43,739 nucleotides of DNA from Erysipelotrichaceae bacterium RD49 (GTDB lineage: Bacteria; Bacillota_I; Bacilli_A; Erysipelotrichales; Erysipelotrichaceae). Made by a program: the position numbers and the translations under genes. Positions 1 to 43,739 of the stretch are shown here, piece after piece (position 1 is the stretch's first letter; each line of letters starts with the position of its first letter). The stretch covers positions 1 to 43,739 of the forward strand of contig JADGIS010000003.1 in the NCBI GenBank assembly GCA_015233825.1, in the 5' to 3' direction. The notes under the pieces are model-generated. The model had not been told where the DNA came from, did no database searches, and saw only the letters and a program-made list of their open reading frames with translations.

Positions 1-232
1 CGATTTTCGTTCTCTCAGACTTATTTTTTTCGATTTTAATGTACCCCCCTCCACCCCAAATAATGTGGATATCTGGAATGCTGGCCGTTTTGTCCTTAAT
101 TCCAAGACACAAACAACAAAAATCAGTCTGTGAAAAGACTCATGAATTATTCAGGCTTCAATTAGTTTTTTCTCTCCTTCTGAAACATTTAAAAAATACT
201 ATTATTATCTTTACAATTGCGGTTCCTTTCAC
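1..232. other. left edge, no assigned gene
   Basis: No convincing complete gene lies here. An AT-rich stretch precedes the AraC gene. A stop in the AraC frame sits at 143-145, and the codons from 146 to 232 then stay open and read like the start of an AraC sensor domain (YNCGSFHV just before 233). The true 5' end of the AraC gene may therefore lie in this stretch. No promoter is clear. Confidence 0.5.
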
Positions 233-1198
233 GTGACCTCACCCTATGATATCCGCCATGATATCGGCTGTTATCCTTTGTTTATCATGGTCTTAGATGG
301 CTGTCTGCACCTTGACTACTGTAAAGAGCACTATATGGTCAAAGAACGGGATATTCTTCTGCTCGACAGCCAGCATGCTCATCATTACTGGTGTGAAGAT
401 TCCTGCTCGTTTATTTTCTTTCACTTTGGAGGCAAAGATTGCGATGTGATGGTCCGCCATCTTCAACAAAGCAATGGCTCCCCTCTTTTTCAAACCAAGC
501 AGGCCAACGAAATCTATCAGATTTTTCTTCAAACCTATCACAGCTTGATGTATCACAATGTAAAAGCGGAAAGAGAATTGTCCATGATGGTTTACAACAT
601 TCTTTGTCTGCTTGAAAGTGAAGAACATGTCTATCCGCAGGATTTTGTACGCTACTCGCCGCCCATTGCCCAAGCCGTCTCCTTTATCCGCCAGCATGTC
701 CATAAAAACCTTTCGCTCAAACAGATCGCCGATCATGTTCATCTGTCGCCCTATTACTTCACAAGACTTTTCAAAAAAGAAACGGGCTATACACCCGTCA
801 ACTATCTGAACAATCTGAAAATCAGCCTGGCCCAGATCATGCTGCGCACCTCAAACTCGAGCGTATCGCAGATTGCGGACTCCCTGGGATACAGCAGCAA
901 CACCTGCTTCATCAACGCCTTCCGCCTGCGCTGCCATACGACGCCAGCGGCCTACCGAAAAAACCTTTTCCAGGAAGAACGCCAAGGAAACACCCAGACC
1001 CACAATCCGAAAACCATCCAGGAAGATCCCAAACTGACTGCTCCTGCTCCTCAGTTTGAACAAGCTTCTCTTGGAAAAAAATCCGCCTTAAATCCTGCGA
1101 ACTCATCTGTCTCCAGCCAGACAGATTCAAGCAAGGAAAAAACAAAGAACAATGCCAAGCATTCAACCCCGGCTAAAAACCATTCAACTGGCGGTTAA
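233..1198 (+). CDS. AraC-family transcriptional regulator
   Basis: Probable DNA-binding regulator with an N-terminal cupin-like sensor domain (about residues 1-100) and a C-terminal pair of AraC helix-turn-helix motifs (about 146-245). In the HTH part, LSLKQIADHVHLSPYYFTRL is the first helix-turn-helix and SVSQIADSLGYSSNTCFINA the second. The last 70 residues are a low-complexity Ser/Thr/Asn/Lys-rich tail that is unusual for the family. The first usable start codon is GTG at 233, but homology-like sequence continues in frame upstream to a stop at 143-145 with no ATG, GTG or TTG. The gene either uses a rare start such as ATT or has lost its 5' end. The ligand is unknown. It could control brnQ, which begins 165 bases downstream on the same strand, but that is inference. 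Confidence 0.85.
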   Translation: MTSPYDIRHDIGCYPLFIMVLDGCLHLDYCKEHYMVKERDILLLDSQHAHHYWCEDSCSFIFFHFGGKDCDVMVRHLQQSNGSPLFQTKQANEIYQIFLQTYHSLMYHNVKAERELSMMVYNILCLLESEEHVYPQDFVRYSPPIAQAVSFIRQHVHKNLSLKQIADHVHLSPYYFTRLFKKETGYTPVNYLNNLKISLAQIMLRTSNSSVSQIADSLGYSSNTCFINAFRLRCHTTPAAYRKNLFQEERQGNTQTHNPKTIQEDPKLTAPAPQFEQASLGKKSALNPANSSVSSQTDSSKEKTKNNAKHSTPAKNHSTGG

Positions 1199-1350
1199 GA
1201 ATCGCCAAGCAGGTGTCGACAGATCTTTCTCAAACGAAAATTGGACGCTTGGTTTTTCCCGGATTTGTGCCGTTTGGGCCAATCGAGCGCAGGAGGATGC
1301 CTGGAGCCGTTTTTCTACCCATAACCTGCTGATTCTTGTCTGATTCATGT

Positions 1351-1356
1351 TACGAT
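1351..1356 (+). promoter_or_regulatory. candidate -10 element, leaderless brnQ start
   Basis: TACGAT ends six bases before the ATG at 1363, where transcription would begin on or beside the start codon. There is no Shine-Dalgarno sequence between them. The -35 region is weak (CTGATT at 1329-1334, 16-base spacer). Three other genes in the window show the same arrangement. Confidence 0.3.
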
Positions 1357-1362
1357 CTTGTC

Positions 1363-2445
1363 ATGAATCGAAAAATTATCTTGTTAGGAATTACCTTGTT
1401 TTCCATGTTTTTTGGCGCGGGCAACCTGATTTTTGCTCCTTTTCTTGGCGCCCAGGCCGGAAGCAGCATGTGGCTGGCTCTTAGCGGAATGCTTTTAACC
1501 AGCGTGGTCATGCCTGTCTGTTCTATCTGCATTATTGCCCCCTATGGCAATGCGTCCAATCTGATCAGCCGCATTTATAAGCCGCTGGGACCCATCTTCA
1601 TGACGCTGGTCTACTTGTTGATCGGTCCTTGCATTGCCATTCCCCGTACAGCAAGCACCGCATTGGAAATGTGGACCTGGCTGCTGCCTGGAAAGTGGAT
1701 GCCGATCTTAGCGGTAATGGCTTTCTTTGGCGCGGCTTACTTAATGGCCGTTCATCCTGGCAAACTCAAAGATATTCTGGGCAAAGTGATGGGACCCATC
1801 TTACTGGTTCTCATTTTGTTTGTCTCCATCCCGCTGCTCTTCAGGCCGGCAAACATCGTTGCACCGAGTTCCCTGTATGCCGCTTCCCCGTTCTTTACCG
1901 GCTTGAATGAAGGCTATCAGACGATGGATATCTTGGCGGCTTTCTGTTTTGGAATCATCATCACGATGAATATCAAGAAAATGCAGCTTGCCAATCCCCA
2001 AAAAGCACTGGCTCAATCGGCTATTGTCGCAGGAATCTTGCTGGCCAGCGTCTATATCCTGTTAGCCTTCTGTTCTGCCCGTAACAGTGCTGATTTACAG
2101 GGGCTGTCGAATGGGGCGCAGATTTTATCCACCGCAGCTATGCAGACCTGGGGCAGTTTTGGCCAGATCCTTTGCGGCTTGATCTTCTTGATCGCCTGCC
2201 TCAACGTCTGCTCGGGTTTGCTTGCCTGCTGCAGTGAGTATTTCGAAGAAACGTTCAGCCGCTTCTCCTACAGGACCTGGCTGATGATCTTTACCATCGC
2301 CGGTACTTTAACTGCCTGCAGCGGCTTGGATTCCATTCTTTCCTGGTCAGGCAAGCTGCTCTCCTTGATCTGCCCGATTGCCATCTTGATTCTTGCCATT
2401 GGCTTGTTCAACACGATTAAAGATCGAAAAGCACACCAGGCTTAA
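1363..2445 (+). CDS. brnQ: branched-chain amino acid transport system carrier BrnQ
   Basis: Cation-coupled symporter of the LIVCS/BrnQ family that imports leucine, isoleucine and valine across the cytoplasmic membrane. The family N-terminus is clear, with FSMFFGAGNLIFAPFLGAQAG in the first membrane helix. About 11-12 hydrophobic segments cover most of the 360 residues, a little shorter than the usual 430. The ATG at 1363 is preferred over a TTG at 1336 because the family sequence begins there. It has no Shine-Dalgarno sequence and may be leaderless. The gene shares a bidirectional terminator with the convergent phosphatase gene. It fits the isoleucine/valine synthesis genes further along the window. 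Confidence 0.9.
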   Translation: MNRKIILLGITLFSMFFGAGNLIFAPFLGAQAGSSMWLALSGMLLTSVVMPVCSICIIAPYGNASNLISRIYKPLGPIFMTLVYLLIGPCIAIPRTASTALEMWTWLLPGKWMPILAVMAFFGAAYLMAVHPGKLKDILGKVMGPILLVLILFVSIPLLFRPANIVAPSSLYAASPFFTGLNEGYQTMDILAAFCFGIIITMNIKKMQLANPQKALAQSAIVAGILLASVYILLAFCSARNSADLQGLSNGAQILSTAAMQTWGSFGQILCGLIFLIACLNVCSGLLACCSEYFEETFSRFSYRTWLMIFTIAGTLTACSGLDSILSWSGKLLSLICPIAILILAIGLFNTIKDRKAHQA

Positions 2446-2506
2446 GCAGGTTCGCTGATCAAAGTGTTCTGGGCTGGCCGTTTATGAACCATTGAAGAAA
2501 ACGTAG

Positions 2507-2543
2507 AAAACGGCAAATCCGTCTCGAACAGATTTGCCGTTTT
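2507..2543. terminator. bidirectional intrinsic terminator
   Basis: Perfect 13-bp stem (AAAACGGCAAATC / GATTTGCCGTTTT) around an 11-base loop, with T-rich flanks on both strands. It lies between brnQ and the convergent phosphatase gene and can serve both. Confidence 0.85.
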
Positions 2544-2564
2544 CTTATACGGTTGGAGTGAGGA

Positions 2565-3389
2565 TCAGCCTTGAAATTCGTCAATAGGTACGCCAACAAA
2601 GCCATCTTGCGTAAGTGTGTATAACTCTGTAAAGCCAGCTGTTTTTGCCCGCTTCAGGCATTCGTCAATGCCCAGGTCCAGGTTTTCGCGGTTATGGCAA
2701 TCCGTGTTGATCAGCAGCTTGCCCTGGTTTTGGAAGATCAAATCCAGGATTTGATCAGAAGGATAGGCCTGGCTGCGATAACCGCGCGAAATCGCGCCGG
2801 TATTCATCTCAAAAATCTTGCCGGCGTGTGCCAAAGCTTCAATTGCTTCCTTAGCCATAGCCAGGATCTTCGGATCATCAAAACGAAAATACTTTTGGTC
2901 ATCATTGTATTTGGCAATCAGGTCGATATGGCCGACGATCTGCATGCGCTCATTTTCGGCCTGCGCTTTGATTGCCTGGTAATACGCTTTGCAAAGGGCA
3001 TAAATATCGTTGTTCCAGCCCTGGGCAAGCATTTGTTCAAAGCATTCTTGCGAATAATCGATGGGCCAGGCCTGGCCATTTTTTGTTAAATAATGAACAC
3101 TGCCAATGACATAGTCATAGTCTTCAGGGTTGACGGGATTCATGCTGTCTTCTTCAATGCCAAGAAAGATCGCCATCCCTTTAGGCGGATTGTTCTTCCA
3201 GCGCTTGACATCCTGCCGGTATTGGTTCGTTTTTTCCGGCGTCATGCTGCACTCATCCAGCGGATTGTAAGCGTGCCCCGAAAAACCAAGAACGGTAAAT
3301 CCCTTGTCAGCGGCTGTTTGAACCATTTCGTCGATGGAATCTTGGCCATCATCATAGTAAGAATGCGTATGCAGATTGGACTTCGTCAT
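2565..3389 (-). CDS. histidinol-phosphatase (PHP family, HisJ/HisK type)
   Basis: PHP-domain metal-dependent phosphoesterase of the HisJ/HisK family, which removes phosphate from histidinol phosphate in histidine synthesis. Metal-binding motifs run in order: NLHTHSYYDDG at residues 5-15, FSGHAY, GIEED, IGSVHYL, GHIDLI and NTDCHNREN near residue 230. The 274-residue length is normal. The start is supported by GGAGG just upstream of ATG 3389. No other his genes are present, so the true substrate could be another phosphate ester. It appears to be a single-gene unit ending at the shared terminator downstream. Confidence 0.85.
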   Translation of the reverse strand: MTKSNLHTHSYYDDGQDSIDEMVQTAADKGFTVLGFSGHAYNPLDECSMTPEKTNQYRQDVKRWKNNPPKGMAIFLGIEEDSMNPVNPEDYDYVIGSVHYLTKNGQAWPIDYSQECFEQMLAQGWNNDIYALCKAYYQAIKAQAENERMQIVGHIDLIAKYNDDQKYFRFDDPKILAMAKEAIEALAHAGKIFEMNTGAISRGYRSQAYPSDQILDLIFQNQGKLLINTDCHNRENLDLGIDECLKRAKTAGFTELYTLTQDGFVGVPIDEFQG

Positions 3390-3472
3390 ATTTCCTCCAT
3401 TTTGAAGCTGATTTCTCGATTCATGTTCAGGGATTTGTCATCATTTTAAGCTCGGATAAACCCTTCTTCATC

Positions 3473-3522
3473 ATGTTAGGCAAGAATACCCCATCCAGAA
3501 CTGCTAAGCAGTTTGGGTGGGG
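3473..3522 (-). repeat. IS200/IS605-like right-end hairpin of the IscB element
   Basis: The 3' end of the iscB-like gene folds into a hairpin with arms CCCCACCCAAACTGC and GCAGTTCTGGATGGGG (one bulge), followed by TATTCTTGCCTAACAT. The iscB stop codon lies in the loop. This is the layout of the subterminal hairpin ends used by IS200/IS605-family elements. A close copy without the gene occurs at 31193-31243. Confidence 0.65.
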
Positions 3523-4709
3523 AGGAATTGCCGAATTCTTGTTTCTTTTAAGTATCCATTCGCTCTTTCGATCAGAACTAATTTCCTCATAGATGCAGAA
3601 TTGTGAATCTTCTGTCCTGATAAAGTTTTCAAAACAAAATATCCGCTTTTTCTGCGTCCAGTAATCAAGCATTCCTGTTCTTCGAATTTGACCTTGTCAA
3701 AGAGGCAGAAGCCGCCAACTATATGTGGAGCCTGGTTGTTCTTGCGTTTATGTCCTTTGATGAAGTTGAATTGATGAATCTGGCGGTTATGTCTTCTGAT
3801 CTTCTTGAGGTACAGGCATGTTTCTAATGGCTTGGCATTGAGATTGCCTGCAATGCAATACGCATCGTTGTAATGCTCTTTCGCCAGGTTCAATTCAATT
3901 CTTTTGTTCTTGGTCAGGTAGCCATAGGTATTGATGACTTCAAGATCAGGATTGGCTTGTTTTAATCGTTCCAGCAGCGTCCAGCGCATAATGCCCATGA
4001 AGGCTGCATCTCGATACGGCATAGCTCGCTTAGGCAGCTCAAAGTCTTCTGGACCTTTGATCTTTCCTAACTTGATCTTTTTGTGGTATTCGTTATGGCC
4101 TGTCTCACAAAGCGTAATCAGATTGGAAGGCGAATTGCCGCCAGTCTTCCGGCTTTCAATGTGATGAACATTTAAGACTGGATCTTTTTTCTTGCCATGG
4201 CAGTGCTGGTATTCGTGGTTGTCTCGAAATAAAACATACTCACGAACATTCCAGAATCCTTTTTGATCACCATTTTGATACCCAGTTCCGGAAATCTCGG
4301 GATTTTTTAATTTCTGCGTATCAAAAGAAGCAGTTTCCACAACGATCCTGGTTACAGGAAGAATCTTTTGGACTTCTTGAATGCAATGAAGATGAGTGCC
4401 AATCTTGTATTCAACAGAGGGATCAAGCCATCCTGTATGTTTGATACGGACTCGGTTGTTAAACCTTGGGGCTCTATATCTTCTTTTGCGGTTTCTTCTT
4501 GTTCGCCGTGCTTCTCTTCTAGTAGAGATCAGCTCAGTAATATCTGTCCTGTTCTGGACATCCCATGCCAGCAGTTCTTTATCTTTGGTTGAAGCGCTTA
4601 GACCAATCTGTTTAGAACCAGCATCCAATCCAAGAGTGACGGGCTGGGTATATCCAGTTGAATCGTATAAAAACTTGATGGTAAGGAACCGCAGGAAAAT
4701 AAGGTCCAA
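3504..4709 (-). CDS. iscB: IscB-like RNA-guided nuclease homologue (RuvC/HNH), N-terminally truncated
   Basis: Homologue of IscB, the transposon-encoded ancestor of Cas9. From the TTG start: RuvC-I LGLDAGSK (D29); an Arg-rich bridge helix at 63-88; RuvC-II IVVETASF (E125); an HNH domain at about 160-210 with NVHHIESRKTGG (H182/H183) and N196; RuvC-III HYNDAYCIA (H279, D282). The RuvC triad is intact. Two features look decayed. The zinc-knuckle positions normally Cys are Y167 and G204, leaving only C170 and C201. The N-terminal PLMP domain of about 50 residues is missing, since only 23 residues precede RuvC-I. The frame stays open for 19 more codons to a TAA at 4767-4769 without ATG, GTG or TTG. 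The nuclease may be inactive or reshaped. Confidence 0.8.
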   Translation of the reverse strand: MDLIFLRFLTIKFLYDSTGYTQPVTLGLDAGSKQIGLSASTKDKELLAWDVQNRTDITELISTRREARRTRRNRKRRYRAPRFNNRVRIKHTGWLDPSVEYKIGTHLHCIQEVQKILPVTRIVVETASFDTQKLKNPEISGTGYQNGDQKGFWNVREYVLFRDNHEYQHCHGKKKDPVLNVHHIESRKTGGNSPSNLITLCETGHNEYHKKIKLGKIKGPEDFELPKRAMPYRDAAFMGIMRWTLLERLKQANPDLEVINTYGYLTKNKRIELNLAKEHYNDAYCIAGNLNAKPLETCLYLKKIRRHNRQIHQFNFIKGHKRKNNQAPHIVGGFCLFDKVKFEEQECLITGRRKSGYFVLKTLSGQKIHNSASMRKLVLIERANGYLKETRIRQFLPTQTA

Positions 4710-4783
4710 TAGATAAGCTCCGATTTTACTGTATATAAAGTAGATAAAAAGTCTGTTCAGCGGGACTTAATATTCAGGAGATC

Positions 4784-4936
4784 CTAAATGGATTCTTGGG
4801 TCTTACGCAAACACCGTTTTGCACATTCGTATTCATAATCCACGTTGATTAGAAGCTGCAAATCTGATAACTTTTCATGAATTATACCTAAGACCAGGTT
4901 AATTTCATTAGAGGATGTTATTAAATTTACATCCAA
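4784..4936 (-). CDS. possible 50-aa ORF or gene remnant upstream of iscB
   Basis: The open frame runs from TTG 4936 to TAG 4784 and encodes 50 residues ending CAKRCLRKTQESI. It has protein-like composition (an amphipathic Leu/Ile-rich middle, then DYEYECAKRC). It has no good Shine-Dalgarno sequence and no recognised family, and it may be the tail of a broken gene. It occupies the place where an IscB omega-RNA would be expected. The rest of 4710-5075 is AT-rich with nothing recognisable. Confidence 0.25.
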   Translation of the reverse strand: MDVNLITSSNEINLVLGIIHEKLSDLQLLINVDYEYECAKRCLRKTQESI

Positions 4937-5078
4937 TATGAGCTCTGTTTTTATTAACTAATTCGGATTGTCATTAGTGTTAGAAACTACAATTGCGTAA
5001 GAGCCTCAATTCAATATATCCATTGCGTTTTTTATCCTTTAAAACTGAATTGATCAAGTCTTATCGCTTTCATTGTAC

Positions 5079-5126
5079 AAAAAGGCCAGTCTTTGCAAAG
5101 GGAAACTTTTGAAAGACTGGTCTTTG
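5079..5126 (-). terminator. intrinsic terminator of the SprT-like/membrane protein pair
   Basis: On the minus strand AAAGACCAGTCTTT pairs with AAAGACTGGCCTTT (14-bp stem with one wobble), followed by a T run. It begins 10 bases beyond the stop of the 5136-5711 gene. Confidence 0.8.
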
Positions 5127-5135
5127 GTTTTACGA

Positions 5136-5711
5136 TCATTTCCGTTTTTTGGATTGAGAGGCTGTTTTTTGAACCTTAGCCGGCTGCTGCTTTCTGGCAG
5201 GTTTCGGTTGGGCATAGATGCCTTGAACCATATTCTGGTTCATGCGCATCACAAACGAAAAGTAGAACACCAGATTCAGGATAATCCCAAACGCAAGCAG
5301 ATACGGATCGGCTGCCGCCGGGATCACGTCGCTGATAAGGACGGCCGTTTTTCCATTCGAGTAATTGTAGAAAAAGGTATAGGCATCTAAAATAGCCGCA
5401 CCCAGGCACAGATACATCAGCATGCGGTTGCTTGACTGCAGACTGCGGACTTCTTTGGCATCTGCTTCGAGAAACTGCCGCTTCTGGGCCTTGTTCATCT
5501 TGCGGATTTCGGCAATATTGCCCTCAATCCGCTTTTTGCGGTCCGCCGCCTGCTTGTTGACATATGCGGCCATCCCCACGATAAGAAAGTTGACCAGGGC
5601 GTACCAGCCCACTCTTGAACAAAGCAGCAGCAACAAGGAGCTGACCAGGCCAATCAGCCACCAGTATTTGGATGCGTAAGCTTTCATATTGATATTCATA
5701 TTGAACATCAT
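5136..5711 (-). CDS. membrane protein of unknown function
   Basis: Protein of 191 residues that I do not recognise. It shows two N-terminal hydrophobic segments (about 17-33 and 37-51), a charged and probably helical region (about 55-90, rich in Lys, Arg and Glu), then two more hydrophobic segments (about 97-114 and 136-157). The last 25 residues are very basic (QPKPARKQQPAKVQK...KKRK). Four membrane spans with both ends cytoplasmic are likely. It starts 26 bases after the SprT-like gene and shares its terminator, so the two are probably one operon. The start is the first of a pair of ATGs. Alternative in-frame ATGs lie at residues 5 and 9. Confidence 0.7.
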   Translation of the reverse strand: MMFNMNINMKAYASKYWWLIGLVSSLLLLLCSRVGWYALVNFLIVGMAAYVNKQAADRKKRIEGNIAEIRKMNKAQKRQFLEADAKEVRSLQSSNRMLMYLCLGAAILDAYTFFYNYSNGKTAVLISDVIPAAADPYLLAFGIILNLVFYFSFVMRMNQNMVQGIYAQPKPARKQQPAKVQKTASQSKKRK

Positions 5712-5736
5712 ATCATCTCAAACAACAGGGTTAAAA

Positions 5737-6537
5737 TTATTTGGTCCGTTTGAGCCGGCCTCCGCATCGGCCGCACCGGTAACGTTCGGGATGTTCGATC
5801 AGTTTGGATTTGCGCTGGCGGTTAATCGTCATTTTGCAGTCAATGCATTGAACCTGGTATTGGTATTTGGTCTGACGCTGAGCACGGACATCTAAAATCT
5901 TTTTATCCGCCGCACTTAAAGCCGGATAGAGATCAACAGAAAAAGTGGATGTAACCCGGCATCCAAGTTCATCATTGACAAAAGAAGCGTAATATTTAAA
6001 CAGCTTGGAGTGGTTCATGCAGCCATCAATCGTATGGATCAGTTCATGGGCAAACGTATCCCGTAAAATCCGCTCTTCTTCAAGCTTGAGCAAGTCGGGA
6101 TTGAAGTAAATATAAAAGTGCTTCTGCATTGTTCGGGTATTGACATCCCAAAGCGATTCGCAATAGCACTTGCCTAGAGTCACCCGCAGCGAGCGCCTGA
6201 CACTGACATAGTCTGGTTTATGAATTGGAAGACCGAGCCGGACCATATCGGCGTAGATCTGGTTGAAAATCTTCATCCACCGCTCCAGAGAGGTTTGCCT
6301 TTCCTCTTTGAAATAGAGGACCTGCCCCTGGGGGTCGGGTTTATGGCGCAAAGCTGCTTTGCGGTTGTTTTCTTCCAGCTTGCTTTCAACGACTTTGGAA
6401 ATCTGTTCATTGATGAGATCTTCCAAATCCAGCTTTCCTAGTTGAGTTTTGGTTTGTTCTTCCATGCTCTGATACAAGAATCGACATGCGTCTTCGATAC
6501 GTTGCGGGGATTTCCCCGACAAGAAAGATCGGCTCAT
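5737..6537 (-). CDS. SprT-like zinc metalloprotease-family protein
   Basis: Predicted cytoplasmic zinc-binding protein of the SprT/Spartan-like family. The metal site is HELIHTIDGCMNHSKLF, that is HExxH with a third His eight residues on, as in SprT. A C-terminal zinc ribbon follows (CIDC ... CGRCGG near residues 234-258). Spartan-type members degrade DNA-crosslinked proteins, but the bacterial role is not settled. ATG 6537 is chosen because AAGGAG lies 8 bases upstream. An in-frame ATG at 6663 would add 42 residues without family character. A promoter is proposed at 6803-6831, leaving a leader of about 260 bases. It is cotranscribed with the membrane protein gene downstream. Confidence 0.8.
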   Translation of the reverse strand: MSRSFLSGKSPQRIEDACRFLYQSMEEQTKTQLGKLDLEDLINEQISKVVESKLEENNRKAALRHKPDPQGQVLYFKEERQTSLERWMKIFNQIYADMVRLGLPIHKPDYVSVRRSLRVTLGKCYCESLWDVNTRTMQKHFYIYFNPDLLKLEEERILRDTFAHELIHTIDGCMNHSKLFKYYASFVNDELGCRVTSTFSVDLYPALSAADKKILDVRAQRQTKYQYQVQCIDCKMTINRQRKSKLIEHPERYRCGRCGGRLKRTK

Positions 6538-6871
6538 ACTCTTCACTCCTTTCCAGAAGGCAGCAGTCTGTCTGCATCTATGATCACTGATCTTCAAGTG
6601 GAAACGGTCCAGGGTCAGTCGAACATCGCAAAGCAGATTCCTCAGCCAGCATTTTGGTTTCACAGAAAAGATTTCCTTTTTGGTTCATTCAAGCGACTCA
6701 ATCTGGGCCCTTTATTTTTGTCTATGTGATCTATACATTTTTCAAGCTGAAACCGCTCAATTGTTGATGCAATCAAGATTTATCTTGCGGTTTCCTACCT
6801 TTTCTATAAATCACTTTGAATTTCTAATCAAGCCAAAACCCGTAATTTTATGAAACTTTAACTCGAGTTAA
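6538..6871. other. intergenic stretch between the SprT-like gene and feoB
   Basis: No gene is supported here. The stretch holds a possible promoter (6803-6831) and a 16-bp perfect palindrome TTTAACTCGAGTTAAA at 6857-6872 next to the feoB terminator. The remainder would be a 5' leader of about 260 bases for the SprT-like gene in which I see no known riboswitch. Confidence 0.45.
6803..6831 (-). promoter_or_regulatory. candidate promoter for the SprT-like operon
   Basis: Minus-strand TTGATT (6826-6831) and TATAGA (6803-6808) are separated by 17 bases, a fair sigma-A match. It is the best match upstream of the gene but lies about 265 bases from the start codon. Confidence 0.35.
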
Positions 6872-6914
6872 AAAAAGACCGCCCAAAGACTGAAAAACAC
6901 AGTCTTAAGCGGTT
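6872..6914 (-). terminator. intrinsic terminator of the feo operon
   Basis: On the minus strand AAACCGCTTAAGACTG pairs imperfectly with CAGTCTTTGGGCGGT, followed by a run of T. It lies about 35 bases beyond the feoB stop. Confidence 0.75.
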
Positions 6915-6947
6915 TTTGTCTATACATTTAAACAACCTATTTGATCA

Positions 6948-9089
6948 TCAGGCAGCATTCATTCTAACGCTCGATGGCGCTGTTTTTTTGACTGGCTTAA
7001 AAATCATATAAATATACCAGACCAGTACAGCCAAGGCCACGACCGTTCCGACGCCAAATCCACCGCCGGTAGCCCACGTACCGAGCTGATAAACGATCAA
7101 AGCCACCGTATAGGCGTAAAACATCTGCCAGCCAATTGCAAACCAGGTCCATTTGCGGCTGTTCATTTCTTTGGCCAGAGTGGAAATTGCAGCCAGGCAG
7201 GGAGCATCTAACATGTTGAAAACCAAAAAGGAGAAAGCTGCAATTGCCGATGGGAAAATCTGCATGACTGCCAGCCACAGCTGTGGATCTTCGCCCGTGT
7301 CATCCAAAACATTGACCAGAACCCCCATTGTGGCCACAATCTGTTCCTTGGCAACAAAACCAGCCATTGAAGCCGCAGTTGCCTGCCAGTTGCCCCAGCC
7401 CAGCGGTGCAAAAAGCGGGGCAATCCAGCCGCCGATGACAGCCATCAAAGACTGGCTGACTTCGTCGACCATGCCAAACCCATCGGCTGTAAAGCCATAG
7501 GCCAATAAGAACCAAGTCACCACGCAGCAAGCAAACAAAATCGTTCCTGCTTTCTTGATAAAGTGCCAGCATCTCTGCCAGGTTTGACGCAGGACGTTAT
7601 TGAGTCTTGGCCAATGGTAAGCCGGCAGTTCCATGATAAAAGGTGCTGGCTCGCCCGCAAACATTTTGGTATGTTTCAAGATCAAAGCCGATAAGATAAT
7701 CGCAAAAATTCCAAACAAGTAAGTCGCCCAGGCAATCCACCAAGCATCGACTCCACCAAGAATAGCACCGGCAATCAAGGCGATGACAGGCAGCTTGGCG
7801 CCGCAAGGCATCGAAGTTGTGACGATCATCGTCATTTTGCGGTCGCGTTCTTCTTCAATCGTACGTGCAGCCATAATGCCAGGAACTCCGCAGCCCGTCG
7901 AAACCATAAAAGAAATAAATGACTTGCCAGAAAGGCCAAAGCGGCGGAAAATCCGGTCCATAATAAAGGCCACGCGGCTCATATAGCCGCAGTCTTCCAA
8001 AAAGGACAAGCACAAGAAGACAACAGCCATCTGCGGAACAAAGCCAAGCGGGGCTCCCAGGCCGCCGATAATCCCATCGACCACCAAGGAAACAACCCAG
8101 TCGGAAGCATGAACGCTTTCTAAGAAAGCTGTCATATTGGCCTGGCACCATTCAGGAACAAAGACATCGTTGACCCAGTCCGTACACATCGTTCCAATCG
8201 TTGAAATGGATAAATAGTAAACCAGGCCCATAACCAGAACAAAGATGGGCAGTGCCAGAAAACGGTTGGTGACGATCTTATCGATCCGATCGGAAATGGT
8301 TAAGGTATGAGAGCGGTTTTTCTCGTACACGCCCGCCAGCGTTTTGGCGATCCAGTTGTAACGCTGGTCCGTGATAATGCTTTCCGCATCGTCATCATAT
8401 TCTGTTTCCAATCCATCCCGCAATCCGTCGATTGTTTTCAGGCTCTCTGGCGAAAGCTTGAGTTCTGGAATAATCTTTTCATCCTTTTCAAAGACCTTAA
8501 TCGCGTACCAGCGGCTTTCTTCTGATTTTGGAAGCTGCTCTTCAATGGCATGGAGCACATTTTCCACAGGTCTTGAAAATTCGCTGACATTCGGCTTTTT
8601 TCTGCCTACCGCAGCGGCCACCGCTGCTTTGGAAACTTCATCAATTCCCTGCCCGCCGGCGGCCGACATTTCAATGACAGGACAGCCCAGGCGCTTGCTT
8701 AAGGCCGCGGCATCAATCTGGTCGTTGTTTTTTTGGACGACATCCATCATATTCAAAGCAACAACTACCGGCAAATTCAGCTCGAGCAGCTGGCTGGTCA
8801 GATATAAGTTTCTTTCCAGCGTTGAAGCATCGACCATGTTTAAAATCGCATTTGGTTTTTCGTGAATCAGGTAATTCCGGGTTACAACTTCTTCAGGGGT
8901 GTACGGAGAAAGCGAGTAAATTCCCGGCAGGTCCTGAATGATGATTTCATTCTGGCCTTTCAGCCGCCCCTCTTTTTTCTCTACCGTTACGCCCGGCCAG
9001 TTTCCAACGTATTGTTTAGATCCGGTCAGGGCGTTGAACAGAGTGGTCTTCCCGCTGTTCGGGTTACCAGCCAGCGCAATCTTGATCAT
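6948..9089 (-). CDS. feoB: ferrous iron transport protein B
   Basis: Inner-membrane Fe(II) uptake protein of 713 residues, normal for the family. The N-terminal GTPase domain shows G1 GNPNSGKT (8-15), the G2/G3 region GNWPGVTVEKK and DLPGIYSL, and G4 NMMD. A helical spacer follows, then the membrane core with two Gate regions, including GCGVPGIMAARTIEEERDRK and the FVAKEQIVATMGVL segment. The C-terminus has two further hydrophobic segments and a short basic tail. ATG 9089 has AAGGAG upstream. It is the last gene of feoA-feoA-feoB and begins 12 bases after the second FeoA stop. Metal-dependent repression through the operator at 9687-9725 is likely. Confidence 0.96.
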   Translation of the reverse strand: MIKIALAGNPNSGKTTLFNALTGSKQYVGNWPGVTVEKKEGRLKGQNEIIIQDLPGIYSLSPYTPEEVVTRNYLIHEKPNAILNMVDASTLERNLYLTSQLLELNLPVVVALNMMDVVQKNNDQIDAAALSKRLGCPVIEMSAAGGQGIDEVSKAAVAAAVGRKKPNVSEFSRPVENVLHAIEEQLPKSEESRWYAIKVFEKDEKIIPELKLSPESLKTIDGLRDGLETEYDDDAESIITDQRYNWIAKTLAGVYEKNRSHTLTISDRIDKIVTNRFLALPIFVLVMGLVYYLSISTIGTMCTDWVNDVFVPEWCQANMTAFLESVHASDWVVSLVVDGIIGGLGAPLGFVPQMAVVFLCLSFLEDCGYMSRVAFIMDRIFRRFGLSGKSFISFMVSTGCGVPGIMAARTIEEERDRKMTMIVTTSMPCGAKLPVIALIAGAILGGVDAWWIAWATYLFGIFAIILSALILKHTKMFAGEPAPFIMELPAYHWPRLNNVLRQTWQRCWHFIKKAGTILFACCVVTWFLLAYGFTADGFGMVDEVSQSLMAVIGGWIAPLFAPLGWGNWQATAASMAGFVAKEQIVATMGVLVNVLDDTGEDPQLWLAVMQIFPSAIAAFSFLVFNMLDAPCLAAISTLAKEMNSRKWTWFAIGWQMFYAYTVALIVYQLGTWATGGGFGVGTVVALAVLVWYIYMIFKPVKKTAPSSVRMNAA

Positions 9090-9101
9090 AACTTCTCCTT
9101 C

Positions 9102-9326
9102 TTAAATCTTCTCAACTTGGATTGCGTCACATTCCTGCTTGCGCAAGGTGAGCTCATACCCGCGCAGATTGATCTCCATTGGATCTCCTAGTGGAGCAAG
9201 TTTACGGACGGTCAGCTCGCAGCCTTTGGTGAGGCCCATATCCATGATCCGGCGCTTTAAAGCACCCGTGGCCGCAATTTTGGTGACTCTGGCTTGATCG
9301 CCAGGGCGCAGTTCTTTTAAAGTCAT
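9102..9326 (-). CDS. feoA: FeoA family protein (second copy)
   Basis: Small SH3-like cytoplasmic partner of FeoB, 74 residues. The family pattern LKELRPGDQARVTKI ... RRIMDMGLTKGCELTV ... PLGDPMEINLRGYELTLRK is complete. A GTG at 9329 directly precedes ATG 9326, and AAGGAAG lies upstream at a distance that suits either. It lies immediately upstream of feoB. Paired feoA genes are common in Bacillota and the two proteins may form a heteromeric partner for FeoB. Confidence 0.93.
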   Translation of the reverse strand: MTLKELRPGDQARVTKIAATGALKRRIMDMGLTKGCELTVRKLAPLGDPMEINLRGYELTLRKQECDAIQVEKI

Positions 9327-9401
9327 CACTTGTCTTCCTTTCCTGGATTCTCAGATTGAAGTCCTCGGCTTCCATCCCATCCATCCTAAAATTTCTCGTC
9401 T

Positions 9402-9426
9402 ATGACCAGATCCAGAATCTGGTCAT
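9402..9426 (-). other. hairpin between the two feoA genes
   Basis: A perfect 10-bp stem (ATGACCAGAT / ATCTGGTCAT) with a 5-base loop in the 110-base gap between the feoA genes. No T run follows, so it is not a normal terminator. It could mark an mRNA processing or stability element. The gap itself encodes nothing recognisable. Confidence 0.45.
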
Positions 9427-9439
9427 GGATCCTGCCAGA

Positions 9440-9655
9440 CTAGATCATGATTCGCTTGGCAAGATCTTTATTGAGTGCAATGCGAACGCCTTTGACTTCC
9501 ACAATGAGGCTTCCAGCAATGGATTGCTTGACTGAGATGGTCTCATTTTCAACCAGGCCAAGATTTCTTAAATGGCTTCGCACTTCATCTTTTCCAGTGA
9601 TGCGCTGGATCGTATAACTTTCACTTTCTTTAGCAAAACTTAAAGGCATAGGCAT
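9440..9655 (-). CDS. feoA: FeoA family protein (first copy)
   Basis: SH3-like FeoA-domain protein of 71 residues and the first gene of the feo operon. Visible family features are the hydrophobic-turn pattern IQRITGKDEVRSHLRNLGL and the closing KGVRIALNKDLAKRIMI. It is more diverged from classic FeoA than the second copy. ATG 9655 has a strong GGGGAGG upstream. The likely promoter region just upstream contains two iron-box-like repeats, so expression should rise when iron is scarce. Confidence 0.88.
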   Translation of the reverse strand: MPMPLSFAKESESYTIQRITGKDEVRSHLRNLGLVENETISVKQSIAGSLIVEVKGVRIALNKDLAKRIMI

Positions 9656-9686
9656 TCTATCCTCCCCGTCATTCCTGACTGTTATC

Positions 9687-9725
9687 TTAGACTAACCTCT
9701 TTTGAGTTAGGTTAGTCTAACTTAG
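9687..9725 (-). promoter_or_regulatory. DtxR/IdeR-like iron-box operator of the feo operon
   Basis: The plus strand reads TTAGGTTAGTCTAACTTAG at 9707-9725, matching 16 of 19 positions of the classic DtxR/IdeR box TTAGGTTAGCCTAACCTAA. A second, inverted half-similar site covers 9687-9698, so TTAGACTAACCT and AGGTTAGTCTAA form perfect 12-base arms around 10 bases. It lies 30-70 bases upstream of the first feoA and would let a metal-bound DtxR-family repressor block the operon. Confidence 0.7.
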
Positions 9726-9746
9726 GTATTTCAAAGTTTACGCCCG

Positions 9747-9857
9747 CTAACTCAACCCGTCAACACCGAAATTAGATTTTGCTAACTTACATTCGATTTC
9801 TTTCTTACTCATCCCATATTTTCTTATTATTTCTTTCAAGAAAAGGGGTTTCATCAC
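9747..9857 (-). CDS. possible small ORF upstream of the feo operon
   Basis: Open frame of 36 codons starting at GTG 9857 (or ATG 9854) after a perfect GGAGG at 9865-9869, encoding a basic peptide ending SKKEIECKLAKSNFGVDGLS. No family is recognised. It points the same way as feo and ends about 20 bases before the iron box. The good ribosome binding site is the only support. Confidence 0.3.
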   Translation of the reverse strand: MMKPLFLKEIIRKYGMSKKEIECKLAKSNFGVDGLS

Positions 9858-10249
9858 CACATTGCCTCCAGAATATGGCATTCTTTCATTTCTCGCTTCA
9901 GCACTTATGCTGGGTTTGGCCTTTGCTTGCAGACTCTTTCGATTTAACAATATGGACCCGGCAGTTGGGAGAGATTTTTACACGCCCTATTTTGCATTTA
10001 AGATTTTATGAAGAACAAGCTGGCTTTTTATCCCTCCGCTTCTTGTCCAGTTTGTTTTCCGCTCAGGCATTCAGCTTTTGAAAAGCCGCCTGGATGGCAA
10101 AAATAGAAATAACCCTGATCTGGCTGGTGTGTCCTTTTTCCTGGATTGATCACACGCCAAAAAAAGCCAGCGGACAGCTGACTTCAAATTCCAGTATCGT
10201 TTGCGGCAGGGATCTCATCTGGATCCCTTGTAAATGGAGATGGAATCCC
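9858..10249. other. intergenic stretch upstream of the deaminase-like gene
   Basis: No gene is supported. There are small inverted repeats such as GGGATC/GATCCC around 10209-10227 and AAATGGAG/CTCCATTT at 10232-10260, just before the proposed promoter. A 100-codon plus-strand frame here has no ribosome binding site and no protein-like pattern. Confidence 0.4.
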
Positions 10250-10279
10250 TTGCTCCATTTCCGTCACCACATTTAAAAT
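10250..10279 (+). promoter_or_regulatory. candidate promoter of the deaminase-like gene
   Basis: TTGCTC (10250-10255) and TAAAAT (10274-10279) are separated by 18 bases, about 65 bases upstream of the start codon. Confidence 0.35.
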
Positions 10280-10345
10280 GCTTAAAACCCCAGATTCAGC
10301 CTGGCTTGAATCTGTCCTCCTCTTTTGATTGAAAGGCGGTGTCTT

Positions 10346-12865
10346 ATGTCGAATTTTGGACGCTTTTATCTCGACCAGGAAAAAGATATCGTGGTCGACT
10401 TGAATATGGAAAACGATGTTCTCCACTATACGCTGCGCACTCCCAACCACCACACTGGCAATCTGATTACCAACCTGGCAAAGCTTTGTGCCCTTCCTTT
10501 ATCGTTTGACAACCAGGGACTCAAGCAGATTGCAGGAACTGTTCCAGCCTACTTGGATAGTGACAATCGCAAAGTCTATATCTTCCGGCTTGGGGGAACG
10601 AAGTGTGCCAACATCTATCCCGATGGCACAATTAAACGCAAAGCAGCCATTCCCGCAATTTCAAAAACGCTCATGTCCCAAACCAAGCACTACCAGCTCT
10701 CTTTAGAGCAAACGATCATCAAATCCTACATCTTGGAAGATCTTAAGTTTCGAACCGATCTGCATACCCACATGAATGCCAATCTCTATCCGGATACCTT
10801 GATTGCTTTAGGGATTGTTCATCAGGTCCGCTATCCGCTTTACTATGTCAAAAAGCTGGGACTGCGGCTGAATGAAAAACAAATTGAGCAGCTGGCCAAA
10901 GACCGCCAGGCAGCCAAAGAAAAGTTTAAAGACAGTCCCTTAACCGGGAAGTATCTCACCCGGAAAATTGATGACAGCACCTTCATCAACTTTGCCGATC
11001 TGATTTTGCACAATCTTGAAAATGCAGACTATAACCTGCCTAAAATCCGCGCTTCGCTGTCGATCATGAAGGATGGCCAGGCCGTCTTTACCAACTTGGA
11101 GAAAGTCTATTTGTACCGCTACATTTTTGCCAAAGGAATCCCCAGCAAGGATCCAATCGAGCTGCAGGATTCGAAGATCACCCGAATCCCGGACCGTGAA
11201 ATCCGCTCAGCTGTCTTCCAAATGCTGGAAGACGACCGAAATCCGAGCTACCAAGACTTTTCGCTTTTCCAGGACAAACTACTCTGGATTGCCCGCATGT
11301 ATCAATCCAAAGGAATTGCGCTGGCTGAAATCTCCGACACCGGACTGGTCAAAAAAGATGCTGCTCCAGACATGCTGGCGCAGATCCACCAGGCCATGCC
11401 CGCTATCTATGAGGAAACCAAGGTAAGGATCTTCTTTTTAGCCGCTTTACGCCGGATTCCACTGACCATTGTCAAAGACCAGGTCCAAAGCGCCGATTAC
11501 CAGGATAATCTGGAGACCTTGCAGGCGGTTGCCATGGATCCCTATGTCGCCGGCTCCGATATTTTAGGTGAAGAAATCAACGACATCCGTGACTTGAAGC
11601 CCGTCATTGCCCAATTGGTCAAAATTGCCAAAGACGAGCCGTCCTTTGTGATCCGAATCCATGCGGGTGAAAACGATGGGATTCGCGATAATGTTCTCAA
11701 CTCCGTACTACTGGTGGAAGAATGCCTTGCACCAGGCCAGCCGATGCCAGAGGTCCGCATTGGACACGGCTTGTATACGGCCAACCTGGCCAGTGCCCAA
11801 GGTAAAAAGCTGCTTCAAAAACTCAAGGAAGATCGCTTGACGCTGGAGTTTCAAATCACATCCAATGTGCGCTTGAACAACCTCTCCAGCCTGGCAAGCC
11901 ATCCCCTCAAATCGTATTTAAAAGCCGGTGTGCGCTGCGTACAGGGAACCGACGGCGGGGCGATCTACGGGTCCAACTCCATTGATGAACAGCTTTCCCT
12001 GGAGCGGCTGCTTAAGCTGGACCAGCACGATTTTGAAGCGATGCGCAAAGTTGAAGACCAGATCATCGAACAAGCCAGTCAAGCCTTCAAAACCAAGATG
12101 GAAAATTACCAGCAGCAGCTTCAAGGACAAAGCTGCCAAGACTTCTACAAAGAACGAATTGCCAAAGCCGATACCGGTGCGGTTTCGCTTTATTCAAAAT
12201 CCAAAACGCCATCGCTGCAGGCATTTGCCAATGAGATTGCCCCGCTGCCCCAAGATAAACTGCCCGTGATCCTCATGGGCGGATCCTTTAACGCGGATAA
12301 GCATGCGACACGGATGCGTCCAGAGGGCAAAGAGCTGATCACCAGGCTGCTTCAAACTGCCAATCCGGACTCCGTTTATTTTGTGATCGGGCACCGTTTG
12401 AAAGGCTATGAATCCTTTATAGTGGCTGAAAACCAAAAACTGGAAAAACCCTTTACGATCTTTGCCTTTGTTCCCGGTGCCATCTCTTTGGCAGACCAGG
12501 CACGCCTCAAAAGCAGCCGCCTGCCTATCCGGGTTGCCTTAGAACCAGAGGAGCTGGGCATCTATAAAAGCGTCTCCTATGAAATTTTCAAGCGCCGGCC
12601 TTCTATTTTGGTCGCCTTGGATGGCAACAGTGCCGCTTTGAATATGATTCAGGATGCCCGAAACGCGAAATACAAGTCCCTGATCCTGCTCTTTCAAAAA
12701 TGCATGGCATTTAAGGCCAAGGCCGGCACGCTTTCAGGCTACACGCAGCTGTTTGACCAGGCAGATTCTGCTTTGAAACAGATCGAACAGTTTTTAGCCA
12801 CCAACTCTCCCCACCAGCCCCCGCTGCCTGAAAAGCCTGATGATCCAAGCGGTCCACTTGATTAA
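10346..12865 (+). CDS. large adenosine/AMP deaminase-superfamily protein with extra C-terminal domain
   Basis: Protein of 839 residues, far longer than ordinary adenosine deaminase (about 340). Residues 1-130 are an unrecognised N-terminal region. The metallo-deaminase fold follows: zinc ligands HTH (H140, H142), a long insertion, HAGE (about 439-442, catalytic Glu), RIGHG (H474), SNVRLNNL and HPLKSYLKAG, then GTDGGAIYGSN (D536). Deaminases normally have TDDP here, so the second Asp, which contacts the purine, is Gly537. Residues 639-790 form a separate Rossmann-like region (VILMGGSF, VYFVIGHRLKGYE, SILVALDGNSAALNMIQDAR) resembling nucleotide-binding folds. ATG 10346 has AAAGGCGG upstream. 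It stands alone between feo and a two-component pair. Its substrate is unknown and may not be adenosine. RdrB of the RADAR defence system is another large deaminase, but no RdrA ATPase is nearby. Confidence 0.75.
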   Translation: MSNFGRFYLDQEKDIVVDLNMENDVLHYTLRTPNHHTGNLITNLAKLCALPLSFDNQGLKQIAGTVPAYLDSDNRKVYIFRLGGTKCANIYPDGTIKRKAAIPAISKTLMSQTKHYQLSLEQTIIKSYILEDLKFRTDLHTHMNANLYPDTLIALGIVHQVRYPLYYVKKLGLRLNEKQIEQLAKDRQAAKEKFKDSPLTGKYLTRKIDDSTFINFADLILHNLENADYNLPKIRASLSIMKDGQAVFTNLEKVYLYRYIFAKGIPSKDPIELQDSKITRIPDREIRSAVFQMLEDDRNPSYQDFSLFQDKLLWIARMYQSKGIALAEISDTGLVKKDAAPDMLAQIHQAMPAIYEETKVRIFFLAALRRIPLTIVKDQVQSADYQDNLETLQAVAMDPYVAGSDILGEEINDIRDLKPVIAQLVKIAKDEPSFVIRIHAGENDGIRDNVLNSVLLVEECLAPGQPMPEVRIGHGLYTANLASAQGKKLLQKLKEDRLTLEFQITSNVRLNNLSSLASHPLKSYLKAGVRCVQGTDGGAIYGSNSIDEQLSLERLLKLDQHDFEAMRKVEDQIIEQASQAFKTKMENYQQQLQGQSCQDFYKERIAKADTGAVSLYSKSKTPSLQAFANEIAPLPQDKLPVILMGGSFNADKHATRMRPEGKELITRLLQTANPDSVYFVIGHRLKGYESFIVAENQKLEKPFTIFAFVPGAISLADQARLKSSRLPIRVALEPEELGIYKSVSYEIFKRRPSILVALDGNSAALNMIQDARNAKYKSLILLFQKCMAFKAKAGTLSGYTQLFDQADSALKQIEQFLATNSPHQPPLPEKPDDPSGPLD

Positions 12866-13011
12866 AAGCGCTCGAATTGAACCCTTCAAGGGCGCCTGCT
12901 TGTTTATTCGGGTCATCTTTCTGCTTCCACATTTCAACAAACTCGCCGAACCAAACCGGATTCAAATGAATCTATCCAGGTTTCGTTCGGTTTTTCGTTT
13001 CCTTCCTGCAT

Positions 13012-13066
13012 CAAAAAAGATCTGTCCAAGAAAAGCCGCCGGCAGGCACCTTTCTTGAGCAGACCT
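13012..13066 (-). terminator. intrinsic terminator of the two-component operon
   Basis: On the minus strand AGGTCTGCTCAAGAAAG pairs with CTTTTCTTGGACAGATCT (about 17 bp with mismatches) around a GC-rich loop, followed by TTTTTTG. It lies just past the histidine kinase stop. Confidence 0.75.
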
Positions 13067-13077
13067 TCAATTTTCTT

Positions 13078-14307
13078 TTATGCAGCGCGCAAGATCACCA
13101 CAAAGGAGGTGAGTCCGTCCTTGCATTCGACTTTGATTTTGCCATGATGCGCTTCCACGATGCTTTTGGCGATCGCCAGCCCCAGTCCATACCGGCCTGA
13201 AGCCCGGTTGCGCGAGCTGTCAGCACGATAAAAGCGTTCAAAGATCCGCTCCCGCTGGTCCGGTGGAATCGGCATTCCCGTATTGGAAATCGTCATGACC
13301 ACTTCCTTATTGTGTCGACACAAAGAAGCGATAACCCGGCCATCCGAGTGCTCAATCGCATTGTCAATCAAAATCGCGATGACCTGCGTTAAGGAGGAAG
13401 CCTGGCCCATGACCTTGACATCCCCTTCAATGTGCTCGACCAGTTCCAGATGTTTTTCAAACATCGCCGCTTCCATGATCAAGCACTGCTTTTCCAAAAG
13501 ACGGCTCAAGTTGAGCGGCTCCAGCTGCAGTTCGGTCTGTTCGGAGCGGGTTAAATCGAGCAGCGAAGTAATCAAGCCATTCATGCGGCCTGCTTCTTCT
13601 TCAATATTGGCCAGCCACTTGAAATCACGATCCTGTTCCATCGCTTCGGCATTGGCCAAAATAACCGCCACCGGCGTCTTGAGTTCATGGCTGGCATCGG
13701 CGATAAACTGCTTTTGTTTTTGGAAGGTCGCTTCGATAGGAGCGATCATTTTTTTTACGACTGCTTTGCAGATCAAAAACACAAAGATCTCAAAGCCGGC
13801 CCCCAATACAACGGAACCAAACAACAGCCGGTACAGGCGCTTTTGAATCTTAATCGTATCAATCAAAACGACAGCCCGCGAAGAAGTAAACTGCCAGCAC
13901 GTGCCATCGAAATAAAGATTGCCGACGTAGTCTTCCCCCGGATGCTGGTGCTGCACAATCCAGTCTGCCTTTTCAACAATCGAGTTCACATCGGCATGAT
14001 CCAAATCCGAAGCATAGACTTGGAGTGGCACGTTGCTTTCAAAGGTGACGATGCTGACCGGATTGGAATAAATCAAGGACAGCGTATCCAGATCTGGAGC
14101 CGTATTTTTGTCTTTGGGCAGATAAGGGCCCGTTTGATCGGGGTTTGCAATCTGATTGGCTGTCTGGCCGATCGTGTTGAGGGCTTCAACCAAAAACATG
14201 CGTTCCGATTGATACTCCTGGTAATTCTGAAAGCCAATCACCACAATCACCAGCAAGGAAAAGACGCCAAACAGCATCGCCATCATGCGGCGCTTGAGTT
14301 CAATCAT
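13078..14307 (-). CDS. sensor histidine kinase
   Basis: Membrane histidine kinase of 409 residues. An N-terminal membrane helix (about 8-27) and a second one (about 160-182) flank an extracytoplasmic sensor region of about 130 residues. The dimerisation/phosphoacceptor box is FIADASHELKTPVAVI (the His in SHELKTP). The ATP-binding domain has the N box LIDNAIEHSD, an F box (ERFYRAD) and the G box GRYGLGLAIAKSIVEAHHG. It overlaps the end of the response regulator gene by 8 bases, so translation is probably coupled. The signal is unknown and no recognisable target operon lies beside it. Confidence 0.93.
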   Translation of the reverse strand: MIELKRRMMAMLFGVFSLLVIVVIGFQNYQEYQSERMFLVEALNTIGQTANQIANPDQTGPYLPKDKNTAPDLDTLSLIYSNPVSIVTFESNVPLQVYASDLDHADVNSIVEKADWIVQHQHPGEDYVGNLYFDGTCWQFTSSRAVVLIDTIKIQKRLYRLLFGSVVLGAGFEIFVFLICKAVVKKMIAPIEATFQKQKQFIADASHELKTPVAVILANAEAMEQDRDFKWLANIEEEAGRMNGLITSLLDLTRSEQTELQLEPLNLSRLLEKQCLIMEAAMFEKHLELVEHIEGDVKVMGQASSLTQVIAILIDNAIEHSDGRVIASLCRHNKEVVMTISNTGMPIPPDQRERIFERFYRADSSRNRASGRYGLGLAIAKSIVEAHHGKIKVECKDGLTSFVVILRAA

Positions 14308-14983
14308 CTTTTGCCATCACCCGATAGCCAAGACCACGCACCGACTTGATCTCGACGTTGCTCTCCAGCAAGCGCAGCTTTTTGCGGATAAACGAAAGAT
14401 AGGCCTCCAGGTTGTTGGATTCGATTTCGTTATCCCAGCCCCAGACTTTCGAGTAAATCTGGTCGCGCGTCAAAATCTGATTGGGATGGGCGAAGAAGTA
14501 TTCCAGCAGGGCATATTCTTTGCCCGTCACGGGCAGGGCATCACCAGTCGCTTTGGAGCCAAACATTCCGCTTTTTAAATCCAGGTATGTATTGCCCAGT
14601 TCCAAGCGGTCATGCTCTACCGGAGAATTTTTCTTGAGCTGAATATCTACCCTGGCCAGCAGCTCTTCCATATGAAATGGCTTGGTCATATAGTCATCCG
14701 CTCCATTTTTCAACCCTTTCAGTTTATCCGGCAGTTCGCCGCGGGCTGTTAACATGATGACCTTTGTTTCCGGGGCCAAGGCACGGATCTCTTCTAAAAT
14801 CTCAAAGCCATCTTTTTTAGGCAGCATGACATCAAGAATGACCAAATCATAAATGCCGCTGCTGGCTTTTTCAGCCCCGGTTTGTCCATCGTTGGCAATG
14901 TCCACCGTATAGGCATGATTGGAAAGCATGGCCGCAGTGGCATGGGCCAGATTGACCTCATCTTCAACAATCAATATTTTCAT
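14300..14983 (-). CDS. OmpR-family response regulator
   Basis: Response regulator of 227 residues. The receiver domain (1-115) has the acidic pair EDE at 7-9, phosphoacceptor Asp in DLVILDVMLPKKDG (about D51), Thr in VIMLTARGE and Lys in DDYMTKPFHMEELLAR. The C-terminal winged-helix domain (about 128-227) carries TGKEYALLEYFFAHPNQILT and IRKKLR ... VRGLGYRV. ATG 14983 has AGGGGG upstream. It is first in a two-gene operon with the kinase whose start it overlaps. Confidence 0.95.
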   Translation of the reverse strand: MKILIVEDEVNLAHATAAMLSNHAYTVDIANDGQTGAEKASSGIYDLVILDVMLPKKDGFEILEEIRALAPETKVIMLTARGELPDKLKGLKNGADDYMTKPFHMEELLARVDIQLKKNSPVEHDRLELGNTYLDLKSGMFGSKATGDALPVTGKEYALLEYFFAHPNQILTRDQIYSKVWGWDNEIESNNLEAYLSFIRKKLRLLESNVEIKSVRGLGYRVMAKDD

Positions 14984-15504
14984 TGTAGTACCCCCTTGTA
15001 TCCTTGTTTACGCTATTTCTCATTGATCGTCTTCCGAGACTATTGACCTTGAAAAACAGAGCTCAGTTTCTTCTCTTTTCAATTATTGCAAAACCGATCT
15101 GAGCTGCCGAAATTGAAAGCCGGCGCAGACATCTTAGCCGCATTCAGCTCTATGCAGCCCGCACACGCCTCTTATAAAAAGAGCAGTTCCACTCACGGCT
15201 TGCACTTGTCTTCCTTCATTGTATAAGAGAGCCTGAAAAGCAGATTAAAAACAGCCATTTTTTGGATCAATTTGAAAATCGTGTTTTTTAATGGCTTCAA
15301 CTTCTTTCAGGCATTAGCTGGTGCGCCAAATCTGAGATGCTTTTCGTCTTTGATGTTTGGCAACTCTACGCTCTATTTTAGAAGAAGACATCTCAAATTC
15401 TGAAGGCCTCCAAATTTGCAGCTTTCCCTATCCTCTTTATCTAAAGCATTTTTAAAGATGATTCCCCATACGAAAATAACTTTTAAAAAATTTCCTTTTC
15501 GCTC
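14984..15504. other. intergenic stretch between the two-component operon and the tRNA cluster
   Basis: No coding sequence or RNA family is recognised in these 520 bases. It must hold the promoter of the response regulator (minus strand) and it ends at the tRNA promoter. Distant complementary segments exist (AGCTCAG/CTGAGCT near 15060-15105; GAGATG/CATCTC near 15335-15395) but the loops are long and I do not call a structured RNA. Confidence 0.4.
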
Positions 15505-15533
15505 TTGCATTCATCCCGAATATTGGTTATTAT
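15505..15533 (+). promoter_or_regulatory. promoter of the tRNA cluster
   Basis: TTGCAT (15505-15510), a 17-base spacer and TATTAT (15528-15533). A start point near 15540 would give about 12 bases of leader before the first tRNA. Confidence 0.65.
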
Positions 15534-15552
15534 AGTCAAGCATTGTGGCGAT

Positions 15553-15628
15553 GGAGGCTTAGCTCAGTTGGGAGAGCGTCTGCCTTACAAGCAGAGGGTC
15601 AGCGGTTCGAGCCCGTTAGCCTCCACCA
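15553..15628 (+). tRNA. tRNA-Val (anticodon TAC)
   Basis: A 76-base cloverleaf with encoded CCA. The acceptor stem GGAGGCT pairs with AGCCTCC, the anticodon stem-loop is TCTGC-CTTACAA-GCAGA with anticodon TAC (reads GUA), and the T arm contains GGTTCGAGC. It is the first of three tRNAs in a row. Confidence 0.97.
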
Positions 15629-15633
15629 TTTAT

Positions 15634-15709
<76 letters not shown>

Positions 15710-15713
15710 TCAT

Positions 15714-15789
15714 GACTCGGTAGCTCAGTTGGTAGAGCACTTGACTTTTAATCAAGGGGTCCAGGGTTCGAATCCCTGCCGAGTCACCA
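15714..15789 (+). tRNA. tRNA-Lys (anticodon TTT)
   Basis: A 76-base cloverleaf with encoded CCA. The acceptor stem GACTCGG pairs with CCGAGTC, the anticodon loop CTTTTAA carries TTT (reads AAA), and the T arm contains GGTTCGAAT. It starts four bases after the tRNA-Thr. Confidence 0.97.
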
Positions 15790-15803
15790 TTTTTGTATTT
15801 AGC

Positions 15804-15836
15804 CGGATCCAATTGAATTTGGATCCGTTTTTTATT
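15804..15836 (+). terminator. intrinsic terminator of the tRNA cluster
   Basis: A perfect 9-bp stem (CGGATCCAA / TTGGATCCG) followed by TTTTTTTATTTT, 14 bases after the tRNA-Lys. Confidence 0.9.
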
Positions 15837-15906
15837 TTCCAGATCACACAATACAACCTGCTCATCTCCTTCAGGTTTTCTAACCCTCTTTCCGTTTAAG
15901 ATAGTC

Positions 15907-15912
15907 TATACT
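15907..15912 (+). promoter_or_regulatory. candidate -10 element, leaderless small membrane protein
   Basis: TATACT ends six bases before ATG 15919, with no Shine-Dalgarno sequence between. The -35 region is poor. This is the same arrangement as at brnQ. Confidence 0.3.
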
Positions 15913-15918
15913 GAAACC

Positions 15919-16167
15919 ATGAAACCAAAAACCGCACTCATTCTGACTTCCTGCTGCTTCTTTGCGGCTGCAATTGGATTTTTATTATTTGCCTGGTCTA
16001 TGGATACCATTTGGGTTATTTTTGCGATTGTCATACTTGCTCTCGCCCTGGCTTTACGGAAAGTCTTCCCCGCTTCGGCTAAGCTTGCCAAAGATTTTGA
16101 TGAGATCAGCCCTGTTAAACCAAAATCCGATCCTGCTCACCCTTCGCACCACAGCAAGGAACGCTAG
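15919..16167 (+). CDS. small two-span membrane protein, unknown function
   Basis: Protein of 82 residues, not recognised. Two hydrophobic segments (about 6-26 and 31-46) are followed by a polar tail rich in Lys, Pro, Ser and His (SPVKPKSDPAHPSHHSKER), presumably cytoplasmic. It has no Shine-Dalgarno sequence; a -10-like TATACT lies 6 bases before the ATG, so the transcript may be leaderless. A terminator follows at 16253-16285. It stands alone after the tRNA cluster and is not obviously tied to neighbours. Confidence 0.6.
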   Translation: MKPKTALILTSCCFFAAAIGFLLFAWSMDTIWVIFAIVILALALALRKVFPASAKLAKDFDEISPVKPKSDPAHPSHHSKER

Positions 16168-16252
16168 CCATACGTTTTGAACACCTGTCAGGCAGATCGC
16201 CAAATACCGTAAGGAAAGTTGATGAAGGAAACTTTCAAAGCAGGCTGAATCC

Positions 16253-16285
16253 AAAAAAGCCAGCAGCCAAACCGCTGCTGGTTTT
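16253..16285. terminator. bidirectional intrinsic terminator
   Basis: Stem CCAGCAGC / GCTGCTGG with six-base loop, flanked by AAAAAAG and TTTT. It can end the plus-strand small membrane protein gene and, with the better T run (CTTTTTTGG), the minus-strand 27-aa gene. Confidence 0.75.
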
Positions 16286-16512
16286 AAGCTTTCCACAAGC
16301 CAAAAGTGTCCTGTATGCCGCCTCCTCTCCTCTTTATGGTCCGGTCCTTTAACAGTGGCTGGAAGGACGGAGACTTTCAGGTAGACCGAAAGCATTTTTC
16401 GATCCAATCAAGAGATCATCCATCAGTTCTTTTGGCTGATCTTGAATGCAAGCAGTTGGTGTTTTCGTCGCCTGGCTTTTCAACCAAAGGCCCTCAGCTT
16501 GTTCAATTGCTT
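16286..16512. other. intergenic stretch, nothing recognised
   Basis: No gene is supported. A 133-codon plus-strand frame from 16306 has no ribosome binding site, no family resemblance, and overlaps the small minus-strand gene in the antisense direction. Confidence 0.4.
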
Positions 16513-16596
16513 TCAGCCAATTCCTATGACTGTAATGATCGCCACTGCAACCAGGATCACCACGCCCAAGATAAAGTTAAAATATTCTTCTTTCAT
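16513..16596 (-). CDS. 27-aa single-span membrane peptide
   Basis: ATG 16596 to TGA 16513 encodes 27 residues: a charged start (MKEEYFNF) followed by an uninterrupted hydrophobic stretch (ILGVVILVAVAIITVIGIG) that would span the membrane once. GAGGAAAG lies upstream and a good terminator (16253-16285) follows. No homologue is recognised. Peptides of this kind act as regulators or subunits of membrane complexes, or as type I toxins. Which applies here cannot be told. Confidence 0.5.
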   Translation of the reverse strand: MKEEYFNFILGVVILVAVAIITVIGIG

Positions 16597-16813
16597 AGGT
16601 CTTTCTTTCCTCACTTTCATCCTCTGCCCCAGACAAATTCAAGATCCTTGATCCGCCACAATAGCTCTCTTAAAATTATGAATTCTGACGCAAAATTATG
16701 TGATTAATCATTATTTTGCTCCACATTTTCCGCAAGTACAATCAAAGGATGAAAGATTCATGGATTTAGATTGAAAAGTGTCGTCTATTTCTTGTTTCAA
16801 GCTGCAGACATAC
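16597..16813. other. intergenic stretch upstream of the 27-aa peptide gene
   Basis: AT-rich stretch presumed to hold the promoter of the 27-aa gene on the minus strand. Nothing else is recognised. Confidence 0.35.
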
Positions 16814-16863
16814 AAAAATCCCATCTCAGATCATGATCTTTATCATGAATGAGATGGGATTTT
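16814..16863 (-). terminator. intrinsic terminator of LTA-synthase-like gene 1
   Basis: A perfect 14-bp stem (AAAATCCCATCTCA / TGAGATGGGATTTT) with a 21-base loop that can fold further (TCATGA repeats), followed by TTTTTGT on the minus strand. Confidence 0.88.
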
Positions 16864-16903
16864 ATCCGGTTAAATCATTTGTTCTTTGAAGCCATGCAAT
16901 GAA

Positions 16904-18514
16904 TCAGCCACGCTCTGTCTTGACAATTTTGACCGGCTTCTTTTCGCTATCCATTTCTAAACCATCATCCTTCAAAATTTCTTCTTCAAAGCGGAGGTTG
17001 CGATACGAGATCTGCTCATTGAGCAATTCAAAGCCCATCTGTTCGCATAAAGTCGGCTGGTCAGAATACAGTGAAGTCCCTAAACCTAAACGATGGCCAT
17101 CGATCTGCACACCCATCGCTTCCAGAGTCGTTGGAAAGATATCCAGGGTTGTGTAGTCACGGGTTTGATTGAGTGTATAGTCAACTCCATTGATCACCGT
17201 AAAATACGTCTTGCGCGGAAAGTCCAGGCCCACGGATTGGTTGACCAGGCCATCCATCGATAAATGATCGCCAGCCAGAACAATGACTGTGTCCTGGGCA
17301 AAATTCTGCTGTAGAATCCAGTCGACAAATTCCGCAATTCGCCGATCCGAGCATTCAATGACGTTTTCGTACTGTTCCTCGTGATCATCGGGGCAGTCCG
17401 GGCAAAGATAGCCATCCTTAAAGTGGGTATCGGCGGTTAACATGGTGAAATTAAAGGGTTCATCCTCACTTGCCAGTTCGGTGATTTTGTCTTTGGCAAA
17501 CTCAATCAGTTTCGAGTCCTCAAATCCCCACCACTCGTGATAGTTTTTGGGCAGGATGCCGTTTTTATGGGCGGCATCCAGATCGATGATCTCGTAATCG
17601 CCATGCTGGCGGAAATAATTGGCCCGTCCTGCATAGCTGGCTTCTGAGCCGCACATCAAGACGTTTTGGTAGCCCTGCGCCTTTAAGACATCTCCTAAAG
17701 AGGTGACGTTTGGCATAAACAGCATCGTTTCAGCAAAACTGTGGTTGTATTGGGAGTTGGAAACGCCAAGTGGAGTACCGGAGGTCTGTGCGACCATGCC
17801 GGCAACAGTCCAGCTGGTCTGGTTGGTCACGTGACCGCCATTGAGGCGTGAATCATCAGCGGCTTTAAAGTTCGTGTTCTCATTGGCAATCCTGGTCAGG
17901 TTGGGAATCAGGTTGTCTTCAAACCCGCCGCCATTGGCTGGATCTGCAAAGGTAGACTCCATTGACTCCATATAAATATAGATGAGGTTTTTCTTCTTTT
18001 CAGGAAACTTCAACAGTTGATCGGATGTGGAAACATAGTGGTCCTCATACAAAGTTGAAATCGTTGACTGCTCTTCCAGGTAATCATCAATTTTCAGTGC
18101 TGCATAGCCCTGCTTGACTTGATAGCCAAGCACGGCCGCGGTCAGAACGGCAGTGACCAGAACCGTGGAATTGAGAGTGACGATCGCCTGTTTAGACCAA
18201 AGTGGAGTTTTGCCTTCTTTGATCAACCGCCGCTCACGCAGCGCGGCAGTCATAAACGCCCCATACAGGATCGTGGCGCTGCAAATCCAGAACAGATAGT
18301 GGAGCGCAAAGCCCTCTAGAATCTGAACAATGGTATTGCCCGCTCCCCCCATTCCCACTTGCATGGTGTACAGAAACTGTGAGAACGATTCTACTTGTAC
18401 GACATTGGTGATGTAGTCAATCGCATATAAAACGATACAGACTAGCAGAAAGAGAATGTAGGCCGATGTTCCAATCCAGATGGATAGATTCTTCCTGTTC
18501 TTCTTCTTATTCAT
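16904..18514 (-). CDS. LTA synthase-family sulfatase-fold transferase (paralogue 1)
   Basis: Membrane-anchored phosphoglycerol-transferase-type enzyme of the LtaS/MdoB family (536 residues), predicted to act outside the membrane on glycerophosphate-containing polymers. Three N-terminal membrane segments (about 12-35, 65-92, 110-132) are seen, where classical LtaS has five. The alkaline-phosphatase-like domain has the metal ligand Glu in YIYMESMEST, the nucleophile Thr in SWTVAGMVAQTSG, TADTHFKDGYLCPDC (a Cys pair) and LAGDHLSMDG. ATG 18514 is preferred over TTG 18541. Neither has a Shine-Dalgarno sequence, and TACAAT lies 7 bases before the ATG. It is clearly paralogous to the 27806-29857 product, and the ilv cluster lies between the two. 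Confidence 0.88.
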   Translation of the reverse strand: MNKKKNRKNLSIWIGTSAYILFLLVCIVLYAIDYITNVVQVESFSQFLYTMQVGMGGAGNTIVQILEGFALHYLFWICSATILYGAFMTAALRERRLIKEGKTPLWSKQAIVTLNSTVLVTAVLTAAVLGYQVKQGYAALKIDDYLEEQSTISTLYEDHYVSTSDQLLKFPEKKKNLIYIYMESMESTFADPANGGGFEDNLIPNLTRIANENTNFKAADDSRLNGGHVTNQTSWTVAGMVAQTSGTPLGVSNSQYNHSFAETMLFMPNVTSLGDVLKAQGYQNVLMCGSEASYAGRANYFRQHGDYEIIDLDAAHKNGILPKNYHEWWGFEDSKLIEFAKDKITELASEDEPFNFTMLTADTHFKDGYLCPDCPDDHEEQYENVIECSDRRIAEFVDWILQQNFAQDTVIVLAGDHLSMDGLVNQSVGLDFPRKTYFTVINGVDYTLNQTRDYTTLDIFPTTLEAMGVQIDGHRLGLGTSLYSDQPTLCEQMGFELLNEQISYRNLRFEEEILKDDGLEMDSEKKPVKIVKTERG

Positions 18515-18521
18515 GGTGTCT

Positions 18522-18549
18522 ATTGTAGCGATGTTGTCCAATAAAACAA
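18522..18549 (-). promoter_or_regulatory. candidate promoter, leaderless LTA-synthase-like gene 1
   Basis: Minus-strand TTGTTT (18544-18549), a 16-base spacer and TACAAT (18522-18527), which ends seven bases before ATG 18514. This predicts initiation at or within a base of the start codon. Confidence 0.4.
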
Positions 18550-18550
18550 A

Positions 18551-18783
18551 ATTACAAATTCATCACATAAATGTAAGCCGTATCAGTGCTTCATTTTTGG
18601 ATATCTGTAAGCGCCTTGCAAACCCACTTTCAAAAAAAATGTAACCGTTTCATCCAAGCCGGATGCCTTGGGGCGAGAAGATTTTCTGGCTTCAAGCACC
18701 ACCTTGCCTGCTTTTCGCTCTTTTTAGACTGGCGCTTGCTGGACCAGATCCTTGCACCTTTCTTCGTTGGACAGGCAATCGAA
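18551..18783. other. intergenic stretch, nothing recognised
   Basis: About 230 bases between the LTA-synthase-like gene 1 promoter and the ridA terminator. Overlapping frames on both strands lack ribosome binding sites and family resemblance. Confidence 0.4.
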
Positions 18784-18836
18784 AGAAAAAGCCATCCTTT
18801 CCAAACAATCTTTCGTTGAGAAAGGATGGCTGCATC
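18784..18836 (-). terminator. intrinsic terminator of the ilv-ridA operon
   Basis: A perfect 12-bp stem (AGCCATCCTTTC / GAAAGGATGGCT) with an 18-base loop, followed by TTTTTCTTTC on the minus strand, about 95 bases past the ridA stop. Confidence 0.85.
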
Positions 18837-18928
18837 AACTATTCGTTGAAGCACTTGCCAAAGTAGGTGTCCGTAAGGCCAAGCAAGCAACAACGCGTGA
18901 ATCCAGCTTTGGCGCTGGGCTTCTTTCT

Positions 18929-19330
18929 TTAGTCGATGGCGTAATCTTTGTGTTCTTTCGCTACTTTAGCGATGACTTCAACTTCTAGCAGGGCGCCTTT
19001 TGGCAGGTCTTTGACCGCAAAGCAGCTGCGAGCGGGTTTGTTGACGAAGTATTTGGCATAGACTTCATTAAAGGCACCAAAATCATTGATGTCAGCCAAG
19101 TAGCAGGTTGTTTTAATGGCCTGTTCAAAGCCGGAACCTGCGGCTTGTAAAACCGCCCCGAGATTTTTCATGACCTGTTCCGTTTGTTCGGTAATGGTTT
19201 CCCCTTCAATGCCGCCGGTCTTTGGATTGAGGGGAATCTGGCCGGAAGTAAACACGAACTCTTCGACTTGGACCGCCTGGCAATAAGGACCAATGGCGGC
19301 TGGGGCATTGGTGGTGCTGATTTGTCTCAT
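18929..19330 (-). CDS. ridA: RidA family 2-iminobutanoate/2-iminopropanoate deaminase
   Basis: Rid/YjgF-family enzyme of 133 residues that hydrolyses reactive imines released by PLP enzymes such as threonine dehydratase, giving 2-oxobutanoate. Family motifs include PAAIGPYCQAV, FTSGQIPLNP, TEQVMKNLGAVL and NKPARSCFAVKDLPKGALLEVE, with the substrate-binding Arg in PARSC. AGAGGA lies upstream of ATG 19330. It is the last gene of the isoleucine/valine cluster, 120 bases after ilvA, which matches its job of clearing the IlvA product. The gap between ilvA and ridA is rich in TGGCTGG repeats. Confidence 0.95.
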   Translation of the reverse strand: MRQISTTNAPAAIGPYCQAVQVEEFVFTSGQIPLNPKTGGIEGETITEQTEQVMKNLGAVLQAAGSGFEQAIKTTCYLADINDFGAFNEVYAKYFVNKPARSCFAVKDLPKGALLEVEVIAKVAKEHKDYAID

Positions 19331-19451
19331 ATATTTTTATTTTCCTCTTTTCGATTGGATATGGATTGGCCTCTTGAATCCAGCCTGGCCTGGTAACTGG
19401 CTGGCCAGCGTGGCTGGCTGGATCTATGGTCTGGATTGAAGTGCGGCCTGG

Positions 19452-20648
19452 CTACTCAACTAAGCGCAAGCCATTGGCACGCAGGGCTTCATGGACTTCC
19501 TGAATATGATTGAAGTCACGGGTTTCGATATTGATGCGCAGAATGCAGGCGGTAATCGAAGTGCCCTCGCTGGCTTTTTCGTAGCTGACACTGACCACAT
19601 TGGCATTGAGCGAAGCCAGAAGCTGGGAAACTTTCGCCAGCTGGCCCGGCCGGTCCTCAAGCTGGATTGCCAAGGTATCCGAACGGCCGGATTTCAGCAG
19701 GCCGCGTTCAATGACTTTGGACAAGATCGTCACGTCGATATTGCCGCCTGAAAGCACGCAGACCACATTTTTGCCTTTCACCGGCAGTTTATCGTACATG
19801 ACCGCAGCGACACTGACTGCACCAGCGCCTTCGGTGATGAGCTTTTGCGTTTCGATCAATTTTAAAATTGCGCCTGCCACTTCGTCGTCGCTGACCGTGA
19901 CAATCTCGTCGACATACCGCCGGCACAAATCAAAGGTATGTTCCCCTGGTTCTTTAACCTGAATCCCGTCTGCAATGGTTCTGGCCTCTTCCAGGCAGAT
20001 GATTTCATCTTCATTGAGCGATCTAGCCATGCTTGGTGCCCCTTCAGCCTGCACGCCATAAATCTTGACATCCGGCCGCAATGATTTGACGGCGTACGCA
20101 ATGCCGGAAATCAATCCGCCGCCGCCAATAGGCACGACAATTGCTTCAACATCATCGAGCTGGTCTAAAATCTCGAGACCGATGGTCCCTTGGCCGGCAA
20201 TGACTTCTTCATCATCGAATGGATGAATAAAGGTATAGCCTTTCTCATCCCGCAGCTCCAAAGCCCGCTGGTAGGCATCGTCATAGACACCCGGCACCAA
20301 AACGACATGAGCCCCATAGGCACGAGTTGCTTCCACTTTGGAAATCGGTGCGCCTTCGGGCAGGCAGATCGTGGCTTCAATCCCAGCTTCCTGGGCAGCT
20401 AAGGCGACGCCCTGGGCATGGTTGCCGGCCGAGCAGGCGATAACGCCATGGCTTTTTTCCTCCTGGGAAAGCTGTGAGATTTTATAGTAAGCGCCCCTGA
20501 GCTTAAAGCTTCCGGTGCGCTGTAAATTTTCAGTTTTTAAAAAAACATTGACATCCTCTTTGATCTTCAAAGCCGGAATCAGGTCGGTTGTCCGAGCTGT
20601 ATCTTTGAGGACGTATTTTGCATGATAGATTTTATCTAAGCTAAGCAT
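19452..20648 (-). CDS. ilvA: threonine ammonia-lyase
   Basis: PLP enzyme that converts threonine to 2-oxobutanoate and ammonia, the committed step to isoleucine. The length is 398 residues. PLP-binding Lys lies in TGSFKLRGAYYK, the Ser/Asn contact in SAGNHAQGVA, the glycine loop in PIGGGGLISG and the closing motif in VLSGGNID. The last 75 residues form one ACT-like domain (LEDRPGQLAKVSQLLASLNA), the compact form common in Bacillota. ATG 20648 is chosen because AAAGGA lies 8 bases upstream. A longer frame to 20699 has no homology. The start lies 13 bases inside the DUF815 ATPase gene, implying coupled translation. Confidence 0.93.
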   Translation of the reverse strand: MLSLDKIYHAKYVLKDTARTTDLIPALKIKEDVNVFLKTENLQRTGSFKLRGAYYKISQLSQEEKSHGVIACSAGNHAQGVALAAQEAGIEATICLPEGAPISKVEATRAYGAHVVLVPGVYDDAYQRALELRDEKGYTFIHPFDDEEVIAGQGTIGLEILDQLDDVEAIVVPIGGGGLISGIAYAVKSLRPDVKIYGVQAEGAPSMARSLNEDEIICLEEARTIADGIQVKEPGEHTFDLCRRYVDEIVTVSDDEVAGAILKLIETQKLITEGAGAVSVAAVMYDKLPVKGKNVVCVLSGGNIDVTILSKVIERGLLKSGRSDTLAIQLEDRPGQLAKVSQLLASLNANVVSVSYEKASEGTSITACILRINIETRDFNHIQEVHEALRANGLRLVE

Positions 20649-21835
20649 TCCACGATTCCTTTCTTTGCTGCCTTGGTTTCGACAAACTGTCTGGCACAAC
20701 GGGCCGACCGGCCGCCTTTGGCAAGCGCAAAGGCTTCGGCTTCTTTATCCATAGCTGGACCACAAAGATCCAGGCCGTATTCCTGGCCAATCTGGTGAAC
20801 CAAATCGAGATATTGGCTGGCATCGGGCTTTTCAAAGAACAAGCAAAGTCCGAAACGCTGCGACAGCGAGAGCGTTTCCTGCAGCGTATCGCGCCGGTGC
20901 ATATCATCCCCGCTTCTAGCCGAGATGGACTCTTTGACCAGGTGCCGGCGGTTGCTGGTCGCATAAATGACCGTATTCGAGCTGCGGGCCGAAACCGATC
21001 CTTCCAGGACGGCTTTGAGCGCGGAGAATGAATCATCATTTTCCGTAAACGACAAATCATCGATATAAACGATGAACTTTAGCGGTTCTAACGCCAGCTT
21101 GTCTAAAAGCTGGGGCAATACATCCAAGCGGTCTTTGCCAACCTCAATAAGGCGCAGGCCGTCTTTGGCAAAATGGTTTTCCAAAGCCTTAATGGAAGCC
21201 GATTTTCCGGTTCCGGCATCGCCATATAACAGCAGGTTGGAACTGGGAAGTCCTGCAAGCAAAGCCTGGGTGTTGTCGATCATGGCTTCATGCTGGAAGG
21301 TATAGCCATACAGCTGATCAAAGGTAACCGGATCCGGGTTTTTAACCGCGGCCAGTTCAAGTTCGGCCTGGTTTTTCAGCCGGAACATCGAAGCTTTGGC
21401 AAAGATCCCCGTCCCATTCTTTTCAATATCCATCAAGCAGTTCAAATAGCCGGCCTGCAGATCAATCCACTTGCCATACCACCCCGCACGAGGATTGAGC
21501 CCGAGCTCTTCTGGAGTGATGGCGCAGGCCTGGGAGAGCGTATCGAGCTCCGTTATGGCACTGTTGAGCATGCGCTCTGGCAGTTCATGGCTTGAAGTGC
21601 TCAGTCTTGCCAGGCAGGTGTCCAATCCAAAAATCGCCTGCTGTAAATAGCCGCTCCAGTCATCGGTGTTTTGTTCATAGAGTTTTCCCGTAAAACGGGC
21701 TGCGGCTTTTAGAAAAGCACTTTTATTTTCAGCCAGGGCATCGAGCATGGCCAGAAAGGCTGCAAAGACAGGATCCTGGTAGAGACCCTGGAAGACGGCA
21801 AGTTGGTGGAGGCTTAAACACAGCCCTTCATTCAT
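20636..21835 (-). CDS. DUF815-family AAA+ ATPase in the ilv operon
   Basis: Predicted ATPase of 399 residues of the DUF815 family. The N-terminal 190 residues are helical and unassigned. The ATPase core then shows Walker [12 protein letters not shown], Walker [11 protein letters not shown], sensor-1-like [12 protein letters not shown], the conserved [13 protein letters not shown] and the closing [13 protein letters not shown]. No biochemical role is established for the family. It begins with an ATGA overlap on the ilvD stop and overlaps the ilvA start by 13 bases, so it is embedded in the branched-chain amino acid operon and probably made in step with both enzymes. A role in remodelling or regulating an ilv enzyme is possible, but is inference. 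Confidence 0.88.
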
Positions 21836-23490
21836 GAAAGAACCGCTCCCTTATCGGCGCCGGAAACCAGTTTGGAGTAACGTTTAAGATAGCCTTTGAC
21901 CTCTTTCTTTTCCTTGATTGGCATTTGCGCTTTGCGGCGGGCAAGCTCTTGTTCATCCACCAGCAGTTCAATAGAGTAGTCGGGAATGTTGATTGCGATC
22001 TGGTCACCGTCTTTGACATACGCAATCAAGCCGCCTTTAACCGCTTCGGGCGTGATATGGCCGATTGCTGCCCCGCGTGTGGCTCCGGAGAATCGGCCAT
22101 CGGTAATGAGAGCGACCTCTTTATCCAGGCCCATGCCGGCAATGGCAGAGGTTGGAGATAACATTTCCCGCATGCCAGGACCACCGGCGGGACCTTCATA
22201 GCGGATCACGACAACATCGCCAGGTTTGACTTTGCCGCCAAAGATGCCGGCAATGGCTTCTTCTTCGCTGTCAAAGACAATCGCCGGACCGGTATGACGA
22301 AGCATTTCGTCAGCGACCGCCGAACGCTTGACAACACAGCCATCCGGCGCAATATTCCCTTTTAAAACCGCCAGGCCGCCGGTTGCCGTAAACGGATGAT
22401 CGATCGGCCGGATAATCGTTTCGTCCAGGTTGATGGCATCCGCAATATTCTCATGTAAAGTTTTACCGGTTACCGTCATCACATTGGTGTCGATTAAGCC
22501 GGCATCTTCCAGCTCTTTTAACACCGCATACACACCTCCTGCCTGGTCAAGATCTTCCATATAAGTTGGACCCGCCGGTGCCAGGTGGCACAGATTCGGG
22601 GTCTTTTCCGAGATGCGGTTGACTTCATCGAGATCGATGTCAATGCCGCACTCATGGGCGATCGCCGGCAGGTGGAGCATCGAGTTGGTTGAGCAGCCCA
22701 GAGCCATATCGGCGGCTATCGCATTGCGAAAAGCCGTCTCGGTCATGATGTCGCGCGGGCGGATATCTTTTTCAATCAGATCCATAATCTGCATGCCTGC
22801 ATGTTTGGCCAGTTCCAAACGGCGGGAATAGACGCCCGGAATCGTTCCATTGCCTTTTAAAGCCATCCCTAAGACTTCGGATAAGCAGTTATGGGAATTG
22901 GCGGTATACATTCCCGAACACGATCCGCACGATGGGCAGGTATTCAATTCGAATTCACGCAGTTTGGCTTCGTCAATCTTGCCGGCTTTAAAAGCACCCA
23001 CGGCTTCAAACATGCTGGAAAGCGATGTCTTGTGGTTGTCAATCCGGCCGGCGAGCATCGGGCCGCCGGAAACAAAGATCGTCGGCAGGTTCAGGCGGGC
23101 CGCTGCCATCAATAAGCCGGGAACGTTTTTGTCACAGTTGGGAATCATCACCAGGGCGTCAAAAGCATGGGCCAGTGCCATCGATTCGGTGGAGTCCGCA
23201 ATCAAATCACGGGTCACCAGTGAATAGCGCATCCCATTGTGGCCCATGGCAATGCCATCACAAACGGCAATCGCCGGAAACACGATCGGGGTGCCGCCCG
23301 CCATGGAAACGCCGGTTTTGACCGCCTGGGTAATTTTATCGAGGTTCATATGGCCGGGGACAATTTCGTTGTAAGACGAAACGATTCCCACGATGGGCCT
23401 TGCGATTTCTTCTTCGGTCAGGCCCAGAGCATGCAGCAGGCTTCGCTGCGGGGCTTTTTCAAACCCTTTTTTCATCTCATCACTTTTCAT
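21832..23490 (-). CDS. ilvD: dihydroxy-acid dehydratase
   Basis: Iron-sulfur dehydratase of 552 residues that makes the 2-oxo acids of valine and isoleucine from their dihydroxy precursors. Cluster and metal motifs are present: [16 protein letters not shown], the [19 protein letters not shown] cluster Cys region, [16 protein letters not shown], and the C-terminal [12 protein letters not shown] and [10 protein letters not shown]. The N-terminus ([23 protein letters not shown]) is typical of the short bacterial form. AAGGAAAG lies upstream of ATG 23490. Its stop overlaps the DUF815 ATPase start. A hairpin separates it from ilvC upstream. Confidence 0.97.
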
Positions 23491-23572
23491 GATTCTTTCC
23501 TTATCTTTATCTTTTCAGTTCTTGGTTGTTGTGAAATTTTGTTTGATTTGCCAAGTATCCATTGGCAGATAG

Positions 23573-23600
23573 AACAAAAGCCCGCAGGCGGGCTTTTGTT
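23573..23600 (-). terminator. terminator-like hairpin between ilvC and ilvD
   Basis: AACAAAAGCCCGC pairs with GCGGGCTTTTGTT around a very short loop, followed by only a short T tract on the minus strand. It could reduce rather than block transcription into ilvD, since no separate ilvD promoter is obvious. Confidence 0.6.
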
Positions 23601-23677
23601 TGGTTTCTATTTTAATGTCCAAATCTTTTGATCTGGCTGCTTTTTTTAACTTGTCAAAATTCTGTCGGGTTTTATGG

Positions 23678-25086
<1,409 letters not shown>

Positions 25087-25650
25087 TTAGTTGTTTTCCA
25101 GCTGGTCAATGCGGGCAGCCCGGTTGAGTTCCATCAATGCGAATTCGTCCTGCTCGGCATCAGTCAGATAGTGGCAGCCGCGCTGCAAAGCAACCACGCC
25201 TGTCCGGCTCATTTCCAAAATGCCATAGGGAGCAACTACTGTTAAAAACGCATCGATTTTGCTGGATTCGCCGGTAATTTCCACGCAGAGCGTATTGGGT
25301 GAATAATCAATAATCTTGCTTCTGAAGATATCCACCGCTGAAACAATATCCTGGCGCGTTTCAGGCGTATTTTTAAGCTTAATCAAAGCCAGCTCCCGAG
25401 ACACGCGGTCATTGACCACCATTTCTTTGACGTGTTTGACGTTATACAGCTTACGCAGCTGCTTCACGCATTGGGAACGGATCTTTTCATCCCCATTGAC
25501 AGAAATCGTAATCCGGGAATAGCGGGGATCTTCTGTCGCCCCTACCGTCAGTGAGTTGATATTGAAATCGCGGCGGGTAAACATGCTGGTTACCCGGGTT
25601 AACACACCCGCGGAGTTATCGACCAGGCAGGCAATTTCAAATCGTTCCAT
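25087..25650 (-). CDS. ilvN: acetolactate synthase small (regulatory) subunit
   Basis: Regulatory subunit of 187 residues, slightly longer than the usual 160-170. The N-terminal ACT domain (about 1-75) reads ACLVDNSAGVLTRVTSMFTRR and FNINSLTVG, the site where valine binds in the family. The C-terminal domain (about 80-160) has the expected RELALIKLK and ITGESSKIDAFL segments. Its ATG shares one base with the ilvB stop (TGATG) and GGAGG lies inside the ilvB end, so the two subunits are translationally coupled. Confidence 0.95.
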   Translation of the reverse strand: MERFEIACLVDNSAGVLTRVTSMFTRRDFNINSLTVGATEDPRYSRITISVNGDEKIRSQCVKQLRKLYNVKHVKEMVVNDRVSRELALIKLKNTPETRQDIVSAVDIFRSKIIDYSPNTLCVEITGESSKIDAFLTVVAPYGILEMSRTGVVALQRGCHYLTDAEQDEFALMELNRAARIDQLENN

Positions 25651-27332
25651 CAGATTTCCTCCCGCATGGTGATGATGTCATCCATGCTTCCACCAGGCGG
25701 CAGCATTGGCAATACAAATTCGTCCTGGTCAATCTTGACGTCAATGAGCACCGGTCCGGATTTTGCCATTGCTTTGGCCACTGTCGAGGGCAGCTCTTCC
25801 AAGGTTTCAACACGGAAAGCCGGAATGCCAAATGCATTGGCGATCTTGACGAAATCCGATTGGCGATTGCCAAGATCCGTATTGGAATAGTGCTGGTTGT
25901 AGAATAAAGTCTGCCATTGTCTGACCATGCCCAGCGTACGGTTATTAAAGACGACAATGACTACAGGAACCTGGGTGGTAAACAAAGTGGCCAGCTCCCC
26001 TAAATTCATGCCAAAGCTGCCATCACCGGTAAACAAAATGGTTCGTTTTTTGGAACCAAACGCTGCCCCGATGGCTGCGCCAAGACCAAACCCCATTGTG
26101 CCCAGGCCGCCCGACGAAATAAAGGTCCGGGGTTTCTGGAATGGATAGTATTGAGCGACCCACATCTGGTGCTGGCCGACATCCGTGGCAATGGGGGTCG
26201 AAGCATCGGTATATTTGGTGATTTCGTTGATCAAAGCCTGCGGAGTCAGCTTATGCGGGTCCAGCAGCTGGTCCTGCTGGAATTGTTCTTCAAGTTTTAA
26301 CTGTTCGATGCGTTGATGCCAGTCAGGGTGTTCCTGGCTGTCCACTTCCTGAATCAAGCGGCAGACCGCATCGTGAATATCGCCAGCTAAGCCCAGATGA
26401 ACGGAGATGTTTTTATTGAGTTCAGCCGCATCGATATCAAACTGGATAATTTTAGCCTGCTTGGCATACTTTTTGACATTTCCCGTGGCCCGGTCTGAAA
26501 AACGGCAGCCAATCGAAATGATCAAGTCACATTCGTTTTGCGCCATGGAGCTTGCATAATGGCCATGCATCCCCTGCATGCCTAAAAATCTTGGATAGTC
26601 CGTTGGAATGGCTGAAAGGCCCATTAACGTACTGCCAATCGGCGCATCGATTTTTTCAGCAAGTTCCATGACTTCCTGCGCGACATCTGCACCCAGGGAG
26701 CCGCCGCCGATATAAATAAAAGGCCTTTGGGCTGCATTAATCATTTTGGCGGCTTCTTTCATCTGGAAGCCGTTGACGGTTTTTTCCGGAATCTTGCGGG
26801 CCCGTCCCAGTGGTTTATATTCCGTCACTGCCTGCTGGACATCTTTGGGAATATCGACCAAAACAGGACCAGGACGGCCGGATTTGGCGATTTCAAAGGC
26901 CTTATGCAGGGTTAAAGCGAGATCTTCGACCGAATGGACGAAGAAGTTGTGTTTGGTTACCGGTAAAGTGACGCCGGTAATATCGACTTCCTGAAACGAA
27001 TCGCGTCCAATCAGGGAGGTCGAAACGTTGCCTGTGATGGCTACCAGCGGAACAGAGTCCAGATAAGCGGTCGCAATACCTGTGACCAGGTTTGTTGCAC
27101 CAGGTCCCGAGGTCGCAATGACGACTCCGGTCTTCCCCGTCGCCCGAAAATATCCATCGGCTGCATGACAAGCGTGCTGCTCGTGGCTGGTCAGCACGTG
27201 GTTGAGCCGGTCTGAATATTCATAAAGGGCGTCATAGAGATCAATTACCTGTCCGCCGGGATAGCCAAAGACAGTGTCGACACCCTGCTCTAACAGGGTC
27301 TCAACGATGATTTCAGCACCGCTTTTTTTCAT
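25650..27332 (-). CDS. ilvB: acetolactate synthase large (catalytic) subunit
   Basis: ThDP-, FAD- and Mg-dependent enzyme of 560 residues that condenses pyruvate with pyruvate or 2-oxobutanoate. The N-terminal domain has VDTVFGYPGGQVIDLYDAL and the catalytic Glu in HEQHACHAADGYFRATGK. The ThDP/Mg motif is GDGSFGMNLGELATL ... NNRTLGMVRQWQ. AAGGAAGG lies upstream of ATG 27332. It is the first gene of the isoleucine/valine cluster. The leader upstream holds overlapping hairpins but no recognised T-box. Confidence 0.97.
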   Translation of the reverse strand: MKKSGAEIIVETLLEQGVDTVFGYPGGQVIDLYDALYEYSDRLNHVLTSHEQHACHAADGYFRATGKTGVVIATSGPGATNLVTGIATAYLDSVPLVAITGNVSTSLIGRDSFQEVDITGVTLPVTKHNFFVHSVEDLALTLHKAFEIAKSGRPGPVLVDIPKDVQQAVTEYKPLGRARKIPEKTVNGFQMKEAAKMINAAQRPFIYIGGGSLGADVAQEVMELAEKIDAPIGSTLMGLSAIPTDYPRFLGMQGMHGHYASSMAQNECDLIISIGCRFSDRATGNVKKYAKQAKIIQFDIDAAELNKNISVHLGLAGDIHDAVCRLIQEVDSQEHPDWHQRIEQLKLEEQFQQDQLLDPHKLTPQALINEITKYTDASTPIATDVGQHQMWVAQYYPFQKPRTFISSGGLGTMGFGLGAAIGAAFGSKKRTILFTGDGSFGMNLGELATLFTTQVPVVIVVFNNRTLGMVRQWQTLFYNQHYSNTDLGNRQSDFVKIANAFGIPAFRVETLEELPSTVAKAMAKSGPVLIDVKIDQDEFVLPMLPPGGSMDDIITMREEI

Positions 27333-27763
27333 ATTTACCTTCCTTATTTCAAAAATGTGTTAGGCCCGTTATATCACAGCCGTCTGCTGGCATCAACTTT
27401 CCTTGAAAATCCATCTTTCTTTTTGCATAATTTTTCAATTTTATTACATCTCTTTTCATCTATGCCGAAATGCGCAGATTCAAAAGGCAGAAAGCCAGAA
27501 ATTCCAGCTGCCTGTTTGATGGTCAGGCCTTCTCTTTTTCGGTCCAGGGCAAACCAGATTCGTTTCGAATCTGCCTTAGGCCCAAGGCAGCCTATTCCCT
27601 CAGATTTCCGGCTTTTGGAGGATTTCCTTCCGGGCGTTCTTCCATTTTAATCACACAAAGCGTTATTTTCAAAGATCCTTTGGCGCCTTCAAGCGAACTC
27701 GAAACAAAACTGTTTTATTTCTTGACTTTCCTATCTCTTTTCGCTGTCTTCTTGAATCCCACG
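27333..27763. other. ilvB upstream region
   Basis: No gene is supported. On the minus strand two hairpins share three bases: CAGATTCG/CGAATCTG (27555-27573) and CTGCCTT/AAGGCAG (27571-27590), so only one can form fully. A 17-codon frame upstream of them lacks branched-chain codons. No T-box motif is seen, and a promoter could not be assigned with confidence. Confidence 0.4.
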
Positions 27764-27797
27764 AAAAAAAGCAGACCACCATTTGGTGATCTGCTTA
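27764..27797 (-). terminator. intrinsic terminator of LTA-synthase-like gene 2
   Basis: AGCAGATCACC pairs with GGTGGTCTGCT (11 bp, one wobble) with an AAAT loop, followed by TTTTTTT on the minus strand, nine bases after the stop codon. Confidence 0.92.
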
Positions 27798-27805
27798 GTG
27801 CTTGA

Positions 27806-29857
27806 TTATTCAGTCACTTCAGCTGGAGCTTCAACCGGAGCGGGAGCTGGTTCGGGTGTAGAGGGTTCTGCAGGAACACTTGGAAGGCCTGGATCCGGAA
27901 CAACAGGTTCGACAGGCACAACTGGTGCTGGCGTCGAAGGCTCTACTGGGGCTGGTTCAGTCGGCACTTCGCTTGGAGTTGATGGTTCTACTGGAGCCAC
28001 TGGTTCTACTGGAGCCACTGGTTCTACTGGAGCCGGATTGACAGGTTCAGCTGGTGCAGCCGGCAAAACTGGAGTCGGTGTCGGCGCTGGCGTGTAGTTG
28101 TAGTTGTGATCCGGTGTTGTCGTTGGATAGACGGGCTCTGGAGTATAGGTATTGTTATTTTGAGCAGGAGCAGCCAGCTGGTAGTTTGCCGTCTGGCCGC
28201 CAGTCGCGGGTTCAAACTGCGGAACCTGGGCAGGCTGTTCATTTGGTTCTTCGCTGGCCTGGGAGTCTTTGTTTTCTTCTTCCTGGGCCGGCTGCGACTC
28301 GTTGGTCTTCAGCGGACGCTTTGTGTCATCGCCCGAAAGGATGACGTCGCTGTAATACTTGGAGTCAGCGGATAATTCCGCATTTAAAGCCGTCAGGCCC
28401 ATCTGTTCAATCAAGGTTGGCAGATCGGAGTACAGGCTCACCCCAAGACCTAAACGATGTCCTTCAATCTGGATGCCCATGGCTTCCATGATGGTTGGAA
28501 ACATATCCAGCGTGCAATAGTCACGGGTCTTGTCAGAAGTATATTCAGGGCCATTTAAGATCACCGAATACGCCTGGCGTTTGTAGCTGTTGCCAACCGT
28601 TTTGCCAATGGAAGCGTCCATGGACAAATGGTCACCGGTAATGACAACTGTTGTATTCTTGTAAAAATCCTGCTGCTGCATCCAATGGATAAAGCCAGTC
28701 AGCTGGCGGTCGGTGCAGGAAATTACATTTTCGTATTGGGTATCATGCTCGTCTTTGCATTCTTCGCATTTATAGCCATCGGAGAAATGCGTATCGGCGG
28801 TCATGATCGTTAAGTTGAAGGGGCTTCCGGCTTGGGAAAGTTCAGTCAGCTTGCTTTGGGCCCAGCTGTAAAGCTTCTTGTCTTCAAAGCCCCACCACAC
28901 GCGGTAGCCCGCGGGAATCGCTTTGTCATGGGCAGCACGGGAATAGTCGAGAATATCGTACTGGCCGTGCTGTTCATAGTAGTTGCTGCGGCCGGCAAAC
29001 GCGCCATCTGAACCGCACATAAAGTAGTTGTTGTAGCCATTTTCTTTCAGGATCTGACCCATGGTAGTCAGGTGCGGCATGAACTTGTCATCCGCCGAGA
29101 AGTTATGGTTGAACTGGCCGTTGCCCACATTCAAAGGCACCCCGGCCGACATCGCAACCAGGCCTGCTACGGTCCAGCCGGAGTTGTTGGTAATGTTGGC
29201 TCCATTCAGAGCCGTCGTACCTTTTGGCGAGAAGTCAGTCGCGTTTTCGGCCTTGGCCAGATTGTAAAGATTTGGAATCAAGTCTTCTTCATAGCCGCCT
29301 CCACGTTCTTTGGAGGTATAGGTCGATTCCATCGATTCGACAACGATATGAACCAGGTTTTTCTTTTGCGCCGGGAAGGTGATCTGAACGTCCGTTGGTT
29401 CAACGAACTGGTCTTCATATAAGTTGGACTCACGGCCAACGTTATCTAAGTATTCGCCAATGCCAAGGACTTCCCATCCTTGGTAGAGCTGCGAGCTGAA
29501 GAGCCCGCCGATGACTAATGCCGCGCCTAAAACCGAGCAGTTGAAGACATAGCCGGCGCGCTTGCCATTAAAGAAGGCCCGGCCTTCTTTTTCTGCTTTT
29601 CGCTGCTGCAGGCAAAAGTAAATATAATAGCCGAAAATCAAAGTTCCGACCAAAAGGAGCAGCCAATAGTTATGGAAGAATCCGCCGATCGCCTCGCCTA
29701 CGGTTCCCTCAGCGCCCTCGGTTCCGGCGCTGAGCGTATAGATGACCTGCGAGAAGCTGGTGAGCTGAATCGTATCCGATAAGTAATGCACGGTGTAGGC
29801 TACAATACAGGTCAGCCAGAACAGCAGATAAATCAAAGTTCCAATAAAAATCCACAT
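27806..29857 (-). CDS. LTA synthase-family sulfatase-fold transferase with proline-rich tail (paralogue 2)
   Basis: Paralogue of the 16904-18514 product, 683 residues. Three N-terminal membrane segments are followed by the extracellular alkaline-phosphatase-like domain, with Glu in [10 protein letters not shown], nucleophile Thr in [29 protein letters not shown] and [10 protein letters not shown]. After about residue 505 comes a tail of about 175 residues absent from paralogue 1: first Glu/Gln/Asn-rich, then Pro/Val/Glu repeats ([20 protein letters not shown] and similar), which would reach into or through the cell wall. GAAAGG lies upstream of ATG 29857. A terminator-like structure sits in its 5' region (29903-29952). 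A polyglycerolphosphate or related transferase role is inferred from the family. Confidence 0.88.
27984..28034 (-). repeat. 18-bp tandem repeat in the proline-rich tail
   Basis: GGTTCTACTGGAGCCACT occurs 2.8 times head to tail, encoding APVEPV units in the gene's own direction. It is prone to copy-number change by slippage. Confidence 0.85.
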
Positions 29858-29902
29858 AGTCTATTTCCTTTCTAACCACTTCGGGACTAAGACTGAATGC
29901 GT

Positions 29903-29952
29903 CAAAAAAAGAAGTGCTGTCCAGATTTTCACAAGTCAAGTTGGACGCACTT
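29903..29952 (-). terminator. terminator-like structure in the leader of LTA-synthase-like gene 2
   Basis: On the minus strand AAGTGCGTCCA pairs with TGGACAGCACTT (one bulge) around an 18-base loop, followed by CTTTTTTTG. It lies 46 bases before the start codon of the 29857 gene and about 140 bases after the terminator of the previous gene. It is therefore either an attenuator or the end of a short unannotated transcript. Confidence 0.6.
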
Positions 29953-29992
29953 TTCGAAGAAGTTGTGATCTTCGCATGGCAATGTTAAGCAT
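29936..29992 (-). CDS. possible 18-aa leader peptide overlapping the attenuator-like hairpin
   Basis: ATG 29992 to TGA 29936 encodes 18 residues (MLNIAMRRSQLLRKVRPT), Arg-, Lys- and Leu-rich. Its last codons form one arm of the hairpin at 29912-29952, the geometry of a translated attenuator. The ribosome binding site is weak (GCGAGTGA). TGGAAA and TATCTT spaced by 17 bases lie just upstream and could be the promoter. Confidence 0.25.
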   Translation of the reverse strand: MLNIAMRRSQLLRKVRPT

Positions 29993-30091
29993 TCACTCGC
30001 TAAGATACAAGGATTCTGGCGGATTTTCCATTAGAAACTGCAGGATTCCCGAAATCTTACGACAATGAGTTGACAAGACTCCTTTTTCCAT

Positions 30092-30115
30092 TAAAAAAAG
30101 CGCCCTTACGGACGC
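30092..30115 (-). terminator. intrinsic terminator of the 72-aa protein gene
   Basis: GCGTCC pairs with GGGCGC across a GTAA tetraloop, followed by seven T on the minus strand, about 14 bases after the stop codon. Confidence 0.85.
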
Positions 30116-30128
30116 GGATTCATCACGC

Positions 30129-30347
30129 TTAAGAACGGCTTTCGCTGACTTCCACCTTTACTTTCGAACCATCGGGTTCCACGTCAAAAGTGATCTTGGA
30201 AAAAGCTTCGAGATCATTGGCCAAAATGTCACGGACGGTATCAAAAACAACATCCTGACTGGCTTCCGTTGGTGTGTCGTATTCAATGGAGGTAACGATG
30301 TGCTTCTTTCCCTGGATTTCTGTCAGTTCTTTTACAATTGGATTCAT
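30129..30347 (-). CDS. small acidic protein of unknown function (72 aa)
   Basis: Not recognised. A soluble, acidic protein of 72 residues with alternating beta-like and helical stretches (KKHIVTSIEYDTP, SQDVVFDTVRDILANDLEAF, KITFDVEPDGSKVKVEVSES). GAGGG lies upstream of ATG 30347 and a clean terminator follows, which supports a real single-gene unit. Neighbours give no clear hint of its role. Confidence 0.65.
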   Translation of the reverse strand: MNPIVKELTEIQGKKHIVTSIEYDTPTEASQDVVFDTVRDILANDLEAFSKITFDVEPDGSKVKVEVSESRS

Positions 30348-30399
30348 AGATATACCCTCTTAGTGGAAGTGTACGCTAAAGCATTTTTCAAATCAATTC

Positions 30400-30430
30400 A
30401 AGGCGCCTGCAACTTGCAGGCTGCCTTTTT
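30400..30430 (+). terminator. unassigned plus-strand terminator-like hairpin
   Basis: GCCTGC AACTT GCAGGC extended by AAGGC/GCCTT and followed by TTTTT on the plus strand. No plus-strand gene precedes it, so it may end antisense transcription or simply be the weak terminator of the acetyltransferase gene read the other way. Confidence 0.35.
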
Positions 30431-30532
30431 GATCCTTCCTTCAAGCGTTTTCTTTTCTTTGAACTGCTTTCACTTTACCACATTTCAGGCATTTAAATTG
30501 CCCCGATGATTTTTCCCTCTTTACTTGATCCT

Positions 30533-31162
30533 TTATTTTCCGCTTTGGCTTTGCAGATCTTTGGCTAAAAATTCCTGGTATTCTTCCAGCTGCTCTTGCC
30601 AGTACTGCTGCTCAGCTTGATCAATTTTGCGAATCACGCGGCAGGGATTTCCTGCTGCAAAGACCATGGACGGAATATCATGGGTGATCACGGATCCCGA
30701 TCCGATGACCGAGCCCTCCCCGATGGTTACACCCGCATTGACGACACAGCTGCCGCCTAACCAGGCGTTTTTGCCGATGACGATCGGCTTGCACGTTTCC
30801 AAGCCCGTTGCCCGAACGACCGGATCCATGGGATGAATGGCCGTATAGAAGCAGCATCTTGGACCAACCTGGCAGCCATCTTCAAAGATGACGCTGGCTT
30901 CATCCAAAATCAGGCAGTCCATATTGAGAAACGATTTTTCGCCAAGCTGAATATGCGGGCCTAAGTCGCAGTAAAAAGGCGGCACAATGGCGGCGCTTTT
31001 GGGATAACGGCCCAGTATCTGTTCAAAATAAGGTCTTGCCTGGTCTACCGTGGGGCAGGCATTGATCTTGAGCAGCAGGCTTCGAGCCTTCATGTACGAG
31101 TCATCACCGACTCGAAAACAATCATATAACAAGCCGTTTTGGCGGCGCTCACGTTCAGTCAT
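30533..31162 (-). CDS. sugar O-acetyltransferase (maltose/galactoside acetyltransferase type)
   Basis: Left-handed beta-helix acetyltransferase of 209 residues that uses acetyl-CoA. An N-terminal Maa-type helical domain (about 1-60) is followed by hexapeptide repeats (IGKNAWLGGSCVVNAGVTIGE, IGSGSVITHDIP) and the catalytic His in FYTAIHPMDP. The family ending AGNPCRVIRKI is present, followed by a Glu/Gln-rich tail of about 30 residues. AAGGGA lies upstream of ATG 31162. Members acetylate maltose, galactosides or related sugars. The substrate here is not predictable. Confidence 0.9.
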   Translation of the reverse strand: MTERERRQNGLLYDCFRVGDDSYMKARSLLLKINACPTVDQARPYFEQILGRYPKSAAIVPPFYCDLGPHIQLGEKSFLNMDCLILDEASVIFEDGCQVGPRCCFYTAIHPMDPVVRATGLETCKPIVIGKNAWLGGSCVVNAGVTIGEGSVIGSGSVITHDIPSMVFAAGNPCRVIRKIDQAEQQYWQEQLEEYQEFLAKDLQSQSGK

Positions 31163-31192
31163 TCAATATTCCCTTCTAGACTTCATCTCCAT

Positions 31193-31243
31193 ATGTTAGG
31201 CAAAGGTACCCCATCCAAATCGTTATACGGTTTGGGTGGGGTC
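31193..31243 (-). repeat. solo IS200/IS605-like end hairpin matching the IscB element end
   Basis: ATGTTAGGCAA followed by TACCCCATCCA and TTTGGGTGGGG matches 3473-3522 over about 50 bases, with the hairpin preserved (arms CCCCATCCAAATCGT / ACGGTTTGGGTGGGG) although the loop-proximal bases differ. No iscB, tnpB or tnpA lies beside it. It may be a remnant end or a small non-autonomous palindromic element. Confidence 0.6.
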
Positions 31244-31365
31244 ATTGACCGGTTCTTCTGGTTGATGATTGTGATTTTGCAATGCAGCTTGGCTTCTTTG
31301 CTTCCCCACAAAAAGACATCTTCAAATGTCTTGGATCAGGTCTTTGCTTTCTCTTTGGGGGGGGC
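31244..31365. other. intergenic stretch, nothing recognised
   Basis: About 120 bases between the solo element end and the ilvE terminator, ending in a run of G (31357 onward). No gene is supported. Confidence 0.4.
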
Positions 31366-31414
31366 TCTAAAAACAAGAAAAAGAAGGACAAGCTTTTCTT
31401 TGCCTCTCCTTCTT
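31366..31414 (-). terminator. probable ilvE terminator
   Basis: On the minus strand AAGAAGGA pairs with TCCTTCTT, followed by TTTCTTGTTTTT, about 135 bases past the ilvE stop. The loop is large (18 bases). Confidence 0.5.
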
Positions 31415-31549
31415 ATTGTAGCCATATTTCCTGTCTCTTTAAAAATCGAACTGACCTTTCCCATCCATTCACTTGTATTTTTTAGCCAGCTGCCAGTCAT
31501 TTTCCAGCTGATCAGGATCGAAAAAAGTCAATTCTTAACCCTGGCCAGA

Positions 31550-32620
31550 TTATTCTTCCACAACAACGCGGGTCCAGTCGTAAGGATCTTCGAGATTGCC
31601 CCACTGAATGCCGGTCAGCGTATCATAGAGTTTCTGGGTCAGTTCGCCGGTTTCAAAGTTATTGATGGTCGATTTTTCTCCCTTATAGCAAAGTTCGCCG
31701 ATCGGAGAAATAACAGCCGCTGTTCCCGTACCCCAGGCTTCCTGCAGGCGGCCGTCTTTGGCAGCAGCCATCAGATCATCAATGGCTAAATGTTCTTCAT
31801 GAACGGTATAGCCCCAGTCACGCAGCAAGTGAAGGATGGAATCGCGGGTAACGCCAGGCAGAACGGTGCCTTCGGTTGGTGCCGTCCAGATTTCGCCATC
31901 GATCAAGAACATCACATTCATGCTGCCGACTTCTTCGACATATTTTTTATGCACGCCATCCAGCCACAGCACCTGCGTATAGCCTTGTTCTTCGGCTTTT
32001 TCCTGGGCTTTTAAAGAGCCTGCATAGTTGCCGCCGCATTTGGTAAAGCCGGTGCCGCCAGGTGCGGCTCTGACATAATCATCTTCAACCCAGATTTTGA
32101 CCGGTGCCATGCCTTCTGGATAGTAAGCTCCAACTGGGGAGAGGATGATCATGAATTTATAAGAGGTAGCCGGATGGACACCGACCGCTTTTTCGGTTGC
32201 AAACATAAACGGGCGGATGTAGAGCGATTCGCCTTCTTTTTCAGGCACCCAGTCTTTTTCGACTTTGACCAGCTCCTTGATGGCATCGACAAACATCTCT
32301 TCAGGCACTTTGGGCATCGACAAACGATCGTTGGAATTGGCAAAACGCTGGGCATTCTTTTCCGGACGGAACAATAAAATCTTGCCGTCTTTCGTGCGGT
32401 AGGCTTTCAAGCCTTCAAAGGTTTCCTGGGCATAATGCAAAACCATACTGGCCGGATCCATTTCGATTGGGCCAAACGGAACAATGCGCGCATCATGCCA
32501 GCCGCCCTGGTCGGCATCGTAATCCGCGACAAACATATAGTCGGTATAGTGTTTACCAAAGCCCAGCGGGCCTGTTGGTTTTTCTTTTAAATCTGTTCTA
32601 GGTTCAAACTTGAGATCCAT
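31550..32620 (-). CDS. ilvE: branched-chain amino acid aminotransferase
   Basis: Fold-type IV PLP aminotransferase of 356 residues, the long class II form. It transfers the amino group between glutamate and the 2-oxo acids of valine, leucine and isoleucine. Family motifs include YAQETFEGLKAYR, the PLP Lys in CGGNYAGSLKAQEKAE, EEVGSMNVMFLIDGE, TLPGVTRDSIL-like VLPGVTRDSILHL and EAWGTGTAAVISPIG. AAAGGA lies upstream of ATG 32620. It is separated from the main ilv cluster by 4 kb and has a possible promoter (TTGAAC 32686-32691, 17 bases, TAAGGT 32663-32668). Confidence 0.96.
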   Translation of the reverse strand: MDLKFEPRTDLKEKPTGPLGFGKHYTDYMFVADYDADQGGWHDARIVPFGPIEMDPASMVLHYAQETFEGLKAYRTKDGKILLFRPEKNAQRFANSNDRLSMPKVPEEMFVDAIKELVKVEKDWVPEKEGESLYIRPFMFATEKAVGVHPATSYKFMIILSPVGAYYPEGMAPVKIWVEDDYVRAAPGGTGFTKCGGNYAGSLKAQEKAEEQGYTQVLWLDGVHKKYVEEVGSMNVMFLIDGEIWTAPTEGTVLPGVTRDSILHLLRDWGYTVHEEHLAIDDLMAAAKDGRLQEAWGTGTAAVISPIGELCYKGEKSTINNFETGELTQKLYDTLTGIQWGNLEDPYDWTRVVVEE

Positions 32621-32732
32621 ACTTCAAAATCCTTTCTCATCGTGAAGATGAAATTTTGTTAAACCTTACACCCGCATTGGGCCCCGTTCAATTTTCCATC
32701 TCTATCGCTCTTCAAATTCCTCTCGTTTTGAA

Positions 32733-32772
32733 AGAAAAAAGGCCATTTTCTGAAAGTTGAAAACAGCCTTAC
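32733..32772 (-). terminator. intrinsic terminator of the MATE transporter gene
   Basis: AAGGCTGTTTTC pairs with GAAAATGGCCTT (one mismatch), followed by TTTTTTCTTTC on the minus strand. Confidence 0.85.
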
Positions 32773-32859
32773 ATTGAAAAGACAAAATTCAAATTCATCT
32801 TCCCAGCCAAAAACAGCCTGCTTGCCCAAATCTTCCCTTTTTGGCACCCTGATCCTGGA

Positions 32860-34416
32860 TCAATCCTCACTGCGTGGGGAAACCTGCAGCTTATTGGGCG
32901 TGCAGCAACAGCAGCACTCACGCTTGGAAACTGTTTTCAAGCAGGTATCCTGCTTTGCCAGGCAGTTCTGGTCTTCTGCTTGGCCAGCGGCAGCCACTTG
33001 AAAGGCCAGAGCAGTCTTTTGGCCTGCAGGTTCGTTTTCTGTTTCCATGGCAGGTTCGGCAGCCAGAATGGATCCCTCCAGGAAGTGTTTGCGGCGCGAA
33101 TACCACAAAAAGAAGACGCTCGATAAGGCCCAGGTCAGCGGATAGACCCAGTTGACAAAGGCGATGTGATGAAGCGGCGCTGTCAGCCATAAAAAGCTGA
33201 CCCGGATCACGCACCAGAACATGAGCATGACATACATCGGCACCGCCGGCTTGCCCGCTCCCCGGCAGACAGCTGACATCGCATGCGAATACGCCAGTAA
33301 AAAGAAAAACAAGGCATTGGTTTGCGCCCGCAAAGTGCCAAAAGCAATGACCTGCGGATTGCGGTCAAACAGCCACAAAAGCTGCCCGGCAAACAAGAAA
33401 AATATCAGGCCGATGATCTCAGCAGCCAGGCAGGAACCGATCACGCCAAACTGTGCGCCCTGCTTGGCTCTTTGGCTCTTGCCGGCCCCTAAGTTCTGGC
33501 CGACAAACGTGGAAATGGCCAGGCCAAACGACATAATCGGCAGAAAGACAAATCCCTCAATTTTTGAATAGGCGCCGCATCCAGCCATAGCCATTGAACC
33601 AAAACTGTTGATGTTGGACTGGACTACCACATTGGCCAGGGAAATAATCGAATTCTGCACTCCGGTTGGAATACCATAATGGACTATTTGTTTGAACTGC
33701 GGCCAATGAATACGCAGTTTCACCAACTCTACACGATGCGGGCCATCGGCTTGAAGCAGCGTTCGTAAAGCCAGAAGCGCCGACACCGCCTGCGAAATGA
33801 CAGTCGCAATCGCCGCTCCTGCAACGTTCCAATGGAATACCGCAATAAAAAGCAGATCCAGCACTACATTTAAAACCGAAGAAATCATCAAAAAGTAAAG
33901 CGGATGCCTGGAATCCCCCACAGCGCGCAGGATAGCCGAAAAGATATTGTATAAAACCAATCCGATAATCCCGGTAAAGTAGATTTCAAAATAAGAGTTG
34001 GAAAGTGGCAAAACTTCAGCTGGCGTGGACATCCAGACTAAAATGATCGGCGAAAGCCACCGGCCAAGCAAGGCGAGCACGATCGACAAAACCAAGCCCA
34101 GTGCAATGCTGGTATGAATCGTTTCGGAAAGTTCTCTGGTTTTCCTTGCTCCAAAGCATTGCGAAATGATGACAGATGCCCCCATCGACATCCCATTAAA
34201 AAAGCCCACCAGAAGCATAATCAGATTGCCGCTGGAGGCGACTGCGGACAAGGCATGGTCTCCCAGAAGGTTTCCGACAATCAGGGTATCGACTGTGTTA
34301 TACAGCTGCTGGAATAACTGTCCTAAAAAGATGGGCACCGCAAACGCAATCATCTGGCGGCCGATCGGGCCTTGTGTCATGAGTACAGTATCAGAATCGT
34401 GGAAATGAATGTTCAC
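32860..34416 (-). CDS. MATE family efflux transporter
   Basis: Cation-driven multidrug exporter of the MATE (NorM/DinF) family with 12 membrane segments. Visible motifs are the first helix FAVPIFLGQLFQQLYNTVDTLIVG, the second-half start YGIPTGVQNSIISLANVVVQS and SAVCRGAGKPAVPMYV. The last 75 residues are a cytoplasmic tail rich in Ala, Gln and Lys that ends with five Cys in a row (KRECCCCCTPNK), not a family feature. GTG 34416 is chosen because GAGGG lies 9 bases upstream. The frame is open to a TTG at 34464. A promoter is proposed at 34465-34492. The substrate is unknown. Confidence 0.92.
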   Translation of the reverse strand: MNIHFHDSDTVLMTQGPIGRQMIAFAVPIFLGQLFQQLYNTVDTLIVGNLLGDHALSAVASSGNLIMLLVGFFNGMSMGASVIISQCFGARKTRELSETIHTSIALGLVLSIVLALLGRWLSPIILVWMSTPAEVLPLSNSYFEIYFTGIIGLVLYNIFSAILRAVGDSRHPLYFLMISSVLNVVLDLLFIAVFHWNVAGAAIATVISQAVSALLALRTLLQADGPHRVELVKLRIHWPQFKQIVHYGIPTGVQNSIISLANVVVQSNINSFGSMAMAGCGAYSKIEGFVFLPIMSFGLAISTFVGQNLGAGKSQRAKQGAQFGVIGSCLAAEIIGLIFFLFAGQLLWLFDRNPQVIAFGTLRAQTNALFFFLLAYSHAMSAVCRGAGKPAVPMYVMLMFWCVIRVSFLWLTAPLHHIAFVNWVYPLTWALSSVFFLWYSRRKHFLEGSILAAEPAMETENEPAGQKTALAFQVAAAGQAEDQNCLAKQDTCLKTVSKRECCCCCTPNKLQVSPRSED

Positions 34417-34464
34417 TTCTGCATTCCCTCTTTCTTTTCCTTGTTTCCAAATATCTGCACCCAA

Positions 34465-34492
34465 ATTTTAGACCTCTTTTTTGACGTTACAA
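34465..34492 (-). promoter_or_regulatory. candidate promoter of the MATE transporter gene
   Basis: Minus-strand TTGTAA (34487-34492), a 16-base spacer and TAAAAT (34465-34470), about 50 bases before the GTG start. The rest of the 34465-34768 gap holds only this and the asnA promoter. Confidence 0.45.
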
Positions 34493-34708
34493 TCTTGTCA
34501 TTGCTGGACCAAGCGATTGCCCAAGCGGCTTTTTTCGCGTTGTAAACGGATCCAATCGGCTTAATTCGCCAAAAAAGCAACCCGTATCAAGACCATTTAA
34601 GATTGCTTTCAATCTGGAAAAGCCAACAAAAGGATCTTTCATTTCTCTTCAGATTCATCCATTCTATCCACAGAAAACAGACAAATCCCTTTTGATGAAA
34701 ACGCTTTG

Positions 34709-34717
34709 TGCTATACT
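34709..34717 (+). promoter_or_regulatory. extended -10 promoter of asnA
   Basis: TGCTATACT is an extended -10 (TGn plus TATACT) about 50 bases before the asnA ATG. No good -35 is present, as expected for this promoter class. No asparagine T-box is seen in the short leader. Confidence 0.5.
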
Positions 34718-34768
34718 TTTTCAGTCTTTCATTTTTTATCTTTTTTCATTTTTTAGGAAAGGAATTTT

Positions 34769-35776
34769 ATGAATCTTTATATTCCCGAAAATTACGATCC
34801 TGTCCTGAGTGTCCGTGAAACGCAGGAAGCGATCAAATACATCCGTGACACCTTCCAGCATGAATTCGGCAAGAAGATGCACTTGGAGCGAATCTCCGCT
34901 CCGCTCTATGTGACCCGCTCCTCCGGTCTGAATGACAACCTCAATGGCGTGGAAACGCCCGTCGGCTTTACGATGGCCGAACTGCCTGGTGAAGACATCG
35001 AAGTGGTTCACTCCTTAGCCAAATGGAAACGCAATGCGCTTGGCGAATATGGCTTTAAACCTGGTGAAGGCCTGTACACCAACATGAATGCCATCCGCAA
35101 AGATGAAGAACTCGACAACCTGCATTCTTCCTACGTCGACCAATGGGACTGGGAAAAGGTCATCAACAAAGAGGAGCGCAACCTGGAAACCCTCAAAGAC
35201 CACGTCCGCACGATTTACCAGGTCATCAAGCATATGGAACATGAAGTCTGGTACCGCTATCCGCATGCGGTCAACCACCTGCCCGATGACATACATTTCA
35301 TCACGACGCGTGAACTCTATGATCTCTATCCAGAGCTGAGTGCCAAAGAGCGAGAAAACCAGATCTGCAAACAATACGGCGCCGTCTTCGTTATGCAGAT
35401 TGGCGACAAGCTGCCCGATGGCACCAAGCATGATGGCCGGGCACCCGACTATGATGACTGGACATTGAATGGCGATATTTTATTCTGGTATCCGCCTTTG
35501 CAGTCGGCTTTTGAAGTCTCCTCCATGGGCATCCGCGTGGATGAAGACGCGATGCAAAGCCAGCTGGAGAAAGAAAATGCCCTGGACCGCCTGGATCTGC
35601 CCTTCCACAAAAAAATCATGAACGGAGAGCTTCCGTATACCATTGGCGGTGGAATCGGCCAGTCCAGACTTTGCATGCTGCTGCTGCAAAAAGCCCATAT
35701 TGGGGAAGTCCAGGCTTCTTTATGGCCAGAAGAGATGCGCAAAGCCTGCAAAGAAGCCAACATCCAGCTGCTCTAA
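34769..35776 (+). CDS. asnA: aspartate-ammonia ligase (asparagine synthetase A)
   Basis: ATP-dependent enzyme of 335 residues that makes asparagine from aspartate and ammonia, with a class II aminoacyl-tRNA-synthetase-like fold. Family motifs are [20 protein letters not shown], the conserved [11 protein letters not shown] and [22 protein letters not shown], and the ATP-binding [15 protein letters not shown] with the motif 3 Arg. AGGAAAGGAA lies upstream of ATG 34769. It is a single-gene unit between its own promoter and the terminator at 35851-35882. Confidence 0.97.
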
Positions 35777-35850
35777 GCAGCAATCTGCAGACTTTCTCTG
35801 CTTCGAATCCATATATCCAATTCATCCGATTCACTTAACTTTTGAAACAC

Positions 35851-35882
35851 GAAAAACATCGGCTTGGGCCGATGTTTTTGTT
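35851..35882. terminator. intrinsic terminator after asnA
   Basis: A perfect 12-bp stem (AAAAACATCGGC / GCCGATGTTTTT) with a TTGG tetraloop and a T run on both strands. It ends asnA and may also end the convergent methionine operon. Confidence 0.9.
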
Positions 35883-35974
35883 TGCTGAATTATAATTGTT
35901 TTTACTTGATCAGTGATATTCGTTTTTACAAATTCTGATATTTCCGTACTTAATATTCTGGCGGCAATGCTGGC

Positions 35975-37825
35975 TTAGAGCGTTTTGGCATAGGCAATCA
36001 AGTCGCAGATCAAAGACACTCTTCGAAAAGGCGTCATCAAGTAAAATCCATCGACCATCTCCTTCATCTGATCCATCTTTTCATAGCAGAACGCTTTAGA
36101 GATGGCCTCACATTCGGCTCGGTCTTTATTTTGAAAGCTCTGGGCTAAATCATCTGGTATATCCATGCCAGTAATCTCATTTTTTAAAAAGCAAGCATTG
36201 CGATAACTTACAATCGGCATAATGCCACCATAGATTGCTCCGGATAGTTCAGCTCTGGCCCGCTTTAAATTGGCCAAGGCCCGCTTGGAAAAAACAGGCT
36301 GGGTTAAAAAGCCTTCGATGCCGTTGGCTTCTTTTTCTTTGGCCAGCCGCAGCTGGACATCGAAATTGCGCGCATTGACATCCAGTGCTCCAAGCGTATG
36401 AAACGGTCTGCATAAGCCCTGCTCACCCAGGGAGCGGACAAATGAAGCCAAGGTCCTGGAGTTAAAGGAGAAAACAGCCCTTACCTCATCGCGGCTTTCC
36501 AAGGGCAGTGGATCGCCGGTGACCAAGAGCACTTGATGGACATCTTCCATCGACAGTCCCAGAAGCAAAGCTTTCATCGCATTGAGGTTGCGGTCCCGGC
36601 AGGTCATATGCGGGAGCACTTCCATGCCAAGCTCGCGGTGCACCTTGCAGGCCAGAATCGAAGAATCCGCCCGCGGCCGGCCGATCGGGTTATCAGCAAT
36701 CGTCAATAAATCTGCTCCGGCTGAATGCAGATGGGAAGCATCTTCTAAAAACCCGGAAACATGGTCGCTTTCGGGCGGATCCAGTTCAACCAGAATGGCT
36801 TTCTGGCCGGTCTGTCTTCGCTGATCGAGCAGATCCGGCTGGCGGCTGATTGCTGGCTGGCTGGGGCCCGCATGTTCATCGGGACAAGCACAAGGGTTCT
36901 GTATGGATGACAAGCCATCGTTTGGCTTTTGGACTTGATTCCTGGATGGATCGAAAGCTTGGACTGCTTTATAGCTGCCCTGCACTTTTTGCAGGCTGTC
37001 GGTTAAGGCCTGGATATGTTCGGGTGTCGTGCCGCAGCAGCCGCCCACAATCGCTGCGCCTTCCAAAACCATGTTGGCCAGGTGGCGGGCAAAATAATCC
37101 GGCTGGCCATCATAGAGGGTTCGTCTTTCGCTCACGCTTGGATAGCCGGCATTCGGCATGAAAGATAACGGTTTTGAAAACTTGGGAAGATCCTGCATCT
37201 GCCGATGCATATGGCTGGGACCGCACAAGCAGTTGTAGCCCATCGCATCCACTTCCGGAATCTGGTCAAGAGCTGCTAGCAGCTGGCGGCCGGAAAGGCC
37301 GCTTTTGGTCAAGCCATCCGTTCCTACCGCAATGCTGGCGATGACCACGCAATCCGGATTCTTTTCCTTGATCTGCCTTGCCGTTTTTTCAATGCCATCA
37401 ATCGACGAGAGCGTTTCAAACAAAATCCCATCGACGCCAGCTTCGACAAGCAAATCAGCCAGAGGCAGATAAATCTGGCTGGGATCAGCCTGTGCAGGGA
37501 CCGGCCCTAGATCGCCAAAGACCATCGGCTTTGAGCCCAGCTTTTCTTGGCTTGCTTGATCCAGACATTCATACGCAAGCCTGGCCTGCTGGACGGCTTT
37601 ATTGACGAGAATGGCTTGCTCCTGGTAGTTGGTGAACATTTGGGGCAGGCCGAAGGTATTGGTCTTCAGGGCGTTTGCGCCTGCCTTTAAATACGCCTGG
37701 TGCATGCCAGTGACCAGATCGGGATCATTGAGATTGGCCTGTTCAATCAAAGCGGAGGATCGGCCGGAAAGACTGGCATAAAAGGTTCCATAGGCCCCAT
37801 CAAAAATTAATGGCAGCTTAAGCAT
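35975..37825 (-). CDS. bifunctional homocysteine S-methyltransferase / methylenetetrahydrofolate reductase (YitJ-like)
   Basis: Fusion of 616 residues. Residues 1-285 are a homocysteine methyltransferase domain with zinc ligands in GYNCLCGP and GGCCGTTPEH. A Gln/Pro-rich linker (about 295-345) follows. Residues 345-616 are a methylenetetrahydrofolate reductase barrel (VELDPPES, PHMTCRDRN, LLVTGDPLP, GIEGFLTQPVF). It resembles B. subtilis YitJ. Beside MetH it would supply 5-methyltetrahydrofolate. ATG 37825 is chosen because AAGGAG lies 7 bases upstream and the family sequence begins there. It overlaps the metH stop by 8 bases. It is the last gene of the three-gene operon. Confidence 0.92.
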   Translation of the reverse strand: MLKLPLIFDGAYGTFYASLSGRSSALIEQANLNDPDLVTGMHQAYLKAGANALKTNTFGLPQMFTNYQEQAILVNKAVQQARLAYECLDQASQEKLGSKPMVFGDLGPVPAQADPSQIYLPLADLLVEAGVDGILFETLSSIDGIEKTARQIKEKNPDCVVIASIAVGTDGLTKSGLSGRQLLAALDQIPEVDAMGYNCLCGPSHMHRQMQDLPKFSKPLSFMPNAGYPSVSERRTLYDGQPDYFARHLANMVLEGAAIVGGCCGTTPEHIQALTDSLQKVQGSYKAVQAFDPSRNQVQKPNDGLSSIQNPCACPDEHAGPSQPAISRQPDLLDQRRQTGQKAILVELDPPESDHVSGFLEDASHLHSAGADLLTIADNPIGRPRADSSILACKVHRELGMEVLPHMTCRDRNLNAMKALLLGLSMEDVHQVLLVTGDPLPLESRDEVRAVFSFNSRTLASFVRSLGEQGLCRPFHTLGALDVNARNFDVQLRLAKEKEANGIEGFLTQPVFSKRALANLKRARAELSGAIYGGIMPIVSYRNACFLKNEITGMDIPDDLAQSFQNKDRAECEAISKAFCYEKMDQMKEMVDGFYLMTPFRRVSLICDLIAYAKTL

Positions 37826-40319
37826 CGCCCTTCTCCTTGAAAGATCCAAACACTTCATCGGCCACTTTGATATCTTCCCTGGCATCTTTGCAATAATAAT
37901 CTGCTCCCATTGCCTGGGCCGCATCAGGAGTCACCACCGCGCCGCCGACCATGATCTTGGGTGGATTGTCCAAGGTATGAAGCAGTTCAATTGTTTTTTC
38001 CATGGAAGGCAGCGTGGTGGTCATCAAAGCCGACAAGCCGACTAATGGGGCTCCCGTTTGTTCAACCACCTGCAAGACAGCTTCAGGCGCGACATCCTTG
38101 CCAAGATCCACCACGGTATAGCCGTAGTTTTCTAACAGCGTCTTGACGATATTCTTGCCGATATCGTGAATATCGCCCTGAACAGTTGCCAGAACGATCG
38201 TTCCTTTGCTGGCTTGCTTTTCGCCTTTGGCAGCTATCGATTCTTTCAGTACATCAAAGACTGCCTGGGCCGCACTGGCTGCCTGCAAAAGCGAAGGCAG
38301 ATAAAGCTTGCCCTGCTCATAGTCTTTGCCTACTAAATCCAAAGCCGGAATCAATTGTTCTTCCGTCAGATCCAGTTCGCCTTTTCCCGCTGCTAACAGT
38401 TCTTTGGCTGCGTTGGCTGCCTGGGTCTCCAGTCCTTTATAAATGGCAGTCTGCAGATCCATATTTTGGCTGGTACTTGGCTGGTCGGCGGATTTTGTCT
38501 GGACAGGCACATTGGCATTGGCTTTTAAATCCGGACGGTCAGCAAATCTTGCCACATACCCGCGCAGGCCTTCGTCTTCACCGCTGATCGCTTTAAAAGA
38601 AGCAACCGCATCCATCAAGCCGGTTAAAGACGGGTTGATGATCGCAAAGTTCAATCCCGCTTGCATGGCAGCGGTTAAAAATGTCTGGTTCATCATCGCT
38701 CTGGCTGGCAGGCCAAAGGAAATATTGGAAACCCCTAAAATTGTCCTGGCATTCCAGTTTTCTTTGAGCCAGGTAATCGCCTTGAGTGTTTCGCGCGCCT
38801 GGTCTTGTTGGGCGGAGATGGTCAGCGACAGACAATCAAACCACAACTGCGAGCGATCGATGCCATACTTTGCCGCTTCATCCGCAATTTTCTTGGCGAT
38901 TTCAATTCGTTTTTCGGCTGTATCCGGCAGGCCCGCTTCATCCAGACAAAGCGCTACCACTGGTGCACCATACTTGGCCGCTAAAGGCAGAATGGCATCC
39001 AGGCTTTCTTGCTTGCCATTGACCGAGTTGATCGCCGCCTTGCCGTTGACGACGCGCAAAGCAGCCTCCAGGGCAGCTGGATTACTCGAATCCAAAAGCA
39101 GCGGCAGATCGCAGACGCTTTGAATCTTGCGCACGACACCCGGCAGCATTGTCACTTCATCCACGCCGGGCATGCCGACATTCACATCGAGCAGGTCAGC
39201 ACCCGCTTCTTTTTGCTCTAAAGCCAAGCGGGCACAAAGATCGAGATCCCCGGCTAATAAAGCAGCCTGCAGGCGCTTTTTGCCGGTCGGATTCATCCGC
39301 TCGCCGACTACTCGGATCCCATCAAGATCCAGAACCTGCAAACTTGAGCTGATCGCATCAAATCTGGGCTTTTTCAAAGAAGAGCCGAAATCCAATGCAG
39401 CCGCTTCGGATTCGAACTTTTCAGATTTAGCTTTCCTTTCGCCCTTTTCTTCTTCTCTTTGATCCGCTTGAACAGCTTCATGAAGAGCGCGAATGGTTGC
39501 CGGGGTTGTGCCGCAGCAGCCGCCTAAAATGGAAACGCCGGCGTCCATAAACTGCTTGGACAGCTTGGCAAACTGGTCATCGGGCAGGTGGTAATGGCCG
39601 GTAAATGGATCAGGCAGTCCGGCATTGGGCTTGGCAGCAACAGGCAGATTGGTCACCTGGCATAACCGCTCCAACAGCGGCAGCAGCTGGTCCGGGCCAA
39701 GCGAACAGTTGATACCAATCGCATCCGCTCCATTGGCTTCTAAGGTTAAGGCAGCCGCTTCAACTGGCGTTCCGGTAAACGTCCGTCCATTGGCTTCAAA
39801 AGTCATCGTCACCAGAACAGGCAGATTGCTGTGTTCTTTGGCCGCGCGCAAGGCTGCCTTGGCTTCATAGAGATCGGTCATCGTTTCGATGACAATTAGA
39901 TCTGCTCCCGCTTTGACGCCAACTTCGACCATTCTGGCAAATTCCTCATACGCCTCTTCAAAGCTCGTGCTGCCCATCGGTTCCATCAGGACCCCAAGCG
40001 GGCCAAGATCCAAGGCTACTTTGACATCCGTTTTCTGGGCTGCCTTTTTGGCGTTGGCAATTCCCGCTTCAATGATCTGGTCATAGGCATATTTTTCGTT
40101 TTCATATTTATGCGGACTGGCGCCAAACGTATTGGCATAAACCACATCTGCTCCGGCCTCAATGTAGGCTTTATGAATAGCCGTAATGGCTTCAGGCTGT
40201 TCAAGGTTGTAATACTCGGGCAGCGGCACAGCGGGCAGATTGGCCCTTTGAATCATCGTGCCCATTGCGCCATCTAAAAATAAGGGCGCCGTTTTCCTTT
40301 TGAATCCATTATTCGCCAT
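37818..40319 (-). CDS. metH: cobalamin-dependent methionine synthase lacking the activation domain
   Basis: Methionine synthase of 833 residues, against about 1200 in E. coli. Domains in order: the homocysteine-binding barrel (about 10-300; GINCSLGP and GGCCGTTP zinc ligands), the pterin/methyl-folate barrel (about 340-600; GERMNPTGKK, DVNVGMPGVDE), the cobalamin cap (about 640-720) and the cobalamin-binding domain (about 715-833) with DIHDIGKNIV, whose His ligates cobalt. The C-terminal SAM-binding reactivation domain is absent and encoded separately just upstream. ATG 40319 has AAAGGA upstream, and a longer frame to 40418 is only the overlap with that gene. The start overlaps the upstream gene by 11 bases and the end overlaps the YitJ-like gene. 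Confidence 0.94.
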   Translation of the reverse strand: MANNGFKRKTAPLFLDGAMGTMIQRANLPAVPLPEYYNLEQPEAITAIHKAYIEAGADVVYANTFGASPHKYENEKYAYDQIIEAGIANAKKAAQKTDVKVALDLGPLGVLMEPMGSTSFEEAYEEFARMVEVGVKAGADLIVIETMTDLYEAKAALRAAKEHSNLPVLVTMTFEANGRTFTGTPVEAAALTLEANGADAIGINCSLGPDQLLPLLERLCQVTNLPVAAKPNAGLPDPFTGHYHLPDDQFAKLSKQFMDAGVSILGGCCGTTPATIRALHEAVQADQREEEKGERKAKSEKFESEAAALDFGSSLKKPRFDAISSSLQVLDLDGIRVVGERMNPTGKKRLQAALLAGDLDLCARLALEQKEAGADLLDVNVGMPGVDEVTMLPGVVRKIQSVCDLPLLLDSSNPAALEAALRVVNGKAAINSVNGKQESLDAILPLAAKYGAPVVALCLDEAGLPDTAEKRIEIAKKIADEAAKYGIDRSQLWFDCLSLTISAQQDQARETLKAITWLKENWNARTILGVSNISFGLPARAMMNQTFLTAAMQAGLNFAIINPSLTGLMDAVASFKAISGEDEGLRGYVARFADRPDLKANANVPVQTKSADQPSTSQNMDLQTAIYKGLETQAANAAKELLAAGKGELDLTEEQLIPALDLVGKDYEQGKLYLPSLLQAASAAQAVFDVLKESIAAKGEKQASKGTIVLATVQGDIHDIGKNIVKTLLENYGYTVVDLGKDVAPEAVLQVVEQTGAPLVGLSALMTTTLPSMEKTIELLHTLDNPPKIMVGGAVVTPDAAQAMGADYYCKDAREDIKVADEVFGSFKEKGDA

Positions 40320-40989
40320 GACAAGTTGTTCCTTTCTTGCGATACGTGCAGCTCTTGTTGAGTGAGCAATATCCACATCCGCGAATCCTGGCGGGCTGTG
40401 GGTTTTGGGAGACGCCAATCAAGGCGGTAATGCTTTTGGTTGGCGCCATCATATACGAATCCAGAACCGTAATTCCGCAGCGAAGCGGCAGATTGAGCAG
40501 CTGCCCGATCGCTTTTTGCAACGCAATCGGCAGATCACCATAGCCGCAGGAAAAACGATCCGTAAAATACAAGTTTTGAAATTCGGGCAGCGCATGGAGG
40601 TTTTCCTCCAGCTCATCCAGCACCCGCTCGATCAAAGCCGAGCCGGCCGCATCAAATAGCAAAGCTTTGGCCGGATCGTTTTGGGCTTGAAACAAGCTGC
40701 TCTGCCTGTCAAAGCCATGGCCCAAGGTCCCGGCTGCCAGAATCACCTGATCGCAATCCGCTAACATTGTGCTGGCCATTTTGCCCGGTAAAATCAAGCC
40801 GCCTGGCTCTAAGCGGATTTGGTCCGCTTGTTTTACAATTTGAAAGACCCGCCACGTACTCTTGGAAGCGATGGCTGCTTCCAGCTCAGACTCCATCGCC
40901 TGCAGCATGAGCTGAAAAGGTGAATGGTCAGGATCTTTGACTCCGGCATAACGAAGCGCTAACCGAAGATCAGTTTCATTCATTTTCAT
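40309..40989 (-). CDS. stand-alone MetH activation-domain protein
   Basis: Protein of 226 residues that resembles the reactivation domain normally at the MetH C-terminus, which uses S-adenosylmethionine and an electron donor to rescue oxidised cobalamin. Matching motifs are LAAGTLGHGFD, DRFSCGYGDLPIALQKAI and DSYMMAPTKSITALIGVS. The last 25 residues form a Cys motif, CGYCSLNKSC ... TTC (C-x2-C-x5-C-x7-C), which may bind a metal or cluster. It is first in the metH operon and overlaps metH by 11 bases. No Shine-Dalgarno sequence precedes ATG 40989. TATACT lies 8 bases upstream (40998-41003), so the mRNA may be leaderless. Confidence 0.88.
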   Translation of the reverse strand: MKMNETDLRLALRYAGVKDPDHSPFQLMLQAMESELEAAIASKSTWRVFQIVKQADQIRLEPGGLILPGKMASTMLADCDQVILAAGTLGHGFDRQSSLFQAQNDPAKALLFDAAGSALIERVLDELEENLHALPEFQNLYFTDRFSCGYGDLPIALQKAIGQLLNLPLRCGITVLDSYMMAPTKSITALIGVSQNPQPARIRGCGYCSLNKSCTYRKKGTTCHGE

Positions 40990-41061
40990 ATGCTAAGAGT
41001 ATACTGATCATAAACCAGATTGCTATTTCAAATCCGGTTTCAATTTGAAAGGAATTTCTTT

Positions 41062-41547
41062 ATGGACAAAGAAAACAAGAAAAAGCAGCAAGCCAACGCT
41101 GAAAAGAAAAAGCTGACGATAATTGTGGGGGTTATTGTTGCGGTCCTCGCGATTGGGTTAGCCTTCATGGCATTCAACAACAAACCAGCCAATACTCCTG
41201 CAGCCTCAACAAGCTCAATGGCCTCCAGCCAAGCTAGCGCAGCCCCTGCCGAAGCAGTCAAAGAATATGTCTTTGAAGTCACCCACAAAGATGGCTCTAC
41301 CCTGCAAAAGACCTTTACTACCCAAAGAGAATATCTCGACAAAGCCCTGTTAAATGAAGGGGTTGTTGCTGGAGATGAGGGAGACTATGGATTGTTTGTA
41401 ACCGAAGTGGATGGCGAAAAGGCCGATTACAATGTCGATGGCGGCTGGTGGAAATTTATCGTCAATGGCGAAGAATCCCAGGTCGGCGTCAGCTCCACCC
41501 CGGTTGAAAACGGCAGCACCTATTCCTTCGTCTACACAACGAACTGA
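41062..41547 (+). CDS. DUF4430-domain membrane-anchored protein
   Basis: Protein of 161 residues: a basic N-terminus (MDKENKKKQQ), one membrane segment (about 18-37), a Ser/Ala/Thr-rich spacer (about 40-65), then a DUF4430 domain (about 70-161; EYLDKALLNEGVV, FVTEVDGEKADY, GGWWKFIVNGEESQVG, VENGSTYSFVYT). DUF4430 is related to the small domain of transcobalamin and occurs with ECF-type uptake systems. ATG 41062 has AAAGGA 8 bases upstream. It shares one base with the next gene (TGATG). Divergent from the cobalamin-dependent MetH operon, it may capture cobalamin or a related ligand outside the cell. That ligand is inferred from context. Confidence 0.85.
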   Translation: MDKENKKKQQANAEKKKLTIIVGVIVAVLAIGLAFMAFNNKPANTPAASTSSMASSQASAAPAEAVKEYVFEVTHKDGSTLQKTFTTQREYLDKALLNEGVVAGDEGDYGLFVTEVDGEKADYNVDGGWWKFIVNGEESQVGVSSTPVENGSTYSFVYTTN

Positions 41548-42125
41548 TGAAACCCCGCTTTTCTCAACCTGGTTTTTCTAAAAAAGGCCACCTGTACATT
41601 GGCCGTTCCAGACAGAGACTGAAAAGCCTCTGTCTGTTTTCAATTTTAGGCGCAGTTGTCTTCGTAGCCAAAATGGCGATGGCCGGGCTGCCCAACATTG
41701 AACCCGTTTCGCTGTCCGTGATTTTGTTGGCGCAGGTGTTTGGCTGGCCGGCTTTAGCAGCGGTTTATGTCTATATAGCCTGTGAGTGGCTGGTCTGGGG
41801 GATTGGCTTGTGGTCCTTCTCCTATTTATATGTCTGGCTGATCCTGTTTGCGATCACCAGAGCTTTTGATTGGCTGCATTCTGCTTTGTTCTGGGCTTTG
41901 GTCGGGGCCGGCTTTGGCTTTTGCTTTGGAGCATTGTGTGCGCTTTGGCTGCTGGTGCTGCAAGGCTGGAGTGCAGCCTTTGTCTGGTGGCAGAATGGCG
42001 TATTTTTTGATCTGCTTCATGGCGCAGGTAATTTTGTCGTCATTTTCTTGTTGTACAAGCCGTTGTATACCCTGCTGATGCGGCTGAAAACAGCCTATGG
42101 AATTGGCGTCCATCCCATTCAATAA
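41547..42125 (+). CDS. ECF transporter S component (possible cobalamin uptake)
   Basis: Integral membrane protein of 192 residues with about six hydrophobic segments. The sequence AMAGLPNIEPVSLSVILLAQ is typical of S components of energy-coupling-factor transporters paired with DUF4430 proteins. The N-terminal 30 residues are basic and cytoplasmic. The shared ATPase and EcfT subunits are not in this window, as usual for group II ECF systems. It is translationally coupled to the DUF4430 gene. The ligand is not provable from sequence. The divergent metH operon makes cobalamin the best guess. Confidence 0.8.
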   Translation: MKPRFSQPGFSKKGHLYIGRSRQRLKSLCLFSILGAVVFVAKMAMAGLPNIEPVSLSVILLAQVFGWPALAAVYVYIACEWLVWGIGLWSFSYLYVWLILFAITRAFDWLHSALFWALVGAGFGFCFGALCALWLLVLQGWSAAFVWWQNGVFFDLLHGAGNFVVIFLLYKPLYTLLMRLKTAYGIGVHPIQ

Positions 42126-42157
42126 GTCTCAATACGTCATCAAACCAATAAGCCATC

Positions 42158-42208
42158 AAAAAATGCCCGAACGGCTGGAAGAACCTTCACAGAGATTCGG
42201 GCGTTTTT
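42158..42208. terminator. bidirectional intrinsic terminator
   Basis: AAATGCCCGAA pairs with TTCGGGCGTTT around a 24-base loop, with A-rich and T-rich flanks. It separates the S component gene from the convergent acyltransferase gene. Confidence 0.8.
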
Positions 42209-42249
42209 CATTCGAGTCTTTCAATGGACCAGCGACTGGAGGTAAAGGT

Positions 42250-43326
42250 CTATCTAGGGCTGGCTGGCCTTGGACTTTGATAGCCAAGCACCAGCAGCCG
42301 TAAAATTGGAATGCGGATTATGAGCTCGTATAACCCCAAGGATAAAGGATAAACCAGTACGAATCCAGCCAAGTAGCGAAGCCATGCCGGCAGGTGAAAG
42401 ACTTGAACATTAACGTAACATAAGGTTTCCAGGATTGGATAGTGCAAAACGTAAACCTCAAAACTTGTTTGGTTCATAAACGTATTGAATGGCGTCTGGG
42501 TATTGAAATGCTTTTTGAAAAAACCCAAAATGGCCAGCACCATCAGCCATAAATACAGATTGGTCGGTATGCTTTGCAAGATGGCATTCGTTGTAAAGTC
42601 CTGTCCCTGGTACAGCCATACATAGCCAAAACCACAAAGTACGGCAAGAACCATCAAAAGGTTGGCTGGCGCTGCCAATTCATCCTGGGGTCTTTCATGC
42701 GATAAAAATAAGTAGCCAATCATGAAAGAAACAAAGTAAATGCCAAACCGGTACATCGTCAAGACTGGCAGATTGAAGACAAAGCTGGAGGCATAAACCA
42801 AAACCACCAAGCCAAACAAAACCCAAAGATTGGCTTTACCGCAGAGTGTTCTCAGCCGCTCGTTAGGATCCAGTTTACGAAACAGGACGAGCAGCAGCGA
42901 ATACACGTACAGAACCTGGATAAACCAAAGCGGCCCGGTTCCAGACAGAGCGGCAATCGGCCAGACTAACGCTGGCGGAATCAGATCCGCTGCTCCGCCT
43001 GCGATCATGCCGACATAGCCGGTAATCCACTGGTATACCAGCAGGCCAATGGTGGATGGAATCAGCAGTTTGATCGTTCTGGCTTTTAAAAACTGCTTGG
43101 TCGTTTTCTTTTGCAAGGCATACCAGCTGTCAATGCCTGCTACAACATAAAGCAGCACCATAAACCAGGGATATACAAATAAAGCCAGGTCATCAAAAAT
43201 CGGAATGCTTTGGCTCCCTAATATCGCGCCAGGAATGCCAACTCCGTTAAATATATAGCAGACGTGATACAGGACAACCAAAACCACGGTTGTCCATTTG
43301 ATGTTGTTGAGATACCAGGTTTTCAT
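42250..43326 (-). CDS. acyltransferase family 3 membrane protein
   Basis: Multi-span membrane protein of 358 residues of the acyltransferase-3 (OafA/YrhL) family, which transfers acyl groups to sugars or other envelope targets. About ten membrane segments are seen. Family markers are the first-helix His in VVLVVLYHVCYIF, the KARTIKLLIPSTIG loop with conserved Arg, PLWFIQVLYVYSLLL and the late FEVYVLHYPIL helix. ATG 43326 is chosen since family sequence starts there, but its ribosome binding site is weak. An in-frame GTG at 43353 would add nine residues. The substrate is unknown. Confidence 0.88.
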   Translation of the reverse strand: MKTWYLNNIKWTTVVLVVLYHVCYIFNGVGIPGAILGSQSIPIFDDLALFVYPWFMVLLYVVAGIDSWYALQKKTTKQFLKARTIKLLIPSTIGLLVYQWITGYVGMIAGGAADLIPPALVWPIAALSGTGPLWFIQVLYVYSLLLVLFRKLDPNERLRTLCGKANLWVLFGLVVLVYASSFVFNLPVLTMYRFGIYFVSFMIGYLFLSHERPQDELAAPANLLMVLAVLCGFGYVWLYQGQDFTTNAILQSIPTNLYLWLMVLAILGFFKKHFNTQTPFNTFMNQTSFEVYVLHYPILETLCYVNVQVFHLPAWLRYLAGFVLVYPLSLGLYELIIRIPILRLLVLGYQSPRPASPR

Positions 43327-43436
43327 TTGAAATTCACTCACTTCCAGATCCACTCATTTTCAAACCTGACTTTTCTTTTCTGCCTTGCCGATATTTTCTC
43401 AATTTTATTTCTTATCTTAAGTCGTTGCTTCCCAGC

Positions 43437-43523
43437 TTATTGATCGTTTTGGTTTTCGTCTTCCTGGGTGTCAAAGATCGCCGTCGCAAACTGGATCAAG
43501 CTTTCCTTGGTCGGAATGGCCAT
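43437..43523 (-). CDS. possible 28-aa ORF near the right edge
   Basis: ATG 43523 to TAA 43437 encodes MAIPTKESLIQFATAIFDTQ followed by an acidic EDENQNDQ tail. It looks protein-like and may be the C-terminal remnant of a larger gene, since a few in-frame codons precede the ATG. AGAGGA abuts the ATG, too close to be a normal ribosome binding site. Confidence 0.25.
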   Translation of the reverse strand: MAIPTKESLIQFATAIFDTQEDENQNDQ

Positions 43524-43739
43524 TCCTCTTTTAATGTCCCGTGAACTACTCGGTCATTGAATGGCCGAGCATCTAAAGAAAAGCAGAAACTCGTACCATG
43601 AAAACCGCTATAAAAACCGCTATATTGGAAAGACAAACCGTTTAATCCGATATGGAAATCAACAGTATTGTTCTCCTCTATACAGTCCGAACAGAGACAT
43701 GCCCTGTTAAGACAGTGGTAGTTCATATGGCTGTACATA
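43496..43739 (-). other. right edge with a doubtful open frame
   Basis: A minus-strand frame of 80 codons begins at 43738 and overlaps the 28-aa frame. It has Cys-rich (CLNRACLCSDC) and SGF-repeat sections, no recognised family and no visible start context because the window ends. A hairpin (CTCGGTCA/TGGCCGAG, 43549-43569) lies inside it. I do not call it a gene. Confidence 0.3.

Follow-up and report, generated by a model that had tools for sequence, protein, structure and literature searches.

Deaminases of the adenosine deaminase (ADA) superfamily act as defence effectors in Cad1 and RdrB, and a SLOG domain serves as the defence sensor in ThsA (PMC12948488, PMC11645235, PMC9994260). SLOG proteins bind nucleotides and small ligands, and a GxD/E motif has been described for them (PMC6459960). 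TaqCad1 deaminates ATP without deaminating adenosine, and the two Asp residues that hold adenosine in canonical ADA are replaced in its active site (G264 and N549; PMC12669630). In mouse ADA, alteration of D296 severely impairs catalysis (as cited in PMC12669630).

The gene described here, termed ADA-SLOG, lies in a 43,739-nucleotide stretch of DNA from Erysipelotrichaceae bacterium RD49, the whole of which is referred to as the window. Its product consists of three domains: a small beta domain at the N-terminus, a deaminase barrel that depends on zinc and, at the C-terminus, a SLOG domain. No description of such an ADA-SLOG fusion was found in the literature searched; the SLOG survey of Burroughs et al. 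(2015) lay outside this search, and a prior mention is possible.

Comparison With Known Systems

ADA-SLOG shares the barrel, the zinc ligands and the catalytic Glu and His with canonical ADAs and N6-methyl-AMP deaminases (PF00962) and, with the latter, also an Asn at the position of Asp19. It differs from canonical ADA in the Gly that takes the place of D296, in its large insertions, in the additional N-terminal and SLOG domains and in its length (839 vs. approximately 350 aa). Like Cad1, the CARF-ADA protein of type III CRISPR systems, it unites an ADA barrel and a Rossmann-like ligand domain in a single chain, and both substrate Asp residues are replaced as in TaqCad1. However, the ligand domain of ADA-SLOG is a C-terminal SLOG, whereas Cad1 carries an N-terminal CARF domain, and the ADA-SLOG barrel matches the CARF_ADA model no better than an ordinary ADA does. 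The only PADLOC match of the protein, which is to this model (3e-7), was rejected as a sign of Cad1 identity, since ordinary ADAs from the window's bacterial family reach 1e-40 to 1e-46 with it and the match is therefore generic. No CRISPR genes were found among the neighbours of ADA-SLOG relatives.

RdrB of the RADAR system is likewise a large ADA-superfamily protein with insertions, but an RdrB identity was also discarded: ADA-SLOG gives no match to the RdrB profile (PADLOC), contains a SLOG domain and is not accompanied by RdrA. The gene had been described previously as standing alone without an RdrA partner, and indeed no adjacent gene resembles RdrA. With ThsA of the Thoeris system, other SLOG sensors and the MHR1/2 region of TRPM, ADA-SLOG has in common that a SLOG domain is fused to another functional part. 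Unlike in ThsA, the partner of the SLOG domain is a deaminase, there is no SIR2 domain, and no ThsB is linked.

Gene and Domain Architecture

The open reading frame at 10346-12865 of the forward strand translates into 839 aa (Table 1). An alternative in-frame TTG exists at 10325; the ATG at 10346 is favoured as the start, because the relatives align there (MxYFGxFYLDQEKD). An inverted repeat, AGATTCAGCCTGGCTTGAATCT, is situated at 10292-10313, approximately 32 bp 5' of the start codon, and by eye it is not kept in the relatives. Canonical ADAs in sister genomes measure approximately 330-350 aa, which bears out the earlier remark that the protein exceeds twice the usual length. The full-length structure model is of moderate quality (pLDDT 78, pTM 0.58), and its loops around the active site are weak; consequently, the pocket and the domain contacts cannot be read from it.

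Table 1. Coordinates of the ADA-SLOG gene and associated features in the window.
Feature	Position	Strand	Evidence
Additional segment relative to genus-mates, containing feoB, two feoA-like ORFs and ADA-SLOG	6948..12865		Comparison with genus-mates
Shine-Dalgarno-like GAAAGGCGG ahead of the ATG	10331..10339	+	Read from sequence
ADA-SLOG coding sequence from ATG to TAA, 839 aa	10346..12865	+	Translation, alignment to relatives, residue conservation
Beta-rich N-terminal domain (residues 1-131) containing the FYLDQEKD motif	10346..10738	+	Model, Pfam, alignment
Deaminase barrel with insertions, residues 132-560	10739..12025	+	PF00962 E=4e-15; Foldseek to ADA structures, prob 1.00
HxH zinc ligands H140 and H142, followed two residues later by N144 in place of mouse ADA Asp19	10763..10771	+	Conservation
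HAGE: zinc ligand H439, catalytic E442	11660..11671	+	59/59
GHG: catalytic H474	11762..11770	+	59/59
TDGG: zinc ligand D536; G537 in place of purine-contacting Asp (mouse D296)	11948..11959	+	59/59
C-terminal SLOG domain, residues 628-805 (predicted fold)	12227..12760	+	Model, Foldseek; PF18171 match in divergent relative
G687-Y688-E689, SLOG GxD/E ligand-binding signature	12404..12412	+	Conservation; motif in PMC6459960

Conservation was assessed over 59 sequences, comprising 58 distinct relatives of the main clade and one divergent relative, L117. In the structure model, residues 1-131 are mostly beta with one helix. L9, D10, E12 and D14 are kept in all 58 main members, and searches with Pfam profiles returned no family for this region. 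Neither Pfam nor PADLOC profiles detected a CARF domain in it, and the region is beta-rich in the model. The start of L117 (VYLNKDKS) resembles the N-terminal domain weakly (hhalign E=0.005, probability 7%) and is at most a candidate homologue of it.

The Deaminase Active Site

The barrel is recognized by the Pfam A_deaminase profile (PF00962; E=4e-15, 56.1 bits vs. a cut-off of 27) and matches adenosine deaminases of the PDB both by sequence and by structure (Foldseek prob 1.00). The motifs listed in the preliminary description (H140-T-H142, H439-A-G-E442, G473-H474-G475 and T535-D536-G537-G538) were found as stated, and H140, H142, H439, E442, H474 and D536 are invariant in 59/59 sequences. 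The change of TDDP to TDGG, with loss of the purine-contacting Asp, had also been pointed out and holds for the entire set, as the second Asp of this motif (mouse D296) is replaced by Gly (G537) in 59/59. A second substitution had been missed: the position of Asp19 is occupied by Asn (N144) in 57 of the 58 main members and by Ala in L117. The N6-methyl-AMP deaminases 8qch and 6iv5 (PDB) also exhibit Asn at this position. Both adenosine-holding Asp residues of canonical ADA are lost, and the metal and catalytic centre is intact. The invariance of the zinc and catalytic residues, together with a dN/dS of approximately 0.08, indicates an intact enzyme with changed specificity, and the two Asp replacements may point to a phosphorylated substrate.

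As alteration of D296 cripples mouse ADA, the Gly found here could instead mean a different reaction. An enzyme of the amidohydrolase fold that is regulated by the SLOG domain and catalyzes something other than purine deamination would be consistent with the loss of both canonical substrate Asp residues in every member, and also with the scores against the adenosine deaminase equivalogs of NCBIfam (TIGR01430/PRK09358), whose cut-offs are far from reached (42.1 vs. 216.55 bits and similar). This scenario is nevertheless regarded as quite improbable, because the catalytic Glu and His and all deaminase metal ligands are invariant, and because these Asp residues are also replaced in TaqCad1, which deaminates ATP.

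The C-Terminal SLOG Domain

In the window protein itself, the C-terminal region gave zero Pfam matches. A separate Rossmann-like region had been claimed at residues 639-790, and the structure prediction and Foldseek search proposed for it agree: a model of residues 628-839 (pLDDT 88, pTM 0.87) contains a separate alpha/beta fold at approximately 638-785, and the search places the region in the SLOG superfamily, with matches to Moco carrier protein, TRPM MHR1/2, LOG and DprA (prob 1.00, E 4e-5) and to ShosA (prob 1.00). The full-length model yields the same families minus ShosA. Within the GxD/E signature, E689 is kept in 58/58 and G687 in 49/58 main members, and the divergent L117 has GVE. In L117, the corresponding C-terminal region can be aligned with the main family (hhalign E=4e-6, probability 87%), and it resembles PF18171 (SLOG in TRPM, prokaryote; SLOG/LSDAT) with E=7.6e-4 and 19.2 bits vs. 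a cut-off of 25.4; such a profile score helps detection but does not define the superfamily. By its predicted fold and its GxE signature, the domain is assigned to the SLOG superfamily; it is a nucleotide-type domain and not a known non-nucleotide domain, which had been considered as the opposite outcome. Across 118 genomes of the order the fusion is constant, and no free-standing relative of the SLOG domain was detected.

The fold is shared with LOG phosphoribohydrolases, and LOG structures are among the Foldseek matches of the C-terminal domain. In a bifunctional salvage enzyme, the barrel would deaminate a purine nucleotide and the LOG-like domain would cleave the base from the ribose phosphate, an arrangement for which the constant fusion and the position of one member (L060) next to nucleoside hydrolase genes could be cited. 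However, the catalytic LOG motif GGxGTxxE (PGGxGTxxE) is present in 0/59 members, whereas the true LOG encoded elsewhere in the genome has PGGIGTLEE, and hhalign shows no meaningful LOG relationship. LOG catalysis by the C-terminal domain was consequently rejected, and a salvage function is considered very unlikely. As the LOG motif is absent and the SLOG signature is kept, the domain is read as a probable binding or sensor module, and a sensing role is plausible.

Distribution and Evolution

Eleven relatives with 52-66% identity were recovered from a scan of approximately 85,000 genomes; they belong to Erysipelotrichaceae of the rumen and gut, to Christensenella and to other Clostridia. In profile searches, the gene was found in 76/273 genomes of the window's bacterial family and in 0/4 other members of the genus, as well as in 6/392 genomes of a phylum sample and 10/341 of a Clostridia sample. 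Identity across classes amounts to approximately 49-57%. The divergent L117 retains the whole architecture at 26% identity over the shared region. This ADA-SLOG (positions 949-3297) stems from a 1.2-Mb Clostridia genome and has TDGK for TDGG; its SLOG domain is more recognizable, and the homologue would be a good seed for a search of the wider family.

All three domains are under strong purifying selection, with a median dN/dS of 0.08 in close pairs (0.05 for the N-terminal, 0.07 for the ADA and 0.07 for the SLOG domain). The protein tree interleaves Clostridia and Erysipelotrichia, and its supported branches force at least three changes, which shows that transfer between the classes has occurred; the gene has spread horizontally among gut Bacillota. 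No relative was found in phage, plasmid and viral collections including IMG/VR, and a BFVD search gave nothing below 1e-3. The divergent homologue yielded two weak, partial matches to plasmids.

A canonical ADA exists alongside ADA-SLOG in approximately 11 genomes, which argues that ADA-SLOG is not simply a housekeeping ADA and speaks against the view, raised in the preliminary description, that its homologues might all be housekeeping purine deaminases. The window's own genome contains no PF00962 protein besides ADA-SLOG.

Genomic Context

An exact TATAAT occurs within 60 bp upstream of the gene in 20/58 members, compared to 3.5 expected and a maximum of 8 in 300 shuffles, indicating that the gene is frequently transcribed as a unit of its own. 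No riboswitch was found upstream. The nearest neighbours vary by genus and are metabolic or housekeeping genes. Seventy-five neighbours were checked and proved to be housekeeping or unannotated, and no neighbour is conserved across genera. Thus, the survey of relatives suggested beforehand returned varied housekeeping genes and no constant partner. PADLOC identified no defence cluster near the gene in relatives; its few matches among the neighbours derive from families with generic members, e.g., DEAD helicases and radical-SAM proteins. ADA-SLOG is a one-gene, self-contained unit with its own promoter in many members and without a partner gene.

In the genus-mates G393, G394 and G396, the two-component genes that border this locus and the homologues of either the SprT-like gene or its neighbour are 0.35-2.2 kb apart. 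In the window, a 5.9-kb segment sits between the two-component genes and the SprT-like side (Table 1), and acquisition in this genome, rather than loss in the genus-mates, is the simpler reading. Within the segment, feoB and the two small feoA-like ORFs, identified by eye, occupy 6948-9700 of the reverse strand. A second FeoB copy, 38% identical, is encoded elsewhere in the genome, and no close intact copy of the window's feoB is present in the genus-mates. The SprT-like protein (5737-6663, reverse strand) carries a zinc ribbon and, at its N-terminus, approximately 140 additional aa. An IscB-type RNA-guided endonuclease (NF040563, E=1.7e-86) is encoded at 3504-4709 of the reverse strand, with a GC content of 42% vs. 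48% for the window.

The context bears on a possible function as an anti-phage effector, i.e., a counterpart of Cad1 (CARF-ADA) or ThsA (SIR2-SLOG) in a single chain. In this scenario, infection would lead to a nucleotide signal that binds the SLOG domain, the barrel would deaminate ATP or dATP, and growth would stop. Such a role would fit the sensing function of SLOG in ThsA and the effector function of ADA in Cad1 and RdrB (PMC12948488, PMC11645235, PMC9994260), the equivalent Asp replacements in TaqCad1, the patchy occurrence in the family and genus, and the between-class transfer. On the other hand, no signal generator or defence gene was found among the neighbours, no relative was found on phages, plasmids or viral contigs, and the low dN/dS and the identity maintained across classes are unlike those of fast-evolving immune genes. 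Genomes with the gene do show co-occurrence of ThsB_TIR matches (40/76 vs. 25/197 genomes without the gene, p=5e-11, uncorrected for kinship). TIR proteins as the signal source were rejected, as this association is treated as confounded: the matches are mostly long TIR proteins that cluster by genus, and a ThsB_TIR search of the window's own genome at 1e-5 gave nothing. Long TIR-domain proteins are common in the window's bacterial family; examples in L132 (3029-6295), L133 (2914-4974) and L134 (1794-3344) comprise 500-1100 aa, are apparently membrane-anchored and contain repeat or other regions. As the conserved sequence and the lack of defence neighbours argue against an anti-phage effector, this function is considered unlikely.

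Proposed Function

The explanation favoured here, tentatively and at somewhat less than even confidence, is that ADA-SLOG, under the gating of its SLOG domain, deaminates a phosphorylated purine and, as a self-contained enzyme, senses and edits the nucleotide pool. The barrel would act on a phosphorylated purine, such as an AMP- or ATP-type or a modified nucleotide, and not on free adenosine. A nucleotide or ADP-ribose-like ligand on the SLOG domain would gate the barrel, as may be inferred by analogy with Cad1 and ThsA, so that sensing and editing of the nucleotide pool would take place in one chain. A role in nucleotide-pool or stress control is more likely than dedicated phage defence. What is retained from the preliminary description is the fusion of a deaminase of altered specificity with a nucleotide-type domain, which is here assigned to SLOG. 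The proposed kinship to RADAR and other defence systems is not, given the missing RdrB match, the housekeeping neighbours, the purifying selection and the searches of phages, plasmids and IMG/VR contigs, in which no relative was found. A more far-reaching and rather unlikely possibility is that these proteins form a third class of deaminase-based signalling effectors beside RdrB and Cad1, in which a single-gene SLOG-ADA would sense a nucleotide or ADP-ribose-type signal and deaminate ATP/dATP or another nucleotide pool, without a linked generator and with transfer among gut bacteria.

As Cad1 and RdrB demonstrate, activation of an ADA-superfamily deaminase can alter the ATP pool. With sensor and enzyme in one chain, both the substrate and the activating ligand of ADA-SLOG are directly testable with a single purified protein. 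The union of an ADA barrel and a SLOG sensor in one conserved, solitary gene of gut bacteria would add a self-contained enzyme to these switchable deaminases.
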